A DNA stretch of 64,000 nucleotides from Malassezia japonica (taxonomy: Eukaryota; Basidiomycota; Malasseziomycetes; Malasseziales; Malasseziaceae). Every line of letters starts with the position of its first letter. The first letter of the stretch is position 1. The stretch is taken from positions 1,796,001-1,860,000 of the forward strand of contig NC_083370.1 of assembly GCF_029542785.1 (NCBI RefSeq). Reading direction: 5' to 3'. Below the pieces are notes generated by a model, which worked only from the letters and a program-made list of their open reading frames with translations, had not been told where the DNA came from and searched no databases. A program made the translations under genes and the position numbers. Below, in pieces: positions 1 to 64,000 of the stretch.

Positions 1-967
1 GCGGACCTCGCGACGCTGCTCGTACCGATGGCCGCGTCTGCGCCGCAGAGTCCGTACGTGCGCCCCGACCTCGCCAATCTGCACGAATCAAGTGCGGTGC
101 TCGCGACATACTTAGAGACGGCAACGCTCGGTACGCGCTTGCAGCAGCGCGAGAGCCTCGGTAAGCTCACGAGCCAGCTCAATTGGCGCAAAGATACCAA
201 GATCGCGCAGCTCGGCGGCGTCTTTCCGACGCCGCTCCTAGCGCCGATGCGCACGCGCAAGGACCCTTCGGACGCGCTCATCGAGGCCATGTTTGCCGCG
301 CGCAATATCACGATCGACACACCCCAGAGTGACCCTGGGGCAGGTGCGACGGCGCTCGCAGGCGCGTGGCACGACGTTTCGACGGGCTATATCGACGGCG
401 CGCACCCAAGCGAGCGTGCCGCACCGTACGCCGAGTCGGTCGTTGCGCGCGACGCGGATCCGATGGCCGAAGCGCCGACACTCGCGGCCGTACGCCGCTG
501 GAATCCAGCCCAAGCACCGCTTTTGCACACGTACGTCGCCCGACTCACGCAGAACCTATACGCCGCTCGCCTTTAATGTGCCGAGCGCCTACCCCTCCTA
601 CTTTCACGGCCTGCTGCGCGACGGACGCCCGCGCCCCGGCGGCGAGGACGAGCCGTCGTCTGTCACGGCGTTCCCGACGATTGCCTCGCTGCGCACGACG
701 CCCGACTCGGTCGCGCTGCTGCGGAGCGCGCGCGACTTTGTCACATCGGTCCTGAGCGGGCACGAGCCGCTCGGCGCGTACGGCATCGCAAACGGGGCCC
801 GTGCGGCGCTCGACGATGCGGAGGGGTGTGTCGGCGGACGCGATGGCCTACGGGAGATGCGCGAATCGATCGAGTCGCTCTGTGCCGCGTACGGCGCCGA
901 GGACGAGGTACAGGCCGAGCCTGGCACCGACGAGGAGTGGGAGGACGACGAGGCATGGGATATATAA
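1..967 (+). CDS. DML1: Dml1/Misato mtDNA inheritance and tubulin-like protein, 3' part
   Basis: C-terminal 314 residues of a Misato/Dml1 protein; the 5' end lies outside the window, and the frame is open from base 1. Exons <1-530 and 553-967 are joined across a 22-nt intron (531-552, GTACGT donor, CTCAC branch, GCAG end). Family match rests on the stretch LTSQLNWRKDTKIAQLGG, the later P-S-A-Y-P-S-Y-F segment, and the acidic tail ending DEAWDI. Misato proteins have a tubulin/FtsZ-like fold and act in mitochondrial distribution and DNA inheritance. The stop lies 8 bp from the stop of convergent DIB1. An ATG at 28 is internal, not the start. Confidence 0.85.
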
Positions 968-975
968 CTAGCGCA

Positions 976-1426
976 CTAGTAGCGGTACCGCGTCGAGTAG
1001 TCTTTCGGGCTCACCACGAGACCGCGGCCCTTGGACGCGCCACGGTAGACCGTCTCGATCAAGTCGATCATTTCCTGCTTGCTGTCGATCGCCCAGTTGA
1101 TCTTGTTGTTGTTGCCTGTTCCCAGGTCAATCATGATATGCTTGTTGCGGAAGAAGAACATCACAGTGCATGGGTCATACAGCTCGTACATCTTGGTAAA
1201 GTCGGGCACCTGCGTAATGTCCACGAGGTAGACCACGGCGAAATTTTTGACGCGCTCGGACACGCCAAAGAGCGTCTCGTCCATCTTCATGCACGTCTCG
1301 TCCCAGTCGTGCCCAAAGCGGATCACCACTACGCGCTCCTCCTCGGACAGAATCGCCTGGTCGACATGCCAGCCTGCGTAAGTCGCGCTACATACCCGTC
1401 GGCAGGTGCGTCAGAAAGTAGGACAT
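976..1426 (-). CDS. DIB1: Dib1/Dim1 U5 snRNP thioredoxin-fold protein
   Basis: Exons 1396-1426 and 976-1373 (minus strand) are separated by a 22-nt intron (1374-1395). The 142-residue product has the usual family length and is near-identical to Dim1/Dib1/TXNL4A over HVDQAILSEEERVVVIRFGH and DWDETCMKMDE. It is a thioredoxin-fold component of the U5 snRNP and U4/U6.U5 tri-snRNP, required for pre-mRNA splicing. Only 35 bp separate its ATG from the first candidate ATG of the divergent pterin dehydratase gene. Exon 1 codes for just ten complete residues (MSYFLTHLPT). Confidence 0.95.
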
Positions 1427-1461
1427 GCTGGACGAGGGGAGGATTAGTCAGCGCACTGACC

Positions 1462-1975
1462 ATGCTGCGTCCATCGTGGTCCCTGGTCTCTCGCAACGTC
1501 CGTTGTGCGAATTTTGTTCCGGTCCGCTCTTTCGCTAGTACTATGTCTACGCCGCAACAACTTGCCGATGACCACTGTGTGCCGTGCTCCAAAAAGGCCA
1601 TTCGCGAGCTCGGCCTGGAGAAGATGAGCACCAGTGACGTGCAAACGACGCTCGCGACGCTCGCCCCGGGCTGGACGCTCAAGGCGCAGCCGGTTGCGGG
1701 CGAGCCCGAAGCGCTTCCCGAAGCGCTGTCCAAGGTGTACCGCTTCAAGAACTTTGCCACCGCATCGCAGTTTGCGTCCGCGGTCGGCAAGGAGGCCGAT
1801 GCGGAAGGACACCACCCTGCGATCCTGCTCGAGTGGGGAAGCGTCGCGGTCTGGTGGTGGAGCCATGCGCTTGGTGGGGTACGTGATCCTACTAACGCAG
1901 TTGCACAAGAACGACTTTGTGATGGCCGCACGGACCGACAAGCTTGCCGAGTCTGCCGAGGGCCGCAAGGAGTAG
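1462..1975 (+). CDS. Pterin-4a-carbinolamine dehydratase, probably mitochondrial
   Basis: Exons 1462-1878 and 1901-1975, with a 22-nt intron. The PCD/DCoH domain is recognised from EGHHPAILLEW followed by VWWWSHALGG and NDFVMAARTD; the paired histidines are the catalytic ones of the family. The enzyme dehydrates 4a-hydroxytetrahydrobiopterin or acts as a pterin-linked cofactor. The 163-residue form from 1462 starts with a basic, Ser/Arg-rich stretch ending RSFAST, which looks like a mitochondrial presequence. The downstream ATG at 1543 would give 136 residues without it. I favour 1462 because of the presequence; the very short gap to DIB1 leaves doubt. Confidence 0.85.
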
Positions 1976-2111
1976 GCCATAGAGAAAAGAGCTATACCAA
2001 TGCTGTGTGGCAGGATTGAGCGGGGCAAGGGCTATTGGTCACATCGTACATGCGAGCATCGCTCGGCCAACTCCCCCCATCGTCGGCGGCGATGTGGAGG
2101 CGTCCGCTACC

Positions 2112-2724
2112 ATGACCGAAGGGGTGCCACTGCGCCGGCGCTACGTCGACCTCTTTTACTTTGTGTACTTTGCCTTTCATCTTTTCGCGAGTCTCTGTGT
2201 AGACAGTGCGTAGCTATGCTGACCCAGTCCAAGGCCTGCTCCCCCCCGCGGTCGTTCCCGAGGTGCTGCGAAACGTGCTGCAAGGTAGGCTGCATGGCTC
2301 ACCCAGACTATTTAGAGCAGAGTGCGGACCCCCTCATCCCCAATGTGTGGCACCCCCGCTATGCGTGGTTCCGCGTGTCGCTTCTTAGCGAGTTTGTGAT
2401 CCAGGTGCCTGCCTTTGTCATTGGCATGGTGGCCCTTTGGAACGGTACGCATCCCAGCTTACGCAGACGACAAGCGCGTGTACCCTTTGCTGGCCGTGTA
2501 CGGCCTGCTGGGCTCTTTTACGACGCTGCAGTGCATTGCGATGGTGACGATGGGCGAGGAGCGCGCGCTCCTCTCCTCCGCCAATCTCGCGTTTATCCTG
2601 CAGTACGTCGCGTGTCTGACACAGAAACTATATCCCCTTTTTTGTGCTCCCGGGCGTGATCATGGTCGACATGGTGGTGCGCATTATGCGCCTCTTGTCT
2701 CCTCGCCGTATCAAGACCGAATAA
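2112..2724 (+). CDS. TMEM97/EXPERA-family membrane protein
   Basis: Five exons (2112-2205, 2228-2284, 2307-2444, 2467-2602, 2625-2724), all four introns exactly 22 nt; product 174 residues. The start PLRRRYVDLFYFVYFAFHL, the QVPAF segment and four hydrophobic spans match the TMEM97/sigma-2 receptor (EXPERA) family of ER membrane proteins linked to sterol handling. Splicing restores one continuous frame with a conserved WHPRYAWFRVS stretch, so the exon model is firm. The stop lies 16 bp from that of convergent ATP20. Confidence 0.85.
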
Positions 2725-2740
2725 AGGATTATTCGCTACA

Positions 2741-3245
2741 TCAGTGGTGGTGGTCCTCCTTGCCGTGCGTGTTGACCTTGTAACCGACGATCTTGCGCTT
2801 GCCGATCTGGATTAGTAGAGATACGTACCATCTCACCGATGGTGAAGATGCCAACAGCCTCAACACCGTAGACGGCGACCGTGCGCCACTGGCCCGCAGG
2901 CAGGGTGTGCGTCCACCACGAGGGGTTGCTCAGGTTCTGGAAGATCTGGCGGTAAGCCGAGACCCAGGTCTGGAACGAGGTCGGAGGAGCGAGCTTCTCC
3001 GAGATGTACACCTGCTTGGCAAGCGAGCCGGCAACACGCAGGTTGTACATGATCGGCTCCGCGTACGAGCCAAGCGCACGCTCGGCAGCCTTGGCAACCG
3101 AGGTGCCGATCTGCTGGGCGCGCTCCATCAGAGCGTTGCCCTGGCCGGGCGCAGTAGCGTAGGTGCGGGCCGACTGGCGGCCAGCAAGACGAGTCGCCTG
3201 CGACATCGACGTCGCGCCACGGATCATTTGGCGGTTGAAAAACAT
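2741..3245 (-). CDS. ATP20: Mitochondrial F1Fo-ATP synthase subunit g
   Basis: Exons 2829-3245 and 2741-2806 with a 22-nt intron. The C-terminal part EAVGIFTIGEM-IGKRKIVGY is the single transmembrane segment plus GxxxG-like face and conserved IGRR.IVGY motif of subunit g, which supports ATP synthase dimers in the inner membrane. The N-terminus is Arg/Ser-rich (ATRLAGRQSARTYATAP), as expected for a mitochondrial import signal. In-frame starts at 3245, 3227 and 3206 are all possible; the longest of these is given. The C-terminus ends in a short His run. Confidence 0.85.
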
Positions 3246-3361
3246 CACTCCTGCGATCGCCGTCGGATGCCAGCGGGTGACAAACAAACTTGCCACGGCC
3301 GAGGCATGCCGACGGTCCGTTTCGGCCGGGGCCACGTGGCTCTTCCCACGGTGGCTCGAGC

Positions 3362-4206
<845 letters not shown>

Positions 4207-4230
4207 GCATAGTGTACAACAGATTTACGA

Positions 4231-4946
4231 CTATACATCGTCTTCCTCGCGACGGTAGGCGACCATCGCGTCGACGCGGTGGACGTGCGTCGAGAAGCTG
4301 CGCAGCTTCACCTGCTCAGCCTGTCCTTCGGCAATGAGCCGCGCGTTCGACTCGGCCCACTCGACCGGGACCTCGACGTCGGAATCGGTATAGGCGAGGA
4401 TCTGGAAGGCGCCTGGGTCAGCACATGCACGTACATGGCTCCTCGAGCATCGGCAAAAAGGTGCACGAGGCGGTGATCTGCTTGATGATCGCCGCAATCT
4501 CGGCTTTGACCTGCGCGTCGGTCTTTTGGACGGACTTGGGTGCGCCGGCAGCCACAGGCGCGTCCCTGCGTTAGCTTCCGTACGTACGCTTGCGACGCAT
4601 CCAGGCCCTCATTCACCACTTCAATGTCAAACTGCCAGCGCTCGACCGTCTCTTGGGTCTCTTTCTCGACAATGGCCACTACCAGGCGCCGAACCTTGCC
4701 TTGCTCGAGCCACGTCTTGAGCTGGCCCATCGCACGGTCCAAATAGTCCGCCAGGTCGTCATCGGTCGTCGACAGCATCTGGAGCCCAAACTTTTTCACC
4801 GTCCGAAAGTCCTCGGAGGGATAAATGGAGCGCTGGTACAAAATGCTCTGCACAGAATAGTTAAAAAACTCGTGCACCAGTGCCGTCGACCCTTTCAGCG
4901 TCAGGTGCGTGCGCGTCGGCGCCGCCTGCGCTTGGACTTGCGCCAT
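4231..4946 (-). CDS. MAD2: Mad2 spindle checkpoint HORMA protein
   Basis: Exons 4588-4946, 4435-4565 and 4231-4412 with two 22-nt introns; 223 residues. HORMA domain throughout: LTLKGSTALVHEFFNYSVQS at the N-terminus, and the safety-belt end RLIAEGQAEQVKLRSFSTHV then HRVDAMVAYR. Mad2 binds Mad1 and Cdc20 and restrains the APC/C until kinetochores attach. It is about 15-20 residues longer than the usual ~205, owing to an Ala/Pro/Lys stretch around the first splice junction. It is transcribed divergently from MCM4 across 47 bp. The APC/C subunit CDC16 is also in this window, 38 kb away. Confidence 0.95.
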
Positions 4947-4993
4947 GGTCGTTGGAGCCACGTGGCAACGCGTTCGCGTCGCGTTTCTCCACC
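4947..4993. promoter_or_regulatory. 47-bp divergent promoter of MAD2 and MCM4
   Basis: The entire space between the two ATGs. It contains a palindromic E-box core CACGTG (4959-4964, inside the 10-bp palindrome 4957-4966) and an ACGCGT hexamer (4968-4973), the MluI cell-cycle box bound by MBF-type factors in other fungi. A TTCGCG E2F-like sequence follows. That these sites are used here is inference; their presence is direct. Confidence 0.5.
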
Positions 4994-7831
4994 ATGGCGG
5001 ATCCCTCCCGCGACCCGTCGTCCGACGGGCATTCGTACGATGCGCAGGAGAGCAGTTTAGGCATTCCATCTAGCAGTCCAGGGCGGCACTCGCAGGTGCA
5101 TCGCCTGCGCAGCGATTCGAGCGATCACGCGTCACCGCTGCACTTTCCCACTTCTTCGCCGGCGCAGCGAACGCCGCGGGCGCGCATGTCGAGCGTGTCT
5201 GGCGACAGCGAGCCGCTCTTCTTTCCCCCGTCGACTGGCTCGACGCCGCGGCGTAGCCGGCGTGGTGATATCCACTCGTCGGTCATCGGGTCATCGCCGG
5301 CCGTCTTTCGGCGGCAGCTCGTCTCGATGCGCTCTGAAGGGTCCGACGGGCACACACCCGGTGCCAACAGCGATACACTGACCTTTTCGCAGCCGACATC
5401 CGCATCACAGGAGCAGATCCGTGAGGGCGATAACAAAGTCATCTGGGGCACCAATGTGTCGGTCGGCGAGACGATGCAGCTCTTCCGTGCTTTGCTGCGT
5501 GGATTCCGCCTCAAGTACCGCTGGGCGTATGCACGCACGCACGGCCTGTCGCAGGCACGCGCACCGAATGCAGACGGCGAAATGCTGCTCTACGAAGACT
5601 ACCTGCGCCAGATGCGGCACACGAACCAGACAAATCTGAACCTGCGGATCAGCGACTTGCTCGCCTTTCCGCCGGCCAAGCGCCTCGCGCTGCAGCTCGA
5701 GCGCTACCCTCAGGAGGTGGTGCCAATCATGGACCAGGTCCTCAAGGACGAAATGCTCGAGCTTGCCGAGGAAGACCTGCGCCGCGCCGCGGCCGACGAG
5801 CTCGAGACGACGCGCGAGCAGATTGAGCTTATGGAGACGCTTAACTACAAGGTGCGCCCGTACGGCGGGACGTCGACCAACATGCGCGACCTCAATCCCC
5901 AAGATATCGACAAGCTCACGACCGTGCGTGGCCTCGTTATCCGCGTCACGCCCATTATTCCCGACATGAAGGTGGCCTTTTTCCGATGCCTCGTGTGCAA
6001 CCATACGGTGAAGGTGGAAATTGACCGCGGGCGCATTACCGAGCCGCACCGCTGTCCTCGTGAGGTGTGCAACCAGCTCGGCTCTCTGTCGCTGATCCAC
6101 AACCGCTGCGAGTTTGCCGACCGGCAAGTGATCCGGCTCCAAGAGACGCCGGATGTCATTCCGGATGGCCAGACGCCGCACACGCTGAGCCTGTGTGTCT
6201 ACGACGAGCTCGTGGATATCTGCAAGCCGGGTGATCGTATCGAGGCGACCGGCATCTTCCGTGGCATTCCCGTGCGCATCAATCCTCGGCAGCGCTCGCT
6301 CAAGAGCCTGTTCAAGACCTATGTCGATGTGGTGCATGTGCGCCTCAACTCGAGCCGTCGCCTCGCCGTGGATGTCTCGACCCGCGACCAGCCCAACACG
6401 CAGTCGGTCGGCGTCGGGGGCGACGACGAGGGCGAAGAGTTTAATGCGCACGCGCCGGCGACCGGCGACAGCGCCTCTTTGCCTCCGCCGACGAGCGGGC
6501 GCATGTCGCTCATCCCCCGCGAGCAGATGCGCGAGCAGATTGAACAGATTGCGGCGCGGCCCGACGTATACGACCTGCTTGCGCGTAGTCTTGCGCCGAG
6601 TATCTACGAGATGGAAGACATGAAGCGCGGCGTGCTGCTGCAGCTCTTTGGCGGCACGAACAAGTCGATCGCATCCGGTGGTGGTATGGGCGGCCCGCGG
6701 TACCGTGGCGACATTAATGTGCTGATTGTCGGTGACCCCGGTACGTCCAAGAGTCAGATGCTTCAATACGTGCACAAAATTGCGCCGCGTGGCATGTACG
6801 TCTCCGGCAAGGGCTCTTCGGCCGTGGGTCTTACGGCGTACGTCACGCGCGACCCCGAGACGAAGCAGCTTGTGCTGGAGAGCGGCGCGCTCGTCCTGTC
6901 CGACGGCGGTGTGTGCTGCATTGACGAGTTTGACAAGATGTCGGACGCCACGCGCAGTGTGCTGCACGAAGTCATGGAGCAGCAGACCGTGTCGGTCGCC
7001 AAGGCCGGCATCATCACCACGCTCAATGCACGCACTTCGGTGCTCGCTGCGGCGAACCCGATCGGATCCAAGTACAATGCCAAGCTCCCGATTTCCAAGA
7101 ACATCGATCTGCCGCCGACGCTCATCAGTCGTTTCGACCTGGTGTACTTGGTGCTGGACCACGTTGACGAAGTCAATGATCGCCGCCTCGCGCGCCACCT
7201 CGTCGGCATGTATCTCGAGGATGCGCCGGCGACCGCGGCGACCGATGTGATTCCAGTGGAATTGCTCACGTCCTACATTTCCTATGCACGTGCCAACATC
7301 TCGCCGGTGCTTACGGGCGACGCGGCCGAGCGCCTTGCGCTGCGCTACGTCGAGCTGCGCAAGGCCGGTGAGGACCCACGCAGTGCCGAGCGCCGTATTA
7401 CTGCGACAACGCGCCAGCTCGAAAGCATGATCCGTTTGAGTGAGGCGCATGCGCGCATGCGCCTTGCGACGCTCGTCACAGTGGACGACGTGGAAGAGGC
7501 CAACCGACTGATCCGCGAAGCGGCCAAGTCGAGTGCGACAGACCCCACGACTGGCCTGATTGATCTGGACCTAATCACGACCGGCCGCTCGCTGCAGCAG
7601 CGCAGACTCGCTGGCGATCTGCGCTCGGAGCTCTTGAATGTCCTGTCGACCATGGTGGGCGGCACGGGCACGCGCCCGGTGCGTCTTGCGGATCTCGTGC
7701 GGACACTGCGCGAGCAGAGCTCGGTTGCGGTCGATACCGCCGAGCTGCAAAATGCCTTGCAGAGTCTCGAGGCAGAGGGAATCGTGCAGCTCGCCGGCGA
7801 TCGCGAGCGGCGCACGGTGCGTTTAATGTAG
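4994..7831 (+). CDS. MCM4: MCM4 replicative helicase subunit
   Basis: Single exon, 945 residues, the usual size. It starts with a ~130-residue Ser/Pro-rich tail (likely DDK/CDK target region), then the OB domain with a C2C2-type zinc finger (CLVC near 332, then two more cysteines around 353-358), and the AAA+ domain with Walker A GDPGTSKS (~580), Walker B CCIDEFDKM (~641) and arginine finger SRFDL (~712). It is one of six subunits of the Mcm2-7 ring. The start 4994 is preferred over an in-frame ATG at 4880 that would overlap MAD2. The stop is 7 bp from YSH1. Confidence 0.97.
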   Translation: MADPSRDPSSDGHSYDAQESSLGIPSSSPGRHSQVHRLRSDSSDHASPLHFPTSSPAQRTPRARMSSVSGDSEPLFFPPSTGSTPRRSRRGDIHSSVIGSSPAVFRRQLVSMRSEGSDGHTPGANSDTLTFSQPTSASQEQIREGDNKVIWGTNVSVGETMQLFRALLRGFRLKYRWAYARTHGLSQARAPNADGEMLLYEDYLRQMRHTNQTNLNLRISDLLAFPPAKRLALQLERYPQEVVPIMDQVLKDEMLELAEEDLRRAAADELETTREQIELMETLNYKVRPYGGTSTNMRDLNPQDIDKLTTVRGLVIRVTPIIPDMKVAFFRCLVCNHTVKVEIDRGRITEPHRCPREVCNQLGSLSLIHNRCEFADRQVIRLQETPDVIPDGQTPHTLSLCVYDELVDICKPGDRIEATGIFRGIPVRINPRQRSLKSLFKTYVDVVHVRLNSSRRLAVDVSTRDQPNTQSVGVGGDDEGEEFNAHAPATGDSASLPPPTSGRMSLIPREQMREQIEQIAARPDVYDLLARSLAPSIYEMEDMKRGVLLQLFGGTNKSIASGGGMGGPRYRGDINVLIVGDPGTSKSQMLQYVHKIAPRGMYVSGKGSSAVGLTAYVTRDPETKQLVLESGALVLSDGGVCCIDEFDKMSDATRSVLHEVMEQQTVSVAKAGIITTLNARTSVLAAANPIGSKYNAKLPISKNIDLPPTLISRFDLVYLVLDHVDEVNDRRLARHLVGMYLEDAPATAATDVIPVELLTSYISYARANISPVLTGDAAERLALRYVELRKAGEDPRSAERRITATTRQLESMIRLSEAHARMRLATLVTVDDVEEANRLIREAAKSSATDPTTGLIDLDLITTGRSLQQRRLAGDLRSELLNVLSTMVGGTGTRPVRLADLVRTLREQSSVAVDTAELQNALQSLEAEGIVQLAGDRERRTVRLM

Positions 7832-7838
7832 ACATAGA

Positions 7839-10359
7839 CTACGAAGCTGCAGGCAGAGTTTGGATCTTTTCTTCCGGGGCCTCGACGTCGTTGTACTCGC
7901 CTTGGAAGAGCATCGTAGAGCTCGGGGGGACGAGGTGAAAGGAGTCGGCAAGCGACTGGTTCGTCGTGCGAATCATGGCAACCAGGCGCTCCACACGTTG
8001 CCGAAGCGCGTCCGCATGGCAGTACACGGCGAGGTTCTCGAGCTCAATCAGCACAGGCTCGTCGTCCAGCTCGACCTTGATCGCGCCGCGCGCCGGGCCG
8101 CGAATCGTCCGGCGGAGCGACTCGAGTGGAGTAAGATCGGGATCGCGAGCAGGTTCCATGATGGGCTCGGCCGGTGTGTACTCTTCCTCGGCGTCCGGCG
8201 AGGGTGGGGCCGCAGCGTCGGTCGCGGCGTCGGTGGTCGTTCCCTCTTCCGTCGTGGGATCGGTCGCTGTCCCCTCCTCAGTTGGGGTTGTGTCGGTCGC
8301 TGTCCCATCTTGCTCGGGCTGTGCCGAGGTGGGTGCATCGCCCATGGCAGGCTGTGGCTCGGCGTCCGCCACCCCTTCCACGCCGCCCACCTCGACCATT
8401 TCGACCTGCCCGAAATGCGCTTCGAGCAGCGCCGTGAGCGACTCTACCTGCACCAGGTGCGACTGCCGCATCGCGTCCTCTTTCTCCGTATGGTGCGCAC
8501 AGACGTGATCGTGCATCGTCATCTTTACCGTCGCAGGGCACGAGTCAATACCCAACAACAGTGCCACCACCGAGTCGGCGACCATATCGTTCGACACGCT
8601 CGACACCCACTCCAGCACGAGCTCGTGCGTGCGCGGCTGCTTGATATCGACGACGTTCATAATCCGCAGCGTGCGCACCCCATGAACGTCCACACCTTCC
8701 TGCGCAGCTCCGTACATGCCTTCGAGGTGCCACCGCACCACGTCCCAGCCGACGTTCAGCGCAACTCGCTGGCGCTGCACAATCACGCTCGTTCCCAGCC
8801 CGGTGAACTCGGCGAGGTCCTCCGGCGCAAGGACCGTGTAAGCAAAGTCCTTGGCTACCAAGAGACCATCAATCGGCTTCTCGTCCGTGGGCGGCTTTGC
8901 GGCGAGCTTCCCAATGACCTTCGCGGTACGATCCGGACGGAAGGCAATGTACAGTGGGTCGCAGTTGCGCGGCATGTACAGATTCACCTCTTCTGACCGG
9001 CCGCTGTACCGACTTTGGAGCGCCGCACGTAGACCACTCATGTTCTTTAATTCACCGTGCACGAGCACGATATGCTTGGCCTTGACCTCATCGATAAAGC
9101 GCGAGTTTTGGGTGTAATCGACGTGCGCAGAGAAGGAGATGTAGTCGACCGACAAACGCCGGGGAATGCGCTGGCCGTTCATCGCAATAATCTCGTCGGG
9201 GTCGCTCAGAATATCGCGCGCCATGGTGCCTTCGACCGAGTAGCCACTGACAATCACGCCGTTCCGCTTGTCAGGCGCCCAGCGCTCCAGCAGCTCACGG
9301 CTGATACCGCTTTGCATAAATCCAGGCGAGGCCATCATGACACACGGCCCCTTGTCTTCAAACTTGTCCAGGCTGCGCAAGTTGCTGACGTGCTTAAAGA
9401 CGAAAGGATTGTCACGCCTGTTGAACCGCGTCCGGATATGTTGGTTCATGGTGTGGATATAGGTTTGGTAGATCGACATACACTTGCGCGCGAGCGAAGA
9501 GGCATAGTAGATCGGCACCGTATGCAGCTCGGGATGCGCCGACCAGTATTCGTCGAGGAGCAGTAGCAGCTCCTGAGCGCGGCCCAGCACAAACACAGGC
9601 AGAAGCACACGCCCGCCGCGCTTGATAATAGAGTGGATCAGCGCAGTGAAACGCATCTCCTTGTCCAGCCGGGGCTCGAGACTCTGCGTACCGTACGTGC
9701 TCTCGCAGATCAGCACGTCGGGACGGATCGGCGGCACTTCGGCCTGGACCAGGTGCCGATCCTCTTCGCGGCTGTAGTCGCCTGTATAGAGCACACGCAA
9801 ACCGGCGATCTCAATCATAAACATGCATGCGCCCAGCACATGGCCAGCGTGATACGGCGTAAAGCGAAGACCGCCGCTCACGATCACCTCCTGGTGGTAG
9901 TCGACGGCCTCAATCTGGCGCCAGGACGCAAGCATCTCGGACTCGTCAAAGAGCATGCGGTCTGAGCCAGCATTCGAAATGCGTACAAAGTCCGACATGA
10001 GGAAGCGGTAGATGGCCTTGGTTGGGTGCGTCATGTACACTTTGCCTTTTCCTTCCTTAAAGTTGGTCTTTTCCATGATGTACGTGAGCGCCGCCGCATG
10101 GTCAAGATGGAAGTGCGTGATGAGCAATGCATCCACCGAGCTCCAATCGACTTGGTCAATGAACGGGAGTGCAGACAGGCCGGTATGGGCAGGGTGCACG
10201 CCAGCATCGCACACAATCGTAAAGCCTGTATAAGTCAAGAGACGTACCTTTGAATGTCATAGCACAACAGCTACGTCCCACTTCTTGGCCAGCGCCAAGC
10301 ATTTCAATACATAACTTGTCCTCCTCCATCGGCGACGCGCCGCTCGCCTCACCGGCCAT
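7839..10359 (-). CDS. YSH1: Ysh1/CPSF73 pre-mRNA 3'-end endonuclease
   Basis: Exons 10248-10359 and 7839-10225 with a 22-nt intron (10226-10247); 832 residues. Metallo-beta-lactamase motifs GAGQEVGRSCC and THFHLDHAAAL, then the beta-CASP domain; this is the nuclease that cleaves pre-mRNA before polyadenylation. The C-terminal domain carries a lineage-specific Thr/Glu/Asp/Ala-rich insert with repeated EEGTATD-like units (about 8190-8330). The start 10359 is chosen for the longest conserved exon 1; a second Met lies ten codons on. It is divergent from the TBC gene by 45 bp. Confidence 0.95.
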
Positions 10360-10404
10360 CGTCGCGGATGTCGAAAGGCGGATTTCTCCAAGTGGAGGTC
10401 GACG

Positions 10405-12115
10405 ATGAGCCATGCGCGCCGAGCGCTGACGGCTTCGCACCCGCTGCTGAGCGAAGGGGGGTGGGAAGGCGATGTGCCCAAGGCACAAGAGGGTGCGAGT
10501 AAAGATGCTTTTCTGGAAGGGAGGAGCGAGGAAAGCGAGGATGCGGCGCTAGGCGTCCTCGAGTCGATCTTGGGCGACGATGCCAAGGCATGGCGTGTGC
10601 TCCGCACCCTGCCGCACGCAGAAGAAGACGCTCGCGAGGCGGTGGATACTCTTGCGAAGATCGTTTATGCACTGGTAGAACAGGTGCAAGGTCCGCGCGC
10701 GCCAAGCGCCGACCACCTTCCGACATCACTCCAAGAAGCGATGCGCGACGAATGGGATCTGGGCCAGGGCACCAGCGCGCAATCTTCGCCGAAGGTCGAC
10801 AGCCTTGCCTCGGAGCCGATTGAGCAGGATGCCGTGGCGTGGCTCGCTTCTTTGGCCAACCAACATACACTCGATACGTCGACGACCAACACGACCCAGT
10901 CGGCGCCGATCGAGGACGAGGCGCCAGTATCTGACGACGAGTCGCTCGCGTCGTCCGAATCGGCGCTCCCGTTTGCGCCGGTCGTCGAGCTTGCGCACAT
11001 GGTGCCTGCGTCCGCGCGGCCGCCGCCGCAGCTGCCCAGACAGGACGACCTTCAAGTGGACCGCTACGGTTTTGTCTACGAAGCTGAAACGGGCACGGCG
11101 ATGCCCGACCTCGACGCGTACGACGCGAACCAAGCCGACCGCAAGAATGTGTGGGACGAGTACCTTGCACAGCACACAGCCGGCGCCGACGACCACTGGC
11201 AAGCGCTCTTTCTGTACTTGCGCCGCCTCGACCAAAGCACCGCGTCAGGACGGCATGCATGGCGCCAGTTCCAGCGGCTGTGCCACGACGGCATCCCGAT
11301 GCTCTACCGCCCTGCGGTATGGAGCAACTGCGTGCGTGCCCACGAGCTCGCCGAGCCGGGGCGCTACTCCGAGCTGGTGGAAAGCGCGTCGCACGCCACG
11401 CTTGACCGCCAGATTTGCCTCGACGTGCGACGCACCATGCCGACAAACCTCTTTTTCGGCGGCCAAGGCCCTGGTGTTAGAAAGCTGCAGCGCCTCCTCG
11501 AGGCGCACAGCATGTACAAGCCGACGCAAGGCTACTGCCAAGGGATGAACAATCTCGCGGCGATCCTTCTCCTTACCTATACCCACGAAGAGGACGCGTT
11601 CTGGGCAATGGCTGGCCTCATCGAGACGACGCTGCCGCCAAACTTTTACGCGTCCGACATGCTCGTGCCCCGTGCGGACCAACGTGTGCTACTGAGTTAT
11701 GTACGCAGTGGCCTGCCTCGTGTCTATGCGCATGTCCAGGCGCTGCATGTCGAGCTCGCGGCGGTGACCTATGCGTGGTTCCTGTCGCTGTTCACCGCGT
11801 GTCTGCCTACCGCGACGCTCTTTCGTGTGTGGGACATGCTGCTCGTGGACGGCAGCACGGCGCTCTTTCGCGTCGCCTATGCCATTCTCGCGCGTGCGGC
11901 GCCCGCTCTGCTCGCCGCGGCCTCGGCCTCGGCCGTATACGACGTGCTGCGCGAGACGGCCGCGCATGCAACCGATGCCGAGGCGCTTGTGCAGGCCTGT
12001 GTTGGCCTGCGCGCCTCGATTCGTGCGGCAGACATTGCGAGCCGCCGCACGCGAATCCTCACTCGTACGTCACCTATTTGACCCAGAAATTTCGTCACAG
12101 GAATATGTACATTAG
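10405..12115 (+). CDS. TBC-domain Rab GTPase-activating protein
   Basis: Exons 10405-12064 and 12087-12115; 562 residues. The acidic low-complexity N-terminal half is followed by a TBC domain with both catalytic fingers: arginine finger motif ICLDVRR (IxxDxxR) and glutamine finger GYCQGMNN (YxQ). TBC proteins stimulate GTP hydrolysis by Rab GTPases in membrane traffic. The last intron (22 nt, TTGAC branch) lies just before the unspliced stop at 12079-12081; splicing replaces the last six residues with eleven. The spliced stop (12113-12115) overlaps the stop of the convergent RAX1-like gene. The exact Rab partner cannot be told. Confidence 0.85.
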
Positions 12116-13058
12116 AGACGGTGGCCCGGGACAAACACAAAAAGCACCGTAAGTGCGGCGCAGACGAGTGCGGCGACCACCACGGCGGTGATCGCATGCT
12201 GTGCGTGCAGTGCGCGGACGCTCGGTTCGTCCACGTCGCCGAGCTGGCTCTCGCCGAGCTCGGTCTTTTGTGCGAGCGCCAGCGCGGGGTCGATATTGTA
12301 CCAGTACGACGCGACAAAGTACGTCGCGAGCGCCATTGGCAGCAAGATCTGTGTGAGCCGCGCAACATACCCATATCCGCGTAGTGCGCTCCGTGTTTAA
12401 AAAGACAAAGCTGAAGCCAGTGGAAAAGGCCACCCAGAGCAGCAGCAGACCGCAACTCAGGCGTGCCCATGCCGAGAGTGGTACGATATTGCTGAACGCG
12501 TGGCGCTGCAAAAAGGTCGGGTAGAGACTCTGCTCGAGGTGTGCAAAGACATAGCTGGGTGAGAATCAGCACCTACTTTTTCGGCACTTGGAACATGTGC
12601 AGGAGCTCGTTGACGTCTCCGGTCAGCGCGTGCGTCTCGGACGGAAACTGCATGGTGCTGTGCACCGTCGCAGGGAGCATAAGCTCGTGCTCGCTGTGGG
12701 GAACGAGGTACTGCTCGTACACACGCTGGGCGTTGGCGGCCAAGTCAAAGAGTGTCACCTTGGTCTCTGTCGCATCGCTGTGCTCATGAGGATCCATGTG
12801 TACGTATGCCGTGCGCCTCTTGCTTAAATTTCCACGCCACGCGCCCGTGAGTGGCACGGGCGCGCTGCCATTGTCCAGGTAGAGATAGATGGCACACAGA
12901 CGCTCGTGTGCGCACACATCCAGCCAGAAATCGAGCGCGTCTTCCTCGCCATGCTTCAGTGTAAATTGGTAAAATGCATTTAGGTCGACTGGCGCCGCCG
13001 CACGCTGCTCAAGCACCTCGAGCAGCGTAGGGAGCCGCGTACGCCGCTCGGGGTCCAT
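12112..13058 (-). CDS. RAX1: Rax1-like RGS-domain membrane protein
   Basis: Exons 12577-13058, 12371-12554 and 12112-12348 with two 22-nt introns; 300 residues. An RGS-like N-terminal domain (ALDFWLDVCAHERLC, ANAQRVYEQYLVPHSEHEL) is followed by three hydrophobic spans in the C-terminal half. This is the architecture of fungal Rax1, a plasma-membrane protein tied to bud-site memory and septins in yeast. Residues spliced across the introns (NYVFAHLEQSLYPTFLQRHA) match the family. The stop codon overlaps the opposing TBC stop by 3 nt. Confidence 0.75.
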
Positions 13059-13115
13059 GGGGGACCAACACAGGGCGCGTCGCGATGGTCACGTGCATTT
13101 TCTTCGACGACCACG

Positions 13116-13709
13116 ATGGCTCTCCTGCGCCCGGCCTGGCGGGCGATGGCGAGCGTGCGCCTTGCGGCGCGTGCGCCGCTCCTGCGTATGGCCCACACCG
13201 AAGCGCCAAAGGATGCTGCGGCCAAGGGTGATGCGTCCAAGGCCGATGTGCCGTCGGTCGCGCCGGCAGGCACAGTCTTTACAGGCCTGTCGATCCTCAA
13301 AGACAAGGCGGACCCCGTGGCGCGGCCAGACAGTGAGTACCCTAACTGGCTCTGGGATCTGTTGGACGACCCCGCGATCAAGTCCAACAAGACCATGTTG
13401 GCGGGCGACGTTGATACCACGGGCATGTCGAAGGGTGAGGCGCGTGCTGCCTACAAGCGCAGTGCCAAGATCGCGCGTGCGCATATCAAGAAGCAGCAGG
13501 CTGCTGAGGCCAAGGAGGCTGCGCGACTGCTGAATATGTCGCCGGCACAAAAGGCCGCTGCGGCGGCCAAGGCGGCGGCCAAGGCGGCAGAGGACGCGCG
13601 ACCCAAGACGCCGTCGCAGATCTTTGAGCAGGAGCGCAAGGCGCGTGGCGCGCTCCGGAAAAAGAGTCGTGCATCGATCAAGGCTGACAACTTTGTGCGT
13701 TCGGCATAG
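13116..13709 (+). CDS. MRPL37: Mitochondrial large-ribosomal-subunit protein mL54
   Basis: Single exon, 197 residues. A basic, Ala/Arg-rich presequence is followed by GLSILKDKADPVA and YPNWLWDLL, the signature of mL54 (yeast Mrpl37). The C-terminal half is an Ala/Lys-rich coiled helix with repeated KAAA blocks before a conserved basic tail. It acts in the mitochondrial ribosome. It starts 57 bp from the divergent RAX1-like gene. A second mitoribosomal gene (mL57) is 2.2 kb downstream. Confidence 0.85.
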   Translation: MALLRPAWRAMASVRLAARAPLLRMAHTEAPKDAAAKGDASKADVPSVAPAGTVFTGLSILKDKADPVARPDSEYPNWLWDLLDDPAIKSNKTMLAGDVDTTGMSKGEARAAYKRSAKIARAHIKKQQAAEAKEAARLLNMSPAQKAAAAAKAAAKAAEDARPKTPSQIFEQERKARGALRKKSRASIKADNFVRSA

Positions 13710-14018
13710 ATAGGCTAGCGAGTGTGCAAAGTATAGACATGCATGACGACGAGGGTCATGAGAAGTTTGGCTGGGAAACGAGCTTGCAATGCTCGATGGA
13801 CAGACGAGCCGTGCTACCACGCTACACACCTCCCTGCCTCCTTTCCCCCATCCAGCGCCGCTCCTACACGCCGCCCTTTCTCCACGCGCCGCAGAGGGCC
13901 GGCACGGCAAGGTGGAGGTGGAGCGGCCTAGGAGGCCCTCCCGACACTTGACTCCCGTCCGGGCCACGTTCTATCGCACCGACCACAACGGATCGTTTGG
14001 CGCCGTCAATTGCCTACG
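13710..14018. other. Intergenic region upstream of VMA4
   Basis: 309 bp between mL54 and VMA4, both on the plus strand. Pyrimidine-rich in the middle (C/T runs 13815-13880). I see no TATA box, RNA gene or conserved reading frame in it. Confidence 0.5.
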
Positions 14019-14745
14019 ATGTCGCACGCAATGAATGATGATGAGGTCAACACGGAGCTGAAGAAGATGGTGGAGTTCATCCGCCAGGAGGCTCAAGAGA
14101 AGGCGCGTGAGATCCAGGTCAAGGCCGACGAGGAGTTTGCCATTGAGAAGGTGCGTAGCCCTACTAACCCCAGGCCAAGATTGTGCAGCAAGAGACCCAT
14201 AACCTCGACGCCCAGTTCGACAAGAAGAAGAAGCAGGTGGAGATTGAGCAGAAGATGTGCGTGCCCCGAGCTGACCCAGTGCCAAGTCCAACCAGAGCAA
14301 CAAGGCGCGCCTCGAGGTGCTCAAGCTGCGCGAAGAGAGCCTGCAGGGCCTCTTTGAGTCTGCGCGAGAGCGTCTTACGGAGCTGACCAAGGACAGCAAG
14401 AAGTACAAGGCGCTTCTGGAGGAGCTCCTCCTCCAGGGCCTCTTTGACCTCCACGAGACCTCGGTCGAGGTTATTGCGCGCTCCGGCGATGTGCAGCTCG
14501 TCCAGGAGGTGAGCGACTCGGCGATCAAGCGCTACACGGACGAGACCGGCCGCAAGGCCAACATCAACGTCAAGGAGGGTCTCTCGAAGGACTCGGCCGG
14601 CGGCCTGATCCTCACCGGCCTCAACGGCCGCATCCAGCTGAACAACACGCTGGAGGAGCGTCTGCACCTGCTGGAAGACAAGATGCTCCCCGAGCTGCGC
14701 CTCGACTTGTTCGGCCCGAACAAGGACCGCAAGTTCCTGTCGTAA
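14019..14745 (+). CDS. VMA4: V-type ATPase subunit E
   Basis: Exons 14019-14150, 14174-14256 and 14280-14745 with two 23-nt introns; 226 residues, the standard length. N-terminal coiled coil ([20 protein letters not shown]) and a C-terminal domain ending [19 protein letters not shown] are diagnostic for subunit E, part of the peripheral stalk of the vacuolar proton pump. The ATG at 14019 ([11 protein letters not shown]) is the first in frame. It converges with TIF35, with 70 bp between stops. Confidence 0.95.
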
Positions 14746-14815
14746 CTGTGCTAAATAGGGAGCTAGAAGGAAAGAAGCAGACATATCACAATCCATCGCG
14801 TCGTGTCGCTACAAG

Positions 14816-15778
14816 CTACGTAGGACGGTCCGCCCGCGGCTGCGACCACTGGCAGCTGAGAATCAAGTTGCTGTAGGGGAAACCATCCAGCTTTTGCCGG
14901 GCCAGGTCAGCCGAGGCGCGGTCCTCAAAGTTGACGTATGCAAAGCCCTTGCATGCACCCGTCTCGCGGTCGCGGCCCAAGTAGATACGCGTGACACGAC
15001 CGTAGCGCCGGAAGAGGTCGCGCAGGTCCTCCTCTTCCACGTCTTCGCTCAGGTTCGTCACACGCAGCGTCGACGAGTCGTCGCGCTGCGTAGGTCCGCC
15101 CATCGTCATCGGCACAGCACCCGACCGCAGGCTCGGCGGCTTGTATTTGCCCGGCCCAAGGCCGGCCGCGCCCAGCGCAGCAGCGGCAGGGTTGATCTTG
15201 GCCGGGGCGGAGGGGTCGCCGCCAGCGAGCGCGGCAGTCGCCGCGTCGCCCTCGGGCGCCTCGCCACCCGCACCAGGGATCGCCTCAAGCGTGTCGCGGT
15301 ACGGGCAGCGCGCCGTGTAATGGTCGCCCTTGCACAAACGACACTGGACACGCTTGTTGGCCAGCTTCTCGCGCATGGCATCGGTAGGGTCCTGCTCGGG
15401 CTCCTTAGTTCCACCGGCCATGAGCTTCACCTGCACATTCGCACCGATCGACGTGGTGCCACCGTGGGGGCCGGGCGCAGCACTCTTCTCGAGGCCAAAC
15501 TTGGTCCAGCTCTTGCGCTCCGCCACGTCGTGGTTCACGCGCGTGGAGACGAGCGTGCGCTTAATGCGGCGCGTAACCTTGACCTGCTTGCCGTCGGCAT
15601 TAGTGCGGTACTCAACCACGGTCTGCACGCCGTTGCCTTCGTCGCGCGTCTCGATGCGAGGCGTGCTCGAAGCTGGGTCAGTTGTGTGCGACGTACAGGC
15701 GCCGTCCTCAACATCGTCGTCCGCCCAGTCGGCGTTCTTCTGAGCAGTGGGGGGAATACTGTACGTTAGCTGCGCCAC
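14816..15778 (-). CDS. TIF35: Translation initiation factor eIF3 subunit g
   Basis: Single exon, 320 residues. N-terminal eIF3g domain (VKVTRRIKRTLV, RKSWTKFGLE), a zinc-knuckle-like CRLCKGDHYTARC, and a C-terminal RRM (LRVTNLSEDVEEEDLRDLF with RNP1 KGFAYVNF). eIF3g joins the 43S complex and assists scanning and reinitiation. Its length and domain order match fungal Tif35. It is divergent from the mL57 gene by 158 bp. Confidence 0.95.
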   Translation of the reverse strand: MAQLTYSIPPTAQKNADWADDDVEDGACTSHTTDPASSTPRIETRDEGNGVQTVVEYRTNADGKQVKVTRRIKRTLVSTRVNHDVAERKSWTKFGLEKSAAPGPHGGTTSIGANVQVKLMAGGTKEPEQDPTDAMREKLANKRVQCRLCKGDHYTARCPYRDTLEAIPGAGGEAPEGDAATAALAGGDPSAPAKINPAAAALGAAGLGPGKYKPPSLRSGAVPMTMGGPTQRDDSSTLRVTNLSEDVEEEDLRDLFRRYGRVTRIYLGRDRETGACKGFAYVNFEDRASADLARQKLDGFPYSNLILSCQWSQPRADRPT

Positions 15779-15936
15779 AGCAAAGTACCTACGGTTCAGC
15801 CACAGACATCGTATACGAAGCCAAAGGCCGCCGCCGCGCTGCGAAAAAGGATTTTGGCGAAGTGGATGTATGCATATTTCCCCTGTAGCCGCGCGAAGAT
15901 TCTTGCCTGTCGTCGCTGTGTGCTTTGCCCTGAAAA

Positions 15937-16869
15937 ATGAAGAGTAGCACCGCGTCGCTGAAGGCTGGAGCGCGCATCGTATCGCATGTGCGTCACGCGA
16001 ATTCTGGATGCGCTCGCATCGCTAGTGCGGTTCGCGTCGCCCCCGTCGCTGCGGTGGCGCCGAACGCGCTGCACGCCCGCTTCCTGCGCACCTCCTCCGC
16101 CTCGCGCTCGGCGCAGACCGAGGTGCGCCAGCCCGTCGACCAGCACACGACGCGGTCTGCGGCGGGCCCGCTCGGCTCTGACTTGAAGCCGGCTGATATG
16201 CTGACGTTCTTGAACAGCAACGACTTTTCGACGTATCGCTCCATATCCGGTAATCAAAACGCCCTGCTGGGCGACAACGAGAGCCTGGCTGTCACTGCGC
16301 TCACGCATGAGAGCTGGATGTATGGCCTGCAAGGACATAACCGCCGCCTGGCCTTCCTCGGCCGCCGCGCGCTCAAAACGTACCTCTCGCTCTACCTGTT
16401 CCACCTCCTCTCCGAGGCGGGGCGCGCCGAGACGCTACCGGATGCCGAGGTGCGGTACCTCCAAAATATCCTGTCTGCACCGCACGGTGTGGATGACTTG
16501 ATCCGCACACAAGCGCTCGGCGACCACGTCGGTCGCGCGTTGAAGCTCGAGCAGGTCATGCGCTGGCACCCTACGATGGTACGTCTTTTTTTTTTTTCTA
16601 ACGCAGCGTACGGACCCTACAAGCGGTACGCAAGAGACCGGATTGTTCAAGGTGCGCGGTGCTTGCGTCGAGGCAGTCCTTGGCGCGATCTATCACTATC
16701 GGGTACGTGGCCTTACTTATCGCAGGGAGCACAAGTCGCACAGCAGTTCTTCTTGTCACGTATTCTGCCCAACATCGAGCAGCTTTCGCGCGAGGCGCCT
16801 TCTTCTATCCAAGAGAGTATCACCAAGTCCAGCAAGGAGGCGGCCGAGGCCCTGCATCATTCGCCTTAG
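15937..16869 (+). CDS. MRPL15: Mitochondrial ribosomal protein mL57, RNase III-like fold
   Basis: Exons 15937-16578, 16607-16702 and 16726-16869; introns of 28 nt (with a T12 tract) and 23 nt; 293 residues. The long Ala/Arg/Ser presequence is followed by an RNase III-type domain (ESLAVTALTHESW, RLAFLGRRAL) and the conserved GLFKVRGACVEAVLGAIYHY stretch, which is only restored by splicing. The acidic catalytic residues of true RNase III are not evident, as expected for mL57 (yeast Mrpl15). mL44 is an alternative, but no dsRNA-binding domain follows. Confidence 0.75.
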   Translation: MKSSTASLKAGARIVSHVRHANSGCARIASAVRVAPVAAVAPNALHARFLRTSSASRSAQTEVRQPVDQHTTRSAAGPLGSDLKPADMLTFLNSNDFSTYRSISGNQNALLGDNESLAVTALTHESWMYGLQGHNRRLAFLGRRALKTYLSLYLFHLLSEAGRAETLPDAEVRYLQNILSAPHGVDDLIRTQALGDHVGRALKLEQVMRWHPTMVRLFFFSNAAYGPYKRYARDRIVQGARCLRRGSPWRDLSLSGTWPYLSQGAQVAQQFFLSRILPNIEQLSREAPSSIQESITKSSKEAAEALHHSP

Positions 16870-16999
16870 TGTACGGTAGCATGCTATAGAGGGTCGTGCA
16901 GGCACTAGACGAATGGGAATTAAGATCCTACCGCCAGCGGCCAAATTGCGTCCGGTGTGGAGCGAACCAATGCAATTGCGCCGCAGCCCGCGAAAAAAG

Positions 17000-17008
17000 T
17001 ATATAAAG
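17000..17008 (+). promoter_or_regulatory. TATA box TATATAAAG
   Basis: Perfect TATA element about 460 bp before the TMEM135-like ATG and about 40 bp before the candidate leader intron, consistent with a transcript start near 17030 and a long 5' leader. Confidence 0.5.
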
Positions 17009-17043
17009 GCGCCTCTGCCGCACCCCGTGGTTTTTTCATACTT

Positions 17044-17089
17044 GTAAGTGGAGCTGGGGCACCCCCCAAGGACAGACGCTAACCGACAG
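17044..17089 (+). other. Candidate 5'-leader intron
   Basis: 46 nt from a GTAAGT donor to a CAG acceptor, with a GCTAACC branch motif ten nt before the end. All three signals match the confirmed coding introns of this window. No coding evidence constrains it. Confidence 0.45.
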
Positions 17090-17117
17090 ACCTTGACGTT
17101 CCGTGGCACGCTCACGC

Positions 17118-17228
17118 ATGTGGCGCGGGAGGGGTGGATGCTCTCATTGCACGGCGACCCTTTTGTCCATACATGAGGATCTGCCTCTCGCTGCTACCCT
17201 ACGGGTGGCAGTACGTTTCAATCTTTAG
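17118..17228 (+). other. Upstream ORF, 36 codons
   Basis: First ATG after the candidate leader intron; ends at TAG 17226-17228, four bases before the 14-bp hairpin at 17233. The product shows no family resemblance. It could limit translation of the TMEM135-like protein. Confidence 0.35.
17191..17211 (+). repeat. 9-bp RNA hairpin with one U-G pair
   Basis: Arms 17191-17199 and 17203-17211 pair fully in RNA (one U-G wobble) around a 3-nt loop. It lies inside the uORF. Confidence 0.5.
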
Positions 17229-17232
17229 ATCG

Positions 17233-17264
17233 GGCAGACAGTACCCTCCGGGGTACTGTCTGCC
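17233..17264 (+). repeat. Perfect 14-bp hairpin with UCCG tetraloop
   Basis: Arms 17233-17246 and 17251-17264 are perfectly complementary around TCCG. In plus-strand RNA this is a C(UNCG)G tetraloop, an unusually stable type. The directional tetraloop suggests the plus strand is the functional RNA. Confidence 0.75.
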
Positions 17265-17461
17265 TACTCTTTTGCTCCGAAATGCTTACGTAATCATATG
17301 TCACAGCCACCGGCTCAAACAAAAGCCGATGCACGGAATTTCCACGTGCACAGGCCACCGGTGGAAGATTAACCCGCGCAGGCCGTGCATTGTTGGGGCG
17401 CGGTCAGCCGACCGGTAAGTCTGCCCCTATTTTACGCTCTGGCCTCTTGTAGCGTGCGACG

Positions 17462-19347
17462 ATGAGCTCCGAGAAAAGTACTAGGCAGGGTGCTCCCCAG
17501 CCACTCATTTCCTTGCCTCCAGTCCCTACCATGCGTGAGGATATGGTGGATTCTGAGGACGAATTGAGCGCCTGGCGCGACCTCCAGTCGGGTGCCACGA
17601 CGCCAAACGTTCAAGAGGCTGTGGAGAACCTGAAGCGCTCGCTGAGCTTTAGCACGCTGCACGAGATGTCTACCAACCCCTCGTCCGAGTTGCGTCGGAA
17701 CCTGCAGAACAAGCTCTGGCGCCCCAAGGACGAGGAAGCGCGTCTCCCCAGCGACTGGGAGCGACTCATCGTGCACGTCGTCCGTGCGGGGGCGCGCGCG
17801 TTTATGCTTGCGTACGGTTTGCGTAGCAGCATTAGTGCTTTGATTGCGCTGATCAAGTCGCTTCGTTCTAGGTACGTGTATGGGCTAACATCAGGCGCAA
17901 ATTCGATACCTTCGCGCTCAAAGAAGCCTTCATCGGCGAGGATACGATACGATTCGCGCTCATGTTCGGTCTTTGGTCGAGCTCGTACAAGTTTGTGAGC
18001 AACGCCCTTCGTCTCATGACCCCTATGCACAAGGGCTCGTCACCGAATGCGCTGTGTCGCTCCAAGACGGCGCCGGTGACGGGCTCTAGCCAGGATGGCC
18101 TCATGATGGGTGAGAAGCACCATCACAAGCACCACCACAAGCATGACCACAAGCATGACCATAAGCATGACAAGCACCAGAAGCATGCCAAGGCTCAGGA
18201 CTCCTGGAAGCATCTGTCGAGCTACGACCCTCGTGTGCGTTACTGGCACCCGTACGTGGCCGGTGCCATCTCGTCGCTGGCGATGCTGGTCGAGCGCAAG
18301 AGCCTCGTCCAATCCTTTGGTCCTCAGCTCTTCCTGCGCGGTCTGGAGGGTTCCTACCGCTTTGCCCGCTCGTTGGGCTACATTGATATCCCCTACGGCT
18401 CCGTACTGGCATTTGGTATTGCCAACGCTGAGATCATTTCGGCATGGCTCAGCCGCCCTGACCACTTGTCGCGCGCGTACAAGCGCTGGATCGACAAGGC
18501 CAGTGAAATCCCCCTCACTACGCTGGACGTGTACCTTGATTCGGCGAACGGCACGGGTCCCAGCCCGTGGGACCTGGAGAAGCTGTTCGGCGGTCAGCTG
18601 CCGGAACCCATCAGCACCAGCCCGCTCAAGTATCCCGACATGCCCCCTACGAAGGATGCACCTATGGGCATTTCGGGTGACGTGGTCGCCAAAATGTATC
18701 GCTGGTTCGAGTCCGGTGACCTTACAAAGTTCCCCACCTGTGCACTTTCTCACCCTTGGACCACCAACCATGCGAAGGCGTCTGTGTTCAACTTCTGGAG
18801 TCGCTGGAAGTGGATCCTCCCCGTGTATCTCACGCTGTACTTTGTCCCCACCGTCTTTCTGCGTCCCAAGACGCTTCTGCGCTCGCCCAAGACGGCGCTG
18901 ACGCGTGTCCTTACTGGCTCTGCGCGCTCTTCCGCTTTCCTGGCGGCGTACATCGTGATTGTCAAGAGCTTCTTCTGCTTCTTCGAGGGTGGTTCGGACA
19001 TGATCCGCTACTCGCCTAGGCTGAGCAAGCTGCCGGGTGCCATGACCCTTTCGAACATCATGAAGAACGACAACATGAAGGTTGTGGCAGGTTTCTCCTC
19101 GTGCCTGTCGCTCTTTTTGGAACACAAGCACCGCCGCAGCGAGCTGACGGCCTACGTCATGCCCAAGGCGATGGAGGCGTACTGGGCTGCGGGCCGCGAG
19201 CGCGGCCTCCTGCCCCATGTGCCGTATGGCGACTTCCTGCTGGCTATGGTCAGTGTCTCGATGATCATGGGTGCGTACACGCACAACCCTACGAGTTTGT
19301 CGCGCCTTGTGCATCTGGTTATCTACCAGTTCATGGGCCGCAACTAA
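17462..19347 (+). CDS. TMEM135-like multi-pass membrane protein with His-rich insert
   Basis: Exons 17462-17871 and 17895-19347 with a 23-nt intron; 620 residues. The region CALSHPWTTNH followed by FWSRWKWILPVYLTLYFVP matches the Cys-rich N-terminal motif of TMEM135, and several hydrophobic segments follow. TMEM135 proteins act in peroxisomal/mitochondrial lipid handling in animals; the fungal role is open. A hydrophilic insert at 18110-18190 alternates His, Lys and Asp (HHHKHHHKHDHKHDHKHD), a possible metal-binding loop. The N-terminal ~90 residues are acidic and Ser-rich. Confidence 0.7.
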
Positions 19348-19501
19348 ATAGGCTTATGGATCGTCACCCCTTATCCATCAACCGGTAGCTTCACTTTTTT
19401 TCATAGGTTTTTGGCGAGAAATCCTTGGAATAGGAACAGAGTACACACACGGATTCGATTCTCTACGGGGATATTTTGCATAGGGGCAATGCTCGATAAA
19501 A

Positions 19502-20580
19502 TCAGTGGACATAGCCTTGATCCCGGAGCATGAAGCGGAAGCCTTCGTAGGACTGGGTCAGTCAATCGAATACGTACCAGCCAGCACAGGGCATTGGAGG
19601 GCATATGCGTAAAGATGCGCGGCGTCAGACCCCGCCAGAAACCACGGAGGCCCTCGCGTTGCTGGATAATCTTGAACGCCTGGATCATGCTTGTCGCATT
19701 CCGGATCTCCACGTCGGGGCTGCAGCCACGAGTCTGGAGTAGTGTCTTGGCGACATCGAGAGGCGTCGTCAGAGCAGCAGCAGCCGCACCGGCGAAACCA
19801 CCGGCAAGAGCGTGCGACATGGGGGAGTACTTCTCCGAAGGGTTCAGCAGCTTCTTGGCCCACTCGTAGGTGGCAAACTGGATCGCAGTAAAGGGAACAG
19901 TCATGGTCAGCGTCGTGGGGTACGACACGTAGAAGGCACGCAGGCCTTCCGTCTTGTACAGCTCGCGGGCACATTGCCCGATAGAGCTAAAGTTATTGCC
20001 TTGCAGCTGCATGCGCTGCTTGATAACTGATAGGTTAGTATTTTAGTGTGGCACACGACATACCATCAAAGGGGTTCATGAAAGCGTCCGAGGTGATCGT
20101 CGCGGCAGCACCGGCAACACCCGTGCTCAGAATCTGCAGTCCTTCACGGTTACCGCCGGTGTGTTCCTTGACCAGCTCGTAAGTACCAAAGTAGAGCGCG
20201 TGCGCAGGGCCGGCGCCAAGAATCACCGAGGCGATGCCCTTCCAGAGGCCCTTGAAGCCCTCGACGGAGCTGATGCGGGTAAGCGCCTCGGTCATGCCAG
20301 AGTAGGTTGCGGCGGGCGAGGCGTTCAGGACTTGCATACGGGTCTGCATTATCGTGTCAGCATCCATTCAAAACAAGGTTGGAATACATACGCGAACAAG
20401 GTCCACCGGGAACATGACAGCGTGCTCCGTGATACCTGCGAGCGAGCCAGCGATCATGTTAATATGAAGGGGGTAGTTCTCTCCGAGGCCCTCGTAGTCA
20501 ATCTCGGCGTCCATAATGGCCGAGATAGGTGCAGCCGGAGCTGTAGGCGACGGGGGCGGAGGTTGGACTTCGATCGTCAT
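19502..20580 (-). CDS. MRS4: Mitoferrin-type mitochondrial iron carrier
   Basis: Exons 20392-20580, 20064-20343, 19578-20026 and 19502-19552; introns of 48, 37 and 25 nt; 322 residues. Three mitochondrial-carrier repeats with PVDLVRTRMQ, NPFDVIKQRMQ and TPLDVAKTLLQ motifs. The stretch SYPTTLTMTVPFTAIQFATY is characteristic of Mrs3/Mrs4 mitoferrins, which carry Fe2+ across the inner membrane for heme and Fe-S synthesis. The N-terminal Pro-rich tail is lineage-specific. An iron-type GATA regulator lies 18 kb away in the same window. Confidence 0.9.
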
Positions 20581-21098
20581 CGTTGGAAAATAGGGTAGCG
20601 GAAAAATCTAGAGTGGTGGCTTGATGCTTCAAGAAGGCTGCTTTGCTTGTCCAAAGAGAGCTCTAGGGTGTGTCTATGAGCGTACTCCTACTTCAACGGT
20701 GGACGAAGCAAGGAGCAACGAAAAGCGGCAGATCAGAAGCTCCGCGAACTTCAGCTGCAGTGTGACTAATCTTCCCTAGGGCCTCCGCTCAAATTTTCCA
20801 CTGCTGCGCCCGTCTGCAGCTACGCCAGACTCGGTGCGATCGCGATAACTACGAGGCAAAACCATCCCTGGAGAATCGGATACATTTTACCCGTTGAAAG
20901 TAGAGGGCAGACTATAGACCGCTCACTACCTTACATGGCAAAAGGGCGCCCATGTACGAAAAAAGACCCGAATGCCTTTTGACGTAGCAAAAGCCGCACG
21001 ACAAGAGATCGATCGATGTCGTGCACCCACGCACGGTATAGAAATATGCGAGGCAATGACGGAAGCGACAAGTGCCGCCCCCCTTTTGGGGTGATCAT
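20581..21098. other. Intergenic region between mitoferrin and RPS18
   Basis: 518 bp: promoter side of the mitoferrin gene and 3' side of RPS18. One HGATAR-type GATA site (CGATAA, 20843-20848) and an 8-bp inverted repeat (20996-21003 with 21017-21024) whose spacer holds the palindrome ATCGATCGAT; the repeat lies 75 bp past the RPS18 stop. No reading frame of note and no tRNA. Confidence 0.45.
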
Positions 21099-21894
21099 TT
21101 ACTTCTTCTTGTTGGCAACGGTGCGACCGCGGCGACCAGTCGTACGCGTGTGCTGACCACGGGCACGCAGGTTCCAGTAGTGACGGAGACCACGGTGGAT
21201 ACGCATCTTCTTCATGCGCTCAATGTCGTCACGAAGCTTAGCCTCAACACCGTTGGAGAGCACCTGCGAGTCCTTACCAGTGGTGATGTCCTTCTGCCGG
21301 TTAAGGAACCAGTTGGGGATCTTGAACTCAGCCGGGGCCTGGAGGATGTTGACAATGCGCTCAAGCTCATCCGAGTTAAGCTCACCAGCACTGTAAGGTC
21401 AGCATCATGTTCATGGGGTGGAAGAGGCCAGCAAAGTGTGTAACGAAAAAAGGAAGACGAGCAGCAACTCTTGTGAAACAGATGACAAACTATCACGATG
21501 TGGTGCAGCAACCGTGTGCACAGTGCAAGCATCGCACAGCATGATGAGTTTTCGCAAGAAGGTCACAAAGACGCCTCCGCCAGTCGTTCGGTGAGCAAAA
21601 AGCTGCTGTCTCGCATTCCTCCTTTGCGCTCACATGCACGCATTCGACCTCTCGTATCCAACGTACCGCTTGTTCAGGTCGACATCAGCCTTCTTGCAGA
21701 CGATGTTCGAGTAGCGGCGACCCACACCCTTGATCTCGGTCAGGGCGTACATGATCTTCCGCTTGCCGTCAACGTTAGTGTTGAGCAGACTGTGACGGTC
21801 AGTATACTGTCCCATACAGTGCGCTTCGGCGCGCGTATACATACCGAAGGATGTGAGCGAACTGCTGCGAAGGGTCAGGCGGCACGAGAGACAT
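21099..21894 (-). CDS. RPS18: Cytosolic small-subunit ribosomal protein uS13 (Rps18)
   Basis: Exons 21845-21894, 21667-21789 and 21099-21390; introns of 55 nt and 276 nt; 154 residues. Sequence is close to universal eukaryotic uS13: [59 protein letters not shown] and a KKK end. It sits at the head of the 40S subunit near the decoding site. The 276-nt second intron is by far the longest in the window. Codon choice is strongly biased, as for a highly expressed gene. Confidence 0.97.
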
Positions 21895-22767
21895 GGTGAC
21901 GGTTGGTGAACTGGACAGGCAGGCGAGGCACTTCCCAAGCCAGCGCGGCGCTCTGCGAAGTCTCGCAAAGTGTCACGTGTATGACTAGACAGTCGTGGGA
22001 AAATATATGCACGTGATATCAACGGCCATAACACGTCAGCGCGTGGCGCGTGCCACGCGTGTGGCGGAAACCTGTATTTAAGGCCGGTGCTGTCCAAAAC
22101 CGTTCCCCATCTTTCTGCATGGACAGGCGCTACGGTCACTGAGGTACCTACCGAGACGTAGCTATTTGCTTATCGCAAACAAAACGAACCTACTCGTCTG
22201 ATACGTTTTATACGAATCAGCAATTTTTCTCTTTGTGATGGTTCTGCCAACAAGGTAGATGCGCGGTGATCATGGCGCATGGGCGCCGATCCTTGTCATC
22301 TTCTTGGTCACGCCCCCATAGTTGTACAGTGTATGGTTTGCAATTGTATTTTAGGAAGAGACAAGCACTTCATGAAAATGGGCGATTATGGCATGCGATG
22401 ATGCTTGGCATCCGTGGCAGTGCGTCCTCGCACGTACCATACGCCTTAGCATTGCTACTACTCACTGCCTACGTCCTCGACACCGACCGGCACGGGGATT
22501 TATGTGTGTGATTTTGGCGGCTGTGTGTGGAGATTGTCCTGGCGTTTCTGCTGCAGGTCGGCCCACTGTGCATGCCACGCGGGGCGGCACCGCCAATCGC
22601 AACGGTCCCTTTGAGTGCGCACGGCCAGTTTCGGCTACTGGATTTGCGGCAGCATATCGTTGCACGTAGGCCGGCTAATCCGTCCACGCGACTTGTGCTT
22701 ACCCTCGATCTGAGGTATCCAACGGCGCGCCCAACTCTCCGCGGCGTGTTAGCATTTGTGTTCAAGA
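21895..22767. other. Divergent promoter region of RPS18 and pyruvate carboxylase
   Basis: 873 bp between the two divergent ATGs, the largest gap in the window. Short open frames in it have no family resemblance. I see no tRNA and no strong TATA box; a weak imperfect hairpin sits near 22198-22222. Confidence 0.45.
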
Positions 22768-25700
22768 ATGGGAGAGAGTACACAAGTACACGTTAAGGCG
22801 GATGCCGCATCGAACGTCGACGTCCCCACGGTCGAGTCGGTGCGCAATGGTCTCCGAAGCAAGTCGGGTGTTCCGCTTCGCCGGCTAATGGTTGCGAACC
22901 GTGGTGTAAGTTGCTTGTATGCTAACAGCTTAGGAAATTGCCATTCGTATCTTCCGCACGGCGCACGAGCTCGGTCTCCAGACGGTGGCTATCTACAGCC
23001 ATGAGGACCGCATGTCGGCGCACCGCTACAAGGCGGACTACGCCTTCCAGGTCGGCAAGGACCTGTCGCCCGTGGCTGCCTACCTGGCCATTGATGATAT
23101 TGTGCGTATCGCGAAGGAAAACAAGGTCGACATGATCCACCCCGGCTACGGCTTCCTCTCGGAAAACCCCGAGTTCGCGCGTAAGGTCGAGGAGGCGGGT
23201 ATCGCCTTCATTGGTCCGCGCCCGGAGACGATCGACGGACTGGGTGACAAGACCAAGGCCCGTGACCTTGCGCGCGAGGCCAAGGTGCCGATTGTCCCAG
23301 GTACGCCGGGCCCGATCGCCAGCTACGAGGCCGCGGAGCCTTTTATCAAGGAAGTCGGCTTCCCTGTGATCATCAAAGCTGCCATGGGCGGTGGTGGCCG
23401 TGGTATGCGTGTCGTGCGCAACATGGAGGACTTCCGTGAGTCCTTTGAGCGCGCCGTGTCCGAGGCGCGCTCGGCGTTTGGTGACCCCACGGTCTTCATC
23501 GAGCGCTTCCTGGACAGGCCGCGTCACATTGAGGTGCAGCTCCTCGCCGATGGCGACAACCACTGCATCCACCTGTTCGAGCGTGACTGCTCCGTGCAGC
23601 GCCGTCACCAAAAAGTGGTCGAAATTGCCCCGGCGAGCAACCTCCCGGACAATGTGCGCCAGTCGATCCTCGCTGACGCCGTGAACCTCGCCAACACGGC
23701 CAACTACCGCAATGCCGGTACGGCCGAGTTCCTGGTCGACCAGCAGAACCGTCATTACTTTATCGAGATCAACCCCCGTCTCCAGGTGGAACACACGATC
23801 ACCGAAGAGGTGACGGGTATCGATATTGTCCAGTCCCAGATCCTGATTGCGGCGGGTCGTACGCTGGCTGACCTGGACCTCACGCAGGACTCGATTCGCC
23901 CCCGCGGCACTGCCATCCAGTGCCGTATCACCACGGAGGACCCCGAGGCAAACTTCCAGCCGGACACGGGCCGCATCGAGGTGTACCGCGCTGCGGGCGG
24001 AAACGGTGTGCGTCTGGATGCTGGCTCTGGATTTGCCGGTGCGCAGATTACGCCGCACTACGACTCGCTGCTGGTCAAGGTGACTTGCCGTGGCCCGAGC
24101 TACGAGCTGGCGCGCCGCAAGATGATCCGTGCACTGATTGAATTCCGTATCCGCGGTGTGAAAACGAACATTCCCTACCTGATCAGCCTTTTGACGCATC
24201 CCTACTTTGTCGAGTCGCGCACTTGGACGACGATGATCGACGACACCCCGGAGCTCTTCAACATGATTCTCTCGCAAAACCGTGCTCAAAAGGTGCTTAC
24301 CTACCTCGGCGACCTGCTCGTCAACGGTAGCTCGATCGCTGGCCAAGTGGGCGAGCCGGGCCTGCGCACCGAGATCCCCATTCCTACCATCTTTGACGCG
24401 GAGGGCAACCCGGTGGACACCTCGGAGCCTGCGCTCAAGGGCTGGCGCAACATCATTGTGAACGAGGGCCCCGAGGCCTTTGCCAAGGCGGTGCGTGCTT
24501 ACAAGGGCACTCTCATTATGGACACCACCTGGCGCGATGCGCACCAGAGTCTGTTTGCGACGCGTCTGCGCACGGTCGACATGGTGAACATTGCCAAGGA
24601 GACGAGCCATGCGCTGCAGAACGCTTTTGCGCTCGAGTGCTGGGGTGGTGCGACATTCGACGTGGCGATGCGCTTCCTGTACGAGGACCCCTGGGAGCGC
24701 CTGCGTACGCTGCGCAAGTACGTGCCCAACATTCCCTTCCAGGCGCTGATCCGTGGCGCGAACGCCGTGGGCTACACGTCCTACCCCGACAATGCCATCT
24801 ACGAGTTCAGCAAGCGTGCGGTGGAAAACGGTCTAGACATTTTCCGTGTCTTTGACTCGCTTAATTCGTTCGAATCGCTCCAGCTGGGCATGAACGCCGC
24901 CAAGGTGGCCGGTGGTGTTGTCGAAGGTACCGTGTGCTACACGGGTGACGTCGCGAACCCCAAGCGCCACCCCAAATACACGCTGGACTACTACATGGAC
25001 CTGGTCGACAAGCTGGTGGGCACCGGTGACCTGCACGTCCTGGGTATCAAGGACATGGCGGGTCTCCTGAAGCCCGCCTCGGCGCGCCTGCTCATCGGCA
25101 CGATCCGTGAAAAGTACCCCGACCTGCCGATTCACGTGCACTCGCACGACACGGCCGGCATTGCCGTCTCGAGCATGCTCGCCTGCGCTGAGGCCGGTGC
25201 CGACGTGGTCGACTGTGCGATCGACTCCATGTCGGGTCTGACGTCGCAGCCGTCGATGGGTGCGATTGTCAGCTCGCTGGAGCAGACGGGTCTCGGCACG
25301 GGCATTTCGCACGAGGCCATCCAGAACCTCAACCTGTACTGGTCGCAGGTCCGCACGCTGTACCAGTGCTTTGAGGCGAACGTCAAGGCCTCGGACTCGT
25401 CCGTCTTTGACCACGAGATGCCGGGTGGACAATACACGAACCTCATGTTCCAGTCCCAGCAGCTCGGTCTTGGTGCGCAGTGGAACGAGATCAAAAACGC
25501 GTACATGGAGGCCAACATGCTCTGTGGTGACATTGTCAAGGTGACGCCCTCTTCCAAGGTCGTCGGTGACCTTGCGCAGTTCATGGTCGCCAACAAGCTG
25601 AACGGCAAGGATGTCGAGGAACGCGCTTCGTCGCTCGACTTCCCCGTGTCGGTCATCGAGTACTTCCAGGGCTTTTTGGGCACGCCTCCAGGTGGCTTCC

Positions 25701-26362
25701 CCGAGCCGCTGCGTACCAACATCATCCGCAACAAGGAGCGTGTGGATGGTCGCCGCGGTGCTCAGCTCGAGCCGCTCGACTTTGCCAAGATCCGTGCGGA
25801 TCTCGAGAAGCAGTTCAAGCGCCCCATGTCGGAGAGCGACGCGGTGAGCTGGGCCATGTACCCCAAGGTCTTTGAAGAGTTCCAGAACTTTGTGTCGGAG
25901 CACGGCGACCTAAGCCGCATGGCCACGCGCGACTTCCTCGGCAAGCCCGAGGCCGGCAAGGAGATCCAAGTCACTGTCGAGGACGGCAAGGTGCTCATCA
26001 TCAAGCTCCTGTCGATGAGCCCGCTGGACGAGGAGACCGGTACGCGCGAGGTGTTCTTTGAGCTTAACGCCGAGCCCCGTGCGATCACGGTCCAGGACCG
26101 CAGCGCAAACGTCCAGACGGTTCAGCATGAGAAGGCGTCCAGCGAGCCCGGCAGCGTCGGCTCGCCGCTCGCCGGTGTCGTGGTCGAGATCCGCGCCAAG
26201 GAAGGCGAGGCAGTCAAGGCCGGCGACCCCCTCTTTGTGATGAGTGCTATGAAGATGGAGACCGTGGTTTCGGCCCCGGTCGACGGCAAGATCAAGCGCG
26301 TGGCCGTGTCTGCGAACGACTCCTTGTCGCAGGGCGATCTGATGTGCGAAATTGCCGAATAG
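22768..26362 (+). CDS. PYC1: Pyruvate carboxylase
   Basis: Exons 22768-22905 and 22934-26362 with a 28-nt intron; 1188 residues, full length. Domains in order: biotin carboxylase with ATP-grasp (GGGGRGMRVV, EINPRLQVEHTITEE), HMGL-like carboxyltransferase (DTTWRDAHQSL, HSHDTAGIAV), PYC/OADA domain and C-terminal biotinyl domain with SAMKMETV (biotin Lys near 1152). It makes oxaloacetate from pyruvate, replenishing the TCA cycle and feeding gluconeogenesis and aspartate. No mitochondrial presequence is visible, as in cytosolic fungal enzymes. Codon use is highly biased. Confidence 0.97.
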
Positions 26363-26414
26363 TCTGTATAGTCCTAAGTTCTGATCTATGACTTGTCTCG
26401 CGGGTATAAAGTCC

Positions 26415-27209
26415 TTACAAGACAACCAAGGCCGCTAGGAGCACAGCCAGCGCGCTTCCGAGCAAAAGGGTCGTGAGCGATGTGCATTTGGTATCAAGGC
26501 AGAGCGGGCGCATGCGCACAGCAGCGTTCTGAACGTTGGTGTTGGGGAACGCGACGTTGGTCAACGTGTGGGTATCTTGCGACTGCCGCACCCGCTGAAT
26601 CTCGCCGCGCACAGGCGTAAAAGTCGTCTGCGCCTGCGCAGTGGTATTGAACGTGGAAAAGATCGTCGTGCCTTGCGTCGTCATCCGCTGGTACTGGCAG
26701 TAGCCGTCCTTGCCGAGCCCTTGCGAGTACCGACACTTGACGTTGAACTGCCCTGTGATGGTGCCATTTCCGTCGTCAAGGTCGGCAGTGCGCAGGATGT
26801 TGACGAGGTAGGCCTCGGTCGGGCCTTCGTACAGGTACGTCGTTTTCGGCCCGTCGCCCTCGCCCGGCTTGCCGGTGACCAGCGCATAGACCGTCGACTC
26901 GGGGTAGTAGCCTGGGCCATAGTAGTACAAGGACGTTTCGCCGTCCGGATTCACGACACCCTTGAGGTCAGGTATGTACACCGCCGCAGTCGGGAGCGTG
27001 GAGAGGGGCACGGACCGTGTGATGCGCCGCTCCAGCGCAGGCGCCGTCGGCGCGATGTGTGGCGCGGCCGAGCGCTGGGCGGGCGTCACAGCCGAGGCCG
27101 GGGGCGCCAGACCTGCTGCCGGCGTCGCCTGGGCACTGGAGAGGGCTGCCACCTGTGCAGCCGCTAGGAAGAGTGCAATGACAGGGAACACAATGTGCCA
27201 CAGTCCCAT
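26415..27209 (-). CDS. Secreted GPI-anchor-type cell-surface protein of unknown function
   Basis: Single exon, 264 residues; I do not recognise the family. An N-terminal signal peptide (FPVIALFLAAAQVAALSSAQ) is followed by an Ala/Pro-rich stretch, a central globular region rich in Tyr, Gly and Thr (SLYYYGPGYYPESTVYALV), and a C-terminal hydrophobic tail (TTLLLGSALAVLLAALVVL) typical of a GPI attachment signal. Two Cys pairs (CRYSQGLGKDGYC and CLDTKC) could form disulfides. It converges with PYC1 (52 bp between stops). Likely a cell-wall or membrane surface protein. Confidence 0.75.
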   Translation of the reverse strand: MGLWHIVFPVIALFLAAAQVAALSSAQATPAAGLAPPASAVTPAQRSAAPHIAPTAPALERRITRSVPLSTLPTAAVYIPDLKGVVNPDGETSLYYYGPGYYPESTVYALVTGKPGEGDGPKTTYLYEGPTEAYLVNILRTADLDDGNGTITGQFNVKCRYSQGLGKDGYCQYQRMTTQGTTIFSTFNTTAQAQTTFTPVRGEIQRVRQSQDTHTLTNVAFPNTNVQNAAVRMRPLCLDTKCTSLTTLLLGSALAVLLAALVVL

Positions 27210-27367
27210 CGCGATAGCCGCTCAGTGTAACACGCAGTGGAGAGGAAAAACGCTTGCTAGCCTACCGGGTGCTGACTACTAGATGTTACTAATAGGACGC
27301 GGTGGAGGAAGCGCGCCTCCACGCGACGCGAAAGCGCACGGTCTTGGCAGAGGCTAGGGTCCTCGGA

Positions 27368-28700
27368 CTACAAAGCGCCGAGCTCCTTGGCAGCCTCCTC
27401 GATGCTCTCATCCAGGATCTTGATGGCATCCGCAAGCTCCGACTCAGAGATCGTGAGCGGCGGGATGGTGCGCACCACGTCAAAGATGCTCGTCGTGAGC
27501 AGCAGCATGTGACGCTTCAGGCACGCCTTGGCCACGAGCGCGTTCACCGGCTGCTTTTCCGAGGGCGACTTGAACTGGATACCAATCATTAGGCCACGTC
27601 CGCGGATATCCTCGATGAGCTTGCCGTGTGGCTTGCCCTGGATCACTTGCAGGCCGTCGAGCAGCTGCTTGCTGCGCGCGGCCACGTTTTCGAGAATCTT
27701 TTCCTCGGTAAACGCCTTGACCACCGCCTGGCCGGCCGCGCACGCCACGGCGTTGCCTGCATAGGTGCCGCCGAGCGAGCCCGGGGGCGGCTTCGACATG
27801 TACTCCTTTTTGCCGACGACCGCGCTGAGGGGGTAGCCGTTCGAGATGCCCTTGGCAATGAGCATCAGATCCGGCACGACGCCCGACTCTTCAATGGCAA
27901 ACATGGTACCCGTGCGGCCAAAGCCCGACTGGATCTCGTCGGCGACAAAAAGAATGTTGTGCTCGTCGCAAATCTCACGCACGCCCTTCAGGAACGAGGG
28001 TGGGGCGGGAACGTATCCGCCCTCGCCGAGCACCGTCTCGACAAAGATCGCGGCCGTGTCGCTCGGCGCGGTCTCTTGCTTGAGGAGCATGCGCAGGCGC
28101 TTGAGCGAGTAGTCGACCATCTCCTCCGTCGGCGTGCTGGCCGGGAGGCACAGCTGCGAGTAGTACGGAAAGTCGGTCGTGTACACGCCCGGCATCTGCG
28201 GCCCGGTGCCCTGCGAGTACTGCGTTTTGCTGCGGGTGAGCGCCGCGGCGCCGGCCGTGCGCCCGTGGTACGAGCCCTGGACGACGATAATGTGCTGGCG
28301 CTTGGTCACGGTGCGCGCGATCTTGATCGCGCCCTCGGCGGCCTCCGAGCCAGTGTTCGAGAGGAAGAAGGTGTCGAGCTCCTTGAACGGCATCACAGTG
28401 AGCAGGCCACGGATCAGGTCAATCTGCGGCTTGCTCAGACCAATGTTCACCTGCGCATGGGTGATCTTGGCGCACTGCTCCTGCGCCGCCTTGGTCACGC
28501 CGGGGTGGCAATGGCCGAGGTTAACGACGCCGATGCCCCTGCGTTAGTGGCGCGACGTACGAAGTAAAATCGAGCAGCTTCACGCCCTCATCGGTCGTGA
28601 CATAGCTTCCTTTGCCCTCCTCAAACACATAGGTCGACGAGCGGCCGATACCCGAGGTGATGTGCTCCAGGCCAAACTGCGCCTCTGCGTTCGTCGTCAT
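27368..28700 (-). CDS. Class-III PLP aminotransferase, 4-aminobutyrate-type
   Basis: Exons 28561-28700 and 27368-28538 with a 22-nt intron; 436 residues. Class-III signatures: DFTSGIGVVNLGHCHPG (split by the intron), NTGSEAAEGAIKIAR, QGSYHGRT, FVADEIQSGFGRTG and the PLP lysine in LIAKGISNGYPLSA. It most resembles bacterial-type GabT enzymes that move the amino group of 4-aminobutyrate or another omega-amino acid to 2-oxoglutarate; the substrate cannot be fixed from sequence. The start 28700 is the first ATG and gives a normal length. Confidence 0.85.
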
Positions 28701-28781
28701 GGTCAGAGCTTAAACGACAGCACGTGGCACGGGCCGAAAACGAGTGCACGGGCCATTAAAGTACAGCTACAGGCAGGGATC

Positions 28782-31700
28782 CTACGGACCGCGCGCCCAG
28801 GCAAGGCGAGAAGGACTGGCGTTGGCATAGGCCATAGGCATCTCGGGCCCTTTCAGGTCCGAATGCCCGGCCTCAGGCCATGATACATAAAAGGATTCAG
28901 GGGGAGGCGCGTAGCCTGGCATGTAGGCCGTGTTGTACGGCCCCAGACCAGGCACGGTCGGCTGCGTGATCGGCGCAGGGCGCAATGGCGCCCGGCGGGG
29001 AGGCGAGGCAGGCGACGGCGAGACGCTCGGCGGGCCATACGCACGCGCATCACCACCACTCGCGAGATACATGTGCATGTTGTAGTCGGCAATGTCGTGG
29101 AGCGAGCGCACCAACGGCGCTTGGGGCGCCCGCGGCGCCAGGCCTGAAGGCTTCGGCGGCGAGGAGCGCTCGAGCGTCGGGGCGTACTGGTAGCCTGGGA
29201 CGTCGCGCCACGCGCGCTGCGCCCCCTGCGACGTGTCTTGTGCAAAGGACTGGAGCGGGCTCGTCGCCGGCGAGCTGGCGCTGTCGGTGAGCACCGGCAT
29301 CGGCGCCTGGCCGACGCTGCTCGAGGGGTGTTGTGCAGGGGCCGCACGCAGCGGCGTGCCGCTCATGTCGGCACGCAGCGTACGCGACGCACGCGTCGTC
29401 TTGGGGCGCTTGAACGAGACGTCCATCGACTCGTCGGCGGCCGACACAGGCGACTCCTCGAGCGCACCCTGGCGCTTCTTGCGGCCGCGCTCGTCGCGCG
29501 ACGGCGAGCGCAGCACACCAGCAGGCGCCGAGTGCGACGGCTTAAACGTGCGCTGGCTCGTTTCGGTGCGTGCCACGTTCGGCTGGTACACGCCGTTCTG
29601 GAAGCGCGCCTCGTGGCCGGGGACGATCGCCCACCAGCCGCCCTTGCCGGGAATACTCGACTCGCGCTCGAGCTTGACAAAGCTCTTGTTCAGGCTGAGG
29701 TTGTGCCGGATGCTGTTTTGCCAGCCGCGGTCGCCACGCTCGTAGTAAGGGTAGACGGAGCTGATCCACAAGTAAATCTCCGCAAGGCTGAGGCGCGCGT
29801 CGGACGATGAGAGGATCGCCTGGCCAATGAGGCCGGCGTACGACACCGACGACGGCTTTGCCTTGCTGCTGCCGTGGCCGGGCGGAAGGCGGAAGTAGCG
29901 CGGCTCTGGCTCGTGCTCGAGCGTGCCCGAGTCGATCGCCGCCTGCAGCTCCTCCGAGATGAGCTTCACGACGCGGCTCCCGTCCGGCTTGTCCCACTCG
30001 GTCTGGTTTGCGTCATGGGACGGCAGCGGCTCGGAAAAGACGGAGTGGATCGCAGGCGCAGCAGCGTCCGGCTCCGCGTCGCCGGCAAAGACGTCGTCGC
30101 CGTGCGTCGGCGTCATGGCAGCGAGCGCTGACGACGAGCGGAGCATGGCGCTCTTGCGCCGCGGCAGGCGCGCACGCATCGAACGGCTGCGCCCGTCAGC
30201 CTCCTCGGACGCGGGCGAGGCGGGCGACATGACCGGCTCCTCGTCCGAGCCACACGACTCGGGCACGAGCCACGGCGCGGGCCCCGTCGTCTGGGGATGG
30301 AAGAGGTCGGCGGGGCTCACGGTATCCGTGCGCCGGAACGGCGTCTTGTCCCACGCCTGCATCGGCGCATCGTACACCGGCGCCATGCGGTGCACGAGAT
30401 CGAGACGCCCAGCCACCGACGCGCTGAGCTTGCTCGGGCTCTCGTGGCGCAGCGCCGGGCGCGTGCGTGCCGCGCTGCGCTGCGTCAGAGGACTCGTGAT
30501 GTGCGTGCGCAGCGGCTTGGTCGGCGACTCGTTCGAGAGCGCCGTGCGCTGCTGCGGCGACTTGCCCGGGAAGGAGTCGATGCACAGCAGGCGCCCTGGT
30601 GAGGGCCCCGCATGGCTCAGGCACGAGTCCTCAAACGGCAGGTGCGACAGCGGCGTCGAGGTGTACATCATGTGGCTGCGTGACGCTGACGCGGGCCCCA
30701 TCGCGCTCGTGTTTGCCGTCCAGTCGCCCGAGGCGGATGGCGAGCTGCCAATATTCGCGAGGCCGGCGTTGCTCATGAGCCGGCCCTGGTGCGACCACGG
30801 GGTGAGCATGTTCGGCGAGAACATGGAAGTGATCGACGCAGAGCGGTAGTGGGAGTAGCCGAGGTTGTAGCCGGGCGAGTATCGCATCGGCGTGATCTGT
30901 GCACCCAAGTCCAGCTTGGTCAGCGGCGTGGCGGACGCGCTCGGCGTCGCGCGCTCGCGGCCCGTGGCCCGCGTCGGAGAATCGGTGCGGCCCTCGGCGT
31001 GCTCGGGCGAAATGTCCTGGATGACAAAGTCGTACTGCTCCGTAACGCACGCGTTGCCGCGCAGCGGCGTCGTCACCTCTTGCGTCCACCGCACGTTCAT
31101 GCTGCGTTGGCGCACATGGCCGCTCCGGCGCTCGGGCGCCTCAGACGAGACGTCGGCAAAGTGCGACGTGGAGCTCGTGTCGGCGTCGTGCGACGTCTCG
31201 GCATGCTCGTCGTCGGTCACGTCGCGCGCGCGCGCTTTGGCCTCGCGCCGCATGCGCCGGGGGCTTGTCTTGCTCATCATGATGCGGTCGAGCAGGCTCA
31301 TGCTCTTCATGCACGCGTTCAGATTTTCCGTGTTGGACGAGGTGCGCCGGTAGGGACGTGGCCCCCAGCCCGGCGCCTCTTGCTCGACAAACACGCCCGA
31401 GTCGTCGGCAACCGCAGCCGAGTCCTCGCTCTTGGGGTCCACATCGCCCTCGCGCGGCGCAAGCCACAGCTTGCCTGCATTGTCCATGCGCGCCATGCGG
31501 TTCAGCACGTTGATCTCGGGGCTCGCCGGCGAAGTAGGACTCGCCGGCGCATCGGACGGCGCGCGGATCGATACGGGCGTGCTGCTGCGCACAATGTCGT
31601 TGCCCTCGTTGTGTGGCGTCAAAGGCTCGAGGGGCATCGTGTCGCTCGCGACCGAGCTCGCGCGGATGGTCCGCGCAGGCGAGTGTGGCTCGGCGGTCGA

Positions 31701-32276
31701 CATGGACTCGGCGTGGGGCGAACTTTCCCGAGCAAGCTTGCTTTCCAGCATCATTTGCTTTTCCAGGACGCGGCGGCGGCGGGCACGTCGCCGCCGCTTC
31801 TCTTCTGCGCTGCCGACTTCGTCGAGCGAGATGCGTGTGCGGCCCTCTTCGTTCGGCGCCGACATGGGGCGCACGACGGCAGTAAAGAAGCTCAGCTGGC
31901 CGCTTGTGGTGCGCAGCCAGCGAGAGAGGGTCGGCGTCGCGGCGGCGTTTGCCGCGTTTTTGGAGCCGGACGCAATGTCGGACTCGGCAGGGGAGGCGCA
32001 CCGCTCGACGACCGGGGGGCGCGGCTCGTCGTCGGGTGTGTCGGTCGAGCAGACGCTTGGCCCTGGCGACGCGGCCGGCACGCGCTCGGCCTTGAGGAAT
32101 GCAGTCACTCCGGCGCGTGTCCGTTCGTAGTCGGCGCGCGTTAGGCGCAGGCCGAGCGCCTGCGCGCGCGCGAGAAAGTCGTCGGCGTCTGCCATAGGCG
32201 CAGGTGTAGATGGTGCGGGAGCAGCGGCTGCATGCGCGTCGCTCGCCGCTCCTTTGTGTTCCGAGTCGAGAGTCAT
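28782..32276 (-). CDS. Forkhead transcription factor, Hcm1/Sep1-like
   Basis: Single exon, 1164 residues. The winged-helix domain sits at about 805-905 (SYAGLIGQAILSSSDARLSL, GWQNSIRHNLSLNKSFVKLE, PGKGGWWAIVPG). No FHA domain is visible, which places it with Hcm1/Sep1-type rather than Fkh1/2-type factors. Long flanking regions are Ser/Pro/Ala-rich and disordered, with many S/T-P sites. The protein is larger than Hcm1 mainly through the N-terminal extension. The ATG at 32276 is the first true ATG; an upstream in-frame TTG is ignored. Confidence 0.8.
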   Translation of the reverse strand: MTLDSEHKGAASDAHAAAAPAPSTPAPMADADDFLARAQALGLRLTRADYERTRAGVTAFLKAERVPAASPGPSVCSTDTPDDEPRPPVVERCASPAESDIASGSKNAANAAATPTLSRWLRTTSGQLSFFTAVVRPMSAPNEEGRTRISLDEVGSAEEKRRRRARRRRVLEKQMMLESKLARESSPHAESMSTAEPHSPARTIRASSVASDTMPLEPLTPHNEGNDIVRSSTPVSIRAPSDAPASPTSPASPEINVLNRMARMDNAGKLWLAPREGDVDPKSEDSAAVADDSGVFVEQEAPGWGPRPYRRTSSNTENLNACMKSMSLLDRIMMSKTSPRRMRREAKARARDVTDDEHAETSHDADTSSTSHFADVSSEAPERRSGHVRQRSMNVRWTQEVTTPLRGNACVTEQYDFVIQDISPEHAEGRTDSPTRATGRERATPSASATPLTKLDLGAQITPMRYSPGYNLGYSHYRSASITSMFSPNMLTPWSHQGRLMSNAGLANIGSSPSASGDWTANTSAMGPASASRSHMMYTSTPLSHLPFEDSCLSHAGPSPGRLLCIDSFPGKSPQQRTALSNESPTKPLRTHITSPLTQRSAARTRPALRHESPSKLSASVAGRLDLVHRMAPVYDAPMQAWDKTPFRRTDTVSPADLFHPQTTGPAPWLVPESCGSDEEPVMSPASPASEEADGRSRSMRARLPRRKSAMLRSSSALAAMTPTHGDDVFAGDAEPDAAAPAIHSVFSEPLPSHDANQTEWDKPDGSRVVKLISEELQAAIDSGTLEHEPEPRYFRLPPGHGSSKAKPSSVSYAGLIGQAILSSSDARLSLAEIYLWISSVYPYYERGDRGWQNSIRHNLSLNKSFVKLERESSIPGKGGWWAIVPGHEARFQNGVYQPNVARTETSQRTFKPSHSAPAGVLRSPSRDERGRKKRQGALEESPVSAADESMDVSFKRPKTTRASRTLRADMSGTPLRAAPAQHPSSSVGQAPMPVLTDSASSPATSPLQSFAQDTSQGAQRAWRDVPGYQYAPTLERSSPPKPSGLAPRAPQAPLVRSLHDIADYNMHMYLASGGDARAYGPPSVSPSPASPPRRAPLRPAPITQPTVPGLGPYNTAYMPGYAPPPESFYVSWPEAGHSDLKGPEMPMAYANASPSRLAWARGP

Positions 32277-32758
32277 GATAAGGCGGTGCAACGTTGGCGC
32301 GTGGCGCGCTCAGCAGCGGATGGCCACGAGCACAAAGAAGCGCAGCGGCTCACTCACTATGTCGTGCCCAGATCCACGCACGTCTGTCGACGTATCGCAC
32401 AAGGGGACAGACACACGCTCGCACGCAAACGCGGTAAAGAGTCGGGAGCGTCTGCGCAAAGAACGGCGACGAGGACGGGCGCGTCTCGACGCGCAAAAGC
32501 CGCGCGCCGTGCGCTCCACACGGTGCGCCCCTCTGGTTGGGCTGGCGCGCGTCGCGACGCGCCCGTCCGCCGCGTGCCGTGCGTACACGCGCTGGGCACG
32601 TGGCAAAAAGTGTGCGTTGCAGGTGAGGAAGCGCGCGCTTCAGGTCATGGCGGGGATGTATGCGCGCGCACAGGGCGGGCGACTACGTCATACGACACAG
32701 CCTGCCCAATGGGCCATTTCATGCCGCACGCGGGGGCGGCCAAGTGCGTGCGGGGAAG
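32277..32758. other. Promoter region of the forkhead gene
   Basis: 482 bp between the cullin-3 stop and the forkhead start, both on the minus strand. A plus-strand open frame crosses it (32254-32946), but it lacks family resemblance and runs antisense into both genes. No RNA gene or clear motif seen. Confidence 0.4.
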
Positions 32759-35355
32759 TCAGGCTACGTAGTGGTACACATTGCGGTCATCGGCGCGCTG
32801 ATGCAGGGACGACGCGGTGCGGGAAAATGAAAGGTCCGGTGTCAGTAACTGTGCGTCTGGGCCGTGCAACGTACCTCGAGGAATTCTGTAACAAGCGCAG
32901 GCACGCGCGTGGTCAGTCGTGGGCAAAACGTACCTCGCTCCAGTAGCGCTTCAATCCGTTTTTTAATTAGTGTAGGCGTGGGCTGGAAGCGGGGGAGGAG
33001 TTGGCGCACCACCTCGTTCACCAGCTCGTTGTGCGCGAGCGTCTTGCGGTTCTTCATCACACGCACGATGCACGCGTCCACCTGGTTCTTGCGCTCCTCC
33101 TCGACCTTGGCCGTGGTCTCTTTGCGCTCCGTAGGTGTCTCGACCTTGGCGGCAACCTGGGCGATCTTGATGCGCGCGAGCGGACACGTAAAGTCGGCGT
33201 TGAAAGAGAAGCGATCGGTCGGGAGCACGTCGCGGCCGCGCGGCTCTTTGCGCAGCACCTTGTACTTGGCGCACGCGAGACTCTGCAGCGTGCGCTGCAG
33301 GTCGCCGTCGGGCATGTTGGTACTCGACTTGATCTCGTCATAGGTAAGCGACGCGTCGTCCGGCACATGCTCAAAGAGGAGCAGGACAATCGTCGCGTAG
33401 GTCGACAGCACCAGCTCGTGCGCCCGCGCACGGAAACGCACCCGGACGTCTGCCGAGCCGAGGCTGGGCTGCCATGTCAAGACACGGCCTTGGTACTTGA
33501 CGCCATAATAGTTCTCGAACGCTTTGCACCCCTCGGTGAGCTGCGCGGGGAGAATGCACTGCTCCTGGGGCGCGCTGATCGGCCAATAGATCGCAGTGAG
33601 GACATTGACGTTCATCTGGAAAGGAAGAACCAGCTGCTTCTTATCCAGGTCCTTGTGGAAGGCGGCGAGGACCTCTTGCGAGAGGCGCATGTCGTTGAGC
33701 ATGCCTTGCAACTTTTGCACGTAGCCATGGCCGCACTCGACCTTGAACTTGGCAATCATGCCGCGCTCGGCGTCGTCCGAGACCGAGCGGCCATGCAGCA
33801 GACGCCGCGTGAGGTGCAGCTTGTAGTACCGCTCGAACATGTCTTTTTCGTGCACAAAGCGGAAAATCGTAATCGTCTTGACTAGCACGCCTTCGATCTC
33901 CTCGTCCGACATGCCTTTCGCGCCCTTCTTCAGATGCTCGTCGATAAAGAGCGAGATGAACTCGGGCGCACGCACATTCATGTTGATGAACGAGTCAAAC
34001 GCCTCGTTGATCGCTGCCTCGCACGACTTGTCGCCTTGGAAGCTGGTATAGAGCACTTGGTCAAACTGTGTCTTGAATGCAAGCACCTCGTTCACCCACG
34101 CAATCGCGAGCTCGGCCGTGGGCACCGGCGTGCCTTCGCCCGTCTTGGCCGCACGCGCCGACTCGTTGATCGCAAGGCCGCGCGTCGTTGCGTACTCACG
34201 CAGCGCCTTGTTCAGCGCCACAAGGCCGGTCGGCACCACACGGACCAGACGGTACATGCGGTCCAAATCGCCGCGCCGGTCAGCCTCGAGCAGCGCCACG
34301 AGGCCGCCGTCGGGCATCGCAATCACCGCGTCCAGGTGGTCGGTAAGCAGATGCCGCTCGAGCGTCGTGCGCAGCACAGGCAGCGTCGCACTGCTCAGGC
34401 ACGCCGCGACACGCGCCTCTTCCTCGGCGAGGCGACGCTCGACCTGCTCGAGGTAGTACGTCGCCTGGCCGGTGGCCAGCAGCCGCAGCGACTCGGCGCG
34501 GTAGTATTCGGCAGTGGTCGCGAGAAAGACCGGCTCAAAGTCGTGCTCGTACACCGTCGGACGCGGCGTCTGTGGCGTAGGATGCGATAGGGCAAGCAGC
34601 ATATCCGCCGTGCTCTTGAGCGTGCGCCGCTCGACCGAGGCACCCTGGCGCTCACAAAAGACCTGGCGCAGGAGCGTCACGACCAAATTCGCCGACACCG
34701 GGACGCGCTTCGAGCGGACGACCGTGTCGCGGAACAGGTCGAGGCCCAGGTCCCAGATCGGCTGCTCGTTGCGGTTCGCAACATACACGCGGTCCTGGCG
34801 TAAGTCAAGGCACGTACCACGTATTTGAGCACGTCGCGCAGCTTGCCCATGCACGAGCAGTGGTCGTCCCACACGGCGGTTAGCGTGCTGAGGAAGCGCT
34901 CGCCCGCAGGAATCCCCGCAAGGATCGATGCAGTCCCAGGGCTATCAGGGAGCAGGCCAAGCACCGGCGCAATCTCGGCATCGCGCCCTTTGCCCTTTTG
35001 CTCGAGCACGTCTTGGGCGCTCTGCGCAGACGCCGCGTCGAGCGGAAAGAGTGGCACGAGCTGCTCGCTGCACTCGCGCATTAGGTGCTCTTCGACCTGC
35101 TTCCGCACACCGGCATACAGCATATCGCCTTGTTGATTCTGCGTGAGCACAGACACCTACCAAAATCAGGTTGTACGCGTAGCGGTAGTGCTCCTCGTAG
35201 CTCAGCTTCGAAATATTGTGTTTCTGGATTTGTGTGATGGCCATCGATAACCGTGCCCACACCTCGTCAGTGGACACGGTGAGACCATGCCGGCGCGGCG
35301 CACGCAGCTTCTGGTTGCGCACGCCGAGGCGGCGCGACTGCCCCGCACCGCTCAT
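32759..35355 (-). CDS. CUL3: Cullin-3 ubiquitin ligase scaffold
   Basis: Exons 35161-35355, 34818-35138, 32934-34794, 32875-32885 and 32759-32797; introns of 22, 23, 48 and 77 nt; 808 residues. Cullin repeats (YVDRVYVANRNEQPIWDLGL), cullin homology domain and the neddylation site IVRVMKNRKTLAHNEL (Lys near 753), then the conserved end LLEREFLERADDRNVYHYVA. That end is only obtained by using an 11-nt fourth exon and a 39-nt last exon. Cul3 scaffolds BTB-protein ubiquitin ligases. Divergent from the kinase gene by 82 bp. Confidence 0.93.
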
Positions 35356-35437
35356 CGAAGCTGGATGCAACGCGCCCGTCACGTGCGTACGTGTGTTGTT
35401 CTGGCTGGGCTCGTAGTGTCTTTGCGTGGACGCATGG

Positions 35438-38400
35438 ATGCCGCGGGGCGGCAGTACATGGGAATCGCGGCGTACACGGCTGTGTGCGCCGCTGTACGCT
35501 CCCGAGGTACATCGTGCGGTAAGTGCACTATCGGAGTTTGTGGCACGCCATGACGCCGTGCCCCGCCTCCTCCAGCGGCAGCTGCCGCGCGAGGCATGCG
35601 AGGAGCGGAACCTGGGTGCGCTGCTCGATTGTGCGCTTTCGATCCTGTGGCACAGTCAGAGCGTGCCGCGCAATACGTTTGTAGAGCAGCTGTGCAGGCG
35701 CGCAGTGCCCGACTTGCGCGAGCTCAGCCAGCACGCGCTGAGCGAGCGCGACTTTACCTCGTTGTCCACGCTGCAGCATGGCGCGACGGGCACCGTGGAA
35801 GTGGTGCGCTGCAAGTTTGACCGTCATCTGTACGTCCTCAAGAGCATCTTGAAGGGTGTCGCACGCCGCGAGTCCTATCGCTTCTCTCCGGTGTTTGAAA
35901 GTCAGCTGCTGGGCTTTGCATCGGACGAGCCATACACACCCAAGCTCCACGCCGCCTTCCAGGGACCGGGGTCGGTGCACATTGTCATGGAATATTTTCC
36001 GGCGGGCGACCTCGACTCGCTCCTGCGCGCCGCCGCCGAGGCGGGGTCGGGCTACCCGGGCAAGAGCACCCAGGGCGGCCTGCTCCAGGAGGACTGGGTC
36101 GTGCGGTACGCCGCCGATATGGTCGCCGCGATCGGATGGCTGCACCGGCTCCAGTTTGTGCATCGGTACGTCGAACGACTAACGCAGCGACATCAAGCCA
36201 AGCAACTTTCTCTTGCACAGCTCGGGGCGCCTCAAGCTGTGCGACTTTGCGACCTGCGCGCCCTTTGCGCAGTTTGGCGAGGAACGGCGCGTGCTGGCAT
36301 TCTATACACAGCGCCCAGCGGGCACCTGTGACTATATCGCGCCGGAAATTCTCAAATGCGAGGAGCAGCGCATCCTCTCCGAGTGCCCGTCGCCGCCGAG
36401 CACCTCGCTGCCGGGCTTCCTCGAGACGCCGGCGCCCGACGCGCTCATCCCGGGCGCGTACGGGCCGGGGGTCGATTGGTGGAGCCTAGGCGTGGTGCTC
36501 TACGAGATGGTGTTTGGCAAGCCGCCGTTCTGGGCACCGATGCCGGCTGACGTCTACGCCAAGATTGCGAGCCACGAGCAGCACTTTGCCATGGACTCGA
36601 ACGTGCCGTGCTCCGCTGCGCTGCGTGCTCTGATTGCCGCGCTGGTGTGCAGCTCGCCGCAGCGGCTTGGCCAGCACGCCACCGAGCAGGTGCAGCACCA
36701 TGCCGTCTTTTCGCACGTCCCGTGGGACGCACTCGATACGTACGCTGTGCCCTTTGTCCCGTCGCATGCTGCGGCGCACCAGGCAGACGCAAGCGGCCTC
36801 ATGCCGTCTGTGCTGCACAGCCCGCTGCTCACGCCCCCGCTGAACGGGGGCGAGTCGGTGTCGATGGACACCCCCCCGAGCTTCTCGCAAATGTACCAGG
36901 GGCCGCTGGAACTCTTTCCTACGTTTCCCGACTCGTTGGACGCGATCCATACGCCGGCAGCCGCATCGCACCCGCCGCACTTGCTCGAGGCGTCGCCAGC
37001 CGACTCGTGGCCGTCGAGCGCCGAGTCTACGCCGAATCACACGTCTCAGGACCGCGACGCGGGCTGGAATGAGATTGATACCCACTTCCAAGGCTTCAGC
37101 TTGGTGCCGAATTCCAACGCCTTTGCGGCCGATGGCGAGAGCGAGCCGGCCCAGGAGGTGCAGAGCGCCTCGCCGAGCACCCAGCCGCTCGCCTCGACAC
37201 CGATGACCAAGCCAAGCGGCCGCCCGCCCGTGTCGCCGCCCGGTTGGCAGGCCTCGCCGCCGGACGCGCAGCCCTCTCTGCAGCGCCGCGCGGTACAGAC
37301 CGCGCTGCGCATCCGCAACGGGCCCAACGAGATTCACACTCCCTTCCGCCTACCGTCGCTTGGCCCGCCTGTCGAGCCAGTGTCGCCCTATCCTTTCCCG
37401 CTGGCGAGCGGTGCACGCGCGCCGGTCATCGCGACGCCCGGCTTCTCGCTCTCGCCCGAGATTGCGATGAAAACGCCGGCCGGTGCGTACGAGACGATGG
37501 GCTCCGATTCGCGTCACTCGGGTGGTAGTACATGGAAGCGTAACCTGTCGGAGCGCCAGGCGTGGACCGAGATGATGGACGCTGTCCAGCGCAGCGCACG
37601 CAAGCTCGATGCGGGCCACTTCCGGCCCGAGACCAGCCTGCGGAGCCTCGCCGAGGAAGAGGAAGAGTCGCTTCCCCCGCTGCCGAGCCAAAGCAGTATT
37701 TCGTCGCGGCGGCCGTCGCTCCGTGTGCACTCCCCGACGCTGCTCGAGCAAGAATCGCCCGAGAAACGCCCGGCGCCCGCGTTGCGCACCGCTGCCTCTT
37801 GCTTTGATCTGCGGCGGCGTATGCTCCCGCTCGAGACGTCGGTCAACGCGAACCAGCTCGAGACCAGTCCGCAAGAGCGGCCGATGCTGCGCACGCGCCG
37901 CAGCACGCGGCAGCTGCTCCTCGATGCACAAGTGACCTCGACACCGACCCGCAGCGCATCGCGAATCTTTTCCTTGCCGTCGCCGCAAAAGGCGATGCTG
38001 GATTCGCGCACCACGTCGAGCCCGCCCCGCCGGCGCACGCTCAAGGGAAGCGCCTCTGTGCGTGATTTCCGCGAGGTGATCCGGCAGGAAAAGACCCTCC
38101 CGACGCTGCCCGACGCTTCGCCGCCGCCCGCCCAGCGCATGCGGGCGCAGCGCGACGAGCAGAACGTGTGGCCGCCGATGGACTCGCACCGCACTCTGTC
38201 CGAGTACCGCCGTGGCCTCGCGCACGGCCGCAGCCCTGCGCCGCGCGCCGAGCCGGGCGCCGAGGACGCGTTTGGGCGCGCGGCGAGCCTGCAGCGGCCC
38301 ACGCTCCGGAGCTGGGACCGCGCCGCACGTCGCATGCAGAGCTCGCTCGGTCTGTCGAGTGTTTATCGCCAAGGGAACACGGACGCCTCGAAAGAGAACG

Positions 38401-38507
38401 TGCTGCAGCGCATGACGACCGAGCACCGCGATATCCAGCGCTCGGTGACCAGCCTGGAGCGCGAGCTTAAAGACCTCAAGCACCGTGTGGACCATGTAGA
38501 ATTATAA
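35438..38507 (+). CDS. Citron/MRCK/ROCK-type AGC kinase with DFA motif
   Basis: Exons 35438-36165 and 36188-38507 with a 22-nt intron that splits HRDIKPSNFLL; 1015 residues. An N-terminal helical segment (LGALLDCALSILWHSQ) like that preceding DMPK/MRCK/citron kinases, a kinase domain of about 110-420 (Lys in YVLKSI near 135, GTCDYIAPEIL, VDWWSLGVVLYEMVFGKPPF), then ~550 disordered Ser/Pro-rich residues and a short terminal coiled coil. The Mg-binding motif is DFA (about 262-264), not DFG. The first ATG in this frame is at 35438; an ATG four bases earlier opens a different, short frame. Confidence 0.8.
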
Positions 38508-38554
38508 TTATGTCTATGCATCGCATATCACCCAACAGGACGCTGGGCGTGGTG

Positions 38555-40228
38555 TCATTGCATCCGCGGCTCGCGCGCGCGCCACACGGGCGAGTGGGCG
38601 CCGGAGGTGGCCCGCAGGTCGGGCACATCCGAGGGATGCTTTTGCTCCGCCATCATCGCAGGAGAATAAGTGGGCCGGGTTTCCCGCCGGTCATAGGGCA
38701 CGTCCGCACGGACGCGCGCAGCATGGTGCGCCTCGGACTCGCCTTTGCTATTGCTCATCCCCATCTCGGGCGGCGGAGTGGCGCGCATGCGTGGGGGGGC
38801 ATAGCGCGCGCGTCGTACATCGCCCAGCGCGAGCTCGGCACGTTCCAGCAGCTCGTCAATGCGGCTGCGTGCCATGTACAAATCGTCACGCAGTCGCTCC
38901 AGCTCCGACAGGCGGACGGGGTTGCCGTAGGGTATCGCGCCAGGAGCATACGAGCTCGAGACGGGGTGCATGCGGCTGTGCATGCCCATCGAAGTATGGC
39001 CGCTCACGCGCGCATCGTGCGCCATGGCACTTGCATAATCGGCGTCGGGCGGCGTGCGACGCTCAGCGTGCATCGAGGGCCCAGCAGCACTGCCATAGGA
39101 CCACGCATCGCCGTGCTTTCCATGCGCGCTGTCGTCCATCTCGCTGCTCATAGAAAAGGGTGGGGTATTCGGAGTGTCCATACGCGCAGTAAACGCGGGC
39201 GAAGCCGACATCGGGCGCACCGACGGCGGCTCGGGGCGGGGCGGCTTGCCCCAGCGCGTCGTGCCGACTTCCATAAGGACCATGGCCGCTTCGCGATCAC
39301 GCTCGGCGCGCGCGTAAACGTTGGCATCGTCCGCGCACTGGGCTTTGGCACGCACCGCAGGCGGCGCACTCGACGAGGTGGCTGGCGCAGCGCGCGCATT
39401 CGGGGCGGGCGTGGCAGACTGGTTCCCGTTCCCGTTCGATGTTCCACCCATCAGGCGCTTGCGCCGTTTGATAACTGTCTTGCGCATACCGATTGGGCGG
39501 TGCGTACCGTGCAATTTGTGGTACAGGCCACATGCATTGCAAATGTTATTCCCGTCTTCATCGCGGCGCCAGAGTGGTGTAGTGGTGGTTTGGCAGTTTG
39601 CGCAGCGCAACGCTTCGATGGCGGGGCGTGCGTTTGCATCTTGCTTCTCGGGCGAGGCCGTGCCGGCGCTCTTCCCCGGAGCGGCCGCCGCCGGCGGTGG
39701 AGAAGTGGGGGTGCCGGCCGACGTCTCGGTCGCCACGGCATCGGTCGCCACGGCATCGGCCATAGCGGCATCATCGGATGATGCGGACTGCGTCATGACG
39801 TTGTTGTAGGTCGGGCAGCCATTGCAGCTCGACGTGCCACCCATTCCATTGCACAGGCCGTCACCAGGGCACGAGCCGGCGGGGGGATGGTCAGTGGCGC
39901 CACTGCACTTGCCCGTGGGTTCTTTCGTGGTGCTAGGAGAGTGATGGCGCTTCTTCAGAGGCGGCTCCTCCGAGTGCGCAGGGGGCGAGCCGTCTTCGCT
40001 CGAAGCCGAGCTCTGGTATTTCTTTACATCGTGCGACCAGATCGGCGCCCTCTTATCGTGCGACGGGCGCTGGATGGCCACAGCCTCGTGGCCATTGGAC
40101 TGGACAATCGGCGAGAGCGCATCGCCTTCCTGGGGGTAATCCGATTTAGAGGGAATGTCATATCGCTGCGACATTCCGTCGTGACCGGCGGCCAACATGG
40201 AGTTCTGCTGCACACCAGATATAGCCAT
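38555..40228 (-). CDS. GATA factor of the iron/siderophore regulator family (SRE/Urbs1/Cir1-like)
   Basis: Single exon, 557 residues. A Cys-rich region (Cys 108, 120, 126, 135, 138; [20 protein letters not shown]) precedes one C-X2-C-X17-C-X2-C GATA finger (209-233, [20 protein letters not shown]). A C-terminal coiled coil ([28 protein letters not shown]) also matches the family. These proteins repress siderophore and iron uptake genes when iron is plentiful. Most ascomycete members and Urbs1 have two fingers flanking the Cys-rich region; the first is absent here, as I recall for Cryptococcus Cir1. Confidence 0.88.
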
Positions 40229-41025
40229 CGCTAGGCAATAACGAGGCTGAGATCGTATAAATCGGGACCGATTAGAGAAACCAAGCGGATCACGTTAGCA
40301 AGGATATGCTGTGCGATGGCAGGGTGCACAAGCTGAGCTAGGTAGGGGAGAGGCTAGGATGCAAAAACGCCTAGGCTCTCCAAGCAGGGCAAAGGTGAAT
40401 CACGTTTGCAAAAGACAATTGCCCGCTAGGATCGTACAGATAGCCGCTGTGCTGGGGCTCTGCGATTTTTTAGTTTGGATACGCCGTGATAAGGAAAGGA
40501 CAACGATATCGGAAGCAGTTTTTGCTCATCACATCAGCTGTTCCACGCGTGCTGATTTAAGCACCCGCCCGATAGTAGATATGGAAAACGGCCGTCAAAA
40601 ATAGCCCTGGCGCTGATTGGGTTTGGGCCGATTTGTTGGTCATGATTATCGCACCACGCCGAGTAAAAAGCACACAACATTCACCCAGTCCCACCACATA
40701 ACGCCACAACTGCCCCACACTGGCCACGTGCGGGATGCTGGGCTCGGCAGCATAGCGCGAGCTATCACGGAGGATCGTAATCCATCTACGTCCGCGCACA
40801 CTCAATCTCCAAACGACCTGTATAGATACTTTACGCTATAGATGATAGTGCAAAGGATATTTCGCAGAACGATTCTTCTGCAGGCTCGCGGAAGACACTA
40901 GTTCTCCTGCCTCCCGCAACGCGAGACGTTGCACCAATTAGGAAGAGACATTGAGGCATACGGCCAATGTCAACACCGCAGAAAGGACCGCACATAGGCA
41001 TCCATGGGGACTAGAAATAGCCCAC
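40229..41025. other. Upstream region of the GATA factor with several GATA sites
   Basis: 797 bp, AT-richer than the flanks. Five HGATAR sites on either strand: 40487-40492, 40570-40575, 40646-40651, 40762-40767 and 40843-40848. An imperfect inverted repeat (arms 40347-40358 and 40370-40381, 11 of 12 paired, 11-nt loop). No protein or tRNA recognised. Confidence 0.5.
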
Positions 41026-41329
41026 TTAGACGCGGTTGCGGTTCTCACGCTCAGCCTGCTTGATACGCTCCTCGAGCGTCTTAGACTTGTGCACCTGCGA
41101 GGCAGTCAGGCGGTCACGGTCAGCGGTCGCGCTAGCGTTGTCCGAGTAGCGCATGCCGTCAGCGACCGAACCCTGGTACGAGGAAGTGGTGCGCTGCAGC
41201 TCGTTGCCACCGCGGTTGGTGTCGGTGCGGCTGAGCTTCTTGTCGTTACCACCGAGAGAAGAGAAGCAAGATCCCTAAAAAGGTTAGCATCCGTTTGTGC
41301 GCGGGCCAAGTTAACCCCACACGTACCAT
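41026..41329 (-). CDS. Small dual-acylated (MGSC) protein of unknown function
   Basis: Exons 41327-41329 (the ATG alone) and 41026-41274, with a 52-nt intron (GTACGT donor, GCTAACC branch, TTTTTAG end); 83 residues. The product starts MGSCFSSLGG, an N-myristoylation site (Gly2, Ser6) with an adjacent palmitoylatable Cys4, then a polar body and a charged helix (KTLEERIKQAERENRNR). Codon use is highly biased, suggesting strong expression. No family recognised; likely a membrane-tethered adaptor. Too short and too split to be found by simple ORF calling. The alternative, an ATG inside exon 2 (codon 42), would lose the acylation motif. Confidence 0.8.
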
Positions 41330-41541
41330 ATTGATTACGAGGTCGCAAAAATAGATAGGCAAGGTGCGGTGCCACCCGTCCTGGCGGAATTTGCCCAGCC
41401 ACTCCCCGGATGCATTGCCTCGTGGCACCTGCATAAGGGCTCGGAAGGCTGGAGAAAATCGGCGAAGGTTCTGTGGGGATCGGGCGCACAAGGCCTTTTC
41501 CTACAAAAAGTCGCTCGCACGGATAGCCCCGAACTTTCATC

Positions 41542-42654
41542 ATGGCTGGAAACAGAAACGCAGATGAATTGCTGAAGTGGGGCTTGCAACATGCGCCGAC
41601 GACGGCCGACGGACAGTCGTCTGTGACGCAAGTCACTGACGATATCGCAGCCGGACGCCGCCCCGATCTCCAGGACCCGAATCTGTATAATGCGATTATG
41701 GGCAAGAGTGAGGCGCAGATGATGCAAGAAGAGCTCACGGTGGCTATGGACACGAGCCGCTCAGAAGAAGATCGCTCCACTGCCCTCGACAACTTTGAAA
41801 TGCTGATCGAGCAGGTGGATAATGCCAATAATATGGAGTCCATGCAAATGTGGCCACCGATGCTCAGCTTGCTCGGCGCCCCGCAGCCCGAGATCCAGCT
41901 CCAGGCTGCGTGGATCGTGGGCACTGCCATGCAGAACAACGACAAGGCGCAGGCCGTTGCCCTCGGCCACGGCGTGCTTAACCCCCTTTTGACACTGGTC
42001 AAGTCGCCGACGCCGTCGGTGCGCAACAAGGCGATGTATGCCATTTCCTCGCTGCTCGGCCACTTCCCTGCAGCTGTGGCACAGTTTGCCGAGAAGGATG
42101 GCTGGACGCTGCTCAACGAGGCGCTACAAGACTCGAGCATCGTGCTCCGCCGCAAGGTGGCCTTTATGCTGAACCAGCTCCTGGTTCAGGACCCGAGCGA
42201 CCCAGCGCAACCTGCAATGGACGAGGACACAGAGTCGACGGCGACGGCGGTTGCTCCACGCGACTCCAAGCTGCCGCCGATGCCTCTCGAACAGGGTCCC
42301 GCGACGAAACGTGTCAAGGTTAAGCACCCTGATGTGGCACAGGCCCTTCTCGAGAGTGGCATCCTGTCCACTCTGCTCGACTCGCTCCTGCCCAACGGCA
42401 CGGGCCCTGCAGCCTCGTGCAACAACGAGCCGACGCGCAATGACCTGGACTATGCGGAAAAAGCAGTGCAGGTCATCTTTACACTCGTGGACAAGAGCCG
42501 CCGCGCTTTGCCACTCCCTCACGACAAGCTCCTTGCGCTCGCTCAGGACCTCGAAGGACCTGCACAGGACGCGCAAGGTGGCGCTACGACGCGCGCTGAT
42601 GAACTCAGTGTGGACCAGACGGCTCTGCAGTCGTTCAAGACCACGCTCGCATAA
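41542..42654 (+). CDS. FES1: Fes1/HspBP1 Hsp70 nucleotide exchange factor
   Basis: Single exon, 370 residues. The N-terminal MAGNRNADELLKWGLQHAP and armadillo-type repeats (AAWIVGTAMQNNDKAQ, NKAMYAISSLLGHFPAAV) are typical of Fes1/HspBP1, which releases ADP from cytosolic Hsp70 and directs misfolded proteins to degradation. A Lys/Pro/Ala insert around 220-250 and the C-terminal helical region are longer than in budding yeast Fes1 (290 residues). It converges with CDC16 (33 bp). Confidence 0.93.
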   Translation: MAGNRNADELLKWGLQHAPTTADGQSSVTQVTDDIAAGRRPDLQDPNLYNAIMGKSEAQMMQEELTVAMDTSRSEEDRSTALDNFEMLIEQVDNANNMESMQMWPPMLSLLGAPQPEIQLQAAWIVGTAMQNNDKAQAVALGHGVLNPLLTLVKSPTPSVRNKAMYAISSLLGHFPAAVAQFAEKDGWTLLNEALQDSSIVLRRKVAFMLNQLLVQDPSDPAQPAMDEDTESTATAVAPRDSKLPPMPLEQGPATKRVKVKHPDVAQALLESGILSTLLDSLLPNGTGPAASCNNEPTRNDLDYAEKAVQVIFTLVDKSRRALPLPHDKLLALAQDLEGPAQDAQGGATTRADELSVDQTALQSFKTTLA

Positions 42655-42687
42655 ATGGGCATAGATAGACATGTACGATACCCTATA

Positions 42688-45365
42688 TTACCTTGACTCC
42701 TCCATGATTGCCGATCCTTGTGTGTCATCGTACGAGTACACTTGCGCCTCGGTGTCCGAGGGCGCGTCCCATGGCTCGCCAGGCTCGGCGTCTTTTTTCA
42801 ATAGACCCGACGGGAGACCTTCTGCGACGCGCGCATCCAATGCCATATTCAGCAGCTCCGTGCCAATGGGGTCGCGAGGATCAATACCAAGTCCTTCGTG
42901 GTACCAGTCGATGGCGCCGGCCAGGTTGCCTTGGCGCTGGGCGCACATGCCGAGCGCGATGTACGCTGCGGCGCAGCTCGGGTCGCACTCGATCACGCGC
43001 AGCAGACAGCTGCGTGCCTCCTCGTCGCGGTGCATACGGTTGTACGTGAGGCCCAGATTGAGGTGGACGTGGACCCAGGCGCTGGCCGGCTGCTGCGTCG
43101 CTTCCGCAGCAGTGATTGCGACGCGGAAGTGCGCGAGTGCCTCGGGGATATTTCCGCTCTGGAAGGCGGCCACACCGCGCTCGTTGGCACACAGGGGGTC
43201 GTTTCCAAGCTCCTCGGCGCTGCTGTTCAAGAAGATCATGGCGAGATTCTTGTTGCCTTGCAGCAGATGCTCCATGCCGATAAAGAGGCGCGGCAGCCCA
43301 CTGAACTGGAACTTGCGCGCGGCAGTAGAATAGGCCGTGATGGCCTGGTCGGACTCGCCTTCCATCGAGAAACTGTGGCCAAATGCGATCCACGACGGGG
43401 CAAAGCGGGGGTCTAGCAGGGATGACTTGCTAAAGTAGCGCCGCGCCTCGGTCCAGCGCGCCGCACTGGCGTACCAAACACCGACCGCATACCAAGCCTC
43501 GCAGCTTTCGGGGTCGGTCTCGGTCAAGCGGTGTGCCAGCAGGAAAAGCGCGGGACGCAGCCGAGGAAGATAGTACATGCACGCGATGTGGATCGGCAGC
43601 GAGAGTGTATAAGCGGGGTCCAGCTTGAAGATGTGGCTCGTGACAAGGTAGGCATCTTCATAGCGTAAACTCGCATAGAGCTCCTCTGCAAGGCTAAGCA
43701 GTACATCGGGACTCGCCCGCAGTGCGGGATGCTCTTGCAGGAGGAGCTGGCGCGCGTGTGCAGCACGCTGCGCCATGGCAGCAGTCTGCTTCGAAAGGCG
43801 CGCCGTATACATCAGCCGCACCCACTCAAAGTCGTCCGCTGCGCCGGCCTCGTCGCCAGCTTGAGCGACAAACTCGAGCGCCTGCATAAAGTCCCACTGC
43901 TCGTCGGCTCCAAGTAGATTTCCGTCGATCAGCGCTGTAAAGCTGTCGTAGTTTTTTACATCGAGAGACAGGGCGAGCATAAACGACTCTTTTGCCTTGG
44001 CGACTTCGTCCAGGCGCAGGTAGATCTGTCCTCGCAGGTGGCATACCGACGAGCTGAGCTTTAGGCCGCCGTCTAGGGCAGGCATCTTGACCGAGTGCTT
44101 TCCACCACCCGTCCAGCGCGTATGATCTTCACCAGTGAGCTCCAATGCCTCGTGAAACTTCCCAAGGCGCACTTGGCACTGGGCAGCGAGGTATCGGCAG
44201 GGTGTGCTCCAGTTCACGAGGCAGGGCCCGCGCTCGCTGTTGCGTTCGTCCGCGAGAACCACGCGCTGGATTTCTTCGTCAAGGGCCATAAAGGCAGGAG
44301 GGGGGCGTGTCTCGACGTGGAACGGGTCCTGCGAGCATTCGGGCGAGGAGGATGGCTCGCGCTTCCTGCGCCGGGAAACACGCCGGCCTTGGGAGCGCGC
44401 CATTGGGGCGCCCTGGATGCCAAGCATATTGTCCACTTGCAGAGCGTCTTCGTTCGTCTCTGCGTAGGAATCCTGTCCATCACCGCTCTTCCGGATCGAC
44501 TCGGGGAGGATGCTCTGGGCGCGCGTCGCCTCCAGCGCCTCGTGCAAGGCATCCGTCTGCGGCGCAGGGGGCGAAGAGGCCTCGCCCTGTGCGTTGTCGG
44601 GCTCCGTGTTCACTGCACCGCATCGCAGCGGTGTCGTAAGGAGCTGCTCGGCGCGCGCATATTGGTGCGTGAGGAAGTAGGCTTGCGCAAGCCAGTAGGC
44701 GTCATTGTAGGCTGTCTCCGTCGCTGTGTCAGTCCATGGGACGTACGTTCGAGTGCCACGACGTGCCTTCCCCAGAAAATTGCCGTTTCGTACATGTGCT
44801 GCTTCATGGCGTCGTGCATCCATCGGCGCATGCGAGCGGGCAACGTGCTACGCCCCTCGGAAGCATCACTGCTAACGCGACTCTCGGACGCGTTCTTTTC
44901 GGGCGACGACTCCCATTGTAGTGGGGGCGTCTCGTCGTGAATGATGACGCTGTTGTTAGAGTCTTCGGATGGTGCCCGCGTCTCAGAGAGATTGCGGGGC
45001 GCAAGCGGGCGCTGCGTAAACGGGGCATCGGTCGAAGGCCGCCGCGGCAGGTCTCTCAATTTCCCTTTGAGGGGCGGAGGTTGGAGCAATTGCCCCGACT
45101 CTTGCGGTCCCAGGATAGGAGTGCGTAAACTATGTTTGCGTACGTCCGAGCTGTGCCGCACCATGGGAAGCATGGGGCCTAGTTCGAGCAGGCCACTGTT
45201 GCTTGCTTCGTCGTCTTGGCGCACAACACTCATGCTTCCATCCATATTCATCATTCCAAGATGCTTCATGGCAGTTGGTAGAGGACTTCCGCTACCTCCT
45301 AGTCCTGCAAGAGGTGAGGCGGTTGTCATGCCGGGCAACTCCACCGATGTCCTCCGCTTCTTCAT
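42688..45365 (-). CDS. CDC16: APC/C TPR subunit Cdc16/Apc6
   Basis: Exons 44747-45365 and 42688-44723 with a 23-nt intron; 884 residues. Multiple TPR motifs (CEAWYAVGVWYASAARWTEA, GLTYNRMHRDEEARSCLLRV, AYIALGMCAQRQGNLAGAID) and an N-terminal AIFWGRHVVALE-PTETAYND match Apc6/Cdc16/Cut9. The N-terminal ~200 residues are disordered and Ser-rich, and an acidic insert interrupts the early TPRs. It is a scaffold subunit of the anaphase-promoting complex. Start 45365 (MKKRRTSVEL) is preferred; an in-frame ATG at 45476 would leave 9 bp to MUTYH. Confidence 0.9.
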
Positions 45366-45485
45366 GGTGTTGGTTGTCGGCGATCCCCGATGCGCCACGC
45401 GTATATCGGCCCGATTGGAGAAATTCGGCCAATTCTGTCCGAAGGGTGTCGCGTCAAAACGCGTAACGGTAATCACGCTTCTTTT

Positions 45486-47325
45486 ATGGCTCCCCCGCGG
45501 GCGCTACGGGCGAAAACGAAAGCGCAGCCAGTCGCACCCTATACCTATCTACAGGCCCCACGCACTACACCCGTTCCACAATCGCCAGCTCGGTTGCCGC
45601 TACGGGAACACAACGCAGCGTACCATCGTCCCCAGCTTCTCGACCAGCTCGAGGGCATTGACCGGCTTCTGACATGGTTCGACAATGAGCAGCACGTGCG
45701 CAACATGCCATGGCGCGAGCAATGGATTGACCCCGACGCGCCCCTGGCCAAACGCACACGCACAGACACTGACGATACCCCCGAAGAAGGTGTGCGCGAA
45801 CACCTCAAAATACGCGCGTACCAAGTGTGGATTTCCGAGATTATGCTTCAGCAAACGCGCGTCGAAACCGTCCGAGACTACTGGCAAGCGTGGATGGAGC
45901 GCTGGCCGACCATCGAAGCGCTTGCCAAAGCGTCAACGGATGATGTCCTCGCTGCGTGGCGGGGGCTCGGCTACTACAGCCGCGCCACTCGTATTCATCA
46001 GGCCGCACAGCTCGTCGTGCAGGACCCCGAGCTGCAAGGGATGCTCCCTAACCAAGTCGATGAGCTCGAGAAAAAGGTACCTGGAGTAGGGCGTTATACG
46101 GCCGGAGCCATTTCGTCCATCGTCTTTGGGCATGCGGTTCCCATTCTCGACGGAAATGTTGCCCGCGTACTTAGCAGGCAAACGGCACTCTATGCTGACC
46201 CCAAGGCAAAACAAACAGTGGACCTACTTTGGGAAATGGCGCGTCTGTTGGTGGAACGCGCCGCATCGCACACTAACACGGACCCGATGCGTGTCCCCGA
46301 TCGCAGCGCCACTCCCGGAAAGTGGAACCAAGCCCTAATGGAGTTAGGGAGCACCCTGTGCATTCCTACGAAGCCAGACTGCGCGTCCTGCCCTATTCAA
46401 ACTACATGCTCAGCGTTTCAAGAGGTATGTGTGCATGGGCGAAATTAACGCACAGGGTAAAGCGAACGCAACACCTCCTGTATCTCCGACGGCGATTCCG
46501 CATGTCGATATTGAAGACCTCTGCACTTTATGCGAAGACTTGCCAGAGCCTGAAGCCGAATCTGACGCTCCAACCCCTACGGCCAAAAAGAATGCTACGC
46601 CTACGACCGCAGCCACGCCAGGAACGAAGCAGAAAATGAAACAGACCACGCTGTTTGGGATGGGCCCTGGCGCCGAAGCGAACACAACACGCAAGGGCAC
46701 CAATAATGAAGCGGTGAATGCGCCCTCGCCGCTTACGGCCGCCACTGCCTATGCACGCCAATTCCCCAGAAAAGCCGCCAAGCAAAATGTCCGTGTGGAG
46801 GTACGGCTCGTGTGCATCTTGCGGCTGCATGCAACACCGTCCGAAGCACAGCCCGAAGATAGTAGGGGTGAGGGGACAGCCCCACTTTTCTTGGTGCAGC
46901 AGCGGCCGGACAAGGGCCTGCTTGCGAGCCTCTGGGAGTTCCCCACTGCGGCTGTGCCGGAGGAGGAGGCGGGTGACCTCACCGAAAAATCGTGTCGCGA
47001 GCATGTGCATTCGTACCTACGGGGACTACCTGTGCCATCCTGGGAAGACAGCAGCGAGCTTGCACAGTGCACGATCCAGCGGACAGGCCCTGTCCAGATG
47101 CTCGGTCGGGTCAAGCATACCTTTAGTCACCTCCAGTGGGATATGTGGGTCTGTTTAGTTGACCTCGCACCCGGGGACCTGGCTTGTTCGCCGCGGCATC
47201 CCGACAAAAAAAATCGGCCAGATGCGAAGTGGCTTTCATTCAACTATGTAGAATCGGTGACGATGGGCACTGGCCTCCGACGGTGTTGGGCGCTGGTCCA
47301 ACACGCGTGTAGTATCAGAATCTAA
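45486..47325 (+). CDS. MUTYH: MutY-type adenine DNA glycosylase
   Basis: Exons 45486-46424 and 46456-47325 with a 31-nt intron; 602 residues. Helix-hairpin-helix glycosylase domain (WISEIMLQQTRVETVRDYW, VPGVGRYTAGAI, catalytic Asp in ILDGNVARV), 4Fe-4S cluster loop C-X6-C-X2-C-X5-C (CIPTKPDCASCPIQTTC) and a C-terminal Nudix-like 8-oxoG reader (LLASLWEFPTA, VKHTFSH). It removes adenine mispaired with 8-oxoguanine. The linker between Fe-S and Nudix domains is long, Thr/Pro/Ala-rich and lineage-specific. Confidence 0.95.
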
Positions 47326-47786
47326 GTGTTCTTTGGCGATTCGAGGGCACAGCCCTATAACAAAAATCGACGTATGCGTAACATTTTCGACCCTCGTTGG
47401 TCATGCCTGCTTAATCACCCTGAAGTGGTATGTCACGAAGGATGCACATATCTCACGCGCATAGATTACATAATCACACACATCATGATCGTATTCTTCC
47501 ATGATTGGCAGGATTCGGTGCATTGATGCGATGTCCGCTCTCAACCCGTCCCCGCTTGCAGGCCTTCCAGACCGCGTAGCGTTTGCTGTGCAGTAACACG
47601 CGCTAGACCCTTGCCCCGTTTTAAATACAAAGCGACTGCGCGGAGCTGTGTTCTCTTCCATCCGCCCTTCTGTTCCTCAAGTCACAGAGCCCTCCCACCT
47701 TCACCACCCAAGAAACACGACTGGTCGTGTCTCCTCTTTACACTCAAGAACATAAATACTAACCTGAAACCCTTCACCTTTAAGAA
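47326..47786 (+). promoter_or_regulatory. Promoter and leader of the secreted DPBB gene
   Basis: 461 bp with no other gene. A TATA-like TTTTAAATA (47619-47627) lies about 165 bp before the ATG, followed by a pyrimidine-rich C/T leader, typical of strongly expressed fungal genes. A TACTAAC (47757-47763) with AG at 47783-47784 resembles branch and acceptor of a leader intron, but no convincing donor is visible. Confidence 0.45.
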
Positions 47787-48200
47787 ATGAAGTTCACTAC
47801 TGTTTTCGCTGCTGCTCTGGCCGTTGCTGGCCTGGTCTCTGCTGAGGCCCCCCTTCGCTCGCACGAGCTGAAGGCCCGCCACGCTACTGAGAACAACCTC
47901 GAGAAGCGCGGTGGTGGCAAGCTTACCTGGTACGCTGGCTACATGCTCGACAACCCTGCTTGCGGTGGCTCGACCCCCAACGACGGTGACCTTATTGTCG
48001 CTGTCGCTCAGAACGGTGGCTACGGCTCCTGCAACCAGAAGGTTCAGCTCTCGTACCAGGGCAAGTCTGTCCAGGCCACCATCCGTGACTACTGCGACGG
48101 TTGCGGCTACGGTCACTTCGACGCCACCAAGGGTCTCTTCAAGCACTTCGCTGGCCTTGATGAGGGTGTCCTGACCGGTATCGACTTCAAGCTTCTCTAA
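47787..48200 (+). CDS. Secreted RlpA-like double-psi beta-barrel protein
   Basis: Single exon, 137 residues. Signal peptide (KFTTVFAAALAVAGLVSAEA), a propeptide ending in the Kex2 site LEKR, then a mature ~97-residue DPBB domain with conserved Cys (NPACGG, GSCNQ, DYCDGCGYGHFDAT). The HFDAT Asp is the conserved acidic residue of RlpA/expansin-type barrels. Fungal relatives bind or loosen cell-wall polysaccharide or act as plant/animal-facing effectors; the substrate is unknown. Extreme codon bias indicates very high expression. Confidence 0.88.
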   Translation: MKFTTVFAAALAVAGLVSAEAPLRSHELKARHATENNLEKRGGGKLTWYAGYMLDNPACGGSTPNDGDLIVAVAQNGGYGSCNQKVQLSYQGKSVQATIRDYCDGCGYGHFDATKGLFKHFAGLDEGVLTGIDFKLL

Positions 48201-48673
48201 GTGGCTTTGAGCACTTTTATTTGAAAGCAGAAACATACTTTTCTGTCGGGTTCCTCGGGTTTTTTTTGTTATGGGTTTTAACGGTGTTGGTGCTTCCTTG
48301 CTGGTGCAAGCCACCCATGTGACGTATCCTCTTCACACAACTAACTGTATGGATAGGATATCCTTGTGTCGACTCTCTGTTGACACTGCTATGATGAACG
48401 TTCTGTGACTATCGCTTCTTCCGAATGATGGGCAAAACATTTCTCCTTCTGTTTCATTCTTACCCCCCTTTCGCACGCTTTTTTAGATTCCTTTCAGTTG
48501 ATCGTTGGCTGCTGGTCGGCCCATGGTCCTTTGTTCAATACAACACTTTTGCTACTATACATATTGGTACCCACACCGAACGTTGTCCCATAGTGTCGCT
48601 CGTGCACCAATCCGTGCTCCAATATCATGACGATGTGCTTGGCATACACGTTGGGCAGAGCTGGGCGTTGTTG
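48201..48673. other. Intergenic region between two convergent genes
   Basis: 473 bp between the DPBB stop and the AP-3 sigma stop. T-rich stretches (e.g. 48260-48268, 48450-48490) fit 3' ends of both transcripts. No RNA gene or family-like frame seen. Confidence 0.4.
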
Positions 48674-49660
48674 TTACATCCAGGCAGAGCGATTGCGTGG
48701 GGTACTTTGCGAGTTCCAATAGTGGCTTCCCGCTTGCTGCAGCGCACCAAATACACTAGTGCCTCGCTCGGCCAAATCCCCAAGCGAGACATTGCCCAGT
48801 TGCTGCATAAATGCTTGCGGCGCCAAAAATGCAGAGGCGTTTTGCGCGGCACCCAGTGCACCCATTGCACTGATTCCTGACCCCGTAGACGCCTTCCTGG
48901 CCTGAAGAACGGTTTGAGCTGCGTGGTGTTAGTATTCTGTAAAACGCTTCTCGCATCCACGAACCAGCCGACACAATCTCATTAATATTGGTATCCAAAA
49001 CAAGACCTCCTTGAATGACTTGATCAATAATGGCATGGACCTAAGGCGTGTCAGCATGCCTTGCTTGCACCATACATACCTGGTCGAAATGGAAAATCAG
49101 GTCCAATTCGCATACATTTTCAAAGCACCGGTCAAGTGCCTCAACAATCACCTGGCAGTGTTAGTATACCGTGCGCCAAGGCTTCATACCTGAATCAAGT
49201 CCAGAATGCCAAGCTCACTTTCGCTCTGATCCACGACTAGGACAAAGTACAAAGTCGCATAGTGACGATAGATGACACGAAGTTCATCATCAGGGCGCCA
49301 GCGGAGTTTTGATTTTGTGCTAGGAGCAGTCTGCTGAGAGGAGTAGCTGATCCACGGGTCACGGTCGTCATCATCTGCGCGCGATTTGGCCTGCTCTTGG
49401 GATGCTGCCGCCGCATTAGGCGCGTTCCTCGAATCTTCGCTTGCAGCCTTCGTCCATGCATCCGTTGCAGGCGGCGGAAGAAAGGGAGTAAGTTCAGGGG
49501 CATCCAAAAAGTTGCAAACGGTCTTGTCGTCTCGTCTACTAACCAACTGGAAAATGAGTTGGATCAGAGCCTGCTGCCTGTCTGTCGGCAGCTGCGAATA
49601 AAATTTGGTTATCCTGGGGTTTCCATAGTTGTTGAAAATGAGCACAGCTCGGATCGTCAT
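48674..49660 (-). CDS. APS3: AP-3 adaptor complex sigma subunit
   Basis: Exons 49190-49660, 49080-49151, 48965-49040 and 48674-48918; introns of 38, 39 and 46 nt; 287 residues. Longin-type sigma fold: MTIRAVLIFNNYGNPRITKF, YRHYATLYFVLVVDQSESEL, CFENVCELDLIFHFDQVH, LDTNINEIVSA. AP-3 sorts cargo from Golgi/endosome to vacuole. It is longer than the usual ~190 because of an Ala/Asp-rich insert (about 70-115) and an 80-residue C-terminal extension rich in Ala/Gln. The last intron uses an unusual GTTCGT donor. Confidence 0.9.
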
Positions 49661-49794
49661 GGTTCCGCTGCGCGATTCCGCAACGAGACACGAAAGCGAC
49701 CGTCGTGCCCAGGCGTGGCAACCAGGGCCTCGGATGCTGACCTCAGCAGTTCTCATTCTACGGCCTCCACTACGGCCTCCACATGGGGAAAAGT

Positions 49795-50587
49795 CTAGCG
49801 GAGGGTGTGTTGGTTGCTGGTGTTGGTAGGAGGTCCGTAATAGTACAATCGCGAGGCCATATCTTGCAATAGCCAGTCCATACCTTTTGTCACATTTTCG
49901 CCTGTGGCCGCACTGCATGCTTGGATTCGCCACGAATGGGTTTGAATTTCGTCGAGATGGAGGTGCTGTAGGGGTGGTCAGTGCATCGCGAAGCAGTACG
50001 TACTTCGTTGATCTGCTCTGGCGACAATGCACCGGGTATATCTTGTTTATTGGCGAATATGAGTAGACTTGCTCCAGCTAATCTCTGAAAAAGAGTCAGT
50101 AGGCCGAAATCACGTACTTCTTCGCCAAGGAGCGTCCAGAGCTCTGCGCGACAGTCCTCCATGCGGAGTGGGTCGCTGCTGTCTACCACCCATACAATCG
50201 CGTCGGTCTTTTCGAAATAGTTTCTCCAATAGGGCCGCAGTGAGCGTTGTCCTCCCACATCCCCTGAGCGCGTATTAGTATCTCGCCGACACAACGAGAG
50301 TTCACGTACAAACATTCAGTGAATACCTGGGCCACGTCAGCAAACCACGGCTAATGGTACCTACCCTTGACACATGAAGGTCTTGATCGAAAATCCAAAG
50401 GTCGGACTAACTGTGTCGATCGGCTCATTCATAAGATGTTTCAAGGTGGTCGTTTTCCCAGCATTATCCAGCCCCAAGAACAAAATTCGAAGTTCCTTGT
50501 CCTTGTCTAAAAAAATCGAGTCAGCACCTGTTCCAGTTTGCGCAAATATTTACATTTGTTTTTCTGTATCACTGTGAGCAGCCCCAT
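49795..50587 (-). CDS. ARL2: Arl2-type small GTPase
   Basis: Six exons (50554-50587, 50365-50506, 50310-50326, 50118-50263, 50004-50084, 49795-49965); introns 47, 38, 46, 33 and 38 nt; 196 residues. P-loop GLDNAGKT, switch [26 protein letters not shown] and SAATGEN, closest to Arl2 (yeast Cin4, S. pombe Alp41), which works with tubulin cofactors in microtubule biogenesis. The WDVGGQ motif is assembled across an intron, and the 17-nt third exon is needed for it. It starts MGLL. It is tandem with APS3, 134 bp upstream. Confidence 0.92.
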
Positions 50588-50878
50588 CGCCTCAGTCTGG
50601 GCTTCGTGCTGCTCTGGAGCTCCGCAGTCTCCGTACGAAGTGCGCCTCGTCACCACGTGGCCTCACTCGTTCCCCGGCAGCTAACCGGTCGAGTTACCGG
50701 CACGAACAGCCCTTCCCCACTCTGCCGAGAATTCGGCCGAAATTGCAGCCAACGAATGCGAGTGTAATTGTTTGGCAATCCGGCCAGGTGGGGGGACAGC
50801 CCATCTCCGCCTTGCCACTGAAATCGCGCCAGTTTGGACAATACTTCTTCATCTTGTCCACCGACTAGAAAGCTAACC

Positions 50879-52541
50879 ATGTCGGCCCAAGCGTCTCAGA
50901 AGCAGTTGAAGCGTTACTCGCGTGACGAGGTCGCCAAGGTATGTACATTCAGAGCCTCGCATGGCGCTCCCCCTTCCCAAGAACATCTACTAACTCCTCC
51001 TAGCACAACAAGGCTGACGACCTCTGGATTGTGATCGACACCTTCGTGTACGACCTTTCCGACTTTATCGATGCCCACCCTGGTGGTGAGGCCGTCCTCC
51101 TCGCTGAGGACGTCGCTGGCCAGGACGCCACCGAGGTTTTCTTGTACGTAATCTTGCTCGCTCACCCCTCAGCGGCCTGCACACCATGGCCAACCTTATG
51201 CGCCCCAACCACCAGAAGATGATCATCGGTCAGATTGAGGGTGAGGAGTCGGAGCTCCGCTACCCCAAGGCCGGCGACTACTCCAAGGTGCCCTACGCCG
51301 AGCCCTCGTGGCTTGTGCAGCCCTTCCGCACCCCCTACTACACCGAGTCTCACCGCAAGTTCCAGCAGGAGATGCGCAAGTTCGTTGACGAATACGTCTC
51401 TCCTGTTGCGCACGCTCGTGAACTGGACGGCAAGCGTCCTGACGTTGAGCTTGTCAAGCGTATGGGTGCCAACGAGCTCAACCCCATGCGTATGGGCCCC
51501 GGCCCCCACCTGAAGGGCCGTAAGCTCTTCGGTGGCGTCAAGCCCGAGGAGTTTGACTACTTCCACGAGCTGATCATCACTCAGGAGCTGGCTCGCTGTG
51601 GCCAGCGTGGTTTCATGGACGCCCTTAACGGTGGTATGGTTATCGGTCTCCCCCCGATTCTCAACTTCGGTTCGGACGACCTGAAGAAGGAGATTGTCGA
51701 GCCCGTGTTCAAGGGTGAGAAGTATATTGCCCTTGCTGTTACCGAGGCCTTTGCCGGCTCGGACGTGATGGGTCTGCGAACCTACGCCAAGAAGAGCGAG
51801 GATGGCAGCCACTACATTGTGAATGGTACCAAGAAGTGGATCACCAACGGTCACTTTGCTGACTACTTCACCGTGGCTGTTCGCACTGACGAGGGCTTCG
51901 GTGTTATCGTTGTGCCCCGCTCGCTCGGTGTCGAGACCCGCCAGCTTCACACCTCGTACTCGACCACCGCCGGTACCGCCTTTGTGATGTTCAACGACAT
52001 CAAGGTGCCTTCGCGCTACCTGATCGGTGAGGATGGCATGGGTATCCCAATTGTCCTCTCCAACTTCAACCACGAGCGTTGGGTCATGTGCTGTGGTACC
52101 GTCCGTGGTTCCCGCGCGATTATCGAGATGCTCATGAAGTGGATCAACCAGCGCAAGGTGTTCGGCCGTCCCCTCACCTCGCAGGCCGTCATCCGCCAGA
52201 AGGTCGCTTTCCTGATTGCCCAGGTCGAGGCTTGCCACGCTTACCTGGAGCACATCACTTACCAGATGAACCAGATGAGCTACAAGGAGCAGTCCAAGTT
52301 CCTTGCTGGTCCCATTGCTTTCCTCAAGGCCTACTCTACCCGTGTCTCGCAGGCTGTGGCCGACAACGCCGTCCAGATCATGGGTGGCCGTGGCCTCACC
52401 AAGACTGGTATGGGTGCCGGTGTCGAGATGTTCCACCGCACCTACAAGTTCGATGCCGTCCTGGGTGGTACCGAGGAGGTCCTTGCCGACCTTGGTCTCA
52501 GGCAGGCGCTCCGCTTCTACCCCCACAACGAGAAGCTTTAA
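50879..52541 (+). CDS. Acyl-CoA dehydrogenase with N-terminal cytochrome b5 domain
   Basis: Exons 50879-50938, 51004-51143 and 51173-52541; introns of 65 and 29 nt; 522 residues. A cytochrome b5 domain (heme histidines in [11 protein letters not shown] and FFGLHTMAN, the latter spanning an intron) precedes a complete acyl-CoA dehydrogenase ([59 protein letters not shown]). This fusion is known in fungi; the heme domain may pass electrons to the flavin enzyme. The end NEKL is only a weak peroxisomal signal. Codon bias is extreme, indicating high expression, as expected for a lipid-using yeast. Confidence 0.92.
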
Positions 52542-52695
52542 ATGTTGCATACGAAGAACGGATATCTAGTTTCGATCTAGGAACGCGCATCTGTGTAGCT
52601 CTGTAGGAAAATGCAGGACGAGCTAGGAGAAATGCCACCCTTCCCCACAATCGATGACATAATCCACACTACTTTTTTTCTGAGCCGCCACGGCG

Positions 52696-53013
52696 ATGGG
52701 CAAAGCGCCGAGCACCAAGTCTGCGGCCCGGCTGCAAAAGGCGGGTACCACCAAGACCAGCCAAGCGGCACGAAAAGTAAAGCAGGCGACCATGAAAGCA
52801 CGATCGCACGCGTCGTCGAGCAAGGCACGGGATAACAAGCAGCGCGAACAGCTCGACGATATGCTGTCGCAACTTCAGCAGGGTGGCGAGGAGCGCCCGA
52901 ATCCGGTACGTACTTCCTGCGTGATTGACCGATAGCTCAAGGACGCACGCAAGTCAGTCCGCCGCACCAATGTGTCTCAGGCTCTGGATGGCTTGGAGCA
53001 ACTGCACACCTAA
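52696..53013 (+). CDS. Small basic protein of unknown function
   Basis: Exons 52696-52905 and 52936-53013 with a 30-nt intron; 95 residues. Not recognised. The N-terminal half is Lys/Ala/Ser-rich and basic (STKSAARLQKAGTTKTSQAA), followed by a helix REQLDDMLSQLQQ and, after splicing, VRRTNVSQALDGLEQLHT. The splice model rests on GTACGT donor, TTGAC branch and an amphipathic continuation; the acceptor TAG is itself in frame, so the unspliced message stops exactly at the intron end (79 residues). Possibly nuclear or ribosome-linked given its charge. Confidence 0.65.
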
Positions 53014-53058
53014 CGATATGCAAGATAAAAGAACGGTGTTTCTATGCCATGATACCCT

Positions 53059-54623
53059 CTACAGCTTCGCCTTAGGAGTGCCCATTTCAAGAATCTCGCC
53101 GGGTTCCTCGTCCTCAGGCTCACCGATACGCATCGAATCGGTCGAGAGCTTGCCAAGGTTCTTGGGGTCGTTCATGTCCAAGTGGTGCGCAAACGAGAAG
53201 ACCCGTCGCTGGTGGCTCGAAAGACCAAAGTCGGGCACCAACTCATCCGTGCCACTCTCGAGATGCAGCAGACGCGCGGAAGTAAGGCGGCCCAGGACGG
53301 GAAGGAACTAGAACGTGTTAGTATAGGAACAAAAAAAAAAAAATTGCAACGTACCTTGAAGGCGTGGCCCGAGTCGCCCGAGCACACCAGCAGATTGTCC
53401 ACATTCGGGTGGAAGTCAATCAGGAAGTTTTCGTCAATAGAGTCGCTGTACCAGCAGATACGTGTGAAATGGACCGACGCATTCTTGTTCGGACCCTCGA
53501 ACTGGAGAATGGGGAATAGGGTGCGGATCTCCTTGAGCATTTTGTTCACCTGCTTGTGCGTAGGCACGCTGGGGAACGCCGAGCCCTGGTAATCGGCTGG
53601 GTTCGGGAAGTCACTTCCGCGCTGAAAGGTGAGCAAACACAAGAGACGTACACCGTGGATCGCGCACTTCAGAATTCCATCCGCGTTGGGCTCGAACGTG
53701 TAAAAGCCGCTGAGGTGAGCTTCGCAAATGACGTACGTGTACAGGTTAAAGGTAACCGGAGTGCCCTTGAACTTCTGGGCGACCTCGGGGTCGAGCTTCA
53801 TCGTAAGCACACAATGCGCGGTCGGGCGAACGACCTCGCGCTCGAGCGGCACCTTGAGTGTATGGAGCATCGAACGCGTCCAGCAGCCGACCGCGAGCAC
53901 GACACGGTCCGCGTAAAACTTGCGGCCGTCGGCCGTGACCGCACCGCACACGCGGGGCTTCTTTTGGTCGTAAGACGGGTCCTTGTAAAGCAGCGACGCG
54001 ACCTGCGCGTTGGTAATCACCTCGGCGCCCAAACGGCGCGCCTCATCCAGGGTAGCGAACGTGGCATTCTTCGACTCAGCCCAGCCACCCTGCGGGTTGT
54101 AGTATCCGACCTGCCTGCCGAAATTGGTGTACGCCTCGCCGAGGTGCGGACGCAGGGACGGAGGGAAGGCGCTCACGGCCTCGTCCGAGCTCTTGATGCC
54201 AAAAGCCTGCGGGAGCTGGATCGCATCCACCGAGTTCTCCATGTCGGTCACCGGGGCGACAGCGTTCCGGACGCCATCTTCGACCCACTGCTTCGCGTTC
54301 TCGTAGTGTTCGCCCGAGCGGAACACGACACCCGTCTCGTGGTAGAACTTGGACACGATTGGGCTCGTGCGCCACATATGGTTCGCCTTTTTGCCCAGGT
54401 CACGGTAGTGCTGGTCCTGTATATTAGCTTGTCCTTGTCAACATACAGAGTAATCCGCACGGATGATCTTGTTCAGATCGTTCGATGCGGCATTGTCCGC
54501 AGCGCGGCCGTCTGCGGAACGCTCCAGAACCGTGACGCGGTGGCCCAAACGGGCCAGTTCCAACGCAGTCGAAGCGCCAAATGCACCAGCTCCGATTACA
54601 ATTACGTGCGTGAACGAGCTCAT
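53059..54623 (-). CDS. Peroxisomal FAD-dependent amine oxidase (MSOX family)
   Basis: Exons 54447-54623, 53652-54416, 53355-53621 and 53059-53307; introns of 30, 30 and 47 nt; 485 residues. N-terminal dinucleotide-binding motif VIVIGAGAFGASTALELARL, conserved IIRADYSDQHYRDL, and LLVCSGDSGHAFKFLPVLG near the end fit the sarcosine/pipecolate/saccharopine and fructosyl-amine oxidase family. The C-terminus KAKL is a peroxisomal PTS1. The substrate cannot be fixed. The second intron (53622-53651) is in phase and stop-free, so read-through would simply insert ten residues. Confidence 0.85.
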
Positions 54624-54994
54624 TGCCACTTTTCAAGGAAGATGGAAACTGGGAATCTTGGGCAAAAAAATCCTCAGGGTTCGCTCGAAAATTCGGAATT
54701 GATCGGGCACAGAGGTCCGGTTGTGTACGGCTCATGGTCCCTTTTCGGGGCTCTTCATAGCGCAACATGGTTCCTACCATGCCATATACCACCCTCGACA
54801 ATGCACAACCACATAGCGAGCACGTCGTGGTGCCTGCGCCCCCTCCCTTACGCCAATTCACCGCCCGATCGTGCTGCACTAGGAACGTGGTGGACCTCCA
54901 CAACACCGAAGGGCCTACTAGGTCGATCTAACAAGCCACGCGACGCGGCATTTGCGCGGCGGCCGACCGTCTCACTTAGCGTTAGGCGGCGAGA
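54624..54994. other. Divergent promoter of the FAD oxidase and CCT2
   Basis: 371 bp between the two ATGs. A 6-bp hairpin around 54768-54783 and C-rich stretches near 54835-54845; no TATA box, tRNA or conserved frame recognised. Confidence 0.4.
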
Positions 54995-56599
54995 ATGTCT
55001 GCGCCTATTTTTGCGCAGGAGGTGCGTAGGGAGGCAAACTAACGTTAGGCTACTCAAGAGCGTGCTGAGAATGCACGCCTGTCGTCGTTTGTCGGCGCGC
55101 TGGCGCTTGGCGATCTGGTAAAGAGCACATTGGGCCCGAAAGGCATGAACAAGATTCTGCAGTCGGTCGGCGGCTCGAACGACATTGTCGTGACGAACGA
55201 TGGTGCGACGATCCTCAAGTCGATCTACCTTGATAACCCTGCGGCCAAGATCCTGGTGAATATCTCCAAGGTGCAGGACGACGAGGTGGGCGATGGCACG
55301 ACCAGTGTCTGTGTCCTTGCCGCAGAGCTTTTACGCGAGGCGGAGCAGCTCGTCGAGTCGCACATGCATCCTCAGGTCGTTGTGGACGGATACCGTATCG
55401 CGAGCAAGGCTGCGCTCGAGGCGCTCCAGGCCTCGGCGCAGGACCACGCGGCTGACCCCAAGCAGTTCCGTGAGGACCTGCTGAATATCGCGCGGACCAC
55501 GCTCTCCTCCAAGGTCCTGTCGCAGGACAAGGACTACTTTGCGAACCTTGCTGTGGATGCCGTTTTACGTCTCAAGGGCTCGACCAATCTGGAGAACATC
55601 CAGATCATCAAAAAGCTCGGTGGCAAGCTTACCGACAGCTACCTCGACGAGGGCTTCATTCTGGACAAGCGCATCGCGCCCAACTCGGTCAAGCGCTTGG
55701 AAAACGCCAAGATCCTCATTGCCAACACCTCTATGGACACGGACAAGATCAAGGTGTTTGGTGCGCGTGTGCGTGTCGAAGGCACCGGCAAGCTCGCCGA
55801 GATTGAGCGTGCGGAGCGCGACAAGATGAAGGCCAAGGTCGACCGTATCAAGGCTCACGGTATCACCTGCTTTGTGAACCGCCAGCTGATCTACAACTAC
55901 CCCGAGTCGCTCTTGACCGATGCCGGCATCATGTGCATTGAGCACGCCGACTTTGAGGGCGTGGAGCGCCTTGCGCTCGTCACTGGCGGCGAGATTACCA
56001 GCACCTTTGACCGCCCCGACCTCGTCCGTCTCGGCCACTGTGGCGAGATCGAGGAGGTGATGATTGGCGAGGACAAGCTGATCAAGTTCTCGGGTGTCGC
56101 CGCGGGCGAGGCCTGCACTGTGGTGCTGCGTGGCGCCACCTCTCAGATGATTGACGAGGCGGAGCGTTCGCTGCACGATGCGCTCAGTGTCCTGAGCCAG
56201 ACCGTGAAGGAGACGCGCGTGACCTACGGTGGTGGCTGCGCCGAGATGGCGATGAGCAACGCGGTGGACGAAGAGGCGCGCAAGACTTCGGGAAAAAAGG
56301 CGCTTGCCGTCGAGGCGTTTGCACGCGCGCTGCGCCAGCTCCCGACCATCCTGTCCGACAATGCGGGTCTCGATTCGTCCGACCTCGTGGCCAAGCTGCG
56401 TGCAGCGCACCACGACGGCAAGAGCGACATGGGTCTCGACCTGGACAGCGGCAAGCTCGCGTCGATGGCCGAGATGGGTGTCACGGAAAGCTACAAGCTG
56501 AAGCGGCAAGTCGTGGTCTCGGCCAGTGAGGCGGCCGAGATGATCATGCGCGTGGACGACATTCTGAAGGCGGCCCCGCGCAAGCGCGAAGCCCACTAG
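54995..56599 (+). CDS. CCT2: CCT/TRiC chaperonin subunit beta
   Basis: Exons 54995-55021 and 55049-56599 with a 27-nt intron; 525 residues, normal length. Group II chaperonin signatures: [46 protein letters not shown] and [13 protein letters not shown]. The nine-codon first exon gives MSAPIFAQE, matching the family start. It is one of eight subunits of the cytosolic chaperonin that folds tubulin and actin; ARL2 in this window acts in the same tubulin pathway. Confidence 0.96.
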
Positions 56600-56737
56600 A
56601 TTCATTCAGTAGCAGCACAGCAATGCATCTATGAAACCCTGATTGAATGCTCCATGGCATTGAGAGGTGATCGTATACAACTTGCAAGTCTCCCTGCCTG
56701 GAGTGCATACTGCGACCTGAGCTGGGTAAAACGTCAC

Positions 56738-57358
56738 TTAGATGACGTGGCCCTTGCCCTTGTAGCCCTCGCTCGCAATACCAGTGATGGGGTTCTGGTT
56801 GTTCTCCTTGGCCCGGGCAGTCATCTCCTCCTGGTACTCCTTGGTCATGGACTTGGGGGCGGGCTTAGCTGTGGTTAGCGACGCTGCGAAGAAAACACGT
56901 ACCGAGCGAGCGGACGCCGTAGAAGCCGGCAATACCGAAGCCAGCGGCGAGGGCAGTGCCGATAATCACGCGGCCAGTCTGGCCCGGGGGAGAGACGGGC
57001 TTGCGCGGGCCGTAGGGGCCGTACGCAACGAAGTATGCTGTCGGTTAGTCCACACGACCAGGGCAAATTACGTACCACCCTTCTGCTCGTTGACCGAGAG
57101 GTCCTTCCAGTCCTTGCGCTGGATCTCCTCGAGCTGCTTGTACACCGAGTACTGCTCCTCCTTGGAGAGCTTGGCCCAGTGCGACTCAATGTTGGGCAGG
57201 ACCTTGCTGAGCTCGACCGCACCGCTCTGCTCCAGGAGCTTGCCTTCCCGGGCCGTGGCGGGGGTCCAGCGCTCACTCTTGGTGATCAAAGTACGAGCGT
57301 AGCCCGTCGTATTACGGGGAATCACGCGGGGGAGAGCAGCACGCACACTTCCAATCAT
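56738..57358 (-). CDS. COX5A: Cytochrome c oxidase subunit 4/5
   Basis: Exons 57076-57358, 56903-57037 and 56738-56868; introns of 38 and 34 nt; 182 residues. A mitochondrial presequence, a matrix domain (SKEEQYSVYKQLEEIQRKDW), a single transmembrane helix (GRVIIGTALAAGFGIAGFYG) and a short intermembrane tail match subunit 5a/IV of complex IV. MIGSVRAALPRV is the preferred start; upstream in-frame codons lack features. Only about 135 bp lie between its stop and that of convergent CCT2. Confidence 0.92.
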
Positions 57359-57666
57359 CACGGCTGTTCGACAAGGAATCGTGTTTCTAAGCAAGACGCC
57401 GGTCAGAACCGCCCGCTGCAAATTACGGAACCAAACGGGAAACGCAGATTGGCAATTCCCAGCGGACCTCAGGTATCTCGGCCGAAAATACCGGCGCCGG
57501 CAGCACGCGTCGCAGGGTGGAGGCCGAGGCTGGCGCACAGACAGGAGTAGGTAGGCATGGTTAAGCACGCCTAGAAATCTATGTACAAAAGTACACGTTG
57601 ATCAGGTCATGTTGAACGTAGAGTCATCATTAGAGAGATGAGTCTTTTGGCGGGATGAATATGCAT
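57359..57666. other. Upstream region of COX5
   Basis: 308 bp between the COX5 start and MET17 stop, both on the minus strand. AT-rich near 57580-57660; otherwise nothing recognisable. Confidence 0.4.
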
Positions 57667-59025
<1,359 letters not shown>

Positions 59026-59104
59026 CGCGAAGCAGGATCAAAGCACTAGAGAACAAGGGAAGACAGGACGTGCGTTCCCGGCACTTGAAATGCGGTCCGT
59101 GCTT

Positions 59105-59116
59105 CGACACGTGTCG
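59105..59116. promoter_or_regulatory. 12-bp palindrome with CACGTG core upstream of MET17
   Basis: Perfect palindrome CGACACGTGTCG, 80 bp before the MET17 ATG. CACGTG is the Cbf1/Met4 site that controls sulfur-assimilation genes in other fungi; use here is inferred from position. Confidence 0.5.
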
Positions 59117-59205
59117 CACGCCGACGTTCGCCTATGGCGCAACTCGCTGCAGGAAAGGTGTGCTCCGTGTTCGGCCGAGGGCGATATTGCGCACGACGAC
59201 GTCGA

Positions 59206-61797
59206 CTACGTATAGGCCCACGTGCCCGACGCCTCCGCCCACGCGGCGAGCTGGTCGGTGGGTGTGTGGAGGAAGTGGGTGGCTTGTGCACCGCTCTCCG
59301 GCGAGGGTTGCACGAGCAGGCCGAGGCCGGGGCCGCCGACCTTGGTCTCGTACGAGGAGAAGCCGTAAGTCGCGAGCGACTGGACCAGGGAATCAGTCTG
59401 CGCTTCGCTCATGTCGTCGCGCAGGAGCGTAATGGCACATCCGCCGCCGCCGCCGCCGGTGAGCTTCGCGCGCAGACGGTGGGGCTGCGCGGCGCACGTC
59501 TTGCGTACCGTCTCCAGCGCGGGGTGGCCGACGCGCATCTGAACGAGCTGAAGATGATTCAGGTCCATGAGGCGGCCGAGGCGCTCCAACAGCGACGCGC
59601 GGCTTACGGCCATCTCGCCGGGCGGGGGCTCGAGCAGGAACTGCGCCTCGTCGGCGAGCATCTGAATCGTGTCAAACGCAGCCTGCATGCGCTCCGGCTC
59701 CTCCTCCTTCTGCGCACTGACACTCGCGACGAGTGCCTTGGTATTCCGCGGGACGCCCGTATCGGTGATGAGCAGGCGCAACGCGTCGAAGCCGCTGATC
59801 TGCGTCATTTTGTTCTCCTTCAGTGCATTGGTCGGAAGCGCACGCGAGAAGGCGATCGCGCCGCCGTGCGTCGCCACGGTGTTGTCCACGCCGCTCGGCT
59901 GGCCGTGGATCACCTTCTCTGCGAGGAACGCCCAGCGATTGATCTCGGACGTGTCGGCCTCGGGCAACGGCGCATCGGCGCGCGTCGGGAGGGTACGGTG
60001 GCCGTGCGTGTAGAGCATCGACGAGGCAAGGCACGCCGACACGGCGGCACTGCTGCCGAGACCCGCGCTGATCGGCAGCGACGAGCGGATCTGGAAATTT
60101 TGGCCATGGCTCTCGGGCGAGCCGAGGTAGAGATAGAGATAGAGGCAGGCGACGCTCGCCGCCTGGCGGCGGTCGCCCTCGGGGAACTGTGCGACGAGCG
60201 GCGTAAGAAGCGCCACGAGCTTCTCGTCGAGCTCGGTCGGGACGTCCGCCGTCGTCGGCCGTGCGGCCCACGGCAGCGCGTCGATCGCCCACTCGCACTC
60301 GAGCGCAATGTCGGGCATCTCGAGGCGCAGCATCTTGTCAGTGCGCGGCGTCACGCGTCCGTAGCACCGCAGCGCCGTGCACGCCGCGATGGCCGTCACG
60401 CCGTGCACTACGGCGTGCTCGCCAAAGAGAATAACCTTGCCCGGGGCGCTCACCGCGAGCGTGTCTGGGACGACCGGCTTCGGCGCGTTCTTGAGCGAGT
60501 TGGAACGCAGCTGCGTACGCAGCGCCTCCATCTCGTCCTGGACCGGGATGCGCTCGTACTCGGGCGTGCCGTCCGGCGCGACACCGATCTGGCGGATGGC
60601 GCCCGCGCTGACGAGCGCCTGCGTGAGGTCGTCGAGGAGATCGCGCACGTCCTCGATGCCGACGCACACGCGGATCAGGTTTTCCGGCATGCCGCGCTCC
60701 GCGCGCACCTTGGGGTCGATGCTCGCGTGCGACATGAGGCACGGCATGCTCAGCAAGCTGTTGACGCATCCGAAGCTCACGCTAACCCCCCATAACTTGA
60801 CGGCGGCCGTAATGCGCGCCGAGAGCTCCTTGTCGCCCGTCTCGAAGCTCATCACCGAGCCCGGCCCCTTGGACATGCGCTGGTGGATTGCGTAGCCCGG
60901 GTGCGTGCGCAGACCCGGGTAGTTGACGTGGAAGCCGAGGCGCTGCAGAAAGTGGGCGATCTGCATCGCGTTCACTTGCATCTTGTCCATGCGCAGTGCA
61001 AGCGTCTTGACGCCGCGCAGGAGCAGGAATGAGTCGAGCGGCGCGAGGGAGTTGCCCACCGAGTTGATCGTAAAGTACATGCGCTGTGCGAGGTCATCGC
61101 GGTTGCACGCCACGACACCGGCCATGATGTCGTGGTGGCCCGAGAGGTACTTGGTCGCCGAGTCGTACACGATGTCGACGCCCATATCGAGCGGGCGCAT
61201 GAGGTAGGGCGAGAGCATTGTGTTGTCCACAATCACGAGCGCTTCCGGAACGTGCTTGCGGACGATCTGCACGAACCGCGGAATGTCGCAGATCTTGAGC
61301 AAAGGATTCGTCGGCGACTCGAGCATGACCATGGTCACCGGTCCTGCGCGCCCCTCGGCATAGTCGGCGGCGCACTGCGCGAGGTGCCGCTCAAAGATGA
61401 TCGCGTCGGTCGTGTCGACGTGGTCCACCTGGATCTCGTACGTGGTGCGCAAAATGCCCAGCAGGCGGTTTGTGCCGCCGTACAAGTCATCGCCCGCGAC
61501 GATGCGCTCGCGCGGCTTGACCATGCGCGTGATAATGTCCAAGCATGCCATGCCCGAGGCTAGCACATAGGTGTGCTTGCACCCCTGGAGCGCCGACAAA
61601 TGGTTCTGCAGCACCGTGCGCGACGGATTGCCGGAGCGCGAGTAGTCAAACTCGGCGCCCGGCAGCCCCTTGAAGGTCGCCGTGAGGTAGACAGGCGTCG
61701 AAGACGCGCCGTACTGATCGCGGTGTGCCGGATCATTGGTCGTCGTGCACAGCGTCGCGAAGCGGAAGCCCTCGTCCTGCTGGGGGAGGTCCGCCAT
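59206..61797 (-). CDS. Fusion: cystathionine beta-lyase + mevalonate kinase
   Basis: One uninterrupted 863-residue frame. Residues 1 to ~415 are a complete cystathionine beta-lyase (DQYGASSTPVYLTATFKG, YSRSGNPSRTVLQNHLSALQ, ESPTNPLLKICDI, PLP Lys216 in SATKYLSGHH, PENLIRVCVGIEDVRDLLDD). Residues ~448-863 are a complete mevalonate kinase (SAPGKVILFGEHAVVHG; PISAGLGSSAAVSA near 580; KLTGGGGGGCAITLL near 780). A ~35-residue linker joins them; it includes Met423. The first half cleaves cystathionine to homocysteine; the second phosphorylates mevalonate in sterol synthesis. No stop, intron signal or intergenic space lies between. The ATG is 38 bp from the stop of upstream RCL1. Confidence 0.93.
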   Translation of the reverse strand: MADLPQQDEGFRFATLCTTTNDPAHRDQYGASSTPVYLTATFKGLPGAEFDYSRSGNPSRTVLQNHLSALQGCKHTYVLASGMACLDIITRMVKPRERIVAGDDLYGGTNRLLGILRTTYEIQVDHVDTTDAIIFERHLAQCAADYAEGRAGPVTMVMLESPTNPLLKICDIPRFVQIVRKHVPEALVIVDNTMLSPYLMRPLDMGVDIVYDSATKYLSGHHDIMAGVVACNRDDLAQRMYFTINSVGNSLAPLDSFLLLRGVKTLALRMDKMQVNAMQIAHFLQRLGFHVNYPGLRTHPGYAIHQRMSKGPGSVMSFETGDKELSARITAAVKLWGVSVSFGCVNSLLSMPCLMSHASIDPKVRAERGMPENLIRVCVGIEDVRDLLDDLTQALVSAGAIRQIGVAPDGTPEYERIPVQDEMEALRTQLRSNSLKNAPKPVVPDTLAVSAPGKVILFGEHAVVHGVTAIAACTALRCYGRVTPRTDKMLRLEMPDIALECEWAIDALPWAARPTTADVPTELDEKLVALLTPLVAQFPEGDRRQAASVACLYLYLYLGSPESHGQNFQIRSSLPISAGLGSSAAVSACLASSMLYTHGHRTLPTRADAPLPEADTSEINRWAFLAEKVIHGQPSGVDNTVATHGGAIAFSRALPTNALKENKMTQISGFDALRLLITDTGVPRNTKALVASVSAQKEEEPERMQAAFDTIQMLADEAQFLLEPPPGEMAVSRASLLERLGRLMDLNHLQLVQMRVGHPALETVRKTCAAQPHRLRAKLTGGGGGGCAITLLRDDMSEAQTDSLVQSLATYGFSSYETKVGGPGLGLLVQPSPESGAQATHFLHTPTDQLAAWAEASGTWAYT

Positions 61798-61835
61798 GGT
61801 CAGAGTCAGATGCTGAGATAAGCACTATGGTACAA

Positions 61836-62945
61836 TTAATTCACCCGCTTGTAGCCGCGGAAGCCGACGCCGACGCAGGAGAAGATGTGCTCCTCGGTGT
61901 CCGGCACGGGCTTGATCTTGAACACGACACCAAGCGTGTCGCGGATATCACGGAGGCACTGCACGGCCTGAGGCGTCAGCGCGCCGAGGCGCACTTTCGC
62001 GACGTCCTCCGGTCCCAGCGCCATGAGCACGAGTGCCATCGGCTGGTGGCTGCGGTCGATGCATCCTCCTCCCTGGATCTCGGAGAGGAGCTGGCGCGCG
62101 GCCTGCAAGCCCACGTCCTCGGGCGTGACGCCCGGGGCAGAGGTCGCCTCGGACGAATGCAGCGTGCCGGTCGTCGACGTGGCGACGAGCGACATGGCGT
62201 AGCCTGGCGACTTGCCCGACTCCTCGCCGCGGTAGACGTCGGAAAAGAGGTAGAGATCAGGGATGTAGCGGTTCAGCACGCTGCGGGCCGCGTCGATCAT
62301 GCGGTTGCTCATCTGCGGCGAGACGCGCACGGCGCTGGCAATGCCGCGGATCTTGCGGATGCGTCCCGGCTCGACAAAATTGAGCGGGCGCAGCGTCGCG
62401 ATGAGCGGCGCGCGGAAGAAGACCTCGCCGCCGCCCTGCGGGGGCGCGCCGCGCTTGGCGATGCGCAGCTCCATGGACGACGCGAGCATCGAGACCGAGT
62501 CGAGCGGCATAAACATGGCGAGCTGCGGGAGCGTCACAGTGCGCAGCGTGTCCACGCCCATGTCCCCCATGCCGGTCGTGATGCCGCGGAGCGTGAGCGC
62601 GATCTCCTGCTTTGCGAACGGCGCCAAAAGCACAATCCACTCGAAAAAGTAGCCGATCGAGCGCGAGAGGCCGCAATCGTGCGTCACCGCACCGCCAAAC
62701 ACAATACCGGGGCGGTAGTAGACCGATGTACCTGTGTAGTTGATCTCGACCGTGCTGCCATTGGTCAGCTTTTCGAGCAGACGCAAAAAGCCTGCCTCAA
62801 AGTCGCGAATTCCGGGCTCCTCGTCGTCGGGGCGGATCTTGTCAATGCGCACGGGTCGCGACGAGAGCGTCGCTAGCACGAGACGCTGCCGAAAGTAGGC
62901 ATGGCCGGTGAAGCGCACAAGGCGCTCGTCCTCGTCCCCCGCCAT
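61836..62945 (-). CDS. RCL1: Rcl1 rRNA-processing protein, RNA 3'-phosphate cyclase-like
   Basis: Single exon, 369 residues, as in the family. RtcA/Rcl1 fold with FTGHAYFRQRLVLATLSSRP, EINYTGTSVYYRPG, CGLSRSIGYFFEW and APPQGGGEVFF. Rcl1 lacks cyclase activity and works with Bms1 in 18S rRNA maturation at the U3 processome. Start MAGDEDERL at 62945 matches the family; an in-frame ATG at 63026 would overlap the divergent gene by nearly its whole promoter. Confidence 0.95.
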   Translation of the reverse strand: MAGDEDERLVRFTGHAYFRQRLVLATLSSRPVRIDKIRPDDEEPGIRDFEAGFLRLLEKLTNGSTVEINYTGTSVYYRPGIVFGGAVTHDCGLSRSIGYFFEWIVLLAPFAKQEIALTLRGITTGMGDMGVDTLRTVTLPQLAMFMPLDSVSMLASSMELRIAKRGAPPQGGGEVFFRAPLIATLRPLNFVEPGRIRKIRGIASAVRVSPQMSNRMIDAARSVLNRYIPDLYLFSDVYRGEESGKSPGYAMSLVATSTTGTLHSSEATSAPGVTPEDVGLQAARQLLSEIQGGGCIDRSHQPMALVLMALGPEDVAKVRLGALTPQAVQCLRDIRDTLGVVFKIKPVPDTEEHIFSCVGVGFRGYKRVN

Positions 62946-63027
62946 CGTCGCTACGCGCCAAAAAAATTCCTGCCGCGTGGCAATTCTCGCTGACAAATCG
63001 ATTGGCCGAGCTTGCTTGGTTACCAAG

Positions 63028-64000
63028 ATGGCATCGGGCGGCCAGGGCGACGTGTTGCCGCAGGCTTCTTCTTCGCGTCAGGCCATGGGGGATGACTACG
63101 TCCCGTCGAACGTCAAGGGCATCTTTGTCGCCGAGTTCCTCGTGCGCGAGGGCAATACAATCGTCTATACGTATCCAGAGACGCTCCCAGTCGACGGCTT
63201 CGAATGGAAGGTCCTGCCCAGCGGCGGCCACGACGTCGCGAGCGACACGATCCACTTTGAATGCGGAAATGTAGAAGGTGCCGTGCTCTTTTGCGTCGCC
63301 GCGTTTCGCTCGCGCCGCTTCTCGGAAGAGGAGATGGCGAACGATACCCAGAACCGCCGCGGCGCTCGCTCGGTGAGCGTCGGCGTGGTGCTTGGTACGT
63401 CGATATACTAACGCAGCGTGCACCTCTTCGAATCCCAGCCAGGAACTCGCCGAGTTTCTGCCGCACATTGCCCACCTCGAGCGCCTCGCGGACGAGGTGG
63501 TGCATGGCGCGCCGCCGAATACCGTGCAGTCGTACGCGGACCGCTACCGCTACCGCGCCGAGGCGACGCTCGATCCAACGTCGAGCCTGGCGCGGTGCTC
63601 GATCGAGCACCTCGCGTACGACCCTGTAACCTACCTCTGTGCCATGAACCGCTTCCTCGGACCCCTCTTTGTTCCCCTCATCAAGCTCTTACAGCTTCCC
63701 AAAAAACGCCTGCTCCTCTACTGCCCGGCACCGGTCGAGCGGGGCGCGATCGTCGCGTTCAACCTCGCAGAGATCGTGCATGCGGCGTACGTGCACGCAG
63801 GCCGCGCGCCGGGCGACGTCCGTGTGCGTGGCCTCGTGAGCCTGCACGACCTCGCCGTGCTCCAGCGGGAGGCGGAGCAGGACGCCGATGACCGCGCGTG
63901 GGTCGCATGGACCTCGGACAAGATCTTTATGGACAAGCTCGAGGTGTTTGACGTCTTTTTGGACGTGTCGGCGTTTGCGTATCCTGGCGCCGCGCCGCGT
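63028..64000 (+). CDS. DENN-type protein, DENND11/LCHN-like, 5' part
   Basis: Exons 63028-63394 and 63417->64000 with a 22-nt intron; the frame is open to the window end (316 residues visible). GIFVAEFLVREGNTIVYTYP, VDGFEWKVLPSGGHDVASDT and the later RRGARSVSVGVVLA resemble the uDENN start of LCHN/DENND11 proteins (DUF4484), which act on Rab GTPases. The later LPKKRLLLYCPAPVERGAIV is consistent with the central cDENN part. Divergent from RCL1 by 82 bp. A second in-frame ATG (MGDDYVPSN) is an alternative start. Confidence 0.65.

Follow-up and report, generated by a model that had tools for sequence, protein, structure and literature searches.

A Malassezia japonica representative of the basidiomycete cystathionine beta-lyase/mevalonate kinase fusion

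The window analyzed here is a stretch of 64,000 nucleotides from Malassezia japonica. On its reverse strand, a single frame of 863 codons runs without interruption from its ATG to the stop codon and is readable without any intron. The encoded protein joins two enzymes, with the lyase N-terminal and the mevalonate kinase C-terminal (Table 1). The N-terminal half scores 499.5 bits against TIGR01329, the NCBIfam equivalog for cystathionine beta-lyase (cut-off 487.5, residues 24-399), and the C-terminal half scores 214.8 bits against TIGR00549, the NCBIfam equivalog for mevalonate kinase (cut-off 163.05, residues 451-791). Pfam families PF01053, PF00288, and PF08544 are each matched above cut-off. 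Among the best 60 of 111 matches to solved structures, the closest are cystathionine beta-lyase 1ibj (query residues 25-394) and, for the kinase half, mevalonate kinase 1kvk (query residues 444-829). The core stretches of the kinase are PGKVILFGEHAVVHG, LPISAGLGSSAA, GQPSGVDN, and KLTGGGGGGC. With both equivalog models above their cut-offs over 863 codons, the original prediction of two full-length enzymes in one uninterrupted frame holds.

Table 1. Features at the fusion locus and its flanks (positions in the window).
Feature	Position	Strand	Remarks
Cystathionine beta-lyase/mevalonate kinase fusion (metC-MVK type)	59206..61797	-	single ORF, 863 aa, 93.6 kDa
Cystathionine beta-lyase domain, residues 24-399	60601..61728	-	TIGR01329 above cut-off
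Linker, residues 400-449, with Met423	60451..60600	-	alignment and structure model
Mevalonate kinase core, residues 451-791	59425..60447	-	TIGR00549 above cut-off
C-terminal part of kinase half, residues 792-863	59209..59424	-	near-invariant W853, W860
O-acetylhomoserine sulfhydrylase (MET17 type), downstream neighbor	57667..58929	-	ORF given probably lacks first exon(s), by eye
RNA 3'-terminal phosphate cyclase family, upstream neighbor	61836..63026	-	stop codon 38 bp from the fusion's ATG

The stop codon of the upstream cyclase family gene and the ATG of the fusion lie on the same strand and are separated by 38 bp (61798-61835), so the fusion promoter probably overlaps the upstream gene. The downstream neighbor of MET17 type is another sulfur-pathway enzyme. 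Antisense to the fusion runs a 553-aa open frame (59134-60795, +), probably arising incidentally from GC-rich codon use.

The fusion is widely distributed among relatives. A search with the whole-length protein scored 7998 candidates and returned 1018 proteins at E <= 0.001, the best 120 of which were listed. Read by eye, PF01053 and PF00288 occur together in 120/120 of these. They include eight named Malassezia species and Malassezia sp. CBS 17886; by identity, the closest named relatives among the matches listed are M. brasiliensis (75%) and M. yamatoensis and M. vespertilionis (both 69%). Further genera listed with the fusion are Ustilago, Sporisorium, Tilletia, Exobasidium, Sporobolomyces, Rhodotorula, Microbotryum, and Bartheletia, together with many mushrooms. 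Five rows named as Rhodotorula species are fusions among the matches listed, and R. toruloides is not one of them.

A search with the kinase half returned 5121 proteins among 8000 scored, and again the best 120 were listed. Among these matches, separate kinases are found in Mortierella and its kin, Umbelopsis, chytrids, and ascomycetes, and the basidiomycetes that are named (Fibroporia, Ceratobasidium, and Candolleomyces) all carry PF01053. Some records in this search have no lyase domain, and the starts of 11 were inspected. Three of the lyase-free records (P0124, P0125, and P0131) are nearest to basidiomycete fusions; P0125 retains a lyase remnant at its start, and no remnant is visible by eye in P0124 and P0131. 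The nearest sequences to these last two are fusions of Sympodiomycopsis and Jaminaea relatives, and each of the two records may be either a fragment or a genuine separate gene left by a secondary split of the fusion.

Two Malassezia records are annotated as still longer proteins with a lyase-kinase-sulfhydrylase layout, P0003 from M. yamatoensis (1210 aa) and P0004 from M. psittaci (1249 aa). A triple fusion with MET17 was considered and rejected. The junctions differ between the two and both lie, by eye, within the sulfhydrylase and short of where the kinase normally ends, so the records are read as probable gene-model merges, as far as a comparison of the proteins alone can tell. Merged in this way, they suggest that the same MET17-type neighbor is present in M. 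yamatoensis and M. psittaci.

Since adjacent genes are probably merged in some Malassezia gene models, with P0003 and P0004 adding the sulfhydrylase by different junctions, the lyase-kinase joint might itself be an artefact of assembly or gene modeling that links two adjacent genes. This is extremely improbable in view of the intron-free frame, the co-occurrence of both domains in every relative listed, the report of the fusion as a mycelial unigene of Pleurocybella porrigens in the available part of PMC3720577, and the database record P0001. In that record (863 aa) the frame is the same and differs from the window only by substitutions at residues 776 and 841, and an assembly error in the linker, one of the outcomes that would have undone the original prediction, is therefore very unlikely.

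The combination had been taken to be undescribed. This part of the original prediction does not stand, as two papers of 2012 described the fusion, others followed in 2013 and 2014, and all 120 relatives listed have both domains. According to the portions available of Liu et al. (2012; PMC3342255), the fusion is present in 12 basidiomycetes, where it was named metC-MVK, and absent from Laccaria bicolor; it is described as the only homologue of both functions, with its origin placed in the basidiomycete ancestor. Like the window protein, metC-MVK consists of an N-terminal cystathionine beta-lyase (K01760) and a C-terminal mevalonate kinase (K00869), and its average length of ~886 aa compares with 863 aa in the window. 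A 16-aa insertion in the kinase is described there for 7 species, so it is not a defining feature; the pattern GRR[AGS][IVL], used as a proxy for this insertion, is matched in 33/121 rows of the alignment (the window protein and its 120 listed relatives), and the window protein is not included.

An independent description was derived from the phylogeny of STR3 in a 2012 rice-blast paper (PMC3468542). In its available text, a C-terminal mevalonate kinase region of ~450 aa is reported on the STR3 orthologues of all basidiomycetes examined there except Postia placenta, no separate mevalonate kinase was found in basidiomycetes, and the ascomycete genes are separate and unclustered. Malassezia is not mentioned in that text, and no difference was found between these orthologues and the window fusion. 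In their available sections, both 2012 papers report no separate mevalonate kinase among their basidiomycetes, and Laccaria bicolor (PMC3342255) and Postia placenta (PMC3468542) stand as exceptions in print to the fusion. Later papers from 2013 and 2014 repeat the fusion (PMC3720577 and PMC4129116, each in its available part). The accessible part of the Xanthophyllomyces genome paper (PMC4393869) lists ERG12, and the word cystathionine is absent from it.

Each half appears to be the only copy of its enzyme in the genome, which was searched across 8.43 Mb in 9 contigs; in the profile searches only the best candidates were scored, and the reading was exon by exon. TIGR00549 has four matches and TIGR01329 five, and in each case the fusion gene alone is above cut-off, with the other three and four lower. 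The kinase half as query finds one match, the fusion gene itself. GHMP matches number five, comprising the fusion gene and four others. Three of these have their best scores, above cut-off, as homoserine kinase, galactokinase, and diphosphomevalonate decarboxylase, and the remaining locus is a 69-residue piece that scores best as phosphomevalonate kinase, below cut-off. The seven matches of PF01053 include the fusion gene and the neighboring O-acetylhomoserine sulfhydrylase, the remainder being three matches at two contig 6 loci and two others that fall below the Pfam cut-off. The two contig 6 loci reach none of the curated cut-offs shown; the nearest model is NF005758 (cystathionine gamma-lyase) for one, and NF042918 (BesB), followed by a gamma-synthase model, for the other. 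The profile search of the 9 contigs thus found no second mevalonate kinase or cystathionine beta-lyase locus above a curated cut-off (TIGR00549 or TIGR01329), and separate intact copies, which would have refuted the original prediction, are therefore unlikely.

The residues that we take to be the key catalytic ones are K216, Y52, and R54 of the lyase half and K454, S582, S583, E627, D638, and N639 of the kinase half, and all are identical in 121/121 rows of the alignment; K216, within SATKYLSGHHD, is presumably the expected PLP lysine. The kinase half is the less conserved of the two, with a median distance of 0.49 vs 0.31 for the lyase half. Its motif 3 reads GGGGGG in the window protein, in place of the GAGGGG of most relatives, owing to a Gly at residue 782 (59452-59454, -) that is shared by 5/121 rows (window, P0001, P0006, P0021, and P0022, the two named relatives being Malassezia). 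Also in motif 3, Cys787 is replaced by Phe in P0096, and the row of P0034 is incomplete there. The lower conservation and the altered motif are what a catalytically dead half, or one retained only as a scaffold, might display. Such a loss of function is very improbable, given the invariance of the catalytic residues and the lack of any other genome locus above cut-off for either step.

Over 117 sequences (rows P0001, P0003, P0004, and P0034 were left out), pairwise distances in the lyase half track those in the kinase half with a Spearman coefficient of 0.75, against values of <=0.09 in 200 taxon shuffles; as the distance pairs are not independent, the correlation is consistent with shared ancestry and does not demonstrate interaction. 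At the C-terminal tail, W853 is conserved in 119/121 rows and W860 in 120/121. A tail specific to the fusion was considered, with a stricter pattern that occurs in 80/121 fusion rows and also in 12/120 rows of the kinase-half search. In the last 45 residues of eight separate fungal kinases, a Trp-rich tail also ends P0141, P0151, P0210, and P0233, and the idea was dropped because several separate fungal kinases share this end.

Between residues 395 and 450, the connecting stretch varies from 40 to 138 residues across the 121 rows and is poorly conserved except at its edges and at R416 (117/121). The structure model (mean pLDDT 83.8, pTM 0.55, 43 sequences), which does not give the arrangement of the domains, predicts strands at residues 401-406 and 412-416 and a helix at residues 422-436; residues 1-22 and 24-55 are poorly predicted. 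Met423 is present in the window protein near the start of this helix. It was originally placed in the linker and suggested as a site for separate production of the kinase. The position is confirmed, and Met423 lies 5' of the kinase motifs, but its use as a second start finds little support. Met occupies this column in just 26/121 rows, the named ones all Malassezia, and is therefore not a general feature, although the local form is DEM in 26/26 of the rows that have it. Furthermore, 18 in-frame Met codons, the start counted, precede Met423, which makes simple leaky scanning to it unlikely. It is consequently quite improbable that the gene yields both the fusion and a separate kinase, through initiation at Met423 or cleavage of the linker, with the enzymes mostly acting apart; internal initiation at Met423 within Malassezia is possible. 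The 4275-base locus around the kinase half contains no AATAAA, but with only 0.13 expected by chance this absence carries no weight.

Saccharomyces cerevisiae Str3p and Erg12p represent the same two enzyme families as the fusion but are two separate proteins. Str3p is peroxisomal by means of an SKL end, according to the available text of PMC9929924, whereas a PTS1-like C-terminal tripeptide is present in 0/121 fusion rows. Within residues 1-60, a PTS2-like motif is likewise present in 0/121; both counts include one incomplete row and two probably merged models. With neither kind of signal in the 121 rows, the fusion is probably cytosolic. Joining the kinase to the C-terminus of the lyase would itself remove any terminal signal of the lyase.

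The fusion is real, intact, conserved, and already described. Given the single frame, the lack of another locus above cut-off, and the identical catalytic residues, the joint is unlikely to be an error of assembly, and separate copies of either enzyme or an inactive half are unlikely too. Judged from sequence, the window gene is very probably the Malassezia copy of a bifunctional enzyme of ancient basidiomycete origin, located in the cytosol, whose two halves carry out their usual reactions. The N-terminal half would convert cystathionine to homocysteine, pyruvate, and ammonia, and the C-terminal half would phosphorylate mevalonate, both probably working in the cytosol as one protein with no substrate passed between them. 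The link most likely provides fixed co-expression, perhaps joint assembly or stability, and the fusion would persist because each half is the cell's sole copy. A counterpoint comes from Rhodosporidium toruloides, for which a legend in PMC5922974, the part available, maps insertions in STR3, in strains too rare for scoring; if STR3 of R. toruloides is the fusion, such insertions would be hard to reconcile with an essential kinase half. The Malassezia case adds to a known, widespread basidiomycete fusion and gives no sign of decay or duplication of either half.

The lyase and mevalonate kinase reactions have no common intermediate, and substrate channeling is therefore not expected. A functional link of another kind, in which substrate, PLP, or tetramer assembly in the lyase half alters the activity or stability of the kinase, seems unlikely; if true, sulfur amino acid supply would set isoprenoid flux in basidiomycetes. 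The originally suggested co-regulation of sulfur amino acid and sterol supply, with S-adenosylmethionine as the connection, is a compatible but speculative idea. That two enzymes without a common substrate are kept joined across so many basidiomycetes is a puzzle that the published accounts do not answer in their available parts, in which neither an activity measurement nor an explanation of the link was found. Loss of sulfate assimilation was considered as a context and rejected. The ATP sulfurylase, PAPS reductase, and nitrite/sulfite reductase families are all above cut-off in the genome, which places the lyase within a sulfur pathway that is seemingly complete at the steps tested.
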